In this document: positions 1 to 64,000 of the stretch, piece after piece | Numbering within the stretch: the stretch's first letter is position 1 | Layout: every line of letters begins with the position of its first letter | DNA from: Phytophthora colocasiae | Lineage: Eukaryota > Oomycota > Peronosporomycetes > Peronosporales > Peronosporaceae | Assembly: GCA_018806915.1 (NCBI GenBank) | Contig: JAGKQI010000028.1 | Span: 558,001 to 622,000 of the forward strand | Reading direction: 5' to 3' | Length of the DNA: 64,000 bases | The notes under the pieces: generated by a model | What the model saw: the letters and a program-made list of their open reading frames with translations, nothing else | Database searches by the model: none | What the model was told of the DNA's origin: nothing | Position numbers and translations under genes: made by a program

Positions 1-2
1 TG

Positions 3-283
3 TGAAGAAGGTCGTCACAGAGGTTGTCTTGGGAGGGGAGGACTGCCGAGGCTTGAGGCGAGGAGGCCGAGGCGAGGGAAGTCACTTGAGGGGTAGAATG
101 GAAATCAGAAGTGATTGATTGATATGAGCTTACACTGTCTTCTCTACCTGGTCTGCATCCAATCATTTGGTGCATCCAATCACCAACATTCTGTACTCGT
201 CCAATCATCCTACTCGTCTAATCATCGGTGGCGTAAACATCTTACTGTAATCATTGCGGGATCGTATTGGATCACCTGCAACA
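3..283 (-). repeat. Copia-F LTR, array 1 first copy
   Basis: 281-bp LTR, read on the minus strand from TGTTGCAGG (at 283) to CTTCTTCA (at 3). It lacks one T found in the other copies (near 103). The TGTTG start is shared with the LTRs of Copia D and E. Confidence 0.85.
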
Positions 284-1410
284 AGTTGGTCGAGGGGCCA
301 ATTGAAGAACTTGGCCACAGCGATGATCGTTAGCAGCGTGACGGCATATCGAACCGTCGGCTGGACTTCAATGCCATGATTGTCGTAAAAGGCCTTGAGC
401 GAGTTGGTCGCGAACTCCTTGGCACCATCATGACGTACTTGACCACCGGCGAAAACGTCTCGGTGTAGTCGATCACATACTTCTGCACAAATCCTTTCGC
501 GACGAGTCGAGCCTTGTACTTCTCGATGGACCCGTCGGCTTTACGCTTGATCTTGAACACCCACTTGGTTCCGACTGCGCGTTGGTTGTTTGGTAATTTG
601 GCGCCACGAAACACTCCACGAAGTCGCATCGACTTGAGTTCTGCTCGGATCGCCTTGCGCCAGTGGACTTGGTCTTCACCGCTCACAGCATCTTGGAACG
701 TCTTCGGCTCGGCGCTGTCACTCGTCTCAACTGCATTCGCACTCGCACGCCAGTACATCGGCTGAGTCGAGTCATCATCATCATTGTCTTTAGATTTGGC
801 TTCTTGATGGTCGGAGTCCGGAGCGCTTGCTTCTTCTAATCCAGTACTGCGACGCGGTCGACGAACATGTTCACGATCCTCGGCGTTAGAACGAGCCTTG
901 CGTTTCCCGCCTGCTTGAATTCACGCGTTCCATGGTCGTTCGAAATCTCGAGGTCTTCAAGGATATCCGCAGCATCTTCGACATCTTCATCATCATCAAC
1001 AACATTGGCTTCGTCGAAGGTCGATTCGTCGAAAGTGACATCGCGAGAAATCACTACCTGGCCCGCCTCGATGTCATAAACGCGATACGCCTTGGAACGC
1101 TCTTCATAGCCCATGAAAATTCCTTCACGAGCCTTGGGGTCCCACTTGAGTCGCTTCTCCTTCGGTGTCAGGACGTAGGCCTTGCACCCGAAAACGCGCA
1201 TGTGCTTCACGTTGGGCTTCCTCTTGTACACAATCTCAAATGGCGTCTTCCCTGGGACCTTGGGTGACGGCAGTCGATTCTTGATGTAAATTGCCGTCAT
1301 CGCCGCTTCCGCCCAAAACGTCTTGTCCAAACGTGCGAAGTGAAGCATGCTGCGCCCGATAGTCACGATCGTCCGGTTGGCGCGTTCCGCAGTAGCATTC
1401 GTCTGATGCA
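284..1410 (-). pseudogene. Copia-F unit 1 integrase C-terminus and reverse-transcriptase fragment
   Basis: Minus-strand pol remnant. It begins with the end of the integrase core ([13 protein letters not shown], containing the catalytic-type glutamate), runs through the integrase C-terminal domain and an acidic linker, and reaches the start of the RT palm ([23 protein letters not shown]) before ending at NWPLDQL against the LTR. YxDD and RNase H are missing. A one-base loss near 908 shifts the frame, and a 92-bp piece of the integrase core sits inside the RT segment (344-435). It cannot encode an active polymerase. Confidence 0.85.
344..435 (-). other. displaced 92-bp integrase-core fragment inside RT
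   Basis: Read on the minus strand this piece encodes [19 protein letters not shown] and the following residues up to RYA, the segment that should directly precede [13 protein letters not shown] in the integrase core and contains the second catalytic aspartate region. It lies in the RT gene instead, flanked by direct TGACG repeats (339-343 and 431-435). Unit 3 has one TGACG and no insert at this place. Confidence 0.8.
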
Positions 1411-1751
1411 CGAGTACCCAAGGGTTCTGCCAATTCGACGACTACGGTCTCGATCAACAGTGTCGATTTTCATGCGCGGATCGGTCATGCTCCGAACGAC
1501 GTGCTACGGAAGATGGTTTCGAGCGGCATGGTGACGGGCGCGAAAATGCCGACATCGTCGAAGAACTCAAGCGGATGCCGCGGGTGTCAGCAAGGGAAGA
1601 TGGCCCAAAAACTCTTTCCGAGTAACCCGGACAAGCCCAAGTACAAGCCATTCGAGTTCCTGCACTTCGACCTTTGTGGCCCCATGGAGAAAGAGTCGCT
1701 TGGTGGCAGCAAGTATCTACTGCTGATCACTGACGAAGCCAGCGGCTGCTA
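1411..1751 (+). pseudogene. inverted pre-integrase/integrase N-terminal segment, unit 1
   Basis: This segment is in the opposite orientation to the rest of the element. On the plus strand it encodes the GAG-pre-integrase zinc-binding region (VDFHARIGHAPNDVLRKM followed by CRGCQQGK) and the first integrase beta strands (FLHFDLCGPMEK, with the first catalytic aspartate). Its ends abut protease (minus strand) on the right and the HQTNAT integrase piece on the left; the core between DEASGC and the displaced fragment is missing. Unit 3 keeps part of this sequence in native orientation. Confidence 0.85.
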
Positions 1752-2963
1752 GCCAGTAGAGTCCGTCGATCAGGTCCGCGGAAGCAACGATCTTCTTCGA
1801 CGACTTGCGCGCAATGTGCATCTCGGAGCCGTCAAACACCACCTTGAAATCTCCACCTCGGTTGATCTGAGGCACAGACAGCAGGTTCTTGTTCATACTC
1901 GGCACGTAGAGAGCATCTTCGATTCGGACGTCACGCACACTCCGGTTGGGCAGAATCACTTGTTGTACAACGGTACCAACTCCCAAAATCTTGGCCGTTT
2001 GACCGTTGGCAACTGTGAGTTCGCCTTCGTCGCGCAAGTTGATGTCGATGAATTTGGACTTGTCGTTGCAAATGTGGTGGGTTGCGCCACTGTCGATCGC
2101 CCATGAGCCTTGAAACTTCTTGCCCGACGACACTCCACACGCTGTCGACATGGAGACCGCGAACGCGATGTAGTCGTCTTCGTCGTCGCACCACTCAACG
2201 TTGCTGGCACCGCGACCACCTCGGCCGCGTCTCCTCGATTTTCTTCTTTCTGCTTGGTCCAGCACTTGTCGATCAGGTGCCCCAATTTTCCGCAGTAGTC
2301 ACACCGGCGAGTTTGACGCTCGGCGTTGAAGGCCTTCGCTGCTTCCTCAATTTTCACCGCCGCAGTCTTCTCGCCTTGTCGCTTGATATGCTCATTCGTG
2401 AGCACCTTCACCACATCTTGCGTCCGCAGCTCTGCATTGCTCATCTCCATGTTGAGCACGACGTTCTCGTAGCTTTTGGGCAGACTGCGCAGCAAGCAGA
2501 TCGCCACATCCTCGTCCTCCATCTTGGCGCCGATACTGCTAAGCTTCGCGCTGATGTTGAGGACCTCGTTGCAATGGTGAAGGATGTTTCCGCCTTCTGC
2601 CATCTCCATGCTGAAGAGCTGACGCTTGAGATAGATGCGTCCAGCCTTTTGCGATCCACCGTAAAGGGTACGCAAGCGCGCCCACGCGACCCAGGCTTCC
2701 TCGTAGTCGTCGACCACATGATGGTAGTCCGCGTCCATGTGGAGGAGCATCAGACCGAAGGCGACGTTGCTCGACTTGACATACTCGTCCTTGGCCCTGG
2801 AGTCCGTGAACGTAGGCGTCGTCTTGCGGTTCACCACATTCCACACCGACTTGGTCAGGAACACGCCACGCATGTAACGGTTCCACGTGGCGTAGTTCTC
2901 GCCGTTGAACTTGTGGATGGAGATCTTGGTATCTTGGACAGATGACATCCTGCTCGGGCTCAT
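1752..2963 (-). pseudogene. Copia-F unit 1 gag-protease
   Basis: Starts with ATG at 2963, which lies inside the primer-binding site. Gag (about 245 residues) has a UBN2/copia-type capsid region ([12 protein letters not shown] near residue 24) and a CCHC knuckle [14 protein letters not shown] near residue 220. A 4-base deletion near 2231, relative to the array-2 unit at 46047, shifts the frame, so the protease with its active-site motif [12 protein letters not shown] continues in another frame from about 2265. The protease domain itself is intact up to DGLYW, then runs into the inverted segment. Confidence 0.85.
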
Positions 2964-2967
2964 AACC
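2956..2967 (-). promoter_or_regulatory. Copia-F primer-binding site (half-tRNA type)
   Basis: Minus-strand GGTTATGAGCCC immediately follows the LTR end. It is complementary to the anticodon stem-loop region of eukaryotic initiator tRNA-Met rather than to a tRNA 3' end, as known for Drosophila copia. The ATG inside it is the gag start. The same 12-mer follows the LTRs of D and E. Confidence 0.8.
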
Positions 2968-3249
2968 TGAAGAAGGTCGTCACAGAGGTTGTCTTGCGAG
3001 GGGAGGACTGCCGAAGCTTGAGGCGAGGAGGCCGAGGCGAGGGAAGTCGCTTGAGGGGTAGAATGGAAATTCAGAAGTGATTGATTGATACGAGCTTACA
3101 CTGTCTTCTCTACCTGGTCTGCATCCAATCATTTGGTGCATCCAATCACCAATATTCTGTACTCGTCCAATCATCCTACTCGTCTAATCATCGGTGGCGT
3201 AAACATCTTACTGTAATCATTGCGGGATCGTATTGGATCACCTGCAACA
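2968..3249 (-). repeat. Copia-F LTR, array 1 second copy
   Basis: 282 bp, TGTTGCAGG...CTTCTTCA on the minus strand. It serves as 5' LTR of unit 1 and 3' LTR of unit 2. Confidence 0.9.
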
Positions 3250-4377
3250 AGTTGGTCGAGGGGCCAATTGAAGAACTTGGCCACAGCGATGATCGTTAGC
3301 AGCGTGACGGCATATCGAACCGTCGGCTGGACTTCAATGCCATGATTGTCGTAAAAGGCCTTGAGCGAGTTGGTCGCGAACTCCTTGGCACCATCATGAC
3401 GTACTTGACCACCGGCGAAAACGTCTCGGTGTAGTCGATCCCATACTTCTGCACAAATCCTTTCGCGACGAGTCGAGCCTTGTACTTCTCGATGGACCCG
3501 TCGGCTTTACGCTTGATCTTGAACACCCACTTGGTTCCGACTGCGCGTTGGTTGTTTGGTAATTTGGCGCCACGAAACACTCCACGAAGTCGCATCGACT
3601 TGAGTTCTGCTCGGATCGCCTTGCGCCAGTGGACTTGGTCTTCACCGCTCACAGCATCTTGGAACGTCTTCGGCTCGGCGCTGTCACTCGTCTCAACTGC
3701 ATTCGCACTCGCACGCCAGTACATCGGCTGAGTCGAGTCATCATCATCATTGTCTTTAGATTTGGCTTCTTGATGGTCGGAGTCCGGAGCGCTTGCTTCT
3801 TCTAATCCAGTACTGCGACGCGGTCGACGAACATGTTCACGATCCTCGGCGTTAGAACGAGCCTTGCGTTTCCCCGCCTGCTTGAATTCACGCGTTCCAT
3901 GGTCGTTCGAAATCTCGAGGTCTTCAAGGATATCCGCAGCATCTTCGACATCTTCATCATCATCAACAACATTGGCTTCGTCGAAGGTCGATTCGTCGAA
4001 AGTGACATCGCGAGAAATCACTACCTGGCCCGCCTCGATGTCATAAACGCGATACGCCTTGGAACGCTCTTCATAGCCCATGAAAATTCATTCACGAGCC
4101 TTGGGGTCCCACTTGAGTCGCTTCTCCTTCGGTGTCAGGACGTAGGCCTTGCACCCGAAAACGCGCATGTGCTTCACGTTGGGCTTCCTCTTGTACACAA
4201 TCTCAAATGGCGTCTTCCCTGGGACCTTGGGTGACGGCAGTCGATTCTTGATGTAAATTGCCGTCATCGCCGCTTCCGCCCAAAACGTCTTGTCCAAACG
4301 TGCGAAGTGAAGCATGCTGCGCCCGATAGTCACGATCGTCCGGTTGGCGCGTTCCGCAGTAGCATTCGTCTGATGCA
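3250..4377 (-). pseudogene. Copia-F unit 2 integrase/RT fragment
   Basis: Same layout as unit 1, including the displaced 92-bp integrase piece (3310-3401). The linker frame is intact here, but a nonsense change (GGA to TGA, near 4088) interrupts the integrase C-terminal domain just before [15 protein letters not shown]. The open stretch 3296-4081 covers the integrase tail, linker and RT start. Confidence 0.85.
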
Positions 4378-4718
4378 CGAGTACCCAAGGGTTCTGCCAA
4401 TTCGACGACTACGGTCTCGATCAACAGTGTCGATTTTCATGCGCGGATCGGTCATGCTCCGAACGACGTGCTACGGAAGATGGTTTCGAGCGGCATGGTG
4501 ACGGGCGCGAAAATGCCGACATCGTCGAAGAACTCAAGCGGATGCCGCGGGTGTCAGCAAGGGAAGATGGCCCAAAAACTCTTTCCGAGTAACCCGGACA
4601 AGCCCAAGTACAAGCCATTCGAGTTCCTGCACTTCGACCTTTGTGGCCCCATGGAGAAAGAGTCGCTTGGTGGCAGCAAGTATCTACTGCTGATCACTGA
4701 CGAAGCCAGCGGCTGCTA
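4378..4718 (+). pseudogene. inverted pre-integrase segment, unit 2
   Basis: Near-identical to the unit 1 segment and in the same inverted orientation, with the same breakpoints next to HQTNAT (4378) and the protease end (4719). This shows the inversion predates the tandem amplification. Confidence 0.85.
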
Positions 4719-5930
4719 GCCAGTAGAGTCCGTCGATCAGGTCCGCGGAAGCAACGATCTTCTTCGACGACTTGCGCGCAATGTGCATCTCGGAGCCGTC
4801 AAACACCACCTTGAAATCTCCAACTCGGTTGATCTGAGGCACAGACAGCAGGTTCTTGTTCATACTCGGCACGTAGAGAGCATCTTCGATTCGGACGTCA
4901 CGCACACTCCGGTTGGGCAGAATCACTTGTTGTACAACGGTACCAACTCCCAAAATCTTGGCCGTTTGACCGTTGGCAACTGTGAGTTCGCCTTCGTCGC
5001 GCAAGTTGATGTCGATGAATTTGGACTTGTCGTTGCAAATGTGGTGGGTTGCGCCACTGTCGATCGCCCATGAGCCTTGAAACTTCTTGCCCGACGACAC
5101 TCCACACGCTGTCGACATGGAGACCGCGAACGCGATGTAGTCGTCTTCGTCGTCGCACCACTCAACGTTGCTGGCACCGCGACCACCTCGGCCGCGTCTC
5201 CTCGATTTTCTTCTTTCTGCTTGGTCCAGCACTTGTCGATCAGGTGCCCCAATTTTCCGCAGTAGTCACACCGGCGAGTTTGACGCTCGGCGTTGAAGGC
5301 CTTCGCTGCTTCCTCGATTTTCACCGCCGCAGTCTTCTCGCCTTGTCGCTTGATATGCTCATTCGTGAGCACCTTCACCACATCTTGCGTCCGCAGCTCT
5401 GCATTGCTCATCTCCATGTTGAGCACGACGTTCTCGTAGCTTTTGGGCAGACTGCGCAGCAAGCAGATCGCCACATCCTCGTCCTCCATCTTGGCGCCGA
5501 TACTGCTAAGCTTCGCGCTGATGTTGAGGACCTCGTTGCAATGGTGAAGGATGTTTCCGCCTTCTGCCATCTCCATGCTGAAGAGCTGACGCTTGAGATA
5601 GATGCGTCCAGCCTTTTGCGATCCACCGTAAAGGGTACGCAAGCGCGCCCACGCGACCCAGGCTTCCTCGTAGTCGTCGACCACATGATGGTAGTCCGCG
5701 TCCATGTGGAGGAGCATCAGACCGAAGGCGACGTTGCTCGACTTGACATACTCGTCCTTGGCCCTGGAGTCCGTGAACGTAGGCGTCGTCTTGCGGTTCA
5801 CCACATTCCACACCGACTTGGTCAGGAACACGCCACGCATGTAACGGTTCCACGTGGCGTAGTTCTCGCCGTTGAACTTGTGGATGGAGATCTTGGTATC
5901 TTGGACAGATGACATCCTGCTCGGGCTCAT
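4719..5930 (-). pseudogene. Copia-F unit 2 gag-protease
   Basis: Gag from ATG at 5930 with CCHC knuckle, then the same 4-base deletion and frameshift as unit 1 (near 5198) before the DSGATHHIC protease. One protease substitution (INRVGDF versus INRGGDF) separates it from unit 1. Confidence 0.85.
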
Positions 5931-5934
5931 AACC

Positions 5935-6216
5935 TGAAGAAGGTCGTCACAGAGGTTGTCTTGCGAGGGGAGGACTGCCGAAGCTTGAGGCGAGGAGGCC
6001 GAGGCGAGGGAAGTCGCTTGAGGGGTAGAATGGAAATTCAGAAGTGATTGATTGATACGAGCTTACACTGTCTTCTCTACCTGGTCTGCATCCAATCATT
6101 TGGTGCATCCAATCACCAACATTCTGTACTCGTCCAATCATCCTACTCGTCTAATCATCGGTGGCGTAAACATCTTACTGTAATCATTGCGGGATCGTAT
6201 TGGATCACCTGCAACA
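5935..6216 (-). repeat. Copia-F LTR, array 1 third copy
   Basis: 282 bp, same termini; it carries the CGTCACAGAG variant typical of array 1. Confidence 0.9.
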
Positions 6217-6916
6217 AGTTGGTCGAGGGGCCAATTGAAGAACTTGGCCACAGCGATGATCGTTAGCAGCGTGACGTACTTGACCACCGGCGAAAACGTC
6301 TCGGTGTAGTCGATCCCATACTTCTGCACAAATCCTTTCGCAACGAGTCGAGCCTTGTACTTCTCGATGGACCCGTCGGCTTTACGCTTGATCTTGAACA
6401 CCCACTTGGTTCCGACTGCGCGTTGGTTGTTTGGTAATTTGGCGCCACGAAACACTCCACGAAGTCGCATCGACTTGAGTTCTGCTCGGATCGCCTTGCG
6501 CCAGTGGACTTGGTCTTCACCGCTCACAGCATCTTGGAACGTCTTCGGCTCGGCGCTGTCACTCGTCTCAACTGCATTCGCACTCGCACACCAGTACATC
6601 GGCTGAGTCGAGTCATCATCATCATTGTCTTTAGATTTGGCTTCTTGATGGTCGGAGTCCGGAGCGCTTGCTTCTTCTAATCCAGTACTGCGACGCGGTC
6701 GACGAACATGTTCACGATCCTCGGCGTTAGAACGAGCCTTGCGTTTCCCCGCCTGCTTGAATTCACGCGTTCCATGGTCGTTCGAAATCTCGAGGTCTTC
6801 AAGGATATCCGCAGCATCTTCGACATCTTCATCATCATCAACAACATTGGCTTCGTCGAAGGTTGATTCGTCGAATGTGACATCGCGAGAAATCACTACC
6901 TGGCCCGCCTCGATGT
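6217..6916 (-). pseudogene. Copia-F unit 3 integrase tail and RT fragment (no displaced piece)
   Basis: The RT segment is continuous here: FSPVVKYV runs straight into [19 protein letters not shown] before the LTR, so this unit shows the arrangement before the 92-bp integrase piece was inserted at TGACG. On the 5' side the integrase is deleted from the pre-integrase region to IEAGQVVIS (junction near 6917). It is therefore a simpler internal-deletion derivative than the other units. Confidence 0.85.
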
Positions 6917-8248
6917 TACCATTCCGCTTAAAACCATCTTCCGTAGCACGTCGTTTGGAGCATGACCCATCCGCGCATGAAGATCGACACTGTTGATCGA
7001 GGCCGTAGTCGTCGAATTGGCAGAACCCTTACTCGTAGCCAGTAGAGTCCGTCGATCAGGTCCGCGGAAGCAACGATCTTCTTCGACGACTTGCGCGCAA
7101 TGTGCATCTCGGAGCCGTCAAACACCACCTTGAAATCTCCACCTCGGTTGATCTGAGGCACAGACAGCAGGTTCTTGTTCATACTCGGCACGTAGAGAGC
7201 ATCTTCGATTCGGACGTCACGCACACTCCGGTTGGGCAGAATCACTTGTTGTACAACGGTACCAACTCCCAAAATCTTGGCCGTTTGACCGTTGGCAACT
7301 GTGAGTTCGCCTTCGTCGCGCAAGTTGATGTCGATGAATTTGGACTTGTCGTTGCAAATGTGGTGGGTTGCGCCACTGTCGATCGCCCATGAGCCTTGAA
7401 ACTTCTTGCCCGACGACACTCCACACGCTGTCGACATGGAGACCGCGAACGCGATGTAGTCGTCTTCGTCGTCGCACCACTCAACGTTGCTGGCACCGCG
7501 ACCACCTCGGCCGCGTCTCCTCGATTTTCTTCTTTCTGCTTGGTCCAGCACTTGTCGATCAGGTGCCCCAATTTTCCGCAGTAGTCACACCGGCGAGTTT
7601 GACGCTCGGCGTTGAAGGCCTTCGCTGCTTCCTCGATTTTCACCGCCGCAGTCTTCTCGCCTTGTCGCTTGATATGCTCATTCGTGAGCACCTTCACCAC
7701 ATCTTGCGTCCGCAGCTCTGCATTGCTCATCTCCATGTTGAGCACGACGTTCTCGTAGCTTTTGGGCAGACTGCGCAGCAAGCAGATCGCCACATCCTCG
7801 TCCTCCATCTTGGCGCCGATACTGCTAAGCTTCGCGCTGATGTTGAGGACCTCGTTGCAATGGTGAAGGATGTTTCCGCCTTCTGCCATCTCCATGCTGA
7901 AGAGCTGACGCTTGAGATAGATGCGTCCAGCCTTTGCGATCCACCGTAAAGGGTACGCAAGCGCGCCCACGCGACCCAGGCTTCCTCGTAGTCGTCGACC
8001 ACATGATGGTAGTCCGCGTCCATGTGGAGGAGCATCAGACCGAAGGCGACGTTGCTCGACTTGACATACTCGTCCTTGGCCCTGGAGTCCGTGAACGTAG
8101 GCGTCGTCTTGCGGTTCACCACATTCCACACCGACTTGGTCAGGAACACGCCACGCATGTAACGGTTCCACGTGGCGTAGTTCTCGCCGTTGAACTTGTG
8201 GATGGAGATCTTGGTATCTTGGACAGATGACATCCTGCTCGGGCTCAT
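6917..8248 (-). pseudogene. Copia-F unit 3 gag, protease and native pre-integrase stub
   Basis: Gag starts at 8248; a one-base loss in a T run near 7934 shifts the frame, and the common 4-base loss before protease is also present. After the protease (DSGATHHIC) the minus strand continues into VDLHARMGHAPNDVLRKM in native orientation (about 6930-7038), the region that is inverted in the other units. Four bases (CCCA) are missing at the junction compared with the inverted copies, giving a frameshift after DGLYWL. Confidence 0.85.
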
Positions 8249-8252
8249 AACC

Positions 8253-8526
8253 TGAAGAAGGTCGTCACAGAGGTTGTCTTGCGAGGGGAGGACTGCCGAA
8301 GCTTGAGGCGAGGAGGCCGAGGCGAGGGAAGTCGCTTGAGGGGTAGAATGGAAATTCAGAAGTGATTGATTGATACGAGCTTACACTGTCTTCTCTACCT
8401 GGTCTGCATCCAATCATTTGGTGCATCCAATCACCAATATTCTGTACTCGTCCAATCATCCTACTCGTCTAATCATCGGTGGCGTAAACATCTTACCGTA
8501 ATCATTGCGGGATCGTATTGGATCAC
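8253..8526 (-). repeat. Copia-F LTR, array 1 terminal copy, split by gypsy B
   Basis: 274 bp of LTR ending in GGATCAC, where gypsy B begins. The missing terminal CTGCAACA is found at 60891-60898 after the TCAC duplication; 274 + 8 gives the standard 282 bp. Confidence 0.9.
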
Positions 8527-8864
8527 TGTCACGAGTGAGAACGGTGGCCACCGTCTCGGGCACGGTCCCGACCGTTCCCCCTCTGAAACCCGATCCACGA
8601 CCCGTCGCATTGCGGAAGACCATATGTATGGCGAGGAGTTGTTCGAGCCGGCCCCGGTCGCAGCCAGCATGAGGGTGAATGCGCGCCGCTATTGCTAGGG
8701 AAACGAGGTCTGTGCGGCCAAGAAAGAGCGGGGAGCATGCGCCAGGTTGCGTGTGAGCTGATGCCGAGGACGGAGGACACGAACTAGAGCTACGCTGGGC
8801 TTAACAGCGCCCCTAGTATGCGTGGGGAAGGGGTGAGAGGTACCGTCGAGGAGGTACGGACCCG
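8527..8864 (+). repeat. gypsy B 5' LTR, first 338 bp
   Basis: Matches 60313-60650 of the 3' LTR almost base for base and stops abruptly at ...GGACCCG. The rest of this LTR is at 43161-43400 in reverse orientation, which together with the split RT gene shows an inversion. Confidence 0.9.
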
Positions 8865-9432
8865 CTTCCATCACTTCTCCTTCCGCTACGGATACCCGGT
8901 ACGGTTGCTGTTTGATGGGCCGACTATCGCCCGTGTCAATCTCGAAGTGTAACAGTTCCGTCCGTCCCGGCATCGTCGAAGACTCGACAAAAAGGTCACT
9001 AAAATTGTCCAGCTCTGCTTCAAATATTCGCTTCTGTTCCTCCGTCAACCTCGACTGCGAAAAGTCAGCCTTGACCGTGGCTTTGTCAGGCGGCACTTCC
9101 GGCCGAGACTTCCGTTCCTTCTCAGCAATCTGATCTCCAGGCGCTCCTGTCGCGGACTGCACTCGGTCGTCCGTTTCCGTTGTCTCCGGGTTCCTCGGTA
9201 CTGCTCCGTCCTTCGTCTTCATCTGGCCGAAGGCCGACTCCGGAACGCACGCCACCGGCGTACCACGGCGAATCCACCGTTCCTCGGTAGATGCGTTACA
9301 GACTTCAACTATGACTTGACTGTCCTCCACCGTACACAACGAGTACGCCACACACAGCGAGGGCGGAAGGGATACAGCGCCTTCAATGAGCACAGTAGCC
9401 TTCTCCTCCGGTGTCCCTACCAACTTTGCCAT
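8865..9432 (-). pseudogene. gypsy B pol: protease-RT connector and RT start
   Basis: Reads MAKLVGTPEEKATVLIEG and onward, through SRLTEEQKRIFEAELDNFSDL and the typical Ty3 RT entry motif HFEIDTGDSRPIKQQPYRV, ending at EGEVMEA where the inversion edge cuts it. The continuation lies at 43401 on the other strand. The ATG is two bases after the protease stop in another frame, so this was probably one frame with the protease before a small indel. Confidence 0.8.
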
Positions 9433-9434
9433 GA

Positions 9435-10523
9435 CTAAAGCTTGTCCTTTAGGCTCGTCGCCATGTAAGCGTCCTGCACGACCATACCTCCAAGGGGCAA
9501 CACCTCGCCTGAGTCTTTAAGCAAGAGCTGACGCTCAGCCACATCAATGACCGCTCCGAACGCTCCAAGAGCGTCTACCCCCAGGATGGCGTCCACATGC
9601 AACTGATCCGCGACTACCAAACTCAGCGAAATCTCTGCACTTCCCATTCGTAACGACAAACTCGCCCACCCGCGGATCTTTAACTGATGTCCGGAGGAGC
9701 TCTTGACCGATCCTTCGTACGGCTTCAGCGTCTTCGTTGACCGTCCTAGCCGCTTCAGCACGCGGCTATCTACCAAACTCACTGTAGCTCCAGTATCCAC
9801 GAGTAAACGAGAAGGCAAACACTCAATAAATCCACTTGATAACGCTTCGAAGTTCCCAACAGCACACACCACGCGTCGACCGTCTTCAACCACCGTGCAG
9901 ACTTCTATTTCATCCATGTCTCCCTCCGACACGCCGAACCCGTCCGGCATTTCCACCGTGACAACCTCAACAAGGCCCGGGCGAGGGGGAGGCGCAACCG
10001 TTCCAGGCGGCGGCCCCACCACGTCCACATAGCTTACCACATCTTCATCACTCAGCAACAGTTCAGCATTCATCAACACCTCCGCGTACGGTCTAAACAT
10101 GGCCTCGAAGTCAATCTCGGGCCGCTGCCGACCTCGTCTCTTAGCAGCAATCGCCGGGTCCTCTCTTACTTCTCTCCGTTCTATCAGTTTCTCCCAAATG
10201 ATCGTCGCGTTCTTGTCGTAATATTCCAGAGTCGTCGCCTCCAACCGTCCCCAATTCAAATTCCGAACGCCCCTGGAGGCAGCGACTTCCTTCGCTAGTT
10301 TCTCCAGTTTGATCAGTTCCGCCTTCGGAACTTTATCACGCAACGGAGTGATTTCCTGTTGGGATGCTTCCTTCAGAAACAAGTACACTGCACGTTGGAC
10401 CACGGTCCTCGCCAAGGTAGGTGAAACGACGACACGGTTCCTCAGGACGGACTCCGGCTTCGTAGCAACAGTCCCTGCACACGGCACTTGGACGGACGCC
10501 GCGAAGTCTTCCAGCTGCGACAA
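9435..10523 (-). pseudogene. gypsy B retropepsin-like protease region
   Basis: 362-residue open frame. The C-terminal third is an aspartic protease: LLVDTGATVSLVDSRVLKRLG (active-site DTGA) with the matching hydrophobic ILGVDALGAFGAVID strand downstream. The N-terminal two thirds is an alpha-helical connector with an acidic, proline-containing stretch (VGPPPGTVAPPPRPG). It overlaps the preceding charged gag-pol region (10442-11461) in another frame; a single indel near 10510 probably separates what was one reading frame. Confidence 0.8.
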
Positions 10524-12532
10524 GAAGTTAGCACTGACTCTTCCGTAGTAGATTCTTCCTTTGGACTCGTGCCTCGCTCTCTAAACGGTTTAGGTTTCCG
10601 CGCGCTGGGTTCCTTTAACACCGTTCGTCCCACTACCTGCACGACTGACGATTTGAAATCGCGGTTAGCACGCTTGGCCTCTTCGGTCTTCTCGAGCGTC
10701 TCGCGGAACCATCCCTGCCAGTACTCAGGCGAATCGGCACCATCTGGGGACGCTCGCCGAGTACGCTCGACTACTTCGAGCGGGACGTCCAACAGAGAGG
10801 ACAGTTCCTCAGTAGAGGGCTCTCGTAAAGATGCTGCGTTCAACCGTATCCGTTCCATAGTATCAGCTTCATCCAAAGGGTGCAAACGATCCTCAATTTC
10901 TTTTTCGTATTCTTCTGACTCGCTGAAAATCTCCGTTCCATCCAGGTCACCAAGTGCCCTCTCACGATCCCTAGACTCGAGAACCTCAAGCTCCGCGTCC
11001 GTGAACAAGCAGTCGTTAGGGTCTTCCGCGGGTGACACGACGACCGCTCCGCCCCCTAACTCTGCCCGTTCCGTTACTGAATCCGCTCGCTCCTCCTCAA
11101 CTTCAGCACCAGGGGCGTCGAAGATGTCGAACGACAACTCCTCCTCCGACAGCTCGCCATCCCCGAGCACTTCCTCTTCCAGTAGGCCGTCATCGACAAC
11201 CTCTTCCAGCGTGTAGGCGGGCTCCGCCAACTCGCGAGTGGCTTTATTGCCCGCATCTACCTCATCGACGAACCGCACTGTCTTCCTTCGACGCTCACCG
11301 TTCTCTTCCTCGGGGGCATCTTCCTTTCTTTCCGCTCCTTTTTCTTCAATCTTCTTTTTCTTCTTTTGTCTCTTTTTCTCAGCATTCAGCGCGGTCTTCA
11401 CCGTCCCTCGCGGCTTCTTCTTTTCCTTCTTTTTCTCGTTCATCTCACTCTCCTTCACCACGGCAACCGTCTTCTCTTTCCCGAATTCCTCCTCAGCACG
11501 GTCACCGTTCGAGCCATTCGCCAGACAAGAGGAAGGAGTGGCTCGCTCCTCCCCTTCCTCACGTCCCCGTCAATTCCGAGGGGCCGCAGGCTGGGCCGCA
11601 GATCCAGCTGCCAATCCTTTCAAGGCAGCGATCGTCGGACACTGGGCCACTGGATGACCGTACTCTCCACAGAAGTAACACCGGAACCCTTGAGCGTTCG
11701 CGGGAGCTCCGTTCCGTCCTCCTAGTTGACCTCCATTATAGGGGAGCTCACACTCAGCTGCAACGTGACCATACTGATTACATGTACACCTCCGGCAAGT
11801 CATCGTCCTTCTCATACATGTAGCACGACCATGTCCCTTGTAGTAACATCGGCCACACACCGGTTCACCTTCCTGCGTACGGGTATCTTCAGCCATCCTG
11901 ATCCCACGATAGCTTCTGTTTCCGTCCCCAGTCGCAGGGGCGTTCCCTGCGGTAGTGGCAGCTACGGTCGACGACCGTCCTCGAGGTGACGAAGGTCGGG
12001 CCTTGCGCTCGTCCATGAGTTGCTGTTGCCAAAGTTGCTGCTGGGCCATGAACGTCTGTAACTGTTGAGTCAATGCGTCCACTGCGGACGACGAATGACC
12101 GTTCCTGTTACTCTCAGGAGCTCCGTCCGAGAACTCCTCGTCTTCCTCACTGGGCCGGTGCATATCCTTCGACATCAACCACTCACACGCCTCGGGAATG
12201 TCGCGGGCCGGGCTAGAATCCAAGGCAGCCAGCATCCGACGGTTCCTGAGACCTCGACGGAACAGTTTGTACCGCATCTGCGGGTTCGGATAGTCGAGCG
12301 AGTCGCACAAGTCCGTGACTCGATCGCCCCACTCTTCCACCGATTCACCTCTCTGTCTCTTAGTAGTATGCAACCGATCCCAAAGCTCGTCAGCCGTCCT
12401 ACTCAGGAATTGGTTGTGAAAGCGAACCCTGAGGGTGGCGAACGTTTTGATCCTGGAGTTACTCCACCACCGTTCCGCCTCTCTTCCTTTTAGCTTCTGA
12501 CGGAACACCAACAACCGTTCTCGGTCGGGCAA
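10442..12532 (-). pseudogene. gypsy B gag C-terminal half with zinc knuckles and a charged extension
   Basis: Capsid part LKGREAERWWSNSRIKTF and onward, then knuckles CGRCYYKGHGRATC and CYFCGEYGHPVAQC. An in-frame TGA (11570-11572, context TGACGG) follows PAAPRN; the same frame then stays open through a Lys/Glu-rich segment (KEKKKPRG, EEVVDDGLLEEEVLGDGELSEEEL) to 10442. Either the TGA is a C-to-T nonsense change of CGA or it is read through; the element's general decay favours mutation. A frameshift near 12553 separates this from the upstream capsid part. Confidence 0.75.
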
Positions 12533-12810
12533 CTGTCCCGTGTGTGCCTCGAACAGCTCCCAGAAGTCACCTTCTCCACAGTGGCCGTGTCTGAATAGAA
12601 CATAGGCAACACCTTCATCACGTTTGACATCTTCTGCGTTAGGTCGTAGATCCTGGGCGGCGGAGGCGGTCTAGGAACGCCATACCCACCACCGTACTGT
12701 CCGTAAGCCCCAGGGGGAGGCCCAACTAACACTCGTTGTCCGCCCAGCACAGTCCTCGTCGGCACAGGAGGGACAGTAGGCTGTCTCCATCCTTGTGTCG
12801 GCGCAGCGTA
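12533..12810 (-). pseudogene. gypsy B gag middle portion (3' side of the A insertion)
   Basis: Proline/glycine-rich YAAPTQGWRQPTVPPVPT, then the capsid start VMKVLPMFYSDTATVEK. It is joined through the CGTA duplication to the N-terminal Gag part at 41911, restoring SVPRTA-YAAPTQG across the element A insertion. A small frameshift after TVEK leads to the downstream gag frame. Confidence 0.75.
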
Positions 12811-14296
12811 TGTGGTGGAGCGGATCTGGCCAAAATCTGGTTGAGGCCGATCGCGATCGCCACTTGCGCCCAGACACCGACTGACGGAGGGGGTCCCCCG
12901 ATGATCCGTGATCTTGCTGCGTGTAGTGTTCACCTTGTGTACCCGTCGGTAGGCGGGTTACGCTCTTCCAGGTGACTTCTGAAGATGTCTTGGGACGAGA
13001 AGAATGTCTTGGGTGACGCAGGGGTGGTGAGATAGCGTGGGAATACTTCACTCTACCTCGGAGAGGTTGATCCGGGTCACAGGCGAGTTCTCGAGCCTTG
13101 ATCCGGTCGCCTGATCTTCGATCCAGGTCTTCCAAAGGTCCAATGTTGGGGATCTGATCCCTTCCTTTACGATGCTTGCCGCTTCCTATAGCGGGTGTCT
13201 TGATGGGTTGAGAGTCGACGAGATCGTCAGGCCAAGCAGCCAATTCCTTCCGATCCGTAGTTCGCACGTAAAGGATAGATCACTAGATAGGGTAAAACTG
13301 GCCAATGTATTATCCAGAATTAACCTCTATGCTAGATCTCTTCTCCTTACCTTCTTGATGCCGGGGGGCCAATGTAATTCCCAGTTCCGGTCTTGAACGA
13401 AGGCACTTGTGATGTCCAGAGCAAATTCGATTCTGTTTATGGTTATTCCTATGTCTACTAGTCCCATCCTCATCTGCTATCCTACGATCACCTGACATCC
13501 GGCTACACAGCTGCTCCTCCGATCTTCGATCTCGATCTCACCTAACCCTTGATCGCGATCTCGATCACCGATCTCGGTCATCGATCTCGATCATCGATCT
13601 TGATCACCGATCTCGATCTCGATTAACCGTCTTGATCAGCTGCTCTGAACAGTAGTCTTGACCGTAGCCTTGATCGGCCAGCTTGAACAATGATCCTGAT
13701 CGGCAATCTTCTCACTTGATCTCGTGTCTCCGCGTCACCGATATTTAAGATCGCGATCTCCCTATACTTGAGCATCGCTCCCCCCCGTGCGACTGATGCT
13801 GCCACCATTGTTCGAACCAGAAATCACCTCTTGGGATGGCCTCTGCATGACTGCTTCCTTGGGTACCCTTCGAGTCTCCTTCGGCTTAACACGGTGTGTA
13901 GCGTCGCTGATCCCGTGCAATGCACCCTGATCGTTGGATATCGACCCCTTTCTGCGGAGGCATCTCGCGATCAGGTCGTCGTCGGCCCACGGCAGATCGG
14001 GCCTGTCCTGATCTGCCGCTGCTTTGGTCTCCTTCTCCCCGGTGCTGAGCCACTACGTGAGACTTTACGGCGGGGCTCTCTGATCGCTTAGTCTCACCCG
14101 ATCAAGGCGTCATCCATCATTCACTTGCGGAGAGATCAAGGCGATTACCGATCCGGGTCCATTCGTCAGCCGTCATTCGCGCAATCTGGGGTCATCAGCC
14201 GGTATCTTGCTACGCCAGAGGCCCCTGTCGCTTGATCCGACTCTCTCCGGGCCTGACGTTGCCTTTTCCCGGATTTCTTATTCGCGCTTCACCACA
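12811..14296 (-). repeat. gypsy A 3' LTR (1486 bp)
   Basis: Near-identical to 40353-41910 apart from scattered substitutions (for example near 13018, 13851 and 14057) and a shorter run of a 12-bp GATC-containing repeat (about 13552-13626). On the plus strand it lies directly upstream of the antisense gene; a TATTTAAG sequence near 13743 could serve that strand, but this is weak. Confidence 0.92.
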
Positions 14297-14310
14297 TCCG
14301 CCCCCAGCCT
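14297..14310 (-). promoter_or_regulatory. gypsy A polypurine tract
   Basis: On the minus strand, AGGCTGGGGGCGGA directly precedes the 3' LTR start TGTGGTG, the expected position of the plus-strand primer. It confirms that A is transcribed from right to left. Confidence 0.75.
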
Positions 14311-14421
14311 GCAAGTTGGTCCGTCTCGGTCCACTTCAGGTCTCATTCTCCAATCTTCTGTTCAAGACACAAGTGACCCCACTGCACCTCGACCACCATC
14401 ACCCGACTTTCTCCGGCCCAC

Positions 14422-15639
14422 ATGAGTCAGCAAGGAAGTGATCCGGGGAGCGATTATCTGCCCACACCTCCCGACTCCCCAAGATCTCCTGACGGTCCGC
14501 CATCTCCCCACTCCGACATCTCGCGACGTTCGTCGGGTCCGGCTCCAGACCACGCGCGCCCGCTCTCATCCGATGAGGCTGGGCCGATGCCGGGCAGTCC
14601 AGGGCGGGATCGCCTGGTGCGCGAACGCGATCAGCTAAGTCGTGAAGCCATGGAACTTCGGGCGCATGTCGACGCCATGGAGCGGTTCCGGGCGGACCAG
14701 CAGGGCGAGATCGCGCGTCTGGAGCGCGAGATCGCTGATCTCGCGGAGGAAGCCTCTGATCTCGATGGATTGCGCGTGCAGGTTCACCAGCTCCGATCGG
14801 AACGCGACGAGTTCGCGCGGCGTCTCAACTCTGCCCAGGCAGACCTAGATCGAGCTACAGAGGACCGGGATCGTTTGACTGACGAGGTGGAACAAGCCAC
14901 TAACGAGATCCAGGATCTCCAGGCGGAAGCCCGGATCCATGCTTGCGATCTGGCTGAGGCGAAGCAAGACTCCGTCACCGCCAAGGCCAGCTACAACCGG
15001 ATCTCGGCTGATCTTGCACATCTCCAACTGGATTCCAGCCCCACGCCTTCGACCGGGGCTCCCACCCGATTGGCCCTGGCTGAGCGAGATCGAGCCTTGG
15101 CGGACTCCGCCCGAGCGACCGCTTCCCTGACCAGTATCGCTGCCGAACGTGACCTGGTCACCGATCAACTCGCCCACGCTAACTCCGAACTGAACCGAGT
15201 CACTTCGGAGCGGGATCGCCTACTCGTGGAACGAGACCAAGCGTTCGCAGATCGCGACAGAGCACAGACGGATCTCAGCACCGAGCGACAGCGATCCACT
15301 CGTCTAGGTACGCATATAGTCTAGATCCCCCTCCACCTGACCATGATCACTCATATTCTGTTTGTCGTAGAGGATGATCTGATCGGTACCCATGCCGAAG
15401 TGCAGGAGTTAGAAGCGAGTCTTCAAGCACTGCAGGAGAACTACGATCAGGCGGAAGATAACGTATGGGCGACTACCAACGTCCTGACCGAAATGGTGTC
15501 TCGGCTCCGCGCTGCTCAAGATGAACGGGGGGTCAAACGCGCTCTCAGTCCGCCCCCATCTCCCGCTACATCGCCCCCGCACAAGGCTTCGCGGACGGAG
15601 CCTCCCCCGACTGATCACGACGCGGCCACACCTGACGTT
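14422..15639 (+). CDS. antisense accessory gene of gypsy A, 5' part (coiled-coil protein)
   Basis: Plus-strand gene located between pol and the 3' LTR of A, thus antisense to the element. ATG at 14422 opens a Pro/Ser-rich N-terminus (YLPTPPDSPRSPDGPPSP) followed from about residue 75 by some 210 residues of charged heptads rich in RDR/ERD and Leu, typical of a long coiled coil. The frame closes at 15322, but splicing out 15308-15370 continues it as EDDLIGTHAEVQELEASLQ, again coiled coil, then a Ser/Pro segment to the codon where Copia D is inserted (duplication ACGTT). The continuation is at 20892. I do not recognise the protein; a structural or nucleic-acid-organising role is a guess. Confidence 0.7.
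15308..15370 (+). other. probable 63-bp intron in the antisense gene
   Basis: Starts GTACGCAT, contains a CTGACC branch-like motif at 15337-15342, and ends TTTGTCGTAG. Removing it joins ...RSTRL to EDDLIG in frame and extends the coiled coil, whereas the unspliced frame stops within five codons. Length and ends fit short oomycete introns. Confidence 0.6.
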
Positions 15640-15979
15640 TGTTGCAAAGCTGAAAGTCTCGTTTCAACTTCACTCGCTACATGAGGGTCGATGGAAGCCC
15701 TCAACTACTACATCAAGTGATTTCTCCCATTTCATACGCTCATACGAACAACACCGAAGGACAGACGACCATAACTAACCTCATTCAGGTCCGGATGAAG
15801 GATCCTGTGCGTATGGGGAGCACTGTCGTCACTCTTCCCACAGAGGAGACCCAAGGGTAGCAACCCTTGTGCATTCGTCGTTTTCTTTCTCTTTCTCACT
15901 TTTACCATCTAATACACAAACGTCTCCTAAACGACTACTGCTTTGTGTGTCTTCGGTCGGACTTCCTGCTAGTGCAATA
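15640..15979 (+). repeat. Copia D 5' LTR
   Basis: 340 bp, TGTTGCAAAG...AGTGCAATA; identical by eye to 20552-20891. Confidence 0.92.
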
Positions 15980-15991
15980 GGTTATGAGCCC
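15980..15991 (+). promoter_or_regulatory. Copia D primer-binding site
   Basis: GGTTATGAGCCC, the same half-tRNA initiator-Met match as in F and E. Here the ATG inside it opens only a very short frame (stop after a few codons); gag starts further down at 16118. Confidence 0.8.
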
Positions 15992-16117
15992 AATTGGCGG
16001 CTCCTTCTGAAGACTCGACTTCCGTTACAACATATCTGTGACGTGTGAAACCTGCGACGCGTGAGAATCTGCGACGTGTGACAACTTCAACCTGCACTCG
16101 CGCAGCGTCCGGGCAAT

Positions 16118-18655
16118 ATGATGAACCCCAACGAAACAAAACCAAGTCGCGTTCGCCGGAGCCTCGACGATGACATGGAAGCTGCCAGTGCAGAACCCAA
16201 CATTAAAACCGAAATCGACCCAGCTGATGTAGCCGAACTACATGCTGAGTTGCGCCAGCAGTCCGTGGCTGCAGCGCAAATGATGAAAGACCTAGACAGT
16301 ATCCGTGAGCAAATGGATCGTATGAGAACCGCCCACGCCCAACAACAACCTCAACTGGAGGCCGAAATCGCCGAGTTGCGGGCCCAGGCAGCTAAAACCC
16401 CCATGCTAATCGACGAGGTAGCGCAACTTAAAAGAGCCTTACAAGCAGCTCATGCCGGAGTAAATCCACCACCTCGACAACCTAAACTGAAAGACCTGAA
16501 CTGCCGCAAGTTTGGAGGACAAGAAGTATACCCGGGGCTTGGCTCTGGATTTGAATATTTCATCCTAGAATACGAGCAGGCCATCAGCACGGAATCCATG
16601 ATTAACAACTCGCGATGGACGTCTCAACTCAAGGCCTCCGTATTTGTCAACTTCCTAGAAGGAAAGGTTTCCCGATTCTTTCATGGAAACATAGCGCAAT
16701 GGCGCAGAGCTAAACCTAGTTTTAGCTATGATGACTTTAAGATGAAGCTGAAGTCGGAGTATGGCTGTAAGTTAAGCCAAATCCAGCTATGCAAACGACT
16801 AACATCTGGTAAACGGCCCCAAGACTCATGGACAGAATATCTGGATTACCTGAAGTATGTTGCCGGACTGATGAGTGGTGATCACAGCCTTTTAGTGTTG
16901 GAAACATTTTGCTCTTACGCGTGTCCTGATCTATCGAGTACTCTGATTTCCAAAATCGACCGTACTAACACTGACTACTTACTCGAAGTTGATCGCATCC
17001 TAGCACTACTGGTTGATTTGCGTGGTGACGGGCGAAAACGTGATCGTCCTGGTCGGCCTCCAACAGGAAACGAAAAGAAGAGCGGTAACCAGCAATCCAA
17101 CCCCAACCCACCCCAAGAATCCGGCCCCCGACAAACACAATCAAAACAAAACGGCCGAAACAACCAGAACCATGCTCTCTCAGCATCGGCAAAACCTGTT
17201 CAAAAGTTGATTTGTTACGTATGTGACAAAGAAGGCCACCGCGGCCCCGCCTGCCCAGATCTTAAGCGAGTCAAGGCCGCACTTAAACAGCAAGGCCAAG
17301 CACACAACATCACTGCTGACACGGATTCGATAACCACGAGTACAGATGATAACGAAGCACACCTGTGGTACGCTGCATCCAAGTCAACTCGAAATTCAGC
17401 ACCACCTGAGTGGATCCTGGATTCAGGAGCAACTCATCACATATGCGGTGATAAACGCATGCTCTTCGGCCTTGAGCCTGCACACCTGACAATCAACGTC
17501 GCGAACTCGCAAACCATCACTGCTACTCACAAAGGTAACTGTCTCCTTGAAACTACAGTAAACGGGACCAAGCACAAGATTCTACTCACAAATGTGTACT
17601 ACTGCGAGTCACTTCGGCGAAATCTAGTATCGCTAACTCAGCTCCACGCCCGTGGACTGACATTCAACTTCGCGGATCGATGCGCATTCTTATCTCCCGA
17701 CGGATCGATCATTGGAGAAGCAATCGAGCACAAAGGGCTGTGGATGATCGTTGCAGACACTATAGATGAACGCCGAGGAGATGCCCAAGCATTCTTTGTT
17801 GATGTTCCTGAAACTTCCCTGGAGCAGTGGCACGAACGTCTCGGGCATGTCAACTACCAGGACCTGTTGCGGATGGTCAACAAGAATCTGGCGAACGGTA
17901 TCTCTCTGACAAATAAGAAGGTCAAGTTTTGTATGGCCTGCGCTGAAGCCAAGCAATCGCGCAACAAACAGCCCGTCGTAGACACTTCTGACTCTGCCCC
18001 GACAGATGAAGTTGGAGCCGTCATATCAATGGACTTGAAGACGGACCTTCGTCCAGATAGAAATGGGCACCGTCACATCTTCACGATCGTGGATCACGCG
18101 TCAAATTACAACAAGATATATCTGCTCCATGCCAAAAGCGAAGCTTTTGACCGCTTTGTGGAATTTGCATCAGAATTCCAACGTCAGTACGACTTGAAGA
18201 TCAAGGTTATACGCTCCGATGGAGGGGGAGAATTCGCAAACCACAAATTCCAATCGTACGCCGCACAACACGGCATACGTCTCCAGGATACGCACCCCAA
18301 CACGTCTGCCTCCAACGGGAAAGCCGAACGTTTCCACCGGACATTGATGAACTCGGCACGAGCAATGCTGTGGGCATCGTCTCTTCCACAGCGATACTGG
18401 GGGGATGCAGTATTGTACGCATCATACATTCGAAATCGGATCCCGACACGCGCAAACGCCGACTACAAGTCACCCCTGCACGTACTAACTGGAAAACAAC
18501 CACGAGTCTCGCATATTTTGCGGTTTGGATCCAAGTGTACTGTGCACGTTCAACACAAGAAAGGCCGCAGCCTAGCTAAAAGAGCTGAAAAGGCTATCGT
18601 GGTCGGCATATCGTCCACCCAGAAAGGCTACTTCCTGCTGTTACCACGAACGTAG
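16118..18655 (+). CDS. Copia D Gag-protease-integrase polyprotein
   Basis: 845 residues. N-terminal coiled-coil segment (about 35-115), capsid region (LKDLNCRKFGGQEVYPGLG near 127), CCHC knuckle CYVCDKEGHRGPAC near 367, protease [15 protein letters not shown] near 432, pre-integrase zinc finger HERLGHVNYQDLL...CMACAEAK near 572-612, and the integrase core with D639, D701 (IRSDGGGEF) and E737 (NGKAERFHR), that is D,D-35-E. The integrase C-terminal part ends at LLLPRT followed by a stop. In related elements this would continue into RT, so the stop probably results from an indel at about 18645 rather than being the natural end. The protein assembles particles, processes itself and inserts the cDNA. 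Confidence 0.9.
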   Translation: MMNPNETKPSRVRRSLDDDMEAASAEPNIKTEIDPADVAELHAELRQQSVAAAQMMKDLDSIREQMDRMRTAHAQQQPQLEAEIAELRAQAAKTPMLIDEVAQLKRALQAAHAGVNPPPRQPKLKDLNCRKFGGQEVYPGLGSGFEYFILEYEQAISTESMINNSRWTSQLKASVFVNFLEGKVSRFFHGNIAQWRRAKPSFSYDDFKMKLKSEYGCKLSQIQLCKRLTSGKRPQDSWTEYLDYLKYVAGLMSGDHSLLVLETFCSYACPDLSSTLISKIDRTNTDYLLEVDRILALLVDLRGDGRKRDRPGRPPTGNEKKSGNQQSNPNPPQESGPRQTQSKQNGRNNQNHALSASAKPVQKLICYVCDKEGHRGPACPDLKRVKAALKQQGQAHNITADTDSITTSTDDNEAHLWYAASKSTRNSAPPEWILDSGATHHICGDKRMLFGLEPAHLTINVANSQTITATHKGNCLLETTVNGTKHKILLTNVYYCESLRRNLVSLTQLHARGLTFNFADRCAFLSPDGSIIGEAIEHKGLWMIVADTIDERRGDAQAFFVDVPETSLEQWHERLGHVNYQDLLRMVNKNLANGISLTNKKVKFCMACAEAKQSRNKQPVVDTSDSAPTDEVGAVISMDLKTDLRPDRNGHRHIFTIVDHASNYNKIYLLHAKSEAFDRFVEFASEFQRQYDLKIKVIRSDGGGEFANHKFQSYAAQHGIRLQDTHPNTSASNGKAERFHRTLMNSARAMLWASSLPQRYWGDAVLYASYIRNRIPTRANADYKSPLHVLTGKQPRVSHILRFGSKCTVHVQHKKGRSLAKRAEKAIVVGISSTQKGYFLLLPRT

Positions 18656-18960
18656 AGGTTTACTACAAGTCCGGACGTTCAAAACGTGAATAAGTTGGAT
18701 ATCTCCAGTCCAGAGACAGCTGAAGTACTAAACCGTCTTCATGAAGAAGAAGATAATCCTCAGGATAAACCGACTTCAGACTCAAATACCGACTCGGAAA
18801 TCGATGCAGATACCGAAGAAGGTGTTCATGAAGACCATGGTCGTCCAATTTCTGCTGGCGTGCTGCGCCGAGTCTTCGGGAGGCGACAGCCAGAAAAGCC
18901 GGCAGATTTCGAGTTACCACAGTCTTTATCGACGCATTTGCCGGACCGGCTTACGCACTT
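18656..18960 (+). pseudogene. Copia D integrase-RT linker with frame breaks
   Basis: Coding remnants in changing frames: TNVEVYYKSGRSKRE right after the integrase stop, then an acidic linker (EEEDNPQDKPTSDSNTDSE) in another frame (18686-18961), and finally GPAYALLTIRASDHVKEP in the RT frame. At least two small indels are needed to join integrase to RT. Either the element is defective or the assembly has errors here. Confidence 0.7.
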
Positions 18961-20565
18961 TTGACCATTCGCGCGTCGGACCATGTTAAAGAGCCCCGCA
19001 CTGTTGACGAAGCCATGCGCAGCGAATACTGGACCCAGTGGAAAGCAGCCATGGAAAAAGAACTGGCTGACCTACAAGCAAATGGTACCTGGGAATTGGT
19101 CGAGACACCTACCGATGCCAACGTTGTGACATCTAAATGGGTGTACAAGATTAAGTTTGCGAGCAACGGCGAGCTGGAGAGGTTCAAAGCTCGACTGGTT
19201 GCCCGAGGTTTTACGCAGAAATTTGGTGTGGACTTTGAAGCAACGTTCGCGCCCGTGCTTAAAATCTCCAGTCTCCGACTTATCACAGCACTTGCGGCTA
19301 TCTGGAAAGCCAAGCTTTTGCAAGGTGATGTGCCTAATGCTTATTTGAAGTCTGACATCGACAAGAAAATTTACCTGAAGCCACCAAAGGGAACTCCTGG
19401 AGCCGACGGGAATATGTCCTGGTTACTTCTCAAAGGTCTCTATGGGCTAAAGCAAAGTGGCAAGCTCTGGAATGACCTAATCGATGCGTTTCTCAAGGCG
19501 GAAGGTTTTTCGAGAAGCAAGATCGACCCGTGTATCTATTTCATGAGGCGTGATGGAAATCTCTGCGTTCTCGGCCTCTACGTCGATGATGTGCTGGTAG
19601 TAAGCCAAAGCGACAAGCTATCGGAGGTCGTGATGTCACGCCTCGCTCAGCGTTTCAATATCAAGAACCTGGGGGAAGCTCAAAAGTGCCTAGGCATTTG
19701 GATTAATCGCACCACGGATGGCATCTCCCTGCACCAACAACAATCGACAATCGACCTGCTGGAAAAGTTCGACATGGTAAACTGCAAACCCGTCGCGACC
19801 CCCATGGATGTCCACCATCAGTTCTTTGATGAATCCGGTGACGCATTTCACGACAGCAACCAGTATCGTGAAGCTATCGGAAGCCTTCTTTGGCTATCAA
19901 ATTGCACTCGACCTGACATCACGGTTGCAACAAACACTCTATCGCGCTTCGTGTCGTGTCCGTCTTTGACGCACTGGAACGGGGTGAAGCGGATTCTACG
20001 CTATTTGAAGGTCACTTCCAACATTGGACTATTCTACAAATTCGGCAGCGGCACTTCGACGAAATTGCAGCCTATCGTTTACTCCGACGCAAACTGGGCC
20101 GGTGACTCACTGACAGCGAAATCGACAAGCGGCTCCTTCCTCCAGATCAATGGCATGACAATTTCCTGGTTTTCGAGGAAACAAACCACAGTTTCCCTAT
20201 CCACTATGGAAGCAGAATACGTTGCAGCATGCTCTGCTGTTCAAGACTGCATCTCAATCAACCAACTGCTTCAAGAAATCGGCCTACTACACGACAACGA
20301 CTCAACACTACTCCGTGTGGACAACCAGTCAGCAATAAAATCGATGGAAAATCCCATTACGACTCAGCGTACGCGTCACCTCGCTATCAAGTATCATTTT
20401 GTACGAGACGCAATTTCCAGGAAGCAAGTTCGCGTTGAATACTGCCCCACTCAACAACAAATTGCTGACATTTTCACCAAGGCCACCGATCGCATTATCT
20501 TTGGTCGCCTGTGGGGCATGCTCCGGCTCGGAAGCTTCACTCAAGGGGGAGTGTTGCAAAGCTGA
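18961..20565 (+). CDS. Copia D reverse transcriptase-RNase H
   Basis: 534 residues. RT begins with the conserved TWELVETP...SKWVYKIKFASNGELERFKARLV, contains FAPVLKISSLRLITALAA, KGLYGLKQSGKLWNDLI and the catalytic YVDDVLV near residue 207; the copia RNase H has YSDANWAGDSLTAKSTSG, STMEAEYVAACSAVQD and DNQSAI near residue 454. It ends 14 bases inside the 3' LTR (GGVLQS then stop), which is common in copia elements. The first ATG (18961) is probably not a natural start; the frame is open upstream to about 18930 and belongs to the polyprotein. Confidence 0.88.
   Translation: MTIRASDHVKEPRTVDEAMRSEYWTQWKAAMEKELADLQANGTWELVETPTDANVVTSKWVYKIKFASNGELERFKARLVARGFTQKFGVDFEATFAPVLKISSLRLITALAAIWKAKLLQGDVPNAYLKSDIDKKIYLKPPKGTPGADGNMSWLLLKGLYGLKQSGKLWNDLIDAFLKAEGFSRSKIDPCIYFMRRDGNLCVLGLYVDDVLVVSQSDKLSEVVMSRLAQRFNIKNLGEAQKCLGIWINRTTDGISLHQQQSTIDLLEKFDMVNCKPVATPMDVHHQFFDESGDAFHDSNQYREAIGSLLWLSNCTRPDITVATNTLSRFVSCPSLTHWNGVKRILRYLKVTSNIGLFYKFGSGTSTKLQPIVYSDANWAGDSLTAKSTSGSFLQINGMTISWFSRKQTTVSLSTMEAEYVAACSAVQDCISINQLLQEIGLLHDNDSTLLRVDNQSAIKSMENPITTQRTRHLAIKYHFVRDAISRKQVRVEYCPTQQQIADIFTKATDRIIFGRLWGMLRLGSFTQGGVLQS
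20542..20551 (+). promoter_or_regulatory. Copia D polypurine tract
   Basis: AAGGGGGAG directly before the 3' LTR start TGTTGC. Confidence 0.75.
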
Positions 20566-20891
20566 AAGTCTCGTTTCAACTTCACTCGCTACATGAGGGT
20601 CGATGGAAGCCCTCAACTACTACATCAAGTGATTTCTCCCATTTCATACGCTCATACGAACAACACCGAAGGACAGACGACCATAACTAACCTCATTCAG
20701 GTCCGGATGAAGGATCCTGTGCGTATGGGGAGCACTGTCGTCACTCTTCCCACAGAGGAGACCCAAGGGTAGCAACCCTTGTGCATTCGTCGTTTTCTTT
20801 CTCTTTCTCACTTTTACCATCTAATACACAAACGTCTCCTAAACGACTACTGCTTTGTGTGTCTTCGGTCGGACTTCCTGCTAGTGCAATA
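20552..20891 (+). repeat. Copia D 3' LTR
   Basis: 340 bp, same sequence as 15640-15979, followed by the ACGTT duplication. Confidence 0.92.
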
Positions 20892-22265
20892 ACGTTCCCG
20901 CTGGAGACCAACCTGGTGGCCAGGCCCAGGCGACCGAGCTCGAAGAAAAGCACGAGGAAGGCCCAGACCCCTTCGATATGGGTCCTGAACCCGTGATCCC
21001 GACTGGGCCGGATGCGGAGGAAGCAGATCGTACCCAGGCCACCTCGCAAGTGACCGTGGAAGCACCTTCCCCGAAGAAGGGTGGCTCGGATCGGTCCAAA
21101 CGCAAACCCGATCCGGAGCATGACGATGACGAAGAGGATTCTGGCGCTGGATCCGACGACGCTCTTCGGGCTACGATACTCCGATCGCTGTCGTGGCACC
21201 GCCGGCATGGAAATCCTCCTCCAGTCCGGTGATCAAGGGGGGTCTGCTCCTTCGACGCCTCCGGCGCAGCCGACACCTCCGGGGGGCAGTTCCCCACAGA
21301 CTCCGATCACTTCTCCTCAGGGATCCCCGAGGGGTAGTCCAGCTGGCGGGAGCCCTCCCGGTGGGGGATCTCCGGGTGGTGGCTCTCCCGGCGGCTCGCC
21401 GCGCCCCCAGCTGCACCCTCCTCTGTTCGCGATCAGCTCGTCCATTCCCGGGTATGCGAACGTCCGGCAGTTTGCGGCTGGTGATGTCTTCCCGTGGGAT
21501 CCGATGTTCATCGGAACTTTGGCGATCGTCGGTATGATCCTCTCCACATTGTCCAAGAGGCTGCTGCTACCTCCCGGATTCCTCTACCCAGCGAAATCAC
21601 CGGCTAACCGCCCTTCCCGAGCCGGGATCGGTTGGTTGGCCAGCCTGATCACTGGGCCCAACGTGCAGGCCCTACTTGCTACCCGACCTTGGAAGGTGCT
21701 CCGCAACCGACCGGCCCCCCTCACCTTCGATCTCGGTCTACATCGTCGTGCTGGAACTCCGCTGGGGCAGATCGCGGATGCCTACGCCGCCTTCGAGTCA
21801 GATCACCTGCAGGCCTACTGGGAATCGACCCATTATCTCGAGATCACGAAGGCGATGTATGAGGCTGATCCTGACCTCCATCGGTATTACCTCGAACGTC
21901 GGCAACGGCGTAGCCGCACCGGAGAACGTTGGCGGCCGCTATTGGGACGATTCCTGCCCATGATGCGTGCGATGTGGGCGGACATCGATCTTCTGCTCGA
22001 TCCCTACTTCCTGCACTTCCCCACTATCCGTGATCGGGTATACTGGTACCCCGGATCGGTCTCCCGAATGGCTAACCTGGCCCAGCCGACTCTGAACCGA
22101 CCGGAGCCCACCGATCTGATCTCTGCGTTGGCAGAATGCGATCAAGAGGACCTTTGGCGCAACCATTACCGCGATCGGCCGGCAGATCACCCGTCTCGGC
22201 AGATCCCACGGCTCGAAAACAAGTTTAACCCGCCTGCTCCACCTACACCTCCTGGGACTCCCTGA
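20892..22265 (+). pseudogene. antisense accessory gene of gypsy A, 3' part
   Basis: Continues the frame broken by Copia D: DV-PAGDQPGGQAQATELEEKHEEG, an acidic and lysine-rich stretch (SPKKGGSDRSKRKPDPEHDDDEEDSG), then a stop at 21230. A second frame, open from 21081 to 22265, carries a Pro/Gly/Ser linker with GGSP repeats and a globular domain of about 280 residues (from PGYANVRQFAAGDVFPWDP), including HLQAYWESTHYLEITKAM and DLLLD...RDRVYWYPG. One indel between about 21150 and 21230 would join them. I do not recognise the domain; see the possible resemblance to the antisense ORF of B. It ends 375 bp from the convergent pol stop. Confidence 0.6.
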
Positions 22266-22640
22266 TCTCGCGATCTCGACCAGTCCGGAGGTGATCAGCC
22301 GAACCTGGAGTCGATCAGCACGCTTACATATTCTTTATCACGATCCGGTACTTCGCCACGCGATCCCAACTCCAGCCTAGCCTCTTTTCAATTCCACGTA
22401 ATTTTTTTCCAACTTCAAAGATCAGCGTTCTTCTCCATACTTACTCCACAGTTTCGATCCCCATTCAACATCTTCAAAATCTCCACACCTTCCATCCAAT
22501 CACTCCGGTTTCACATGCATATACAAAAAAAATAAAATCTCCACGAAAAATATAAAATCTCCATATCCGATCCAGATAGACATCCAGATCTGCATCCGCG
22601 ATCTCGGCGTTGTGACCTGGTCACACCGCCCTCTTCGCGT
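22266..22640. other. convergent 3' intergenic region between antisense gene and pol of A
   Basis: Non-coding. AT-rich stretch near 22525-22565 (ACAAAAAAAATAAAATC) containing AATAAA on the plus strand, plausible as a shared 3'-processing region for the two genes that end on either side. Otherwise GATC-rich like the rest of A. Confidence 0.5.
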
Positions 22641-25600
22641 CTACACCTCTTCGTGCGACTGCATCACGTCAAACCGATTTCGGTTAGCATGATCACGTAG
22701 GAACGCGCTCAGTATGGCTCCACAGTTAAGATCAGCTTCATCAACCCAAGTCGGTTCGTCATAACCGACCCAGTGCACCAGGAATTCACGATAGATCCGG
22801 CCGTAGCGAGTTCGTTTCCCACTTCGCATCTCCGAGATCCGTTCGACCTCGTACTCATCGGCATCCAGATCTGGGACCCAACTGTCCTCCGGAAGGAGGA
22901 TCTCATCGAAATCGAGCCGATCTGCTTCATCCACCGTCAACTCGATCCGCGGTCGATCTGGAAAATTCCGTACCAGCTTTAGCTTAGAAACATGGACCAC
23001 TGGGAAGATGTGGTAATCAGATCCCGCGATCTCCAGCTTGATCGTGAATTCGTTGAGCTTCTCTGCAACACGGAACGGGCCGTGCCAAAGGTGAGCGAGT
23101 TTACGCGCATATCCTTCCTTCACACGATCTAGATACAGCCAAACCCGTGATCCAGCTTCGATCTGATGCGGATCGACATCCTCATTGTGCCGATCGGCTC
23201 GGTCTGCAATCGCCTCTCGTAGCCGAGCGTTGACCTGTTCTCGCGACTGCTGGTAGTATCTCTGAACCCGATATCTCCACCGTCTTGAATCGCGATCGTG
23301 GCGTCTGGTCGATCCGATCGGGATCGTTGCTTCCAACGTCGATCTCGGATCCCATCCGTGTACCAAATAGTGAGGGGTATCTCCCCGAACCCGATCGTGA
23401 GCCGTGTTAATGGCGAACGTCAGTCGCTCCGCATATTCATCCCAGTCCTTCTGATGGAGATCTTGAACGTACATCTTGATCGCCCTAGTCGCCGTTTGCA
23501 CCATCCTTTCTGCTGTCCCATTGGCTTGTGGCCGGTAGGCCATCGTCGCCCGTTGTCGCTGCCCCAGGATCTTATTGAACAATCTGAAGTAGTCGGACAT
23601 GAAACCCGGTTCTCGATCGTGCCTGATCATCTCGCTAGCACCAAATCTGCGGAACACGCATTCTTCATAGGATTCGGCGACGGTCTGGGCTGATCGGGAG
23701 GAACTGGCCTTCGCGATCACATATCCCGTGAACAGATCTACCCAGATCAGTAGTTCGGTGTTGCCTTTGTTAGATCTGGGTAGGGAGGGTATGTGATCCA
23801 TCGCTATGATCTGGAATGGGTATGTCGCTTGCAGATTCCCCGGCGACTCGCCCCGGATCGTGGGCCTCCCCTTTCCAGTCTCACAGTCTACACACTCGCC
23901 TGCGTATCGCTGCACGCTCCGATATAATCCCCTCCAGTGGAAATGATCTCGGATCCGCTGATAAGTGCGTCCGATCCCCTGATGTCCCCCTTCCAGAGTC
24001 GTATGGTAGTGGTGGAGGACATCCTGCTGTAGCGTTTCTGGAACCACGAGTCTCATCAGGCGGTCGCGATCACCACTTGATCTCGGCCCTGGTGGGCAGT
24101 AAAACAGCAGATCCTGTTCATCTACCTCGTACTCGGAGGCGATCTTGGCGTAGGATCCAGATTCGGCTCGAGTAAGATCCGCGATCTGCCCAGCCAGGTA
24201 CTTCTTTAGTCCGGCGATCCAGACCTCCTCGTCCTGGGCTCGCCTGATCCGATCCACCCGCATCTCCCGGATCAGTTCCTCTCGCAGGACGGCGGCATCG
24301 GGTCGCGCTCGGGCTGCACGCTTGGCTACTGCCAACACTTGCACAGTTCGATCTTCAACTCGAGGGATCAACACCTCATCAAGCCGATTTAGGGTGACCA
24401 GATCGCACCGATCTGCCTCATCGTGGACCTCGATCCCGCTTCCTCGCTGCAGCGCGGCACTCGCCAAGCTGTCTGCGCTCCCATTCCAGTCTCTCTTCAC
24501 ATGGACCAGCTCATGATCTCCCCAATTCCGCAAGTGATCTAGCACCTTCTGTTTCAGTAACGTCAATCCTGGCGCCTTACAGTCGATCTCGCCCCGGACT
24601 TGTCGGATCACTAGGTTTGAATCGCCACAAACGACCAAACGGCGGCGCTCTAACTGTGTGATCATGCTAAGACCCAGCAAGAGTCCACGGTATTCCGCTT
24701 CATTGACAGTAAGGCTCTCCGCATAGTCTGATCTAGCCTTGATCACTTTCCACTCTGGCAAACTCCACACGATCGCGCTGAAAGCGCCTCCTCCTCGTTT
24801 TACGCGTGCCGATCCGTCGAAACTTATAACCCACAGCTCCTCATCTGGGTCTACGGTGGGGATCGGCATCTGGATCCGACGTTTTGGTTCCTTCCGTGGC
24901 GCGATCGCGATCAGGGCTTCGTCGATCTCCGATCTAGGCGTTATATTAGCTGCGATCGCCCCCAGTATTTCATCCTCTCCCTTCGTACACTTCGTGATCT
25001 CGAGCGTCCATGGAGATAGAAGTGCAGACCATTGTCCCAGACGTCCTTGGAGGCCGGCAGACTTGAACAGCCAGGCAAGCGTGGAGTGTCGGGTTAGGAC
25101 CTTGATCCGACGTCCCACCAACAAGGTGTAGTGTATATCCAAGATCCGAAGTAGAGCCAACACCTCCTTTTCGGCCACATTATAATTCAGCTCGTTAGTC
25201 TTCAAGGTTCGGCTGGCAAACGCGACCGGGTGGTAGATCTGGTCGTATTCCTGCATCAGTGCGGCGGAAATCGCCCAGTCACTAGCATACACAATCACCA
25301 CGGGCAATTTCGCCATGTCGAAGTGACGGAGGATCGGGGTCGACGCGATCTTGGCTTTCAAGGCTGTAAACGCTCTATATGCTCTACCCCACCTCTCGTC
25401 GCCAGTTTTTTGGGCCAGATTGGCTTCGATCTCGCTTGAACAGGGGGAAGACATCGCCCCCAAGTCGGTATCCGGTGTACTATCCCCCTTTTGAGTCGAG
25501 GTGTCTGGTGATCCATCCTGATTCGACTTAAGCGAAACGAGATCTCAAGTGATCGGGTCCGTGCTATCCATGATCTTTCGTAGATCGGATCGCTTCTTCA

Positions 25601-27450
25601 GTTCTGCGAACTCCACCTCACGTAGTTCATATAGGACCGATGCATAGATCGCATAATCCTCGATGAACCGACTATAGTAATTCAAACTTCCAAGGAACGA
25701 TTGCATGGATCGGAGTGATCCAGGGAATGGTAGATCCGTCAGAGACTTCAGGTCTTTCGGGTTTGCCTCCAATCCATCGATCGACACTTTGTGTCCGAGA
25801 TATTCCACCTTATCCATGCCCCAGAAGCTCTTTGCCACACTGATCGAGAGATTCCACTTATCACAGGCCTCCAATAGGTCTTCCACCCGATCGCACATTT
25901 GATCCCATGATCCAGCCGTGATCAAGATATCGTCGATGTATGATCTCCGTCCTAGAACCGACGGGCGACCAGGATCCTCCGGGATCCCTGATTCAAACAC
26001 ATCTGCAGAGTCTTCCGTGTTCCCTGACTGGGAGATCTTCAAAAATCCATATAGGGCGTTGTCCACAAGACGTTGATAGATCTGAGGGGCGTTCTTCAGC
26101 CCGAACGGCATGCGATTCCACTCGAAAAGGCCGAACGGGGTGATGAAAGCTGAGATCGCGCGAGCTCGATCGGTCATTGATACGACCCAGAATCCACTCG
26201 CCATGTCTAATGAACAATACCACAGAACCTTGTCAAGATCTTCTAACAGGTCATTGATCAGAGGCATTGGGTAGATCATTAGCCTTGTGAGACCGTTCAC
26301 CAACCGATAATCGATACATAATCGGATGTCTACACCGTTCTTCTTGATGATCACCACGATCGGAGATGCCCATGGCGATGTCGATGGCCGAATGATCTTG
26401 GCAGCTAGGAGTCCTTTGATAAGATCCGATACTTTCTCGCGGAACTGTGGCGCCACCTTTCGGACTCGTTGTGCGATCGGCTTTGCATCACCCACGTCGA
26501 TATCGCATATAACACCCTTGGCCGCTGGAGGAAGTGCGTTTCCCTTTCCGATCAGGAGATGTCGCTTCTTCCAAATAATCTGTCGAAGTTTCTCGATCTC
26601 CTCCGGGGTAGCCGATCCCGGATTTCCTACTTGCAGATCTTCGATCCTGACTTCTTCAGTGGTGGAGATCTGGATCTCTGGTACTACTGCGAGATTATCG
26701 GCTAGATCTTCGGCCGAAAAATCGCCACTTTCGTGTAAGTGGGTCTGATCGGCGTTCTCGATCCCTTCAGGAGAGGTCGGATCGGGTTCGTTCGTTGATG
26801 GATCAGGGAGTCTATCGTCCTTGGCCATCAGGATCGGGGTGTTTTCAACCGTGGGGCCGGCGTCAGCGTCGGATACGTGTTGGATCTCGATTTTAAAATC
26901 TGGTTTTTCTGTTTTTACCTCGATCTCTTCTTCGCGTGTCCGATCTGTCCGATCTGGGGCCTGATCTGGCAAGTTCTCATTCGTCTCAGTCTCACCGCCC
27001 CCAGCTTCGCCACTCGGGGCCTTGTCGGAACTGATCGTAATCGGTGGGGTATCCATGGGATCCGGTTGGGGATCGATGAATGCGACCTTGACTTCGGCCG
27101 CATCGGTTGGTAATCGAGGTCCTAATGTCGATATTGGCGTAGGATCAGGATCGGTCTTGGTCGTTCCACCTCGGCGGAGTATGGATCGCGGTGTAACGTA
27201 GGTCGGCCGTTCGACCAACGATGAGGGAATCTCTACGGATTCCTGAGGTTCTGGTCTTGCGTCCACAGTCGCTTGTAGAGCTAGGTTCTGCCACTCCATG
27301 TAGCGCCGGGACCCGACCGACACGAACCCGGGGAATCGAGGCACTTTTTCCTGATCAAGTACCATTCCAACATGTAATCGGTGATCCAATCGTAAAATCT
27401 TCTCGCTCAAATTCGTGATCACTAAATACCGAGTTCGGCCGGGTCCATTT
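22641..27450 (-). pseudogene. gypsy A pol: RT, RNase H, archaeal-type RNase H, integrase, chromodomain
   Basis: Single frame from the Copia E edge (27450) to 22641, broken only by one TGA (25545-25547). RT: VICDIDVGDAKPIAQRVRKV, RLCIDYRLVNGLT, FITPFGLFEWNRMPFGLKNAP and YIDDIL (25926-25940), with about 33 extra residues just before YIDD. First RNase H: VVIVYASDWAISAALMQEYD. Second RNase H: WVISFDGSARVKRGGGAFSA, TVNEAEYRGLLLGL, VVCGDSNLVIRQVRG, the D-E-D type of archaeal/plant RNase HI. Integrase: HHCC finger (CVDCETGK), MDHIPSL, RHDREPGF, NGTAERMVQ. C-terminal chromodomain: EFLVHWVGYDEPTWVDEADL. This makes the cDNA and integrates it, with the chromodomain expected to guide site choice via chromatin. 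The TGA in the RT-RNase H connector could be a CGA change. Confidence 0.88.
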
Positions 27451-27712
27451 TGTTGAAAGCCGGGTCAAGGTATCCAGCTTTCCGGGATCACGCCGCCGTG
27501 CTGTGCAAGTTGCGAGCATACTGAAGGCGTCCCACAGCTGGGACCGACGGAAGATGTGTAGGCTGGGCGAGCTGGGTACGCTTGCATCGCGTCCAGGGCG
27601 CTCGTTGTACATGCAGTCCTAGATACGAAGCGTTAACTGTCAATCACATCTCACTTCCAAACATTCCTCGTCAAGCACAAGTCCTCACCTCAAGAACGAC
27701 CTCACTCTAACA
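27451..27712 (+). repeat. Copia E LTR 1
   Basis: 262 bp, TGTTGAAAGCC...CTCTAACA. Confidence 0.93.
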
Positions 27713-27724
27713 GGTTATGAGCCC
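27713..27724 (+). promoter_or_regulatory. Copia E primer-binding site containing the gag ATG
   Basis: GGTTATGAGCCC directly after the LTR, initiator tRNA-Met half-molecule type. Its internal ATG (27717) is the gag start (MSPTTEKTDA). The second unit has the same site at 32497-32508. Confidence 0.8.
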
Positions 27725-28280
27725 AACAACGGAGAAGACTGATGCCACGCAAGCCCAACCGCCGATCAACATCCGCGGCGACGACGACGCAGTCAGCGTC
27801 AGTTCGACTGCGGCCGATGGGATGTCGAAGCTGCTGGAGATGGTGGCTGAGCTCAAGGGGGATGTAGGTGCTCGCCTTCAAAGGCTTGAGAGCCGCCTCG
27901 TGGACGATGATCAAGCGTCGGTTGCGTCATCGGGAAGCAGCACCTTCCGTGCGTACGCGGAGGCGCGCTCCGGAGTTGGCCGTCGCATGACGATCGCGTC
28001 GCTTGAGGACGAAGTCATGCACGCCTCCGCGCGACAAAACGCTGCTGGAGGTGCTGGTGCGGCCGGCGCTGGTGGGCAGCAAGCCCAAGCGCAAGGTCAA
28101 GGTTTTGCTGCGATTGGTGGCGGATATACGCCAGGAATGATGGCGCCACGACTAAGTGTTCGCGATCTTCGCGTGGCCATCGAGCCGTTTACTGGGAAGA
28201 ATTGTACAAGGGGCTGGGTGCGGGTTTTGCTTCCTGGGGCCGACGCTTTCTGCGACAGGTCCGCATTGCTGAAGAACTGA
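27717..28280 (+). pseudogene. Copia E1 gag N-terminal part
   Basis: About 160 genuine residues: acidic N-terminus, a helical segment MSKLLEMVAELKGDVGARLQ, a Gly/Ala/Gln-rich stretch, then LSVRDLRVAIEPFTGK. At 28198 the frame changes: the gag continues as ELYKGLGAGFASWGRRFLRQ in the frame starting at 28202, so the last ~25 codons here are out of frame. Both E units share this one-base discrepancy. Confidence 0.75.
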
Positions 28281-31200
28281 GCAGCACGTCGTGGCCCGAA
28301 GATGTGAAGCTGGATGTGCTCGGCCGGTATCTGTCTGAAAAGGCAGGCCGCCATTTCAATAGTCAAGTGGATGCTTGGTATTTGGAGAACCCCATGCTAT
28401 GGTACGCCATGGACCAGATGAATGCTGCCTTCGGGCCCAAAGTGTCCAAGTCCCAAGCGCTACGATACTTCACGGCCAAAAAGGACAACTCCGTCACGTG
28501 GAATGACCACCTGCTCTTTCTGATGGCTGTTAGCGATGCAATCGGAGGCGCTAATGACTTAGTGCTAGAGAATATCGCGAAGTATGCAAGCCCGAGAGAG
28601 GACCTGCAGGCAGTACTCCTCGCCAGGTACAATCCACACAGGACGGATCATTTGCGCCAGGCTGAAGAGCTGGTGCACTTCGCGCAATTGAGTGACCACG
28701 GGAGCGCCAAAGGTACCGCGAAAGCGGCGGTCGCAGCAATTGGGGACAAGAGACGCACGAGTGCAGTGGGTGAAGGGGACAGCCGAAAGTGCTACAGGTG
28801 TGGCCAAGTCGGTCACCTGAAGCGCAACTGTCCCAGTGAAAGAAAACCAGCGTTTCTGCTGGCGGTAGCGGAAAGTACTGAGGGATCGGATTCCTGGATT
28901 CTTGATAGCGGGTCCAGTCGCCATCTCGTGCGCCAGCCAGAGCAGCTCACGGACGCGATAGCTATCGATGAAACCTGCCTCCTCCCGAATGGCGACAGCC
29001 TGCGGCTTCGGCTAAAGGGAACTGCACGCTTCACGGTAGTGGTGGACGGTGAGCCGCGGGTTATGGAACTCCGTGACGTGTACCACGCGGACAAATTGCC
29101 ATGGAACATCATTTCGTATGGAAAACTGGACGAACGTGGCTACGAGCTGCGCTACAGGAACGGGGTTCGAGCGCTTGTGCGGCGTAGCGATGGGTTTAAG
29201 GTGTTTGACGTGCACAAGGACTCAAACAACGTATTAACGGTCACGGTGGAGAACGGAGCTTCCAGCACCACTGCGGCTGCTGAGTCAAGGATCGTAGCAG
29301 CTATCTCAGAAGCGCTGGCGGTGCCACTTGATGATGTACAGGAGGGAAGTCTCTACCACTTTCATGTGCGGCTCGGTCATCTGGCCTACGATACTATCGA
29401 GAAGATAGCGGAAGATGCTGGCAGCGGTATCAGGCTCACGGACAAAGAGCGACCGGTCTGTGTGGCGTGTGCACAGGGGAAGCAGCGCCGCAATAAGCAG
29501 TCGGTCAAGGACACAGGCGCTAATGCGCCGATCGATCGTGTAGGCGGGGTGATCTGCAGCGACATTAAAGGTCCGATCACTCCGCGTGACTGGCGGGGGA
29601 ACAGGTATATGATCAACTTTGTTGATCACAAGTCCAGCTACTGCCGCGTGTTCTTGGCCAAGAGCAAGGACAGCGCCACTAAACAATTCGAGCACTTCCT
29701 CGCATATTTCGAGAAGCGATTCAACTGCAGCGTGCACTGCTTGCGGACGGATGGTGGAGGCGAGTACAAGGTGGTAGACCCATTCTGTAAGAGTGCGGGT
29801 GTGCGACGTCAGGTGTCCGAAGCTGACAATCAAGCCTCCAATGGAAAAGCAGAGCGGATGCACCAGACGATCATGGGCATGGTCCGCTCCATGATTTTCG
29901 GTTCGGATCTACCGTTGTGTTTCTGGGGGGACGCAGCGGAATACGCGGCTTACATCCTAAATCGCAGCCCGACCCGGAGCAATCCCGGTCGCGCGTCTCC
30001 GCTAGAACTGCTAATCGGACAGAAACCCACGGTGACCGACATTGTTGTTTTTGGGTCGTCATGCACAGCGATTCGAGACAAGAAACCGAGCGCCCTAGCT
30101 CCCCGTGCGGAGGAAGCTGTCATTATTGGCAAGAATGACGAGACCAAGGGATATCGAGTGCTGTTCAAGAAGGACCGTGTTGTTCGTACTACACAACACG
30201 TTAGGAACGTGCAAACCCTGAGCCCGGCCACAAACGCCCAACTCAAGCGTCAGTTGGATGCCGGGCGAGCCAACGGATCCAACGGATCCGGCGACACTAT
30301 CGAGCAACATGACGATCAAGCGAGAGCGAATGACAGCCTTTATCGGCTTGACGGACATGAAGATCGGAAGGAGACACCATGTTTACCATCGTCTACGTCA
30401 AGGACCCGAAAGACGTCGCGTGGTAAGCGCGGGGGACGAGGTAACACAAAGGTCACCGAATCCGTGCCGGCGAAGGGAACGCACTCCATGGTGACTCGAA
30501 ACGGTGGTTCTAAGACACCACCACGCGAGGTCATCGGCACTGTGTACCATGAAGATCCCAAGAACTGGAACGCCGCAATGAAGTCTGAGGAAAGCGACAA
30601 GTGGCGTGCAGCAGCTGAGTCTGAACTGGCATCTCTAGAAGATAACGACACCTGGGAGCTGGTGGTACGGACGAGCGAAGTGCGGCCGCTGCACACGAAA
30701 TGGGTCTTCAAGACGAAGAAGGACGCTAACGGCAACGTGGAGCGATACAAAGCTCGCTTGGTAGCTTGTGGCAACGAACAAGTACTGGGAGTCAACTACA
30801 CGATGACATTCTCAGCTGTCATGGACGCTACTAACACCAAAGTGATTCTAGTATTGTCGATAATCTGGCGCGTCCCGGCCAGACACGGCGATGTACCAAA
30901 TGCCTACGTGAAGGCCGAGACCGAGCCCGACATGGACATCCATTTGCATGTCCCGCAAGGCATGGAGGTGAACGAGAGTAAAATGCACGAAGCAGGTGTT
31001 GAAGATCAAACCAGAATGGTGTTGCGACTCAAGCGCAGTCTGTACGGGCTGAAACAGGCCGGACGTCTCTGGGCGAAGACGCTGCACGACCACCTCATCG
31101 ATGGTGGCTTTACGCAGTGCGTGACAGACACGTGCATGTATTTCAAGAGGGACCAGCTTGGCGTGACAGTCATCGGCGTCTACGTAGATGACCTACTAGT

Positions 31201-31564
31201 CACGGGGACAAATGCTAAGCGTGTGGATGAGCTCTTCGATCTGTTGTGTCCCCTCCAAGTTAAAGACTTGGGCGTCGTGAGTAAGTTCCTCGGCATGCGT
31301 GTGCAGAGCATCGGCAAAGACGAGTACAGTCTGGACCAAGAAACGACAATCGACGAACTCCTGGACAAGTTTGGGCTGAAGGATGCGCACGCGGTGGCGA
31401 CGCCAATAGGCCCTGAGAACGAGAGCGAGACCGTTGGTGGTGGTACACCACTACCACGTGAGCGCAAGCGTCAATGCATCTGTGAAGTCATTCCAGTCGA
31501 TTGTGGGATCGTTGTTGTGGCTGGCGCGGTGCACGCGCCCGGACATTGCGTACGCTGTGCATAA
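28202..31564 (+). CDS. Copia E1 Gag-protease-integrase-RT polyprotein
   Basis: 1120-residue frame. Capsid remainder, knuckle CYRCGQVGHLKRNC near 197, protease WILDSGSSRHLVRQ near 234 (DSG), pre-integrase finger HVRLGHLAYDTI...CVACAQGK near 396, integrase D454 (SDIKGP), D517 (LRTDGGGEY) and E551 (NGKAERMHQ), a basic Ser-rich linker, then RT from TWELVVRTSEVRPLHTKWVF to YVDDLLVTGT near 994. The frame is lost at about 31462 by a two-base deletion (AG) compared with E2, so the last ~35 codons are spurious and RNase H continues in the frame of 31434. The E2 copy has the RT-RNase H junction intact. Confidence 0.88.
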   Translation: MYKGLGAGFASWGRRFLRQVRIAEELSSTSWPEDVKLDVLGRYLSEKAGRHFNSQVDAWYLENPMLWYAMDQMNAAFGPKVSKSQALRYFTAKKDNSVTWNDHLLFLMAVSDAIGGANDLVLENIAKYASPREDLQAVLLARYNPHRTDHLRQAEELVHFAQLSDHGSAKGTAKAAVAAIGDKRRTSAVGEGDSRKCYRCGQVGHLKRNCPSERKPAFLLAVAESTEGSDSWILDSGSSRHLVRQPEQLTDAIAIDETCLLPNGDSLRLRLKGTARFTVVVDGEPRVMELRDVYHADKLPWNIISYGKLDERGYELRYRNGVRALVRRSDGFKVFDVHKDSNNVLTVTVENGASSTTAAAESRIVAAISEALAVPLDDVQEGSLYHFHVRLGHLAYDTIEKIAEDAGSGIRLTDKERPVCVACAQGKQRRNKQSVKDTGANAPIDRVGGVICSDIKGPITPRDWRGNRYMINFVDHKSSYCRVFLAKSKDSATKQFEHFLAYFEKRFNCSVHCLRTDGGGEYKVVDPFCKSAGVRRQVSEADNQASNGKAERMHQTIMGMVRSMIFGSDLPLCFWGDAAEYAAYILNRSPTRSNPGRASPLELLIGQKPTVTDIVVFGSSCTAIRDKKPSALAPRAEEAVIIGKNDETKGYRVLFKKDRVVRTTQHVRNVQTLSPATNAQLKRQLDAGRANGSNGSGDTIEQHDDQARANDSLYRLDGHEDRKETPCLPSSTSRTRKTSRGKRGGRGNTKVTESVPAKGTHSMVTRNGGSKTPPREVIGTVYHEDPKNWNAAMKSEESDKWRAAAESELASLEDNDTWELVVRTSEVRPLHTKWVFKTKKDANGNVERYKARLVACGNEQVLGVNYTMTFSAVMDATNTKVILVLSIIWRVPARHGDVPNAYVKAETEPDMDIHLHVPQGMEVNESKMHEAGVEDQTRMVLRLKRSLYGLKQAGRLWAKTLHDHLIDGGFTQCVTDTCMYFKRDQLGVTVIGVYVDDLLVTGTNAKRVDELFDLLCPLQVKDLGVVSKFLGMRVQSIGKDEYSLDQETTIDELLDKFGLKDAHAVATPIGPENESETVGGGTPLPRERKRQCICEVIPVDCGIVVVAGAVHAPGHCVRCA

Positions 31565-32225
31565 GGCGACTCGGCGCACACATGCACCGACCAAGGCTGA
31601 CTGGGTGCTGGTGAAGCGCATTGCAAGGTACCTGAAGGGCACCAAAGGTGCTGCGATGCGACTTGGTGGCGTGGGTGATAACATTGGCGAAGCGCTGAGA
31701 GTGGACAGCTACAGCGATGCCGATTATGCGGGTGACAAGAACGACCGGAAGTCGATCAGCGGAGTGATCACGAGGGTGAATGGAGCTACCGTCGGATGGC
31801 TCTGCAAAAAACAGGCGGCAGTGGCGCTGTCTACGATGGAGGCGGAATTCGTTGCCGCGGCGCACGCCGCGCAGGAGCTAATGGGCCTCCGTGAACTCTT
31901 CCGCGAGCTCAACATTCCTGTCGTTGAACCCATGGAGATGAAGATGAACAACCAAGCGGCGATAAAGCAAGTGCAGAACGAGGTGAGTTCGGGCAGAGCA
32001 AAGCACATCGATGTGAAATACAAGTTTACCAAGGACTTAGCAGCGAAGGGCGTCATCGTACCAGTGTACGTTCCTACAGGCGAGATGGCTGCGGATTTAC
32101 TCACCAAGTCATTTGCTGCTCCGAGACTGCGCGAGCTGTCCGAGATCTGCGGTTTGGATATGCGCGAGCCTAGCACTACTAGTGCAAGCCGTCGCACTAG
32201 TCGCGGCTTGAAGGCGTCGCCGTGA
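31434..32225 (+). pseudogene. Copia E1 RNase H (frameshifted from RT)
   Basis: From about 31462 this frame carries the copia RT end and RNase H: SIVGSLLWLARCTRPDIAYA, YSDADYAGDKNDRKSISG, STMEAEFVAAAHAAQELMG, NNQAAIKQV and a C-terminal tail AADLLTKSFAAPRLREL. It is intact apart from the upstream two-base loss. The stop at 32225 is 9 bases before the LTR; the intervening purine-rich GGAAGGAG serves as polypurine tract. Confidence 0.85.
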
Positions 32226-32234
32226 TGGAAGGAG

Positions 32235-32496
32235 TGTTGAAAGCCGGGTCAAGGTATCCAGCTTTCCGGGATCACGCCGCCGTGCTGTGCAAGTTGCGAG
32301 CATACTGAAGGCGTCCCACAGCTGGGACCGACGGAAGATGTGTAGGCTGGGCGAGCTGGGTACGCTTGCATCGCGTCCAGGGCGCTCGTTGTACATGCAG
32401 TCCTAGATACGAAGCGTTAACTGTCAATCACATCTCACTTCCAAACATTCCTCGTCAAGCACAAGTCCTCACCTCAAGAACGACCTCACTCTAACA
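32235..32496 (+). repeat. Copia E LTR 2 (shared middle LTR)
   Basis: 262 bp, same sequence as LTR 1 and LTR 3; 3' LTR of E1 and 5' LTR of E2. Confidence 0.93.
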
Positions 32497-32500
32497 GGTT

Positions 32501-33064
32501 ATGAGCCCAACAACGGAGAAGACTGATGCCACGCAAGCCCAACCGCCGATCAACATCCGCGGCGACGACGACGCAGTCAGCGTCAGTTCGACTGCGGCCG
32601 ATGGGATGTCGAAGCTGCTGGAGATGGTGGCTGAGCTCAAGGGGGATGTAGGTGCTCGCCTTCAAAGGCTTGAGAGCCGCCTCGTGGACGATGATCAAGC
32701 GTCGGTTGCGTCATCGGGAAGCAGCACCTTCCGTGCGTACGCGGAGGCGCGCTCCGGAGTTGGCCGTCGCATGACGATCGCGTCGCTTGAGGACGAAGTC
32801 ATGCACGCCTCCGCGCGACAAAACGCTGCTGGAGGTGCTGGTGCGGCCGGCGCTGGTGGGCAGCAAGCCCAAGCGCAAGGTCAAGGTTTTGCTGCGATTG
32901 GTGGCGGATATACGCCAGGAATGATGGCGCCACGACTAAGTGTTCGCGATCTTCGCGTGGCCATCGAGCCGTTTACTGGGAAGAATTGTACAAGGGGCTG
33001 GGTGCGGGTTTTGCTTCCTGGGGCCGACGCTTTCTGCGACAGGTCCGCATTGCTGAAGAACTGA
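32501..33064 (+). pseudogene. Copia E2 gag N-terminal part
   Basis: Matches the E1 gag start, including the frame discrepancy before ELYKGLG (near 32982). ATG lies within the primer site. Confidence 0.75.
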
Positions 33065-33972
33065 GCAGCACGTCGTGGCCCGAAGATGTGAAGCTGGATG
33101 TGCTCGGCCGGTATCTGTCTGAAAAAGCAGGCCGCCATTTCAATAGTCAAGTGGATGCTTGGTATTTGGAGAACCCCATGCTATGGTACGCCATGGACCA
33201 GATGAATGCTGCCTTCGGGCCCAAAGTGTCCAAGTCCCAAGCGCTACGATACTTCACGGCCAAAAAGGACAACTCCGTCACGTGGAATGACCACCTGCTC
33301 TTTCTGATGGCTGTTAGCGATGCAATCGGAGACGCTAATGACTTAGTGCTAGAGAATATCGCGAAGTATGCAAGCCCGAGAGAGGACCTGCAGGCAGTAC
33401 TCCTCGCCAGGTACAATCCACACAGGATGGATCATTTGCGCCAGGCTGAAGAGCTGGTGCACTTCGCGCAATTGAGTGACCACGGGAGCGCCAAAGGTAC
33501 CGCGAAAGCGGCGGTCGCAGCAATTGGGGACAAGAGACGCACGAGTGCAGTGGGTGAAGGGGACAGCCGAAAGTGCTACAGGTGTGGCCAAGTCGGTCAC
33601 CTGAAGCGCAACTGTCCCAGTGAAAGAAAACCAGCGTTTCTGCTGGCGGTAGCGGAAAGTACTGAGGGATCGGATTCCTGGATTCTTGATAGCGGGTCCA
33701 GTCGCCATCTCGTGCGCCAGCCAGAGCAGCTCACGGACGCGATAGCTATCGATGAAACCTGCCTCCTCCCGAATGGCGATCAGCCTGCGGCTTCGGCTAA
33801 AGGAACTGCACGCTTCACGGTAGTGGTGGACGGTGAGCCGCGGGTTATGGAACTCCGTGACGTGTACCACGCGGACAAATTGCCATGGAACATCATTTCG
33901 TATGGAAAACTGGACGAACGTGGCTACGAGCTGCGCTACAGGAACGGGGTTCGAGCGGCTTGTGCGGCGTAG
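32986..33972 (+). pseudogene. Copia E2 gag-protease segment
   Basis: Capsid, CCHC knuckle and DSGSS protease as in E1. Compensating one-base indels alter a short stretch (LPNGD to KGTARF, 33780-33802), and an extra base at about 33957 ends the frame. The changes are single-base and mostly in short runs. Confidence 0.8.
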
Positions 33973-34104
33973 CGATGGGTTTAAGGTGTTTGACGTGCAC
34001 AAGGACTCAAACAACGTATTAACGGTCACGGTGGAGAACGGAGCTTCAGCACCACTGCGGCTGCTGAGTCAAGGATCGTAGCAGCTATCTCAGAAGCGCT
34101 GGCG

Positions 34105-34395
34105 GTGCCACTTGATGATGTACAGGAGGGAAGTCTCTACCACTTTCATGTGCGGCTCGGTCATCTGGCCTACGATACTATCGAGAAGATAGCGGAAGAT
34201 GCTGGCAGCGGTATCAGGCTCACGGACAAAGAGCGACCGGTCTGTGTGGCGTGTGCACAGGGGAAGCAGCGCCGCAATAAGCAGTCGGTCAAGGACACAG
34301 GCGCTAATGCGCCGATCGATCGTGTAGGCGGGGTGATCTGCAGCGACATTAAAGGTCCGATCACTCCGCGTGACTGGCGGGGAACAGGTATATGA
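34105..34395 (+). pseudogene. Copia E2 pre-integrase and integrase start
   Basis: HVRLGHLAYDTI, CVACAQGK and the first integrase aspartate region (SDIKGPITPRDWRG). It ends at a one-base loss in a G run (34379-34383) where E1 reads on. Upstream, a lost C near 34047 breaks the link to 33972. Confidence 0.8.
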
Positions 34396-34787
34396 TCAAC
34401 TTTGTTGATCACAAGTCCAGCTACTGCCGCGTGTTCTTGGCCAAGAGCAAGGACAGCGCCACTAAACAATTCGAGCACTTCCTCGCATATTTCGAGAAGC
34501 GATTCAACTACAGCGTGCACTGCTTGCGGACGGATGGTGGAGGCGAGTACAAGGTGGTAGACCCATTCTGTAAGAGTGCGGGTGTGCGACGTCAGGTGTC
34601 CGAAGCTGACAATCAAGCCTCCAATGGAAAAGCAGAGCGGATGCACCAGACGATCATGGGCATGGTCCGCTCCATGATTTTCGGTTCGGATCTACCGTTG
34701 TGTTTCTGGGGGGACGCAGCGGAATACGCGGCTTACATCCTAAATCGCAGCCCGACCGGAGCAATCCCGGTCGCGCGTCTCCGCTAG
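34392..34787 (+). pseudogene. Copia E2 integrase core
   Basis: MINFVDHKSSYCRVFLAKS to NRSPT: the second aspartate (LRTDGGGEY) and glutamate (NGKAERMHQ) are present. A lost C near 34757 shifts the frame into the RT-containing frame that starts at 34700. Confidence 0.8.
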
Positions 34788-37009
34788 AACTGCTAACCGG
34801 ACAGAAACCCACGGTGACCGACATTGTTGTTTTTGGGTCGTCATGCACAGCGATTCGAGACAAGAAACCGAGCGCCCTAGCTCCCCGTGCGGAGGAAGCT
34901 GTCATTATTGGCAAGAATGACGAGACCAAGGGATATCGAGTGCTGTTCAAGAAGGACCGTGTTGTTCGTACTACACAACACGTTAGGAACGTGCAAACCC
35001 TGAGCCCGGCCACAAACGCCCAACTCAAGCGTCAGTTGGATGCCGGGCGAGCCAATGGATCCAACGGATCCGGCGACACTATCGAGCAACATGACGATCA
35101 AGCGAGAGCGAATGACAGCCTTTATCGGCTTGACGGACATGAAGATCGGAAGGAGACACCATGTTTACCATCGTCTACGTCAAGGACCCGAAAGACGTCG
35201 CGTGGTAAGCGCGGGGGACGAGGTAACACAAAGGTCACCGAATCCGTGCCGGCGAAGGGAACGCACTCCATGGTGACTCGAAACGGTGGTTCTAATACAC
35301 CACCACGCGAGGTCATCGGCACTGTGTACCATGAAGATCCCAAGAACTGGAACGCCGCAATGAAGTCTGAGGAAAGCGACAAGTGGCGTGCAGCAGCTGA
35401 GTCTGAACTGGCATCTCTAGAAGATAACGACACCTGGGAGCTGGTGGTACGGACGAGCGAAGTGCGGCCGCTGCACACGAAATGGGTCTTCAAGACGAAG
35501 AAGGACGCTAACGGCAACGTGGAGCGATACAAAGCTCGCTTGGTAGCTTGTGGCAACGAACAAGTACTGGGAGTCAACTACACGATGACATTCTCAGCTG
35601 TCATGGACGCTACTAACACCAAAGTGATTCTAGTATTGTCGATAATCTGGCGCGTCCCGGCCAGACACGGCGATGTACCAAATGCCTACGTGAAGGCCGA
35701 GACCGAGCCCGACATGGACATCCATTTGCATGTCCCGCAAGGCATGGAGGTGAACGAGAGTAAAATGCACGAAGCAGGTGTTGAAGATCAAACCAGAATG
35801 GTGTTGCGACTCAAGCGCAGTCTGTACGGGCTGAAACAGGCCGGACGTCTCTGGGCGAAGACGCTGCACGACCACCTCATCGATGGTGGCTTTACGCAGT
35901 GCGTGACAGACACGTGCATGTATTTCAAGAGGGACCAGCTTGGCGTGACAGTCATCGGCGTCTACGTAGATGACCTACTAGTCACGGGGACAAATGCTAA
36001 GCGTGTGGATGAGCTCTTCGATCTGTTGTGTCCCCTCCAAGTTAAAGACTTGGGCGTCGTGAGTAAGTTCCTCGGCATGCGTGTGCAGAGCATCGGCAAA
36101 GACGAGTACAGTCTGGACCAAGAAACGACAATCGACGAACTCCTGGACAAGTTTGGGCTGAAGGATGCGCACGCGGTGGCGACGCCAATAGGCCCTGAGA
36201 ACGAGAGCGAGACCGTTGGTGGTGGTACACCACTACCACGTGAGAGCGCAAGCGTCAATGCATCTGTGAAGTCATTCCAGTCGATTGTGGGATCGTTGTT
36301 GTGGCTGGCGCGGTGCACGCGCCCGGACATTGCGTACGCTGTGCATAAGGCGACTCGGCGCACACATGCACCGACCAAGGCTGACTGGGTGCTGGTGAAG
36401 CGCATTGCAAGGTACCTGAAGGGCACCAAAGGTGCTGCGATGCGACTTGGTGGCGTGGGTGATAACATTGGCGAAGCGCTGAGAGTGGACAGCTACAGCG
36501 ATGCCGATTATGCGGGTGACAAGAACGACCGGAAGTCGATCAGCGGAGTGATCACGAGGGTGAATGGAGCTACCGTCGGATGGCTCTGCAAAAAACAGGC
36601 GGCAGTGGCGCTGTCTACGATGGAGGCGGAATTCGTTGCCGCGGCGCACGCCGCGCAGGAGCTAATGGGCCTCCGTGAACTCTTCCGCGAGCTCAACATT
36701 CCTGTCGTTGAACCCATGGAGATGAAGATGAACAACCAAGCGGCGATAAAGCAAGTGCAGAACGAGGTGAGTTCGGGCAGAGCAAAGCACATCGATGTGA
36801 AATACAAGTTTACCAAGGACTTAGCAGCGAAGGGCGTCATCGTACCAGTGTACGTTCCTACAGGCGAGATGGCTGCGGATTTACTCACCAAGTCATTTGC
36901 TGCTCCGAGACTGCGCGAGCTGTCCGAGATCTGCGGTTTGGATATGCGCGAGCCTAGCACTACTAGTGCAAGCCGTCGCACTAGTCGCGGCTTGAAGGCG
37001 TCGCCGTGA
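34700..37009 (+). CDS. Copia E2 integrase C-terminus, RT and RNase H
   Basis: From about 34760 this 769-residue frame covers the integrase C-terminal domain (ELLTGQKPTVTDIVVFGSSC), the basic linker, the complete RT with YVDDLLVTGT and the complete RNase H (YSDADYAGDKN, STMEAEFVAAAH, NNQAAIKQV). Unlike E1 the RT-RNase H junction is unbroken (PRESASVNASVKSFQSIVG), so between them the two units show what an intact E reads like. The first ~20 residues are out-of-frame sequence. Confidence 0.88.
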   Translation: MFLGGRSGIRGLHPKSQPDRSNPGRASPLELLTGQKPTVTDIVVFGSSCTAIRDKKPSALAPRAEEAVIIGKNDETKGYRVLFKKDRVVRTTQHVRNVQTLSPATNAQLKRQLDAGRANGSNGSGDTIEQHDDQARANDSLYRLDGHEDRKETPCLPSSTSRTRKTSRGKRGGRGNTKVTESVPAKGTHSMVTRNGGSNTPPREVIGTVYHEDPKNWNAAMKSEESDKWRAAAESELASLEDNDTWELVVRTSEVRPLHTKWVFKTKKDANGNVERYKARLVACGNEQVLGVNYTMTFSAVMDATNTKVILVLSIIWRVPARHGDVPNAYVKAETEPDMDIHLHVPQGMEVNESKMHEAGVEDQTRMVLRLKRSLYGLKQAGRLWAKTLHDHLIDGGFTQCVTDTCMYFKRDQLGVTVIGVYVDDLLVTGTNAKRVDELFDLLCPLQVKDLGVVSKFLGMRVQSIGKDEYSLDQETTIDELLDKFGLKDAHAVATPIGPENESETVGGGTPLPRESASVNASVKSFQSIVGSLLWLARCTRPDIAYAVHKATRRTHAPTKADWVLVKRIARYLKGTKGAAMRLGGVGDNIGEALRVDSYSDADYAGDKNDRKSISGVITRVNGATVGWLCKKQAAVALSTMEAEFVAAAHAAQELMGLRELFRELNIPVVEPMEMKMNNQAAIKQVQNEVSSGRAKHIDVKYKFTKDLAAKGVIVPVYVPTGEMAADLLTKSFAAPRLRELSEICGLDMREPSTTSASRRTSRGLKASP

Positions 37010-37018
37010 TGGAAGGAG

Positions 37019-37280
37019 TGTTGAAAGCCGGGTCAAGGTATCCAGCTTTCCGGGATCACGCCGCCGTGCTGTGCAAGTTGCGAGCATACTGAAGGCGTCC
37101 CACAGCTGGGACCGACGGAAGATGTGTAGGCTGGGCGAGCTGGGTACGCTTGCATCGCGTCCAGGGCGCTCGTTGTACATGCAGTCCTAGATACGAAGCG
37201 TTAACTGTCAATCACATCTCACTTCCAAACATTCCTCGTCAAGCACAAGTCCTCACCTCAAGAACGACCTCACTCTAACA
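37019..37280 (+). repeat. Copia E LTR 3
   Basis: 262 bp, identical by eye to the other two, followed by the CATTT duplication. Confidence 0.93.
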
Positions 37281-38074
37281 CATTTACCACGGTGGGTACC
37301 CATCGGTCGCCTCTGGTCACCCATAATTTCTCCGTCGCCGATAATTTCACTCTCGATGCGGTCTCTTCAGATCCCCCAACTGGGATATGTAGATCTTCCT
37401 CCAATTTTACCGATCTTACCTTCTCCCCGTATAATCTCTTGCGACCACTAAGTGGGATCCCCACTTCATTAGGTAAGCACATCGATCCCTTCGCAAGATC
37501 CATCCGGACCCCAGCTGGGATCATGAAATCCATACCCAGGATCGCATCTTGTCCGGATAGATCCCCGATCCAAATATCGAAAAAGTATACCAAGTATCCC
37601 GCAAGCGTGATCTTGATCCGCGTTCTTCCCTCGGTGGTGTACACATTATCACCGATCCCAACACACTCCTGTCTCTGACTAGTGTCAAAGTGGCACCCAA
37701 CCTTACGAGCAAAGGTGGTATCCAAGATGGATACCTCGGCTAGTGTCCAGGAGCAAGATCGCTCTTTCATGATTGATCTTGCCTGAGATCTTGGCTTGGC
37801 GGAACCATTTTCCTGGGGCGTGGTATTTCCAATACCCCCTGGATTCTCCTTCCTTGAGATCCAAAGCCACTTCCGCACCAGATCGCGAGAACTCATCGAT
37901 CCGGGGAAGACTCGCGATCTTAGCAGTATACGAATGCAACTTACATGTATTACCGCGCAGATCCGAATTCTCCCTATCTTGACCTCTCGATTTCTTGTTC
38001 ACATATGCATAGATGCAGTACTCAGAACGCTCGGCTCGTACCGGTTTCCAAACCGGCGAGCGTCCTAGTTTAAC
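37281..38074 (-). pseudogene. gypsy A protease (start of pol)
   Basis: Entered by -1 frameshifting at 38068-38074: LGRSPVWKPVRAERSEYCIY, then ...HERAILLLDT. Here the active-site motif DTGAEVSIL is broken: two bases of the glycine codon are missing (37741-37748), moving the rest (AEVSILDTTFARKVGCHF, DAILGMDFMIPAGVRMDLA) into another frame (37270-37896). The downstream part is otherwise intact and runs in frame into RT once Copia E is removed. The defect alone would abolish Gag-Pol processing. Confidence 0.8.
38028..38074 (-). promoter_or_regulatory. gypsy A gag-pol -1 ribosomal frameshift signal
   Basis: Minus-strand order: heptamer G TTA AAC (38074-38068) in the gag frame, directly followed by the gag stop TAG; a 5-base spacer including that stop; then a stem-loop formed by CGCTCG (38062-38057) with CGAGCG (38033-38028), enclosing CCGGTT/AACCGG with loop TGGA. 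The pol frame is exactly -1 relative to gag and is open across the overlap (38164-38065). GUUAAAC is a known class of slippery site. Confidence 0.78.
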
Positions 38075-39378
38075 ATCTTTTCCACCTTCTCGGGGAACAA
38101 TCCGGCATGTCGGGTCGGATCGTACCACTTGCGGATCTGGTTGTAGAATTCTTCCATGGGGCATTCTCCAGCTTCATGGATCTCCCCACAACCACGGCAT
38201 GTATATAGACAGCGATCCGTTGGGTGGCCCCTCTTTCCGCACTTGTCACAGGTTAGACGTCTCCAGCAGTCAAGATCCGTGTGCTTCCGTGATCCACAAT
38301 GCGAACAGCGACCTCGATCGTGATCTGATTTTCTGCGGTCCGTGATCCGGCCTCGATCTTGCGCGTTCGTGTGCGATCGCGACTGATCCTGTTGGTGGGG
38401 AGCGCCCCCAGTACCGATCGGCTTGTCTTCTGACGCGGCAAGATATATCCTCCGGAGATCGCCTTCAGAATCGGATCCGTCCGATCCGGATATCTCTTCT
38501 GATTCCGAGCTCGGATCTTGGGTTTGGATCGCCCGTACCACCGCTCGGGTGGGTGCTGCCGGGGCACTGGTCGGTGCCTTCTGTCTGTACTTCGATCCAA
38601 ACGCAGATTTACGCTGTCTGCTTTTCGCCCGTTCCCGGGCACGAAGTACCTCTTCCAGTTCATCGACGTCACTCAGTCGGAGTAGGGTCAGCCGATCAGC
38701 TAACTCCGGATCTCCCAATGTCTCGATGTAATGGTCCACATGTTCCCGGCGGGCCTTAGGGCTCCCATCCTTGATCTTCAGTCTAGCACGTAAAGCCGCC
38801 ACGTTGAGCCGGTAGAGATAATCGAGAGGGGTCTATTCCGATCGCTTGCGAGCGTGATAGTATTGCCACGCGACCGACATACCCAACCCGCAATATTGGG
38901 TCTGGAAACTGTCCAACAGATCCGCCCACTTGGTTTTCGTCGTTCGACTGAGCTGCCTGTACCAGTTCTTTGCCGGTCCCACCATCAGATCTGCAAACGT
39001 GAGGCATTTCTCTTCTTCCGTAGCCTGATCGCGCTGGAACGCAGACTTGACCTTACCGATCCAGGCCCGAGCGCGATCTTCGTCCAGATCTTTACCCGCA
39101 AAATCTTTCAGATCCGAGATCGCTGAGATCCGGACCCGCTGGATCATCGACGATCCTCCTTGACCGATCGCCGCGGATGCGATCGTTGCTCGGCTCGACA
39201 TCTGTCCACCGGAACTTGGTATGCCTAGATCGTCCGGATCGTATTCCCATGCATCCGGATCCGAGGCCGTAACGGACTCCATTTCAACATCCAACTCCCC
39301 TTTGATCGGCGATCGGGGTGTCGCGAGATTCCGTTCTTTTAAGAAACGATCCATCGCCATTTGGAAGTAGTCGTCCAA
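38065..39378 (-). pseudogene. gypsy A gag: capsid and nucleocapsid
   Basis: MDDYFQMAMDRFLKERN through the capsid (RARAWIGKVKSAFQRDQATEEEKCLTF, GPAKNWYRQLSRTTKTKW) to three zinc knuckles: CSHCGSRKHTDLDC, CDKCGKRGHPTDRC and CRGCGEIHEAGEC. One in-frame TAG (38833-38835) separates capsid from the rest; the same frame continues as TPLDYLYRLNVAALRARL. The upstream Gag part (39339-40352) is in another frame, joined by an indel near 39440. It ends at the frameshift signal. Confidence 0.82.
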
Positions 39379-40352
39379 CTTGTTGCCCGATCCAGTGGAA
39401 TTAGTCGTCGGTCTGTCCGGATCCGGCGATTTTCTTGCTGATCAGGTGTCTTAGCCTCCAGTTTCGTGCCCACCGATCGTGTATCTTGTTTCTTCATACG
39501 CGATTTCAGGAATTTGGCACCGGAGGGGCCCAACGACATGCGTTGCAGCCTTCTCGGGCTGTCGGAATCTGGTTCTGAGGTTGCTGACGCGTAGCATGAC
39601 GATCCAGTCTGATAGCCTGGATCGGGCGTCAGTGGGCGTTCGCCGACCAAGACTTTGAGAGAGTTGAATAGATCATGGGTCGCAGATTGAATCGCTTCCA
39701 GTTCCAGGTCAAATAGAGAGTTTGGGTCGAATTCTCCAGCCACTAAACCAGCCTCTTGGAGCAGATCAAGTAGAATCTTCACCGCGTTCAGGCGGTCCGA
39801 GCTAGCCCGGGGCTTCGACACCGGGCCGGTGAGGTTACCGATCTGGCGGACTTGTATGATCGTAAGAACGGGGTCGTTAAGCAAGGTCTCACTTAGCATC
39901 TTCCTGTGATAGACCTGCTCGATCGCGTCCTTGGTGATCATCGATCCTGGGCTGATCATATCTTCTGGCTCTGAGTCTGGAGCTTTCAATTTCGTCCGGG
40001 TGCTCTTGATCTTCTTTTTCTTGGTCGATCTTGAGGCAACAGTGGACTTGGTGAGCAGATTAGGTTTCAGCTTTGCTGATTCCTTATCGCTCGTGTGCGG
40101 ATCTCGATTCTCATCGAGATCCGCGGTGGCCCTCGAAGGGGCCTTGGGAGGAATTCGAGGTTTTTCTTCAAGATCTGGATTGCGATCCAGGTCTGCCTCG
40201 TGCCTGTCAGTAGAGATCCTCCCAGAACTCTGCTGATCTGTGGATCTTTCTGTTTTCATCGGTGCCTCCGTCGATCCAACCTTCGTAGGCACTTCTTCCC
40301 CTTTCTCACGGTGATATCCGAAGTCACCAGAAGATCCGGGCACGCGCACCAT
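39339..40352 (-). pseudogene. gypsy A gag N-terminal part
   Basis: ATG at 40352 immediately follows the 5' LTR and overlaps the primer site: MVRVPGSSGDFGYHREKGEE. Lys/Arg/Ser/Thr-rich, low-complexity region (STKKKKIKSTRTKLKAP) followed by a helical segment (DRLNAVKILLDLLQEAGLVAG). An upstream in-frame ATG in the LTR (40475) would add 41 residues. The last ~35 codons are out of frame relative to the capsid frame. Its role is presumably matrix-like; not recognised as a known domain. Confidence 0.7.
40336..40351 (-). promoter_or_regulatory. gypsy A candidate primer-binding site
   Basis: TGGTGCGCGTGCCCGG on the minus strand, one base after the LTR end CACA. It begins TGG as expected for a site matching a tRNA 3' end; I cannot name the tRNA. 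Confidence 0.6.
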
Positions 40353-41910
40353 TGTGGTGGAGCGGATCTGGCCAAAATCTGGTTGAGGCCGATCGCGATC
40401 GCCACTTGCGCCCAGACACCGACTGACGGAGGGGGTCCCCCGATGATCCGTGATCTTGCTGCGTGTAGTGTTCACCTTGTGTACCCGTCGGTAGGCGGGT
40501 TACGCTCTTCCAGGTGACTTCTGAAGATGTCTTGGGACGAGAAGAATGTCTTGGGTGAAGCAGGGGTGGTGAGATAGCGTGGGAATACTTCACTCTACCT
40601 CGGAGAGGTTGATCCGGGTCACAGGCGAGTTCTCGAGCCTTGATCCGGTCGCCTGATCTTCGATCCAGGTCTTCCAAAGGTCCAATGTTGGGGATCTGAT
40701 CCCTTCCTTTACGATGCTTGCCGCTTCCTATAGCGGGTGTCTTGATGGGTTGAGAGTCGACGAGATCGTCAGGCCAAGCAGCCAATTCCTTCCGATCCGT
40801 AGTTCGCACGTAAAGGATAGATCACTAGATAGGGTAAAACTGGCCAATGTATTATCCAGAATTAACCTCTATGCTAGATCTCTTCTCCTTACCTTCTTGA
40901 TGCCGGGGGGCCAATGTAATTCCCAGTTCCGGTCTTGAACGAAGGCACTTGTGATGTCCAGAGCAAATTCGATTCTGTTTATGGTTATTCCTATGTCTAC
41001 TAGTCCCATCCTCATCTGCTATCCTACGATCACCTGACATCCGGCTACACAGCTGCTCCTCCGATCTTCGATCTCGATCTCACCTAACCCTTGATCGCGA
41101 TCTCGATCACCGATCTCGGTCATCGATCTCGATCATCGATCTTGATCACCGATCTCGATCACCGATCTCGATCACCGATCTTGATCACCGATCTCGATCA
41201 CCGATCTCGATCACCGATCTCGGTCGTCGATCTCGATTAACCGTCTTGATCAGCTGCTCTGAACAGTAGTCTTGACCGTAGCCTTGATCGGCCAGCTTGA
41301 ACAATGATCCTGATCGGCAATCTTCTCACTTGATCTCGTGTCTCCGCGTCACCGATATTTAAGATCGCGATCTCCCTATACTTGAGCATCGCTCCCCCCC
41401 GTGCGACTGATGCTGCCACCATTGTTCGAACCAGAAATCACCTCTTGGGATGGCCTCTGCATGTCTGCTTCCTTGGGTACTCTTCGAGTCTCCTTCGGCT
41501 TAACACGGTGTGTAGCGTCGCTGATCCCGTGCAATGCACCCTGATCGTTGGATATCGACCCCTTTCTGCGGCGGCATCTCGCGATCAGGTCGTCGTCGGC
41601 CCACGGCAGATCGAGCCTGTCCTGATCTGCCGCTGCTTTGGTCTCCTTCTCCCCGGTGCTGAGCCACTACGTGATACTTTACGGCGGGGCTCTCTGATCG
41701 CTTAGTCTCACCCGATCAAGGCGTCATCCATCATTCACTTGCGGAGAGATCAAGGCGATTACCGATCCGGGTCCATTCGTCAGCCGTCATTCGCGCAATC
41801 TGGGGTCATCAGCCGGTATCTTGCTACGCCAGAGGCCCCTGTCGCTTGATCCGACTCTCTCCGGGCCTGACGTTGCCTTTTCCCGGATTTCTTATTCGCG
41901 CTTCACCACA
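40353..41910 (-). repeat. gypsy A 5' LTR (1558 bp)
   Basis: Longer than the 3' LTR by 72 bp, all from extra copies of a 12-bp repeat (41092-41240). A handful of substitutions distinguish the two LTRs, so A is older than D and E. Confidence 0.92.
41092..41240. repeat. 12-bp GATC-containing tandem repeat in the A LTR
   Basis: Runs of the unit GATCACCGATCT with variants (GATCATCGATCT, GGTCATCGATCT). The matching place in the 3' LTR (13552-13626) has about six fewer units. A simple minisatellite that changed length after insertion. Confidence 0.8.
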
Positions 41911-42843
41911 CGTACGCTGTCCGAGGGACGCTCGTCTGGGTCCCAGCCAGGGATGGCACCCGAGGCACGCTCGTACGAAGAGGCGCTTGTCTAGGTGTAC
42001 CCACTGGTTGGGTCGCAGGCGACTGAACGCCTATAGGAGCCGTTATTCGTGGTAGCGGTCCGGTCACCGGCGGGGCCGACGACGCAGCAGTCACCGCAGA
42101 CTGAGGCGGTACGCCTAGTGGATCAAATTCGAACGGCGCAGCCGTCTCCGTCTTCACCTCATACGGGTCCTTGCTCAGTGCTCCCCAACCCCATCCAAGG
42201 GGATGGTCCGTGCGACGTTTCTCCGTTCCCGTGTATCTCGAGATAAACCCTGTAGGCGCCCTCATAGGGACTTCTTCGACTACTTCCTCCTTCATCATCG
42301 GTTCTTCCGTAGGGTACATCATGTGCGCACGTTCATAGGCGTCGTAGTCCGGGTAACCTTCATACATCTGCTGACCAGCGTACAAGGCTGCCAGCCGTGC
42401 CGAACCATACCCCGGATCCATCAATGGAGCGCTCGGGACTGTACTCTCCACGGTCGGCTCCTCCGTTACTTCTTCCTTCTCGTCTTCCTCGTCGGCGGGT
42501 TCCGGCTCGTCCGGCTTCTCCTCCTCATCGCCGGCGTCAGCACAAGCCGTCAGGAGATCATCTTTCAACTCCTGCCTCAACGTCTCGCGACCAGCGGCCG
42601 TGCTGACTCCCACCGACGGTCATCATCTTCTTCTGCTTCTGCTCTCCTCTCCAGGCTAAGCGGGGCGTCTCCACTGCCACTACGCGAAGCCTCTGCTTGG
42701 CGCGACCGTTCTTCTTCTTCCAGTCGCTCCACCTCGGACAGGACCCGGACGGTCTTATGACCTCCGGCCCGTCCACCCCCACGACCACTGTTCCCTCGGC
42801 CTGGGGTACCTTTCCCTCCATCTCTTCTTCCAATCCCGGACAT
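41911..42843 (-). pseudogene. gypsy B gag N-terminal part
   Basis: MSGIGRRDGGKGTPGRGNSG starts at 42843: Gly/Arg-rich, then helical VRVLSEVERLEEEERSRQAE. A frameshift near 42590 leads to TLRQELKDDLLTACADAG and an acidic, then proline-rich region (ITAPIGVQSPATQPVGTP) ending RTA at the element A junction. It continues at 12810. The basic start and acidic middle are typical of large oomycete gypsy Gags; no catalytic domain. Confidence 0.75.
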
Positions 42844-43160
42844 TCTTCAAACTTCCAATACTCCAATACTTAACTTCCAATACTTCAATTCCCCAACGCT
42901 TCACTTCCAATTCGTCCGGACCGTCTTCTACTTCTGACCTTCACAATTCCGACCAATACTCCAGATACTCCAACTTCTGTTCCGTGGGAACTCACAAACT
43001 CGGGAATTCTGCGCTTCCTGCGCCCCCGAGACTTTGCTTCTCAACCGTGACCGTCTGGACTCGATACCAGACCGCGTACACGCCGGGTTCTTCAACTCCA
43101 CGGGCTCTTCAGACTTGCTCTTACTTGACAACGAATGCCGTACCCTGCTTCTCCACCACG
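42844..43160 (-). other. gypsy B 5' leader and primer-site region
   Basis: Non-coding stretch between LTR end (43161) and gag ATG (42843). On the minus strand, two bases after the LTR, TGGTGGAGAAGCAGGG (43158-43143) is the candidate primer-binding site. The rest contains AAGTATTGGAAG-like short repeats (42845-42895) and nothing else I can identify. Confidence 0.6.
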
Positions 43161-43400
43161 TGTCGCGAGTCGGTCTTGGGCGGGACGGTAGACGCTGCGG
43201 GTTACAAGTAGAACGGAACGGTAGAGCTATAAAAGCGCACCACAAAAGTAAAGAAAAAATAAAAAGCGATTATTCTTTGACTTGGGGCTTGTGCTGCGGT
43301 GCCCAAGGTAAATTCACGACTGACTTTCACCAGCACGCCCTTCCTTCACTGCTTTCCAACGTCTCACGTCCTCCAAAGTCCTCTTCCTTGTCCTTCCCGG
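43161..43400 (-). repeat. gypsy B 5' LTR, second part (inverted)
   Basis: Reverse complement of 60648-60886 with few differences. It ends with the LTR terminus TGTCGCGAGT (plus reading) at 43161. It includes TATAAAAG at 43228-43235 on the plus strand, that is antisense to the LTR. Confidence 0.9.
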
Positions 43401-44293
43401 AATACAGCAGTACTTGGAAGCCCCGTTCTCATGATAAGGAAACCGGACGGTGGTATCCGATTCTGTATAGATTATCGCAAGTTGAACGCAGTAAAGGTGA
43501 AGGACTATTACCCGATACCGTTGATCAATGATATTTTGGACGTGCTAGGTGGTGCCCAGTTGTTTTCGACCTTGGACATTGCATCCGGGTATTGGAACGT
43601 GCCGATGGCGCTGGACAGTGTATCAAAGACGGCTTTCACGTGCAAATACGGCCTCTTCGAATGGCTCGTTATGCCTTTTAGCCTCTGTAACGCTGTACCC
43701 GCGTTCGAACGGTTGATGAAGACGGTCTAGTGGATCTGAAGTGACGAGTATGCCTAGTTTACCTGGACGATTGCGTAGTGTTCAGCAAGGACTTCCCGAC
43801 GCACCTGCTACGCGTTCGTCAAGTCTTGACGAGGTTGAGGGAGGCAGGCTTCACGCTCAAAATGAAGAAGTGTCACTGGGGACGGAGCCAAGTGGCGTTC
43901 CTAGGACACATCGTCACGCCCTCAGGCGTCCTGCCTAACCCTGAGATAGTGACGGCCGTGCTGAACGTAAGGAGACCAGTGGACTTGCAGGATTCGTTCG
44001 TTTCTCGGACTGACTAGCTACTTTCGACGCTACATCCCGGGGTACGCCTCGATTTCTGCGCCCTTAGAACGGTTGAAGGTAAAAAATGCACCGTTCGTGT
44101 AGACGGAGGACTGTGAGTCTGCCTTTAGGCAGCTTAAACGTGCCCTTACGAAGCCACCGATTCTGGTGTATCCGGACAGTCAGAAGCGGTTCAAGCTGTA
44201 TGTCTACTCGTCACGGTACGCTGTTGGAGCGTGCCTCATGCAAGAGGTGGACGGTCGTGACCGTGCCGTCTCCTACGCGAGCAAGTTGCTCAC
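43401..44293 (+). pseudogene. gypsy B RT palm and first part of RNase H
   Basis: SPVLMIRKPDGGIRFCIDYRKLN, STLDIASGYWNVPM, ACKYGLFEW-type motif (TCKYGLFEWLVMPF), YLDD at 43760-43771, LGHIVTPSGVLPNP, then RNase H start FKLYVYSSRYAVGACLMQE and SYASKLLT. About 11 codons are missing between IQQYLEA and SPVLM; several stops and frameshifts occur (for example at 43728 and 43970-44100). It breaks off at Copia-F array 2 and resumes at 56461 as GSQKNWINNQDG. Confidence 0.85.
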
Positions 44294-44575
44294 TGAAGAA
44301 GGTCGTGGTAGAGGTTGTCTTGCGAGGGGAGGACTGCCGAAGCTTGGGGCGAGGAGGCCGAGGCGAGGGAAGTCACTTGAGGGGTAGAATGGAAATTCAG
44401 AAGTGATTGATTGATATGAGCTTACACTGTTTTCTCTACCTGGTCTGCATCCAATCATTTGGTGCATCCAATCACCAACATTCTGTACTCGTCCAATCAT
44501 CCTACTCGTCTAATCATCGGTGGCGTAAACATCTTACTGTAATCATTGCGGGATCGTATTGGATCACCTGCAACA
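44294..44575 (-). repeat. Copia-F LTR, array 2 copy 1
   Basis: 282 bp; CGTGGTAGAG variant. Follows the CTCAC duplication. Confidence 0.9.
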
Positions 44576-45707
44576 AGTTGGTCGAGGGGCCAATTGAAGA
44601 ACTTGGCCACAGCGATGATCGTTAGCAGCGTGACGGCATATCGAACCGTCGGCTGGACTTCAATGCCATGATTGTCGTAAAAGGCCTTGAGCGAGTTGGT
44701 CGCGAACTCCTTGGCACCATCATGACGTACTTGACCACCGGCGAAAACGTCTCGGTGTAGTCGATCCCATACTTCTGCACAAATCCTTTCGCAACGAGTC
44801 GAGCCTTGTACTTCTCGATGGACCCGTCGGCTTTACGCTTGATCTTGAACACCCACTTGGTTCCGACCGCGCGTTGGTTGTTCGGTAATTTGGCGCCACG
44901 AAACACTCCACGAAGTCGCATCGACTTGAGTTCTGCTCGGATCGCCTTCCGCCAGTGGACTTGGTCTTCGCCGCTCACAGCATCTTGGAACGTCTTCGGC
45001 TCGGCGCTGTCACTCGTCTCCACTGCATTGGCACTCGCACGCCAGTACATCGGCTGAGTCGAGTCATCATCATCATTGTCTTCAGATTTGGCTTCTTGAT
45101 GGTCAGAGTCCGGAGCGCTTGCTTCTTCTAATCCAGCGCTGCGACGCGGTCGACGAACATGTTCACGATCCTCAGCATTAGAACGAGCCTTGCGTTTCCC
45201 AGCCTGCTTGAATTCACGCGTTCCATGGTCGTTCGAAATCTCGAGTTCTTCAAGGATATCCGCAGCATCTTCGACATCTTCATCATCATCCACAACAACA
45301 TTGGCGTCTTCGAAGGTCGATTCGTCGAAAGTGACATCGCGAGAAATTACTACCTGGCCCGCCTCGATGTCATAAACGCGATACGCCTTCGAACGCTCTT
45401 CATAGCCCATGAAAATTCCTTCACGAGCCTTGGGGTCCCGCCTTGAGTCGCTTCTCCTTCGGCGTCAGGACAAAGACCTTGCACCCGAAAACGCGCATGT
45501 GCTTCACGTTGGACTTTCTCTTGTACACAATCTCAAACGGCGTCTTCCCTGGGACCTTGGGTGACGGCAGTCGATTCTTGATGTAAATTGCCGTCATCGC
45601 CGCTTCCGCCCAAAACGTCTTGTCCAAACGTGCGAAGTGAAGCATGCTGCGCCCGATAGTCACGATCGTCCGGTTGGCGCGTTCCGCAGTAGCATTCGTC
45701 TGATGCA
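44576..45707 (-). pseudogene. Copia-F array 2 unit a, integrase/RT fragment
   Basis: Layout as array 1 unit 1; displaced integrase piece at 44636-44727. Linker and RT start are open (44622-45410), but an inserted base near 45441 breaks the integrase C-terminal domain after KEKRLK. Confidence 0.85.
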
Positions 45708-46046
45708 CGAGTACCCAAGGGTTCTGCCAATTCGACGACTACGGTCTCGATCAACAGTGTCGATTTTCATGCGCGGATCGGTCATGCTCCGAACGACGTG
45801 CTACGGAAGATGGTTTCGAGCGGCATGGTGACGGGCGCGAAAATGCCGACATCGTCGAAGAACTCAAGCGGATGCCGCGGGTGTCAGCAAGGGAAGATGG
45901 CCCAAAAACTCTTTCCGAGTAACCCGGACAAGCCCAAGTACAAGCCATTCGAGTTCCTGCACTTCGACCTTGTGGCCCCATGGAGAAAGAGTCGCTTGGT
46001 GGCAGCAAGTATCTACTGCTGATCACTGACGAAGCCAGCGGCTGCT
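45708..46046 (+). pseudogene. inverted pre-integrase segment, array 2 unit a
   Basis: Same inverted segment; one T is missing near 45970 (FDL-CGP), shifting its frame. Confidence 0.85.
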
Positions 46047-47263
46047 AGCCAGTAGAGTCCGTCGATCAGGTCCGCGGAAGCAACGATCTTCTTCGACGAC
46101 TTGCGCGCAATGTGCATCTCGGAGCCGTCAAACACCACCTTGAAATCTCCACCTCGGTTGATCTGAGGCACAGACAGCAGGTTCTTGTTCATACTCGGCA
46201 CGTAGAGAGCATCTTCGATTCGGACGTCACGCACACTCCGGTTGGGCAGAATCACTTGTTGTACAACGGTACCAACTCCCAAAATCTTGGCCGTTTGACC
46301 GTTGGCAACCGTGAGTTCGCCTTCGTCGCGCAAGTTGATGTCGATGAATTTGGACTTGTCGTTGCAAATGTGGTGGGTTGCGCCACTGTCGATCGCCCAT
46401 GAGCCTTGAAACTTCTTGCCCGACGACACTCCACACGCTGTCGACATGGAGACCGCGAACGCGATGTAGTCGTTATCGTCGTCGCACCACTTAACGTTGC
46501 TGGCACCGCGACCACCTCGGCCGCGTCGTGCTCCTCGATTTTCTTCTTTCTGCTTGGTCCAGCACTTGTCGATAACGTGCCCCAATTTTTCGCAGTAGTC
46601 ACACCGGCGAGTTTGACGCTCGGCGTTGAAGGCCTTTGCTGCTTCCTCGATTTTCACCGCCGCAGTCTTCTCGCCTTGTCGCTTGATATGCTCATTCTTG
46701 AGCACCTTTACTACATCTTGCGTCCGCAGCTCGGCATTGCTCATCTCCATGTTGAGTACGACGTTCTCGTAGCTCTTGGGCAGACTGCGCAGCAAGCAGA
46801 TCGCCACATCCTCGTCCTCCATCTTGGCGCCGATACTGCTAAGCTTCGCGCTGATGTTGAGGACTTCGTTGCAATGGTGAAGGATGTTTCCGCCTTCTGC
46901 CATCTCCATGCTGAAGAGCTGACGCTTGAGATATATGCGTCCAGCCTTCTGCGATCCACCGTTAAGGGTACGCAAGCGCGCTCACGCGACCCAGGCTTCC
47001 TCGTAGTCGTCGACAACATGATGGTAGTCCGCGTCCATGTGGAGGAGCATCAGACCGAAGGCGACGTTGCTCGACTTGACATACTCGTCCTTGGCCCTGG
47101 AGTCCGTGAACGTAGGCGTCGTCTCGCGGTTCACCACATTCCACACCGACTTGGTCAGGAACACGCCACGCATGTAACGGTTCCACGTGGCGTAGTTCTC
47201 GCCGTTGAACTTGTCGATGGAGATCTTGGTATCTTGGACAGATGACATGGTACTTGGGCTCAT
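46047..47263 (-). pseudogene. Copia-F array 2 unit a gag-protease
   Basis: The only unit without the 4-base deletion: knuckle [25 protein letters not shown] linker and protease DSGATHHIC lie in one frame (46013-46975). The gag N-terminal part (from 47263) is closed by a TGA at a Trp codon (46982-46984) after EEAWVA. It therefore preserves the ancestral gag-protease reading frame best. Confidence 0.85.
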
Positions 47264-47267
47264 AACC

Positions 47268-47549
47268 TGAAGAAGGTCGTCACAGAGGTTGTCTTGCGAG
47301 GGGAGGACTGCCGAAGCTTGGGGCGAGGAGGCCGAGGCGAGGGAAGTCACTTGAGGGGTAGAATGGAAATTCAGAAGTGATTGATTGATATGAGCTTACA
47401 CTGTTTTCTCTACCTGGTCTGCATCCAATCATTTGGTGCATCCAATCACCAACATTATGTACTCGTCCAATCATCCTACTCGTCTAATCATCGGTGGCGT
47501 AAACATCTTACTGTAATCATTGCGGGATCGTATTGGATCACCTGCAACA
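47268..47549 (-). repeat. Copia-F LTR, array 2 copy 2
   Basis: 282 bp. Unlike its array neighbours it has the array 1 variant CGTCACAGAG, hinting at gene conversion or exchange between arrays. Confidence 0.9.
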
Positions 47550-48682
47550 AGTTGGTCGAGGGGCCAATTGAAGAACTTGGCCACAGCGATGATCGTTAGC
47601 AGCGTGACGGCATATCGAACCGTCGGCTGGACTTCAATGCCATGATTGTCGTAAAAGGCCTTGAGCGAGTTGGTCGCGAACTCCTTGGCACCATCATGAC
47701 GTACTTGACCACCGGCGAAAACGTCTCGGTGTAGTCGATCCCATACTTCTGCACAAATCCTTTCGCAACGAGTCGAGCCTTGTACTTCTCGATGGACCCG
47801 TCGGCTTTACGCTTGATCTTGAACACCCACTTGGTTCCGACCGCGCGTTGGTTGTTCGGTAATTTGGCGCCACGAAACACTCCACGAAGTCGCATCGACT
47901 TGAGTTCTGCTCGGATCGCCTTCCGCCAGTGGACTTGGTCTTCGCCGCTCACAGCATCTTGGAACGTCTTCGGCTCGGCGCTGTCACTCGTCTCCACTGC
48001 ATTGGCACTCGCACGCCAGTACATCGGCTGAGTCGAGTCATCATCATCATTGTCTTCAGATTTGGCTTCTTGATGGTCAGAGTCCGGAGCGCTTGCTTCT
48101 TCTAATCCAGCGCTGCGACGCGGTCGACGAACATGTTCACGATCCTCAGCATTAGAACGAGCCTTGCGTTTCCCAGCCTGCTTGAATTCACGCGTTCCAT
48201 GGTCGTTCGAAATCTCGAGTTCTTCAAGGATATCCGCAGCATCTTCGACATCTTCATCATCATCCACAACAACATTGGCGTCTTCGAAGGTCGATTCGTC
48301 GAAAGTGACATCGCGAGAAATTACTACCTGGCCCGCCTCGATGTCATAAACGCGATACGCCTTCGAACGCTCTTCATAGCCCATGAAAATTCCTCTTCAC
48401 GAGCCTTGGGGTCCCACTTGAGTCGCTTCTCCTTCGGCGTCAGGACAAAGACCTTGCACCCGAAAACGCGCATGTGCTTCACGTTGGACTTTCTCTTGTA
48501 CACAATCTCAAACGGCGTCTTCCCTGGGACCTTGGGTGACGGCAGTCGATTCTTGATGTAAATTGCCGTCATCGCCGCTTCCGCCCAAAACGTCTTGTCC
48601 AAACGTGCAAAGTGAAGCATGCTGCGCCCGATAGTCACGATCGTCCGGTTGGCGCGTTCCGCAGTAGCATTCGTCTGATGCA
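47550..48682 (-). pseudogene. Copia-F array 2 unit b, integrase/RT fragment
   Basis: Displaced integrase piece at 47610-47701. An extra two bases near 48393 break the integrase C-terminal domain just before FMGYEE. Confidence 0.85.
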
Positions 48683-49022
48683 CGAGTACCCAAGGGTTCT
48701 GCCAATTCGACGACTACGGTCTCGATCAACAGTGTCGATTTTCATGCGCGGATCGGTCATGCTCCGAACGACGTGCTACGGAAGATGGTTTCGAGCGGCA
48801 TGGTGACGGGCGCGAAAATGCCGACATCGTCGAAGAACTCAAGCGGATGCCGCGGGTGTCAGCAAGGGAAGATGGCCCAAAAACTCTTTCCGAGTAACCC
48901 GGACAAGCCCAAGTACAAGCCATTCGAGTTCCTGCACTTCGACCTTTGTGGCCCCATGGAGAAAGAGTCGCTTGGTGGCAGCAAGTATCTACTGCTGATC
49001 ACTGACGAAGCCAGCGGCTGCT
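48683..49022 (+). pseudogene. inverted pre-integrase segment, array 2 unit b
   Basis: Same as array 1 units 1 and 2; open across LRKMVSSGMV to the integrase start. Confidence 0.85.
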
Positions 49023-50243
49023 AGCCAGTAGAGTCCGTCGATCAGGTCCGCGGAAGCAACGATCTTCTTCGACGACTTGCGCGCAATGTGCATCTCGGAG
49101 CCGTCAAACACCACCTTGAAATCTCCACCTCGGTTGATCTGAGGCACAGACAGCAGGTTCTTGTTCATACTCGGCACGTAGAGAGCATCTTCGATTCGGA
49201 CGTCACGCACACTCCGGTTGGGCAGAATCACTTGTTGTACAACGGTACCAACTCCCAAAATCTTGGCCGTTTGACCGTTGGCAACTGTGAGTTCGCCTTC
49301 GTCGCGCAAGTTGATGTCGATGAATTTGGACTTGTCGTTGCAAATGTGGTGGGTTGCGCCACTGTCGATCGCCCATGAGCCTTGAAACTTCTTGCCCGAC
49401 GACACTCCACACGCTGTCGACATGGAGACCGCGAACGCGATGTAGTCGTCTTCGTCGTCGCACCACTCAACGTTGCTGGCACCGCGACCACCTCGGCCGC
49501 GTCTCCTCGATTTTCTTCTTTCTGCTTGGTCCAGCACTTTCTGTCGATCAGGTGCCCCAATTTTCCGCAGTAGTCACACCGGCGAGTTTGACGCTCGGCG
49601 TTGAAGGCCTTCGCTGCTTCCTCGATTTTCACCGCCGCAGTCTTCTCGCCTTGTCGCTTGATATGCTCATTCTTGAGCACCTTTACTACATCTTGCGTCC
49701 GCAGCTCGGCATTGCTCATCTCCATGTTGAGTACGACGTTCTCGTAGCTCTTGGGCAGACTGCGCAGCAAGCAGATCGCCACATCCTCGTCCTCCATCTT
49801 GGCGCCGATACTGCTAAGCTTCGCGCTGATGTTGAGGACTTCGTTGCAATGGTGAAGGATGTTTCCGCCTTCTGCCATCTCCATGCTGAAGAGCTGACGC
49901 TTGAGATATATGCGTCCAGCCTTCTGCGATCCACCGTTAAGGGTACGCAAGGCGTTACGCCTCACGCGACCCAGGCTTCCTCGTAGTCGTCGACAACATG
50001 ATGGTAGTCCGCGTCCATGTGGAGGAGCATCAGACCGAAGGCGACGTTGCTCGACTTGACATACTCGTCCTTGGCCCTGGAGTCCGTGAACGTAGGCGTC
50101 GTCTCGCGGTTCACCACATTCCACACCGACTTGGTCAGGAACACGCCACGCATGTAACGGTTCCACGTGGCGTAGTTCTCGCCGTTGAACTTGTCGATGG
50201 AGATCTTGGTATCTTGGACAGATGACATGGTACTTGGGCTCAT
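49023..50243 (-). pseudogene. Copia-F array 2 unit b gag-protease
   Basis: Gag carries unit-specific insertions near 49541 (HLIDRKC in the knuckle, which adds a residue between H and C) and near 49955 (at the Trp-to-stop site), plus the 4-base loss before protease. Protease domain intact (48989-49537). Confidence 0.82.
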
Positions 50244-50247
50244 AACC

Positions 50248-50529
50248 TGAAGAAGGTCGTGGTAGAGGTTGTCTTGCGAGGGGAGGACTGCCGAAGCTTG
50301 GGGCGAGGAGGCCGAGGCGAGGGAAGTCACTTGAGGGGTAGAATGGAAATTCAGAAGTGATTGATTGATATGAGCTTACACTGTTTTCTCTACCTGGTCT
50401 GCATCCAATCATTTGGTGCATCCAATCACCAACATTCTGTACTCGTCCAATCATCCTACTCGTCTAATCATCGGTGGCGTAAACATCTTACTGTAATCAT
50501 TGCGGGATCGTATTGGATCACCTGCAACA
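50248..50529 (-). repeat. Copia-F LTR, array 2 copy 3
   Basis: 282 bp, CGTGGTAGAG variant. Confidence 0.9.
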
Positions 50530-51657
50530 AGTTGGTCGAGGGGCCAATTGAAGAACTTGGCCACAGCGATGATCGTTAGCAGCGTGACGGCATATCGAAC
50601 CGTCGGCTGGACTTCAATGCCATGATTGTCGTAAAAGGCCTTGAGCGAGTTGGTCGCGAACTCCTTGGCACCATCATGACGTACTTGACCACCGGCGAAA
50701 ACGTCTCGGTGTAGTCGATCCCATACTTCTGCACAAATCCTTTCGCAACGAGTCGAGCCTTGTACTTCTCGATGGACCCGTCGGCTTTACGCTTGATCTT
50801 GAACACCCACTTGGTTCCGACCGCGCGTTGGTTGTTCGGTAATTTGGCGCCACGAAACACTCCACGAAGTCGCATCGACTTGAGTTCTGCTCGGATCGCC
50901 TTCCGCCAGTGGACTTGGTCTTCGCCGCTCACAGCATCTTGGAACGTCTTCGGCTCGGCGCTGTCACTCGTCTCCACTGCATTGGCACTCGCACGCCAGT
51001 ACATCGGCTGAGTCGAGTCATCATCATCATTGTCTTCAGATTTGGCTTCTTGATGGTCAGAGTCCGGAGCGCTTGCTTCTTCTAATCCAGCGCTGCGACG
51101 CGGTCGACGAACATGTTCACGATCCTCAGCATTAGAACGAGCCTTGCGTTTCCCAGCCTGCTTGAATTCTCGCGTTCCATGGTCGTTCGAAATCTCGAGT
51201 TCTTCAAGGATATCCGCAGCATCTTCGACATCATCATCATCCACAACAACATTGGCGTCTTCGAAGGTCGATTCGTCGAAAGTGACATCGCGAGAAATTA
51301 CTACCTGGCCCGCCTCGATGTCATAAACGCGATACGCCTTCGAACGCTCTTCATAGCCCATGAAAATTCCTTCACGAGCCTTGGGGTCCCACTTGAGTCG
51401 CTTCTCCTTCGGCGTCAGGACAAAGACCTTGCACCCGAAAACGCGCATGTGCTTCACGTTGGACTTTCTCTTGTACACAATCTCAAACGGCGTCTTCCCT
51501 GGGACCTTGGGTGACGGCAGTCGATTCTTGATGTAAATTGCCGTCATCGCCGCTTCCGCCCAAAACGTCTTGTCCAAACGTGCGAAGTGAAGCATGCTGC
51601 GCCCGATAGTCACGATCGTCCGGTTGGCGCGTTCCGCAGTAGCATTCGTCTGATGCA
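50530..51657 (-). pseudogene. Copia-F array 2 unit c, integrase/RT fragment (open frame)
   Basis: 360-residue open frame 50576-51658 from [13 protein letters not shown] through the integrase C-terminal domain, acidic linker and RT start to FSPVVKYV; the displaced piece (50590-50681) then shifts the frame. It is the best preserved copy of this part and has a 3-base deletion in the acidic linker (DDD run). Confidence 0.85.
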
Positions 51658-51997
51658 CGAGTACCCAAGGGTTCTGCCAATTCGACGACTACGGTCTCGA
51701 TCAACAGTGTCGATTTTCATGCGCGGATCGGTCATGCTCCGAACGACGTGCTACGGAAGATGGTTTCGAGCGGCATGGTGACGGGCGCGAAAATGCCGAC
51801 ATCGTCGAAGAACTCAAGCGGATGCCGCGGGTGTCAGCAAGGGAAGATGGCCCAAAAACTCTTTCCGAGTAACCCGGACAAGCCCAAGTACAAGCCATTC
51901 GAGTTCCTGCACTTCGACCTTTGTGGCCCCATGGAGAAAGAGTCGCTTGGTGGCAGCAAGTATCTACTGCTGATCACTGACGAAGCCAGCGGCTGCT
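51658..51997 (+). pseudogene. inverted pre-integrase segment, array 2 unit c
   Basis: As in unit b; no private change noticed. Confidence 0.85.
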
Positions 51998-53211
51998 AGC
52001 CAGTAGAGTCCGTCGATCAGGTCCGCGGAAGCAACGATCTTCTTCGACGACTTGCGCGCAATGTGCATCTCGGAGCCGTCAAACACCACCTTGAAATCTC
52101 CACCTCGGTTGATCTGAGGCACAGACAGCAGGTTCTTGTTCATACTCGGCACGTAGAGAGCATCTTCGATTCGGACGTCACGCACACTCCGGTTGGGCAG
52201 AATCACTTGTTGTACAACGGTACCAACTCCCAAAATCTTGGCCGTTTGACCGTTGGCAACTGTGAGTTCGCCTTCGTCGCGCAAGTTGATGTCGATGAAT
52301 TTGGACTTGTCGTTGCAAATGTGGTGGGTTGCGCCACTGTCGATCGCCCATGAGCCTTGAAACTTCTTGCCCGACGACACTCCACACGCTGTCGACATGG
52401 AGACCGCGAACGCGATGTAGTCGTCTTCGTCGTCGCACCACTCAACGTTGCTGGCACCGCGACCACCTCGGCCGCGTCTCCTCGATTTTCTTCTTTCTGC
52501 TTGGTCCAGCACTTGTCGATCAGGTGCCCCAATTTTCCGCAGTAGTCACACCGGCGAGTTTGACGCTCGGCGTTGAAGGCCTTCGCTGCTTCCTCGATTT
52601 TCACCGCCGCAGTCTTCTCGCCTTGTCGCTTGATATGCTCATTCTTGAGCACCTTTACTACATCTTGCGTCCGCAGCTCGGCATTGCTCATCTCCATGTT
52701 GAGTACGACGTTCTCGTAGCTCTTGGGCAGACTGCGCAGCAAGCAGATCGCCACATCCTCGTCCTCCATCTTGGCGCCGATACTGCTAAGCTTCGCGCTG
52801 ATGTTGAGGACTTCGTTGCAATGGTGAAGGATGTTTCCGCCTTCTGCCATCTCCATGCTGAAGAGCTGACGCTTGAGATATATGCGTCCAGCCTTCTGCG
52901 ATCCACCGTTAAGGGTACGCAAGCGCGCTCACGCGACCCAGGCTTCCTCGTAGTCGTCGACAACGCCAGTGGTAGTCCGCGTCCATGTGGAGGAGCATCA
53001 GACCGAAGGCGACGTTGCTCGACTTGACATACTCGTCCTTGGCCCTGGAGTCCGTGAACGTAGGCGTCGTCTCGCGGTTCACCACATTCCACACCGACTT
53101 GGTCAGGAACACGCCACGCATGTAACGGTTCCACGTGGCGTAGTTCTCGCCGTTGAACTTGTCGATGGAGATCTTGGTATCTTGGACAGATGACATGGTA
53201 CTTGGGCTCAT
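51998..53211 (-). pseudogene. Copia-F array 2 unit c gag-protease
   Basis: Gag has a private change near 52963-52968 (CATGA replaced by GCCAG-like sequence) next to the common TGA; the 4-base loss precedes an intact protease (51964-52512). Confidence 0.82.
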
Positions 53212-53215
53212 AACC

Positions 53216-53495
53216 TGAAGAAGGTCGTGGTAGAGGTTGTCTTGCGAGGAGGACTGCCGAAGCTTGGGGCGAGGAGGCCGAGGCGAGGGAAGTCACTTGA
53301 GGGGTAGAATGGAAATTCAGAAGTGATTGATTGATATGAGCTTACACTGTTTTCTCTACCTGGTCTGCATCCAATCATTTGGTGCATCCAATCACCAACA
53401 TTCTGTACTCGTCCAATCATCCTACTCGTCTAATCATCGGTGGCGTAAACATCTTACTGTAATCATTGCGGGATCGTATTGGATCACCTGCAACA
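53216..53495 (-). repeat. Copia-F LTR, array 2 copy 4
   Basis: 280 bp; two G bases fewer in the GAGGGGAGG run. Confidence 0.9.
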
Positions 53496-54627
53496 AGTTG
53501 GTCGAGGGGCCAATTGAAGAACTTGGCCACAGCGATGATCGTTAGCAGCGTGACGGCATATCGAACCGTCGGCTGGACTTCAATGCCATGATTGTCGTAA
53601 AGGCCTTGAGCGAGTTGGTCGCGAACTCCTTGGCACCATCATGACGTACTTGACCACCGGCGAAAACGTCTCGGTGTAGTCGATCCCATACTTCTGCACA
53701 AATCCTTTCGCAACGAGTCGAGCCTTGTACTTCTCGGGATGGACCCGTCGGCTTTACGCTTGATCTTGAACACCCACTTGGTTCCGACCGCGCGTTGGTT
53801 GTTCGGTAATTTGGCGCCACGAAACACTCCACGAAGTCGCATCGACTTGAGTTCTGCTCGGATCGCCTTCCGCCAGTGGACTTGGTCTTCGCCGCTCACA
53901 GCATCTTGGAACGTCTTCGGCTCGGCGCTGTCACTCGTCTCCACTGCATTGGCACTCGCACGCCAGTACATCGGCTGAGTCGAGTCATCATCATCATTGT
54001 CTTCAGATTTGGCTTCTTGATGGTCAGAGTCCGGAGCGCTTGCTTCTTCTAATCCAGCGCTGCGACGCGGTCGACGAACATGTTCACGATCCTCAGCATT
54101 AGAACGAGCCTTGCGTTTCCCAGCCTGCTTGAATTCACGCGTTCCATGGTCGTTCGAAATCTCGAGTTCTTCAAGGATATCCGCAGCATCTTCGACATCT
54201 TCATCATCATCCACAACAACATTGGCGTCTTCGAAGGTCGATTCGTCGAAAGTGACATCGCGAGAAATTACTACCTGGCCCGCCTCGATGTCATAAACGC
54301 GATACGCCTTCGAACGCTCTTCATAGCCCATGAAAATTCCTTCACGAGCCTTGGGGTCCCACTTGAGTCGCTTCTCCTTCGGCGTCAGGACAAAGACCTT
54401 GCACCCGAAAACGCGCATGTGCTTCACGTTGGGCTTTCTCTTGTACACAATCTCAAACGGCGTCTTCCCTGGGACCTTAAGTGACGGCAGTCGATTCTTG
54501 ATGTAAATTGCCGTCATCGCCGCTTCCGCCCAAAACGTCTTGTCCAAACGTGCGAAGTGAAGCATGCTGCGCCCGATAGTCACAATCGTCCGGTTGGCGC
54601 GTTCTGCAGTAGCATTCGTCTGATGCA
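53496..54627 (-). pseudogene. Copia-F array 2 unit d, integrase/RT fragment
   Basis: Open from HQTNAT to the RT start (53639-54628) but two extra bases near 53738 shift the RT. The displaced piece (53556-53646) has lost one A, so [16 protein letters not shown] is readable here in frame with the RT remnant. Confidence 0.85.
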
Positions 54628-54968
54628 CGAGTACCCAAGGGTTCTGCCAATTCGACGACTACGGTCTCGATCAACAGTGTCGATTTTCATGCGCGGATCG
54701 GTCATGCTCCGAACGACGTGCTACGGAAGATGGTTTCGAGCGGCATGGTGACGGGCGCGAAAATGCCGACATCGTCGAAGAACTCAAGCGGATGCCGCGG
54801 GTGTCAGCAAGGGAAGATGGCCCAAAACTCTTTCCGAGTAACCCGGACAGAAAGCCCAAGTACAAGCCATTCGAGTTCCTGCACTTCGACCTTTGTGGCC
54901 CCATGGAGAAAGAGTCGCTTGGTGGCAGCAAGTATCTACTGCTGATCACTGACGAAGCCAGCGGCTGC
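54628..54968 (+). pseudogene. inverted pre-integrase segment, array 2 unit d
   Basis: Same segment with private indels near 54826 and 54850 that scramble the frame between QQGKMAQ and FLHFDL. Confidence 0.83.
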
Positions 54969-56182
54969 TAGCCAGTAGAGTCCGTCGATCAGGTCCGCGG
55001 AAGCAACGATCTTCTTCGACGACTTGCGCGCAATGTGCATCTCGGAGCCGTCAAACACCACCTTGAAATCTCCACCTCGGTTGATCTGAGGCACAGACAG
55101 CAGGTTCTTGTTCATACTCGGCACGTAGAGAGCATCTTCGATTCGGACGTCACGCACACTCCGGTTGGGCAGAATCACTTGTTGTACAACGGTACCAACT
55201 CCCAAAATCTTGGCCGTTTGACCGTTGGCAACTGTGAGTTCGCCTTCGTCGCGCAAGTTGATGTCGATGAATTTGGACTTGTCGTTGCAAATGTGGTGGG
55301 TTGCGCCACTGTCGATCGCCCATGAGCCTTGAAACTTCTTGCCCGACGACACTCCACACGCTGTCGACATGGAGACCGCGAACGCGATGTAGTCGTCTTC
55401 GTCGTCGCACCACTCAACGTTGCTGGCACCGCGACCACCTCGGCCGCGTCTCCTCGATTTTCTTCTTTCTGCTTGGTCCAGCACTTGTCGATCAGGTGCC
55501 CCAATTTTCCGCAGTAGTCACACCGGCGAGTTTGACGCTCGGCGTTGAAGGCCTTCGCTGCTTCCTCGATTTTCACCGCCGCAGTCTTCTCGCCTTGTCG
55601 CTTGATATGCTCATTCTTGAGCACCTTTACTACATCTTGCGTCCGCAGCTCGGCATTGCTCATCTCCATGTTGAGTACGACGTTCTCGTAGCTCTTGGGC
55701 AGACTGCGCAGCAAGCAGATCGCCACATCCTCGTCCTCCATCTTGGCGCCGATACTGCTAAGCTTCGCGCTGATGTTGAGGACTTCGTTGCAATGGTGAA
55801 GGATGTTTCCGCCTTCTGCCATCTCCATGCTTAAGAGCTGACGCTTGAGATATATGCGTCCAGCCTTCTGCGATCCACCGTTAAGGGTACGCAAGCGCGC
55901 TCACGCGACCCAGGCTTCCTCGTAGTCGTCGACAACATGATGGTAGTCCGCGTCCATGTGGAGGAGCATCAGACCGAAGGCGACGTTGCTCGACTTGACA
56001 TACTCGTCCTTGGCCCTGGAGTCCGTGAACGTAGGCGTCGTCTCGCGGTTCACCACATTCCACACCGACTTGGTCAGGAACACGCCACGCATGTAACGGT
56101 TCCACGTGGCGTAGTTCTCGCCGTTGAACTTGTCGATGGAGATCTTGGTATCTTGGACAGATGACATGGTACTTGGGCTCAT
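54969..56182 (-). pseudogene. Copia-F array 2 unit d gag-protease
   Basis: Gag with the common TGA after EEAWVA and the 4-base loss; protease intact (54936-55484). Confidence 0.83.
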
Positions 56183-56186
56183 AACC

Positions 56187-56455
56187 TGAAGAAGGTCGTG
56201 GTAGAGGTTGTCTTGCGAGGGGAGGACTGCCGAAGCTTGGGGCGAGGAGGCCGAGGCGAGGGAAGTCACTTGAGGGGTAGAATGGAAATTCAGAAGTGAT
56301 TGATATGAGCTTACACTGTTTTCTCTACCTGGTCTGCATCCAATCATTTGGTGCATCCAATCACCAACATTCTGTACTCGTCCAATCATCCTACTCTTCT
56401 AATCATCGGTGGCGTAAACATCTTACCGTAATCATTGCGGGATCGTATTGGATCA
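56187..56455 (-). repeat. Copia-F LTR, array 2 terminal copy
   Basis: 269 bp: one TGAT repeat fewer near 56300 and the last 9 bp (CCTGCAACA in plus reading) missing before the CTCAC duplication. A small deletion between short CAC repeats explains it. Confidence 0.88.
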
Positions 56456-56460
56456 CTCAC

Positions 56461-56595
56461 GGGGTCGCAAAAGAACTGGATAAATAACCAAGACGGCATC
56501 TCTGAGATCGAGTGCTGGGGAGAAGTGTGGGCGACTAGGAAGTTCCGCTGCTACCTGGATCGGCGCGAGTTTGATCTCTTCACGGATCACCGCTG
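56461..56595 (+). pseudogene. gypsy B RNase H continuation
   Basis: GSQKNWINNQDGISEIECWG then EVWATRKFRCYLDRREFDLFTDHR, the standard Ty3 RNase H C-terminal half, in frame with 44293 once array 2 and one CTCAC are removed. It stops at the edge of an inverted segment; the rest of RNase H and the integrase core are missing. Confidence 0.85.
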
Positions 56596-56918
56596 AATCC
56601 GGAAGACGGAGACGGACTTCCGCCTTTAGTCGGGGAGCCGTATGAATTGGACATTGTCATTCACTTTCTCGACAACACGGTACGGTCCGTGCCATGCAAA
56701 CGCTAGTTTTTTGTCGGTGCCTCGCCTCACTGGGTCGCCGTCCTCGTAAACCACCGGCACTTGACCATCTAACCGACGCTCGTGACGGTCTTGGGCCTTC
56801 ACCAACTGACGCTGCACCAGAAGTCGCGAGTCTCTCAGAGAACGGTGGAGTTCCCGACGGTACAGTGCCACCTCGTCACTTTTCCATTTCTTCCCAGCTA
56901 TTCCTACACATCCGACCC
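56596..56918 (-). pseudogene. gypsy B integrase C-terminal segment, inverted
   Basis: Reads on the minus strand, against the element: KKWKSDEVALYRRELHRSLR, QRQLVKAQDRHERRLDGQV, FAWHGPYRVVEKVNDNVQF, RLPD. This is the Ty3 integrase tail that should precede VVTVNVNRMKKYRGKW at 56919 on the plus strand. The edges are therefore an inversion inside pol, with the integrase core deleted. An internal deletion follows YEDGDPV. Confidence 0.82.
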
Positions 56919-57362
56919 GGGTAGTCACGGTGAATGTAAACCGCATGAAGAAGTACCGTGGCAAGTGGACGCGTCCGTTTCTGGACAAGGTCCCCGAAGG
57001 GATAGGAGGAGACGGAGAACCTGCAGCGAACGGACCGTTGGAGGAAGAAGATCTGCCCCTTTCTAGTTTCACGGAACGATTAACTATTGCGGAGCGATAT
57101 AGTTCTCGCAGGAGTAGACTCTCCGTTACTCGAAGTGGTGGCAGAGCGTACAGTGGACAGAGTGGTCCAGTACTTGGTGTTGACGGCGAGCTACGAGACG
57201 TTTTGGGTCCCTAGGTCGGAACTCATGCCTGAGTACCGCCCCCTAGTGGACGCCTATGAGCAGGCTGAACGAAGAAAGAAGGGTTTGCCAGAGTGGCGCC
57301 GGAGTCCTCGGTTGGAGGAGGCTAATGCTGAAGCCAACGTGGACGACTCACTGCTGGCTTAG
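56919..57362 (+). pseudogene. gypsy B pol C-terminal tail
   Basis: VVTVNVNRMKKYRGKWTRPFLDKVPEG, acidic spacer, then after a frameshift near 57100 VAERTVDRVVQYLVLTASYE, ETFWVPRSELMPEYRPLVDA and a charged end with stop at 57362. The second part resembles the chromo/SH3-like tails of Ty3 integrases, but I cannot assign a chromodomain. Confidence 0.75.
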
Positions 57363-57545
57363 CAGGCCTCACACCTGCAATACCCAACGTTAAATGTAAG
57401 CTAAGGATGATGAAGAGAACAGAACGCTTGAGGGGAACGGTTGGAAGGTGGAATTGCATGTTGGATTAAGAGATTAGTGACGCGCTGTTATGAAAAAGAA
57501 ACCCGAAAAGAGAGAGAGCTGAATGGCGCGCGCGAAATGTAGATG
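57363..57545. other. gap between convergent pol and antisense ORF of B
   Basis: 183 bp without a gene; purine-rich plus strand (AAAAGAGAGAGAGC near 57505). It separates two genes that end towards each other, as in element A. Confidence 0.5.
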
Positions 57546-59018
57546 TTACTTGGTGGGAGGCGAGGCTGCGGGGGAAGCGGCGGTGGTGTTAGATGGTGAG
57601 CCGCCCGTCTTCTTCGACTCGGACAAGGGCTTCTTGTCTTCGGGGGACGACTTCTTGGGCTTGTCTTCCTTCTTGTCAGGGGAAGTCTTCTTGGACTTGT
57701 CGTCCTTCTTGGTGGAGCGGGGCTTGTCTTCGTCGGAGCCGTGGTAATCGCTGGACTTGTCGTCGTCGGGGCCGTCGCTTGTCTCCTTATCTTCTTCTTC
57801 GTCTTCTTGGGAAGGGTCCTCTTGTTCTTCATCGGAGCCTTCTTCTTGGTCGGAGTCTTCAACTGAGTAAGCTCCGTCGATGGGCGGAGACGGAGGAAGA
57901 ATTGTGGGCGCTCCCGTGTCTTCGTCTTCGTAATCGGAGTCGTCGTCACCTTGATAGGAGAGCTTGAACGGCTTGTCGTCGAAGTCCACGGTGTGCGTGC
58001 CATTCAGGACGCGGTTGGCCACGTCGATCTGGACGGGACGGAGGGTACGGTCGGAGAGGAGGCGCTTCCAGACGCCGCTGGACCGGTTGCCGACCCAACT
58101 TGCGGTCGGAGGAGATCCTCCGTTGACGTCAAGCACGATGCGAGCCAAGGCAACGTCGGAGAGGCGGAGATGGGGTCGGCGAGTGGGGTCCAGTGCTTGA
58201 GTCTGCTCGAGGAGATGAGGAACGGAAGAAAAGCCGAGCTGAGTGAGTGGCGGCCTTGCCCCCGTACCACATGAGCGTGTCGTGAGTGCTGTTCTCAAGT
58301 CGGTCGAGGAGGAAGTCGTAGTAGCCGAAAGTCTCGATGTTCTTGCTGATGAAGCGAAGCCGAGCTTGAACGGCGGCGGATTTCTGTTTGCGCCGGGAGC
58401 CGGCCTTGTCGATGGGCGCGTAGAGCGCGCAGTCGAAGAAGACGGAGCGGTGTCTCATCCAGAAACGGTAGTGCGAGAGGTAGAGGTCGGGATACTCGTT
58501 GGGGTCGTACCAGGCGCGCTGCTGGGACCATGGATACGCGAGACGGAACGGAGCCTTGCCACGCTCGGTGGCCTTCGTGAGGATCTTGTTGATGTCGTTC
58601 TTGATGGGCTTGGGAATGTCGCGCGGCAACTCAAACTTGTAGGCCAGTTTGTTGGGCGCGGAGGACGGAGATGACGAGCTGCTGGTGCGTTGCTTCTTGG
58701 CTGGAGGGCTGGACTTAAGAGAGAATGTGACGGGGGACTGCCGGATCGCATGGAGTCGGGAGCTGGTAGAAGCGTTACCACTTCACTAAGGACGGAAGGA
58801 ACCGTTCCGTCGGCAGTAACGATGGAGAGGGCAAGGTTGTCGAGGGCTTCAAGGCCCGTGGAAGCGTCGTTGATGGCTAGGAGGGAACGGAACTGCGTGT
58901 AGAAGTCCACTTGGGCGGCGAGAGACTTGTCGGCGTCGCTGGACTTGGCCTTGGTGTCCAGGCGGGCGCGGAGACGGCCAACGATGGCGTCCTTGTTTGA
59001 ATCTTGGGACTTCGGCAT
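57546..59018 (-). pseudogene. antisense accessory ORF of gypsy B
   Basis: Minus-strand gene between pol and 3' LTR of B. Three overlapping frames follow one another: MPKSQDSNKDAIVGRLRARL to about 58740; then LPRDIPKPIKNDINKILTKA, YPDLYLSHYRFWMRHRSVFF, KNIETFGYYDFLLDRLENST, LMWYGG to about 58240; then LRLSDVALARIVLDVNGGSP, VWKRLLSDRTLRPVQIDVAN and a long acidic/Lys-Ser tail (EEDKETSDGPDDDKSSD) to the stop at 57546. Two indels break it. About 490 residues when continuous. No family recognised; globular domain followed by a disordered charged tail. Position and orientation match the antisense gene of A. Confidence 0.65.
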
Positions 59019-59276
59019 AGTGGCGGAGGCAACTTTGGGGACTGGAGGCGAATGCGGGACTGGCGGGTGAGACGCTAGGAGCCCTGCCTCTGTGATGGAT
59101 GTCGCGAGACTGCGGTTGACACGCCAGTTGAGGACCAGGAAATTTAGAGGAAAGAACCAGATCTGACAGATGAGTGATGTGGGACACGGTACACATCTAA
59201 TTGAGATTGTTGACCACGGACTAGTGAGACGGAGAAGCTATGTGGAACTACGAAGCACTTTGCAATTGGAGCTGGC

Positions 59277-60060
59277 ATGAAGGACGACTCGGTTGAGGAA
59301 GTGCCTATGGATGGTACGCTCGTCTACTATGCTGATGTGGCACCTCGTTCGCTATCACTGGTTGGGACTGCTGTGGGCGCTCGGGGGTGTGCTCCTCTGG
59401 TTGATCACCAAGCCCCTTTGGAACATAGTGGCGCGGTTGGGATGGACAGCTTTCTGTTTCTCGTACAAGTGGGCCGATATCGCCAAGGAAAGCATCAAGA
59501 GCTACCGTCGGGTTGTTAGTCGGAGCGTGCTTCTTCACAACACTCCGTCCGAGCGTCGATGGAAAATGTACGAAGCATTGTGGCTGGCACCATTGACTAT
59601 ACTGGAAGTTAGAGATGAACATCTACACAGCCTGAGACGCCTGCTGTACAAGTGGGTGGAGGCTTCCCATGCCCTGTGGTGCGTGTTCGTACCGGACGTC
59701 TTGGAACTAGGCTGCCGTTCCTCCGTGAAATACTGGAACGGTTCGCAAGTGGAGTACCGGAGAACGGTTGATAGAGCGTGCTGTGCCGGTCGTGGTTTCT
59801 AAGCGTTTACGTCGCTAACGCTATATGCGGTATTCTACACGGTAGTGTACGTGTATGAACTGTTGGAATGGGCCTGCTACGGAGTGTCGGGGGTCGGAGT
59901 GCTACTAACCGTCCTGAACTACGCATTGGCGGACGGTGGCTTCGCGTCCGAAGACGAGTTTGTGTTCGACTATGATATAATGAGAGTGAGCGGTGCGGTC
60001 ATCGTCGTGGGTTTTGCTAGCAGAGCTCTCCTTTGTTATGAAGCGTCATCAGGGGCCTGA
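59277..60060 (+). pseudogene. membrane-protein-like ORF of gypsy B
   Basis: Sense-strand ORF between the antisense ORF and the 3' LTR, the place where env-like genes occur in some LTR elements. Start ATG at 59277 (MKDDSVEEVPMDGTLVYYAD); a frameshift near 59340 leads to the frame of 59293-59802, with hydrophobic WLGLLWALGGVLLWLI and IVARLGWTAFCFSYKW. A TAA (59800-59802) separates a further in-frame part with LTLYAVFYTVVYVYEL, GVLLTVLNYAL and VSGAVIVVGFASRALL, ending at 60060. Four or so membrane segments, no signal peptide, no furin-like site or fusion peptide seen. An Env role is not supported by the sequence; the product is unknown. Confidence 0.55.
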
Positions 60061-60071
60061 CACCTTTCGAG

Positions 60072-60458
60072 ATGGCTGGGGACCGTTACGCCCAGTGGGT
60101 CAAAGATCTGAGAGACCAGGAGCAAGCCGAGCGTCTGAGTGAAGTGTTCTGGCGTCAAGACGGTTGCGTAGGGCCTAGACCTCGCGTGAATCTCGGTCGG
60201 AAGTGGGAAGCCGAAAGACAGGAGCTGAAGGAACAAGTGCAAAGGGACGAGCTCGCTGCTGCTCGAGAGAGAGAGCCGCTCGACGTGGGCGTCGAGTTTC
60301 AGTCGGGGAGGATGTCACGAGTGAGAACGGTGGCCACCGTCTCGGGCACGGTCCCGACCGTTCCCCCTCTGAAACCCGATCCACGACCCGTCGCATTGCG
60401 GAAGACCATATGTATGGCGAGGAGTTGTTCGAGCCGGCCCCGGTCGCAGCCAGCATGA
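60072..60458 (+). CDS. small charged ORF before the 3' LTR of gypsy B
   Basis: MAGDRYAQWVKDLRDQEQAE and onward, rich in Glu/Arg with coiled-coil character up to about residue 80; it then runs through the polypurine tract into the LTR, where the reading is incidental. It might be the C-terminal end of the membrane ORF's transcript unit or a separate small protein. No known family. Confidence 0.4.
   Translation: MAGDRYAQWVKDLRDQEQAERLSEVFWRQDGCVGPRPRVNLGRKWEAERQELKEQVQRDELAAAREREPLDVGVEFQSGRMSRVRTVATVSGTVPTVPPLKPDPRPVALRKTICMARSCSSRPRSQPA
60303..60312 (+). promoter_or_regulatory. gypsy B polypurine tract
   Basis: TCGGGGAGGA directly before the 3' LTR start TGTCACGAG; confirms the plus orientation of B. 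Confidence 0.75.
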
Positions 60459-60886
60459 GGGTGAATGCGCGCCGCTATTGCTAGGGAAACGAGGTCTGTG
60501 CGGCCAAGAATGAGCGGGGAGCATGCGCCAGGTTGTGTGTGAGCTGATGCCGAGGACGGAGGACACGAACTAGAGCTACGCTGGGCTTAACAGCGCCCCT
60601 AGTATGCGTGGGGAAGGGGTGAGAGGTACCGTCGAGGAGGTACGGACCCGGGAAGGACAAGGAAGAGGACTTTGGAGGATGTGAGACGTTGGAAAGCAGT
60701 GAAGGAAGGGCGTGCTGGTGGAGGTCAGTCGTGAATTTACCTTGGGCACCGCAGCACAAACCCCAAGTCAAAGAATAATCGCTTTTTATTTTTCTTTACT
60801 TTTGTGGTGCGCTTTTATAGCTCTACCGTTCCGTTCTACTTGTAACCCGCAGCGTCTACCGTCCAGCCCAAGACCGACTCGCGACA
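60313..60886 (+). repeat. gypsy B 3' LTR (574 bp)
   Basis: Complete LTR with near-perfect terminal inverted repeat TGTCACGAGT/ACTCGCGACA, followed by the TCAC duplication. Confidence 0.92.
60812..60819 (-). promoter_or_regulatory. antisense TATA-like box in the gypsy B LTR
   Basis: TATAAAAG on the minus strand. It would direct transcription leftward, out of the 3' LTR towards the antisense ORF (start 59018). Also present in the split 5' LTR (43228-43235). Position and orientation are suggestive only. Confidence 0.35.
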
Positions 60887-60898
60887 TCACCTGCAACA

Positions 60899-61338
60899 GC
60901 GTTTGCCATCTCTAAGCTCGAAGGGCGAGCACGAGAATGGGCTTTGACGTCTGGGACGTCGGTGGAAGCGGCCTTCCCCACATGGGGCGAGCTAAAGGCC
61001 AAGCTCACGCAAGTGTTTGCTCCGCCTAACCAAGCGTATCGCGTGCGGTCACGCTTCCTTGCTTGTCGCCAGGGCAAGAAGGATCTGGCGGACTATGTCC
61101 AAGAGCTGCGCACGCTCATTGCTGGCATGGCTGCCGACCCTCTACCTGAGGTGGTCGCCGTGACCGTCTTCATGGAAGGCTGGCGAGCTGGCGTTACAGT
61201 ACGGAGGCGTTCCGTCAAAAACCTCGTAACTTCGAAGACGCTGTCAGCGTGGCATTGAATGCCGAGCACAACTTTAAGTTGTCGAGGGTCGGTGCTATCA
61301 GCACAGGGTCCGGTGGACCCGAGGCCATGGACCTCAGC
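60899..61338 (+). pseudogene. gypsy G gag fragment
   Basis: Capsid of a typical oomycete gypsy Gag: AFAISKLEGRAREWALTSG, FPTWGELKAKLTQVFAPPNQ, SRFLACRQGKKDLADYVQEL, MEGWRAGV, then after a frameshift near 61200 FEDAVSVALNAEHNFKLSRV and PEAMDLS. The upstream part was separated by Copia-F array 1, the downstream part by element H at 61338. It is the outermost layer seen in the window. Confidence 0.82.
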
Positions 61339-61799
61339 TGTAACGGGGTTACACGTACAAGTGGTAGTACCACTTGTAACTCTAACAGTTAGGATAACTG
61401 TTAGAGGTTGGAAATGGGCCTCAGACCTTGGTGTGCTGTACACACCAAAGGATACATGGGCGAACCACATTATTGGGTGGTTCGTGTGCATTTGTGCATA
61501 TTATTGGTAGAAAGTAACGGATTTCTACCAATCACTGAGCAGAGTTTCTGCCAACCACACGTTGGCAGACCCTTTAGAAATAGATAACAAACAGTTTTAG
61601 GAGGTCCATAATTGGCTTATGCCAAATTCAATAACAGTTCTCATTTTACGGTATTTTTGCAGTTTAATTTAGTTATATTTGATTTAATTATACTTATTTA
61701 AATAAGTATACTTAAATTAAGTCTATTCTAATTGCACGCTTCCTCATACACGTAAGCGCACGTGTACGCCACCTAATAGGTCTAAGCAGACCCATTACA
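61339..61799 (+). repeat. gypsy H 5' LTR (461 bp)
   Basis: TGTAACGGGG...CCCATTACA with terminal TGTAA/TTACA inverted repeat. The first half is a chain of hairpins; the second (about 61640-61730) is very AT-rich. Confidence 0.8.
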
Positions 61800-61801
61800 C
61801 C

Positions 61802-61819
61802 TGGTAGCACTTTGTAGTC
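61802..61819 (+). promoter_or_regulatory. gypsy H candidate primer-binding site
   Basis: TGGTAGCACTTTGTAGTC, two bases after the LTR end TTACA. Confidence 0.6.
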
Positions 61820-61848
61820 CGTCCCACAACCGACTGCTGTTCGTTCGT

Positions 61849-62835
61849 ATGGAGTCATACGAACGCGGGGTAGAGAACTCCCCAATGGATGAGGGATCCG
61901 CTGGGACCCCTCAAATGTCCGTGACGCGCACGGACTGCGCCCACCTGTCTGATCCAGAGTGGGAAGCTCTCCAAAGACTTTCACAAGTCATTGGAGAGGC
62001 AGCAGTAGCGACGATGCTTTGCACGCTATCGCCGACAGAGCAACACGGTGTTGCTCTGGGGTACATTGTTAAGGAGCAACGAGATGTTGCTGCCTCGGTG
62101 GCTTCCCCTAAGCCACGCGTGGAGTCGTTGAAACTCCACGTGAGTACCTACACGGGGAAGGAGGACGAGACCCTCCTTCGTTGGCTTGTCGAACTTGACA
62201 CAGCCGTTGCGGCTCGACGTATCGTCGATCCGATGTCGAAGGTCGCGTTCGCCATGTCATGTCTTGGCGGACGTGCGAGGAGTTGGGCCTATGGGCGCCG
62301 ACTCTCGGATCCTACGTGCTTCAGCACGTATGAGGTGTTCAAGGAGGAACTCAAACTTGCATTTGAGCCTCCGAAGAACGAGTTCAGATCGAGAGCGGAG
62401 TTTCTCGATCTGCAGCAGGGCAAGGATGATGTTCACACCTTTGCCCAGCGTGCTCGATACTTGGTATCGAACATAGTGGCCAACCCGATCGACGAGGCGA
62501 CCAAGGTCGTCACGTTCATGAAGGGACTAAGAGATGGTCCCGTCAAGACGTATCTCTTCCGAGAGTATCCGAATACTCTCGAGGAAGCGATCAGCCTTGC
62601 AATGCAAGAGGAGTTTAGCCGGCGTCAAGCTAAACTCCATGCGAACGCGCCGAAGCCGGCGCGTCCTGTTGTGAAGACGGGAGGTCCGGAGCCTATGGAC
62701 CTCTCGAGTGCTACGACTGCTGGTCAACAGCAGCGTAGGAACAGCAAGGTTCGATGTTACAAGTGTAGTAACATCGGTCACTATGCACGCAAGTGCACAG
62801 CGGGCGGGCGTTCAAAAAACGCCAAGGACCAGTAG
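61849..62835 (+). CDS. gypsy H Gag
   Basis: 328 residues, intact. N-terminal region with DPEWEALQRLSQVIGEAAVA, capsid (LKLHVSTYTGKEDETLLRWL, SKVAFAMSCLGGRARSWAYG, EFRSRAEFLDLQQGKDDVHT, KGLRDGPVKTYLFREYP), MDLSS motif, and a C-terminal CCHC knuckle CYKCSNIGHYARKC. This is the usual oomycete gypsy Gag layout. The start codon lies in the arm of a 10-bp hairpin (61842-61865). Gag ends at 62835 within the frameshift stem-loop; pol is expected in the -1 frame. It would form the virus-like particle and bind RNA. Confidence 0.88.
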   Translation: MESYERGVENSPMDEGSAGTPQMSVTRTDCAHLSDPEWEALQRLSQVIGEAAVATMLCTLSPTEQHGVALGYIVKEQRDVAASVASPKPRVESLKLHVSTYTGKEDETLLRWLVELDTAVAARRIVDPMSKVAFAMSCLGGRARSWAYGRRLSDPTCFSTYEVFKEELKLAFEPPKNEFRSRAEFLDLQQGKDDVHTFAQRARYLVSNIVANPIDEATKVVTFMKGLRDGPVKTYLFREYPNTLEEAISLAMQEEFSRRQAKLHANAPKPARPVVKTGGPEPMDLSSATTAGQQQRRNSKVRCYKCSNIGHYARKCTAGGRSKNAKDQ

Positions 62836-62855
62836 GCGTGGGGCGTCCTACTGGT
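62814..62855 (+). promoter_or_regulatory. gypsy H gag-pol -1 ribosomal frameshift signal
   Basis: Heptamer A AAA AAC (62814-62820) in the gag frame, a 7-base spacer, then a perfect 9-bp stem ACCAGTAGG/CCTACTGGT (62828-62836, 62847-62855) with a 10-base loop. The gag stop TAG (62833-62835) is inside the stem. The -1 frame reads on to RFLAVSCK, the usual lead into the Ty3 protease. Confidence 0.8.
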
Positions 62856-63428
62856 GATGCAGTCTCGCGTGTCGAGCTTGGACACGCGACGATGAGGACT
62901 GCTGCCCCCAGCAGAAGGTTTCTCGCTGTAAGCTGCAAGATGACAAGCCAAACCTTGTCATCCTGAACGTGATGTCGAAGAGAGTGAACTCTCTTCGTGC
63001 CCTAGTGGACTCGGGCGCGTCGAACAACTTTGTTCGACAGGGAAGTCTTCGAAGACTTGACTTCGAAGAGGCCGACACGCCTCGCGGCGTGTTGGAGGTG
63101 CGGTTGGCAACAGGTGCCACCGTGAGGACTGAGAAGCGCGTAGTCCGTGCGCGCTTCTCTTACAAACGAAGGACGTTTGTAGAAGATCTTATCGTCTTGG
63201 ATCTAGACGATAAGTTCGACTTGGTATTAGGCATGCCGTGGCTTGCACGGCATGACCCGGTGATCAACTGGGAGAAGCGTACGCTCGTACGCTTCAACAA
63301 CACATGCGCGACAGAGAGCGATGGCCCTGTCAGTGCTGCACATGCACCGGCCGGTGCATGTGGATCCCCAGTTGAGGCAGCAGCGGCCGCCGCTGCCTCC
63401 GATCGCCGCCGGCGACCATCAACGACTC
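62836..63428 (+). pseudogene. gypsy H protease region (interrupted)
   Basis: After the -1 frame ends near 62940 (one-base indel at SCK/DDKPNLVILNV) the protease continues: VMSKRVNSLRALVDSGASNN (active-site DSGA), VRLATGATVRTEKRV, FVEDLIVLDLDDKFDLVLGM, WLARHDPVINWEK. The frame runs to AAAAAASDRRRR and is cut at 63428 by an unrelated LTR. The open frame to 63604 beyond that point is incidental. Confidence 0.8.
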
Positions 63429-64000
63429 TGTGGTGGAGTGGATCCGCTGGAATGAGCAGGGATCCAACGTTCACACACGGCGCCCAGACACTGACTAACG
63501 GAGGGGGTACTCCAATAACCGTGGGGTTGCTGAGGCTCACCTTGTGTACCCGTCAGTGGGCGGGATGTGCTCTCTCAGGAACGGGAGAGTGTACACAGGT
63601 GTGAGGGCTTGAACGTCCTTGGCGAGGACTTGGGAGGTTGGACTTGCGTGGGTATTCCTGCACACAGGTCCTGGTTGGGGGGATCTTGGTCTTGGACTCG
63701 AAGATCTTGAGGATCCTTGGATCCGGGGTTGCCTTGGTGGGTGTGGGGTCCTTTTCCTTTCCTTTACTGTCTTGCTTGCCGCCTCCTGTAGCGGTTGGTC
63801 TTGAGGGTGTTGAGAGGTCGAGGGATCCTACGGTTAAGCAATCAACACCGTTGGATCCGGGGTCTTCACTAGCGTAAGGTAAGCCGGCCAAATCGGGGAT
63901 CCGGTCTTAGCTGTAGCTAGGTATGCGAAGAAACTTGCAGGAAGACTAAGGGGAGGCCAATACACTATCCTCTTCCCTTGTCTGAGGTCCTGAAGAAAAC
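63429..64000 (-). repeat. partial LTR of an element related to gypsy A
   Basis: Starts TGTGGTGGAGTGGATC and shares blocks with the A LTR (GCGCCCAGACAC, CTCACCTTGTGTACCCGTC, GGCCAATA near the end) but is clearly diverged. By analogy with A the element would be read on the minus strand. It continues past the window; no gene in this stretch. Confidence 0.65.

What the first reader, a model, noticed from the sequence alone, without database searches (positions are those of the whole stretch)
61339..63400. Gypsy H is saturated with perfect short hairpins in LTR and coding sequence
I count 28 inverted repeats with arms of 8-12 bp and loops of 0-10 bases in about 2.06 kb, plus one 13-bp stem with a single A-A mismatch (61967-61998). 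With random sequence one expects well under one such stem (about 9 loop sizes x 4^-8 per position x 2060 = 0.3). They continue through gag and protease, where they are built largely from codon choice: the conserved protease residues SNNFVR are encoded by a 9-bp stem (63019-63038). The pattern begins with the LTR and ends where another element interrupts H; neighbouring elements do not show it. Two explanations: selection for a structured genomic RNA (packaging, silencing evasion, dimerisation), or a mutational process that perfects imperfect palindromes, such as template switching by reverse transcriptase. I know of no description of this.
Basis: seen in the sequence. Interest (0 to 1): 0.92.

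Follow-up and report, generated by a model that had tools for sequence, protein, structure and literature searches.

The report
Retrotransposon saturated with selected hairpins
A jumping gene in what looks like a Phytophthora genome carries about a hundred short perfect hairpins along its length, even inside its protein genes, and the pattern of mutations among its copies shows that the folded hairpins are kept by selection.

Summary
Confirmed, and larger than reported. H (61339-63428, a truncated Ty3/Gypsy copy) holds 30 perfect stems (arm >=8, loop 0-10) against 0.28 in shuffles. Six other copies carry 100-111 stems per 8 kb, from LTR to 3' region. Codon-shuffled controls give 0.2 (gag) and 1.0 (pol) against 9 and 40. 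The rest of the window and eight other RT loci are at chance.

Across 60 copies, shared variants are rare in stem cores (0.70% of sites) against 3.67% outside stems, 6.5% in loops and 18% at complementary bases too close to the loop to pair; private mutations hit cores and background alike (13.0, 14.4%). Third codon positions agree (1.15 against 6.91%). Hairpin energies are unusually uniform. So folded hairpins are selected; neutral perfecting by template switching fits poorly. A sister family (61-66% aa) has its own smaller excess at other positions. Folding-energy excess is about 35%, above the 23.4% recorded maximum quoted for coronaviruses. G.U and A.C mismatches are equally common, so selection on the sense RNA alone is doubtful. 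Closest known kind: genome-scale ordered RNA structure. The benefit (shielding, compaction) is inferred.

The parts
61339..63428 (+). Element H: 5' part of a Ty3/Gypsy LTR retrotransposon, truncated at 63428
   Evidence: 98% identical to copy L009 over this range; 40 scored matches of 61339-62000 at 97-100% in the genome, of 711 candidates
61339..61799 (+). 5' LTR (TG...CA, 461 nt; 3' end inferred from TG/CA and a TGG-type primer site after it, not from an LTR-LTR alignment)
   Evidence: sequence; the same start recurs 7,863-7,804 bases downstream in 4 of 6 copies
61849..62835 (+). gag ORF, 328 aa, with CCHC zinc knuckle
   Evidence: ORF; PF03732, PF19259, PF00098
62969..63428 (+). protease part of pol (ORF 62969-63604 is read by the tool past the H boundary)
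   Evidence: ORF with DSGASNNFVR; RVP_2 PF08284 in the same region of copy L009
61356..61378 (.). stem, arm 11, loop 1
61380..61406 (.). stem, arm 12, loop 3
61428..61448 (.). stem, arm 8, loop 5
61461..61484 (.). stem, arm 8, loop 8
61503..61532 (.). stem, arm 11, loop 8
61547..61569 (.). stem, arm 9, loop 5
61689..61710 (.). stem, arm 11, loop 0, core of a 52-nt AT-rich imperfect palindrome 61674-61725
61842..61865 (.). stem, arm 10, loop 4
61967..61998 (.). imperfect stem, 13 pairs with one A-A mismatch, loop 4
62036..62058 (.). stem, arm 11, loop 1
62118..62140 (.). stem, arm 8, loop 7
62157..62179 (.). stem, arm 8, loop 7
62313..62330 (.). stem, arm 8, loop 2
62385..62412 (.). stem, arm 10, loop 8
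62560..62581 (.). stem, arm 9, loop 4
62610..62638 (.). stem, arm 10, loop 9
62645..62664 (.). stem, arm 8, loop 4
62752..62776 (.). stem, arm 9, loop 7
62828..62855 (.). stem, arm 9, loop 10
62865..62889 (.). stem, arm 9, loop 7
62939..62962 (.). stem, arm 9, loop 6
62976..62997 (.). stem, arm 10, loop 2
63019..63038 (.). stem, arm 9, loop 2, over the SNNFVR codons
63046..63069 (.). stem, arm 9, loop 6
63131..63159 (.). stem, arm 10, loop 9
63161..63181 (.). stem, arm 8, loop 5
63188..63214 (.). stem, arm 10, loop 7
63232..63254 (.). stem, arm 9, loop 5
63274..63295 (.). stem, arm 10, loop 2
63339..63362 (.). stem, arm 12, loop 0
63380..63396 (.). stem, arm 8, loop 1

Best explanation
H belongs to a Ty3/Gypsy lineage whose single-stranded nucleic acid is under selection to fold into a dense row of short local hairpins, about one per 72 bases, regardless of where exactly each hairpin sits. 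SHOWN here: the excess; that it is not codon usage or composition; that folded stem cores are conserved in the lineage that transposes while loops and sterically unpairable bases drift; that hairpin strength is held in a narrow range; that a sister family has its own hairpins at other places. INFERRED: the benefit. I think most likely a shielding (or shielding plus compaction) role like that proposed for genome-scale ordered RNA structure in RNA viruses: self-paired strands are poor templates and targets for host silencing and for antisense pairing. Because Watson-Crick perfection is equal on both strands, the shield would have to serve both polarities (sense and antisense transcripts or small RNAs, or the minus-strand cDNA), not the sense RNA alone. 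My odds: selection for folded hairpins 0.85; shielding against silencing or antisense pairing as the main reason about 0.35.
For: Excess: 30 against 0.28; whole copy L009 110 against 2.75 (mean of 4 shuffles), excess confined to loops of 0 to about 16 nt. Codon-shuffled controls, 200 each: gag 9 against 0.20, pol 40 against 0.96, maximum 4. Selection: in 60 copies, variants shared by 3 or more copies at 9 of 1,286 core sites (0.70%), 142 of 3,871 outside (3.67%), 21 of 324 loop sites (6.5%), 6 of 162 outermost pairs (3.7%), 11 of 60 complementary sites that would leave a loop under 3 nt (18.3%); singletons 13.0% in core and 14.4% outside; p = 2e-7; same with L014 or L011 as reference; at codon position 3, 3 of 261 against 63 of 912 (p = 0.0002 by sites, 0.003 against singletons). 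Energy: SD 2.58 against 3.90 kcal/mol for random perfect hairpins of the same lengths (Levene p = 3e-6); longer arms are AT-richer and have shorter loops (rho about -0.2 each), absent in shuffles. Sister family: 7, 6, 6, 6 stems per 2 kb against 0.2-0.35. Protein level: among Phytophthora-type relatives with two substitutions in a stem, real stems stay pairable more often than feasible but unused sites (pol 0.455 against 0.269, p = 0.0045; gag 0.548 against 0.272, p = 3e-5).
Against: No probing data and no test of function. No sense-strand preference: G.U 8, A.C 10, other 9 in near-perfect stems, so a pure RNA role is doubtful. Loops and steric sites also have more singletons (22-23%) than the background, so mutation or detection is not perfectly even. 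The protein-level test shows nothing with one substitution, nothing in relatives under 70% identity (0.129 against 0.126; 45 of 90 such relatives used), and its variants are not independent. Copies are 94-99% alike, so compensatory changes are few: 10 of 17 double-change cells restore pairing, 3 of them in one copy with possible misalignment, one a duplicate locus. The sister family is only weakly structured (energy excess 6-8%).
Confidence: 0.7

Rival explanations
1. Template switching or hairpin-arm conversion during reverse transcription continually perfects quasi-palindromes; the stems are a by-product of the element's polymerase and need no function.
For: Element-specific, Watson-Crick perfect on both strands and with tight loops, as expected from fold-back copying; the mechanism is documented for DNA replication (PMC8794818, abstract seen) and suggested for nematomorph mitochondrial palindromes (PMC6649704, discussion read). 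A few multi-base compensated stems in one copy (L034).
Against: Conversion would move changes into both arms, so cores should evolve about as fast as the rest; they evolve five times slower for shared variants, and none of the 26 shared arm variants listed has a matching shared partner change. Imperfect stems are in excess (27 against 2.2). Hairpin energies are evened out. In the two sister lineages 11 lineage-specific stems differ from the other lineage at the background rate (0.298 against 0.293), in both arms in 10 of 11 and with the usual share of third positions.
Confidence: 0.12
2. Selection acts on single-stranded or cruciform DNA (minus-strand cDNA in the particle, or the integrated or extrachromosomal DNA), for example to protect cDNA or control strand transfer.
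For: Watson-Crick perfection without G.U preference and equal folding on both strands, the antisense strand being if anything more structured than its composition predicts (43.5 against 34.8%); stems in U3, R/U5, gag, pol and 3' region alike.
Against: No known Ty3/Gypsy precedent that I saw; the equal mismatch counts are small numbers (8 and 10).
Confidence: 0.25
3. Many dispersed packaging or Gag-binding hairpins guide genome assembly into the particle.
For: Hairpins of narrow stability; a recurrent CCGGG tip in 7 stems.
Against: Spacing is random (CV 0.69 against 0.67, 95% range 0.56-0.82); 101 different tips in 110 stems; positions not kept between sister families (0 of 25 H stems intact in L080 or L081).
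Confidence: 0.15
4. Chance, composition, codon usage or an assembly artefact.
For: None found.
Against: Dinucleotide and codon shuffles; the same stems in copies on many contigs.
Confidence: 0.01

Closest known systems
[quoted passage not shown]
   Same: Folding-energy excess spread along the whole genome, including coding sequence, made by many consecutive stem-loops, with pairings poorly conserved in position between relatives (PMC7642675, abstract and passages; here).
   Different: In an LTR retrotransposon; about 35% excess on the sense strand by my method (350-nt windows, 6 dinucleotide shuffles, so only roughly comparable) against 15% in SARS-CoV-2 and 23.4% as the highest recorded value quoted there; stems are perfect Watson-Crick and symmetric between strands; persistence in an animal host does not apply.
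Coding palindromes of nematomorph mitochondrial genes (PMC6649704)
   Same: Perfect inverted repeats inside conserved protein genes, gained and lost between species, with bias against pairing third codon positions with each other (here 7 of 40 in pol, but 6 of 17 in the protease part).
   Different: There up to 284 bp and no excess of imperfect repeats (abstract and discussion read); here arms stop at 12-13 bp, there are about 110 per element, and imperfect stems are in excess.
Template-switch-made RNA hairpins (PMC8794818)
   Same: Offers a one-step route to perfect stems.
   Different: Predicts concerted change of arms; here arms are conserved and lineage-specific stems differ in both arms.
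Ordinary Ty3/Gypsy elements of the same genome
   Same: Same protein domains; eight other RT loci fetched, seven of them with recognisable similarity to H pol at 29-38%.
   Different: 3 stems in 36 kb against 3.9 expected from shuffles; energy excess -0.9 to -5.0% in the seven tested.

Membership tests
Ty3/Gypsy LTR retrotransposon | Gag with CCHC knuckle; protease, RT, RNase H, integrase in that order | tested here: met
   PF03732, PF00098, PF08284, PF00078, PF17917, PF17921, PF00665 in copies L009 and the window
Ty3/Gypsy LTR retrotransposon | Long terminal repeats | tested here: met
   LTR start recurs near the end of 4 of 6 8-kb stretches; the other two were not extended
Genome-scale ordered RNA structure | Folding-energy excess over shuffled controls along the genome, not only in UTRs | tested here: met
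   34.8% mean, lowest of 44 windows 18.5%
Genome-scale ordered RNA structure | Pairings poorly conserved in position between relatives | tested here: met
   0 of 25 H stems intact in L080 or L081, which have their own
Genome-scale ordered RNA structure | Structure is formed by and selected on the RNA genome | tested here: inconclusive
   no G.U over A.C preference, equal sense and antisense energies
Genome-scale ordered RNA structure | Reduced recognition by host defence | not testable with these tools
   no small-RNA or expression data here
Nematomorph-type coding palindromes | Long perfect repeats without an excess of imperfect ones | tested here: not met
   arms at most 13 bp; 27 one-mismatch stems against 2.2 expected
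Template-switch perfecting as sole cause | Arms change together, or one arm is rewritten from the other | tested here: not met
   no shared paired change among 26 shared arm variants; changes in both arms at background rate in 11 lineage-specific stems
Known structured RNA family | Rfam match | tested here: not met
   0 matches in the window at gathering scores

The most novel reading that the evidence does not exclude
A lineage of LTR retrotransposons has turned its whole genome, coding sequence included, into a position-free array of about a hundred perfect hairpins of tuned stability that work on both strands: a self-complementary armour against host small RNAs of both polarities (or for its single-stranded cDNA), paid for partly with amino-acid changes, and shared to varying degree by related families in the same genome and probably in other Phytophthora species.
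Probability: 0.35. Interest if true: 0.95.

Novelty: new variant of a known kind. Interest (0 to 1): 0.87.

Why it matters
If right, genome-wide ordered structure is not confined to RNA viruses but can be driven further in a retrotransposon, where hundreds of copies of known age allow selection and mutation to be told apart in the same sequence (private against shared variants). It gives a natural test case for what such structure is for, because related families in one genome range from strongly structured (H) through weakly structured (sister family) to unstructured, under the same host silencing machinery. It also warns that synonymous sites in mobile elements can be strongly constrained, which matters for dating copies.

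Tried and rejected
Chance and codon usage: rejected by shuffles. Regular spacing for packaging: random. A common loop motif: 101 tips in 110 stems; only CCGGG recurs, 7 times, mostly in the stretch between protease and RT. Rfam: nothing. Sense-RNA-only selection: not supported. My first protein-level null also gave a signal in distant relatives; it was inadequate, and the stricter control with feasible but unused sites removed that signal and kept the one in close relatives. Amino-acid cost: H stem codons depart from the residue of relatives under 70% identity more often than other codons at the 0.7 and 0.8 thresholds (0.163 against 0.090, p = 0.017; 0.132 against 0.060, p = 0.011) but not significantly at 0.9 (p = 0.18), and not against close relatives. 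The share of stem departures needed for pairing (13 of 19) has no control and is not used. Gag proteins are not more hairpin-feasible than shuffled ones (63 against 43-79 sites); pol is (293 against 168-215). DNA of relatives from other species: viral contigs and genome contigs gave none close (one locus at 30% in a record titled as a bacterial MAG, with 2 stems in 10 kb, chance). The first divergence comparison was biased because stems were defined on the reference; searches use only sites where the reference base is the commoner one.

Full report
OBSERVATION. Element H holds 30 non-overlapping perfect stems (arm >=8, loop 0-10) in 61339-63400; 100 dinucleotide shuffles give 0.28 on average and at most 2. 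The other 61,910 bases of the window hold 11, and shuffles of them give 6-11. H is the 5' end of a Ty3/Gypsy element: an LTR of 461 nt, gag with a zinc knuckle, and the protease; homology to other copies ends at 63428.

WHOLE ELEMENT. The genome has many copies: 40 scored matches of the first 662 bases at 97-100% identity, of 711 candidates. Six 8-kb stretches that begin at the LTR carry 100, 104, 107, 110, 111 and 111 stems. In L009 (7,912 nt from the LTR start) there are 110 against 2.75 (mean of four shuffles); arms peak at 9 bp and the excess is limited to loops of 0 to about 16 nt. Density per kb is 15 in the LTR, 9 in gag, 19 in the protease and linker, 13.5 in RT-integrase and 13 in the 3' part. 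Shuffling synonymous codons 200 times gives 0.20 stems in gag (observed 9) and 0.96, at most 4, in pol (observed 40).

NOT A GENOME-WIDE HABIT. Eight other RT loci from the same genome, seven with recognisable similarity (29-38%) to H pol, have 3 stems in 36 kb against 3.9 expected. Their folding-energy excess is -0.9 to -5.0% in the seven tested.

SELECTION ON FOLDED HAIRPINS. I compared 60 copies with L009, after dropping 7 duplicates of the same place from 67 rows, and counted only sites seen in at least 8 copies where the L009 base is the commoner. Variants private to one copy arise mostly after insertion; variants shared by three or more passed through live elements. Private variants fall on 13.0% of stem-core sites and 14.4% of sites outside stems. 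Shared variants fall on 9 of 1,286 core sites (0.70%), 142 of 3,871 outside (3.67%), 21 of 324 loop sites (6.5%), 6 of 162 outermost-pair sites (3.7%) and 11 of 60 sites that are complementary but would leave a loop under 3 nt (18.3%); core against outside p = 2e-7. L014 and L011 as references give the same (p = 3e-7, 8e-6). At codon position 3 the figures are 3 of 261 against 63 of 912; positions 1 and 2 go the same way but are not significant against singletons (similar classes). Constraint therefore follows the geometry of a folded hairpin rather than sequence symmetry. Loops and steric sites also show more private variants (22-23%), which I cannot fully explain.

TUNED STABILITY. The 110 hairpins have a mean RNA folding energy of -12.9 kcal/mol with SD 2.58; random perfect hairpins of the same arm and loop lengths give SD 3.90 (Levene p = 3e-6). 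Arm length falls with GC content (rho -0.30) and with loop length (rho -0.29); with the lower threshold of 6 the values are -0.21 and -0.20, against about 0 in shuffles.

WHICH STRAND. If the sense RNA alone were selected, G.U pairs should be tolerated and A.C not. The 27 stems with one internal mismatch (2.2 expected) have 8 G.U, 10 A.C and 9 others; native energies per 100 nt are -39.1 sense and -39.0 antisense against -27.5 shuffled. Shared single changes in arms are 12 G.U, 7 A.C and 7 transversions, a weak lean to G.U on small numbers. I read this as no demonstrated strand preference.

RELATIVES. A sister family found with a P. ramorum protein, 61-66% identical to H in RT-integrase, has 7, 6, 6 and 6 stems in four 2-kb pieces from two lineages, against 0.2-0.35. 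H has 25 stems in the same region; none is intact in L080 or L081, although pairing there (0.42-0.45) is above slid registers (0.25-0.34). One stem is shared by the two sister lineages with an A-T to G-C change on both sides. Eleven lineage-specific stems differ between lineages at the background rate (0.298 against 0.293), in both arms in ten of eleven, which does not look like one-step copying. In H copies, 10 of 17 double-change cells restore pairing; after removing a duplicate locus, one steric pair and three pairs in one copy where similar neighbouring stems may have shifted the alignment, four pairs remain.

OTHER SPECIES, PROTEINS ONLY. No DNA of relatives from other species was reachable. 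Among relatives at 75% or more in pol (27) and in gag (120), two substitutions within a stem leave it pairable by synonymous choice more often than at feasible but unused sites (0.455 against 0.269, p = 0.0045; 0.548 against 0.272, p = 3e-5); all variants together, pol p = 0.011 and gag p = 4e-7; one substitution shows no difference; relatives under 70% (45 of 90 used) show none. Variants are related, so p values are optimistic.

COMPARISON. The folding-energy excess is 34.8% sense and 43.5% antisense in 44 windows of 350 nt. For coronaviruses, PMC7642675 (abstract and passages) gives 15% for SARS-CoV-2 and 23.4% as the highest recorded, and says such structure is poorly conserved in position; my shuffling differs, so the comparison is rough. 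Nematomorph mitochondrial genes have far longer perfect coding repeats without excess imperfect ones, for which conversion was proposed (PMC6649704, abstract and discussion). Phytophthora makes 25/26-nt small RNAs mainly from transposable elements (PMC3804510, passages), and structured viral RNAs were found to be poorly recognised by innate sensors (PMC3950689, abstract); these make shielding plausible but are not evidence for it here.

VERDICT. A real, very strong and selected feature; best filed as working like genome-scale ordered structure, in a new kind of carrier and to a new degree, with the selected strand and the benefit still open.

Noticed in passing
window 29610-36985: The same three chance-level stems recur about 4,783 bases apart (29610/34393, 30176/34958, 32178/36962), so this stretch holds two copies of one sequence, tandem or adjacent.
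   Followed up: no
window 60899-61338: Just upstream of the H LTR lies a piece of another Gypsy gag (34-40% identical to H gag) without hairpin excess; H begins where it stops.
   Followed up: no
L009:6302-7648 and 6660-7937, minus strand: Two long open frames (448 and 425 aa, stop to stop) run antisense in the 3' part of copy L009; the first (its 447 codons before the stop) has no Pfam match.
   Followed up: partly
L009, about 2170-3015: Seven stems with the same TCCGGGA centre lie between protease and RT, the most variable stretch of the family.
   Followed up: partly
L080-L083: A sister Gypsy family with a weaker hairpin excess (6-7 stems per 2 kb), suggesting that the trait is graded within the group.
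   Followed up: yes
L071: A contig filed under a Phycisphaerae bacterium MAG encodes a Gypsy-type pol 30% identical to H, probably a eukaryotic contaminant.
   Followed up: no
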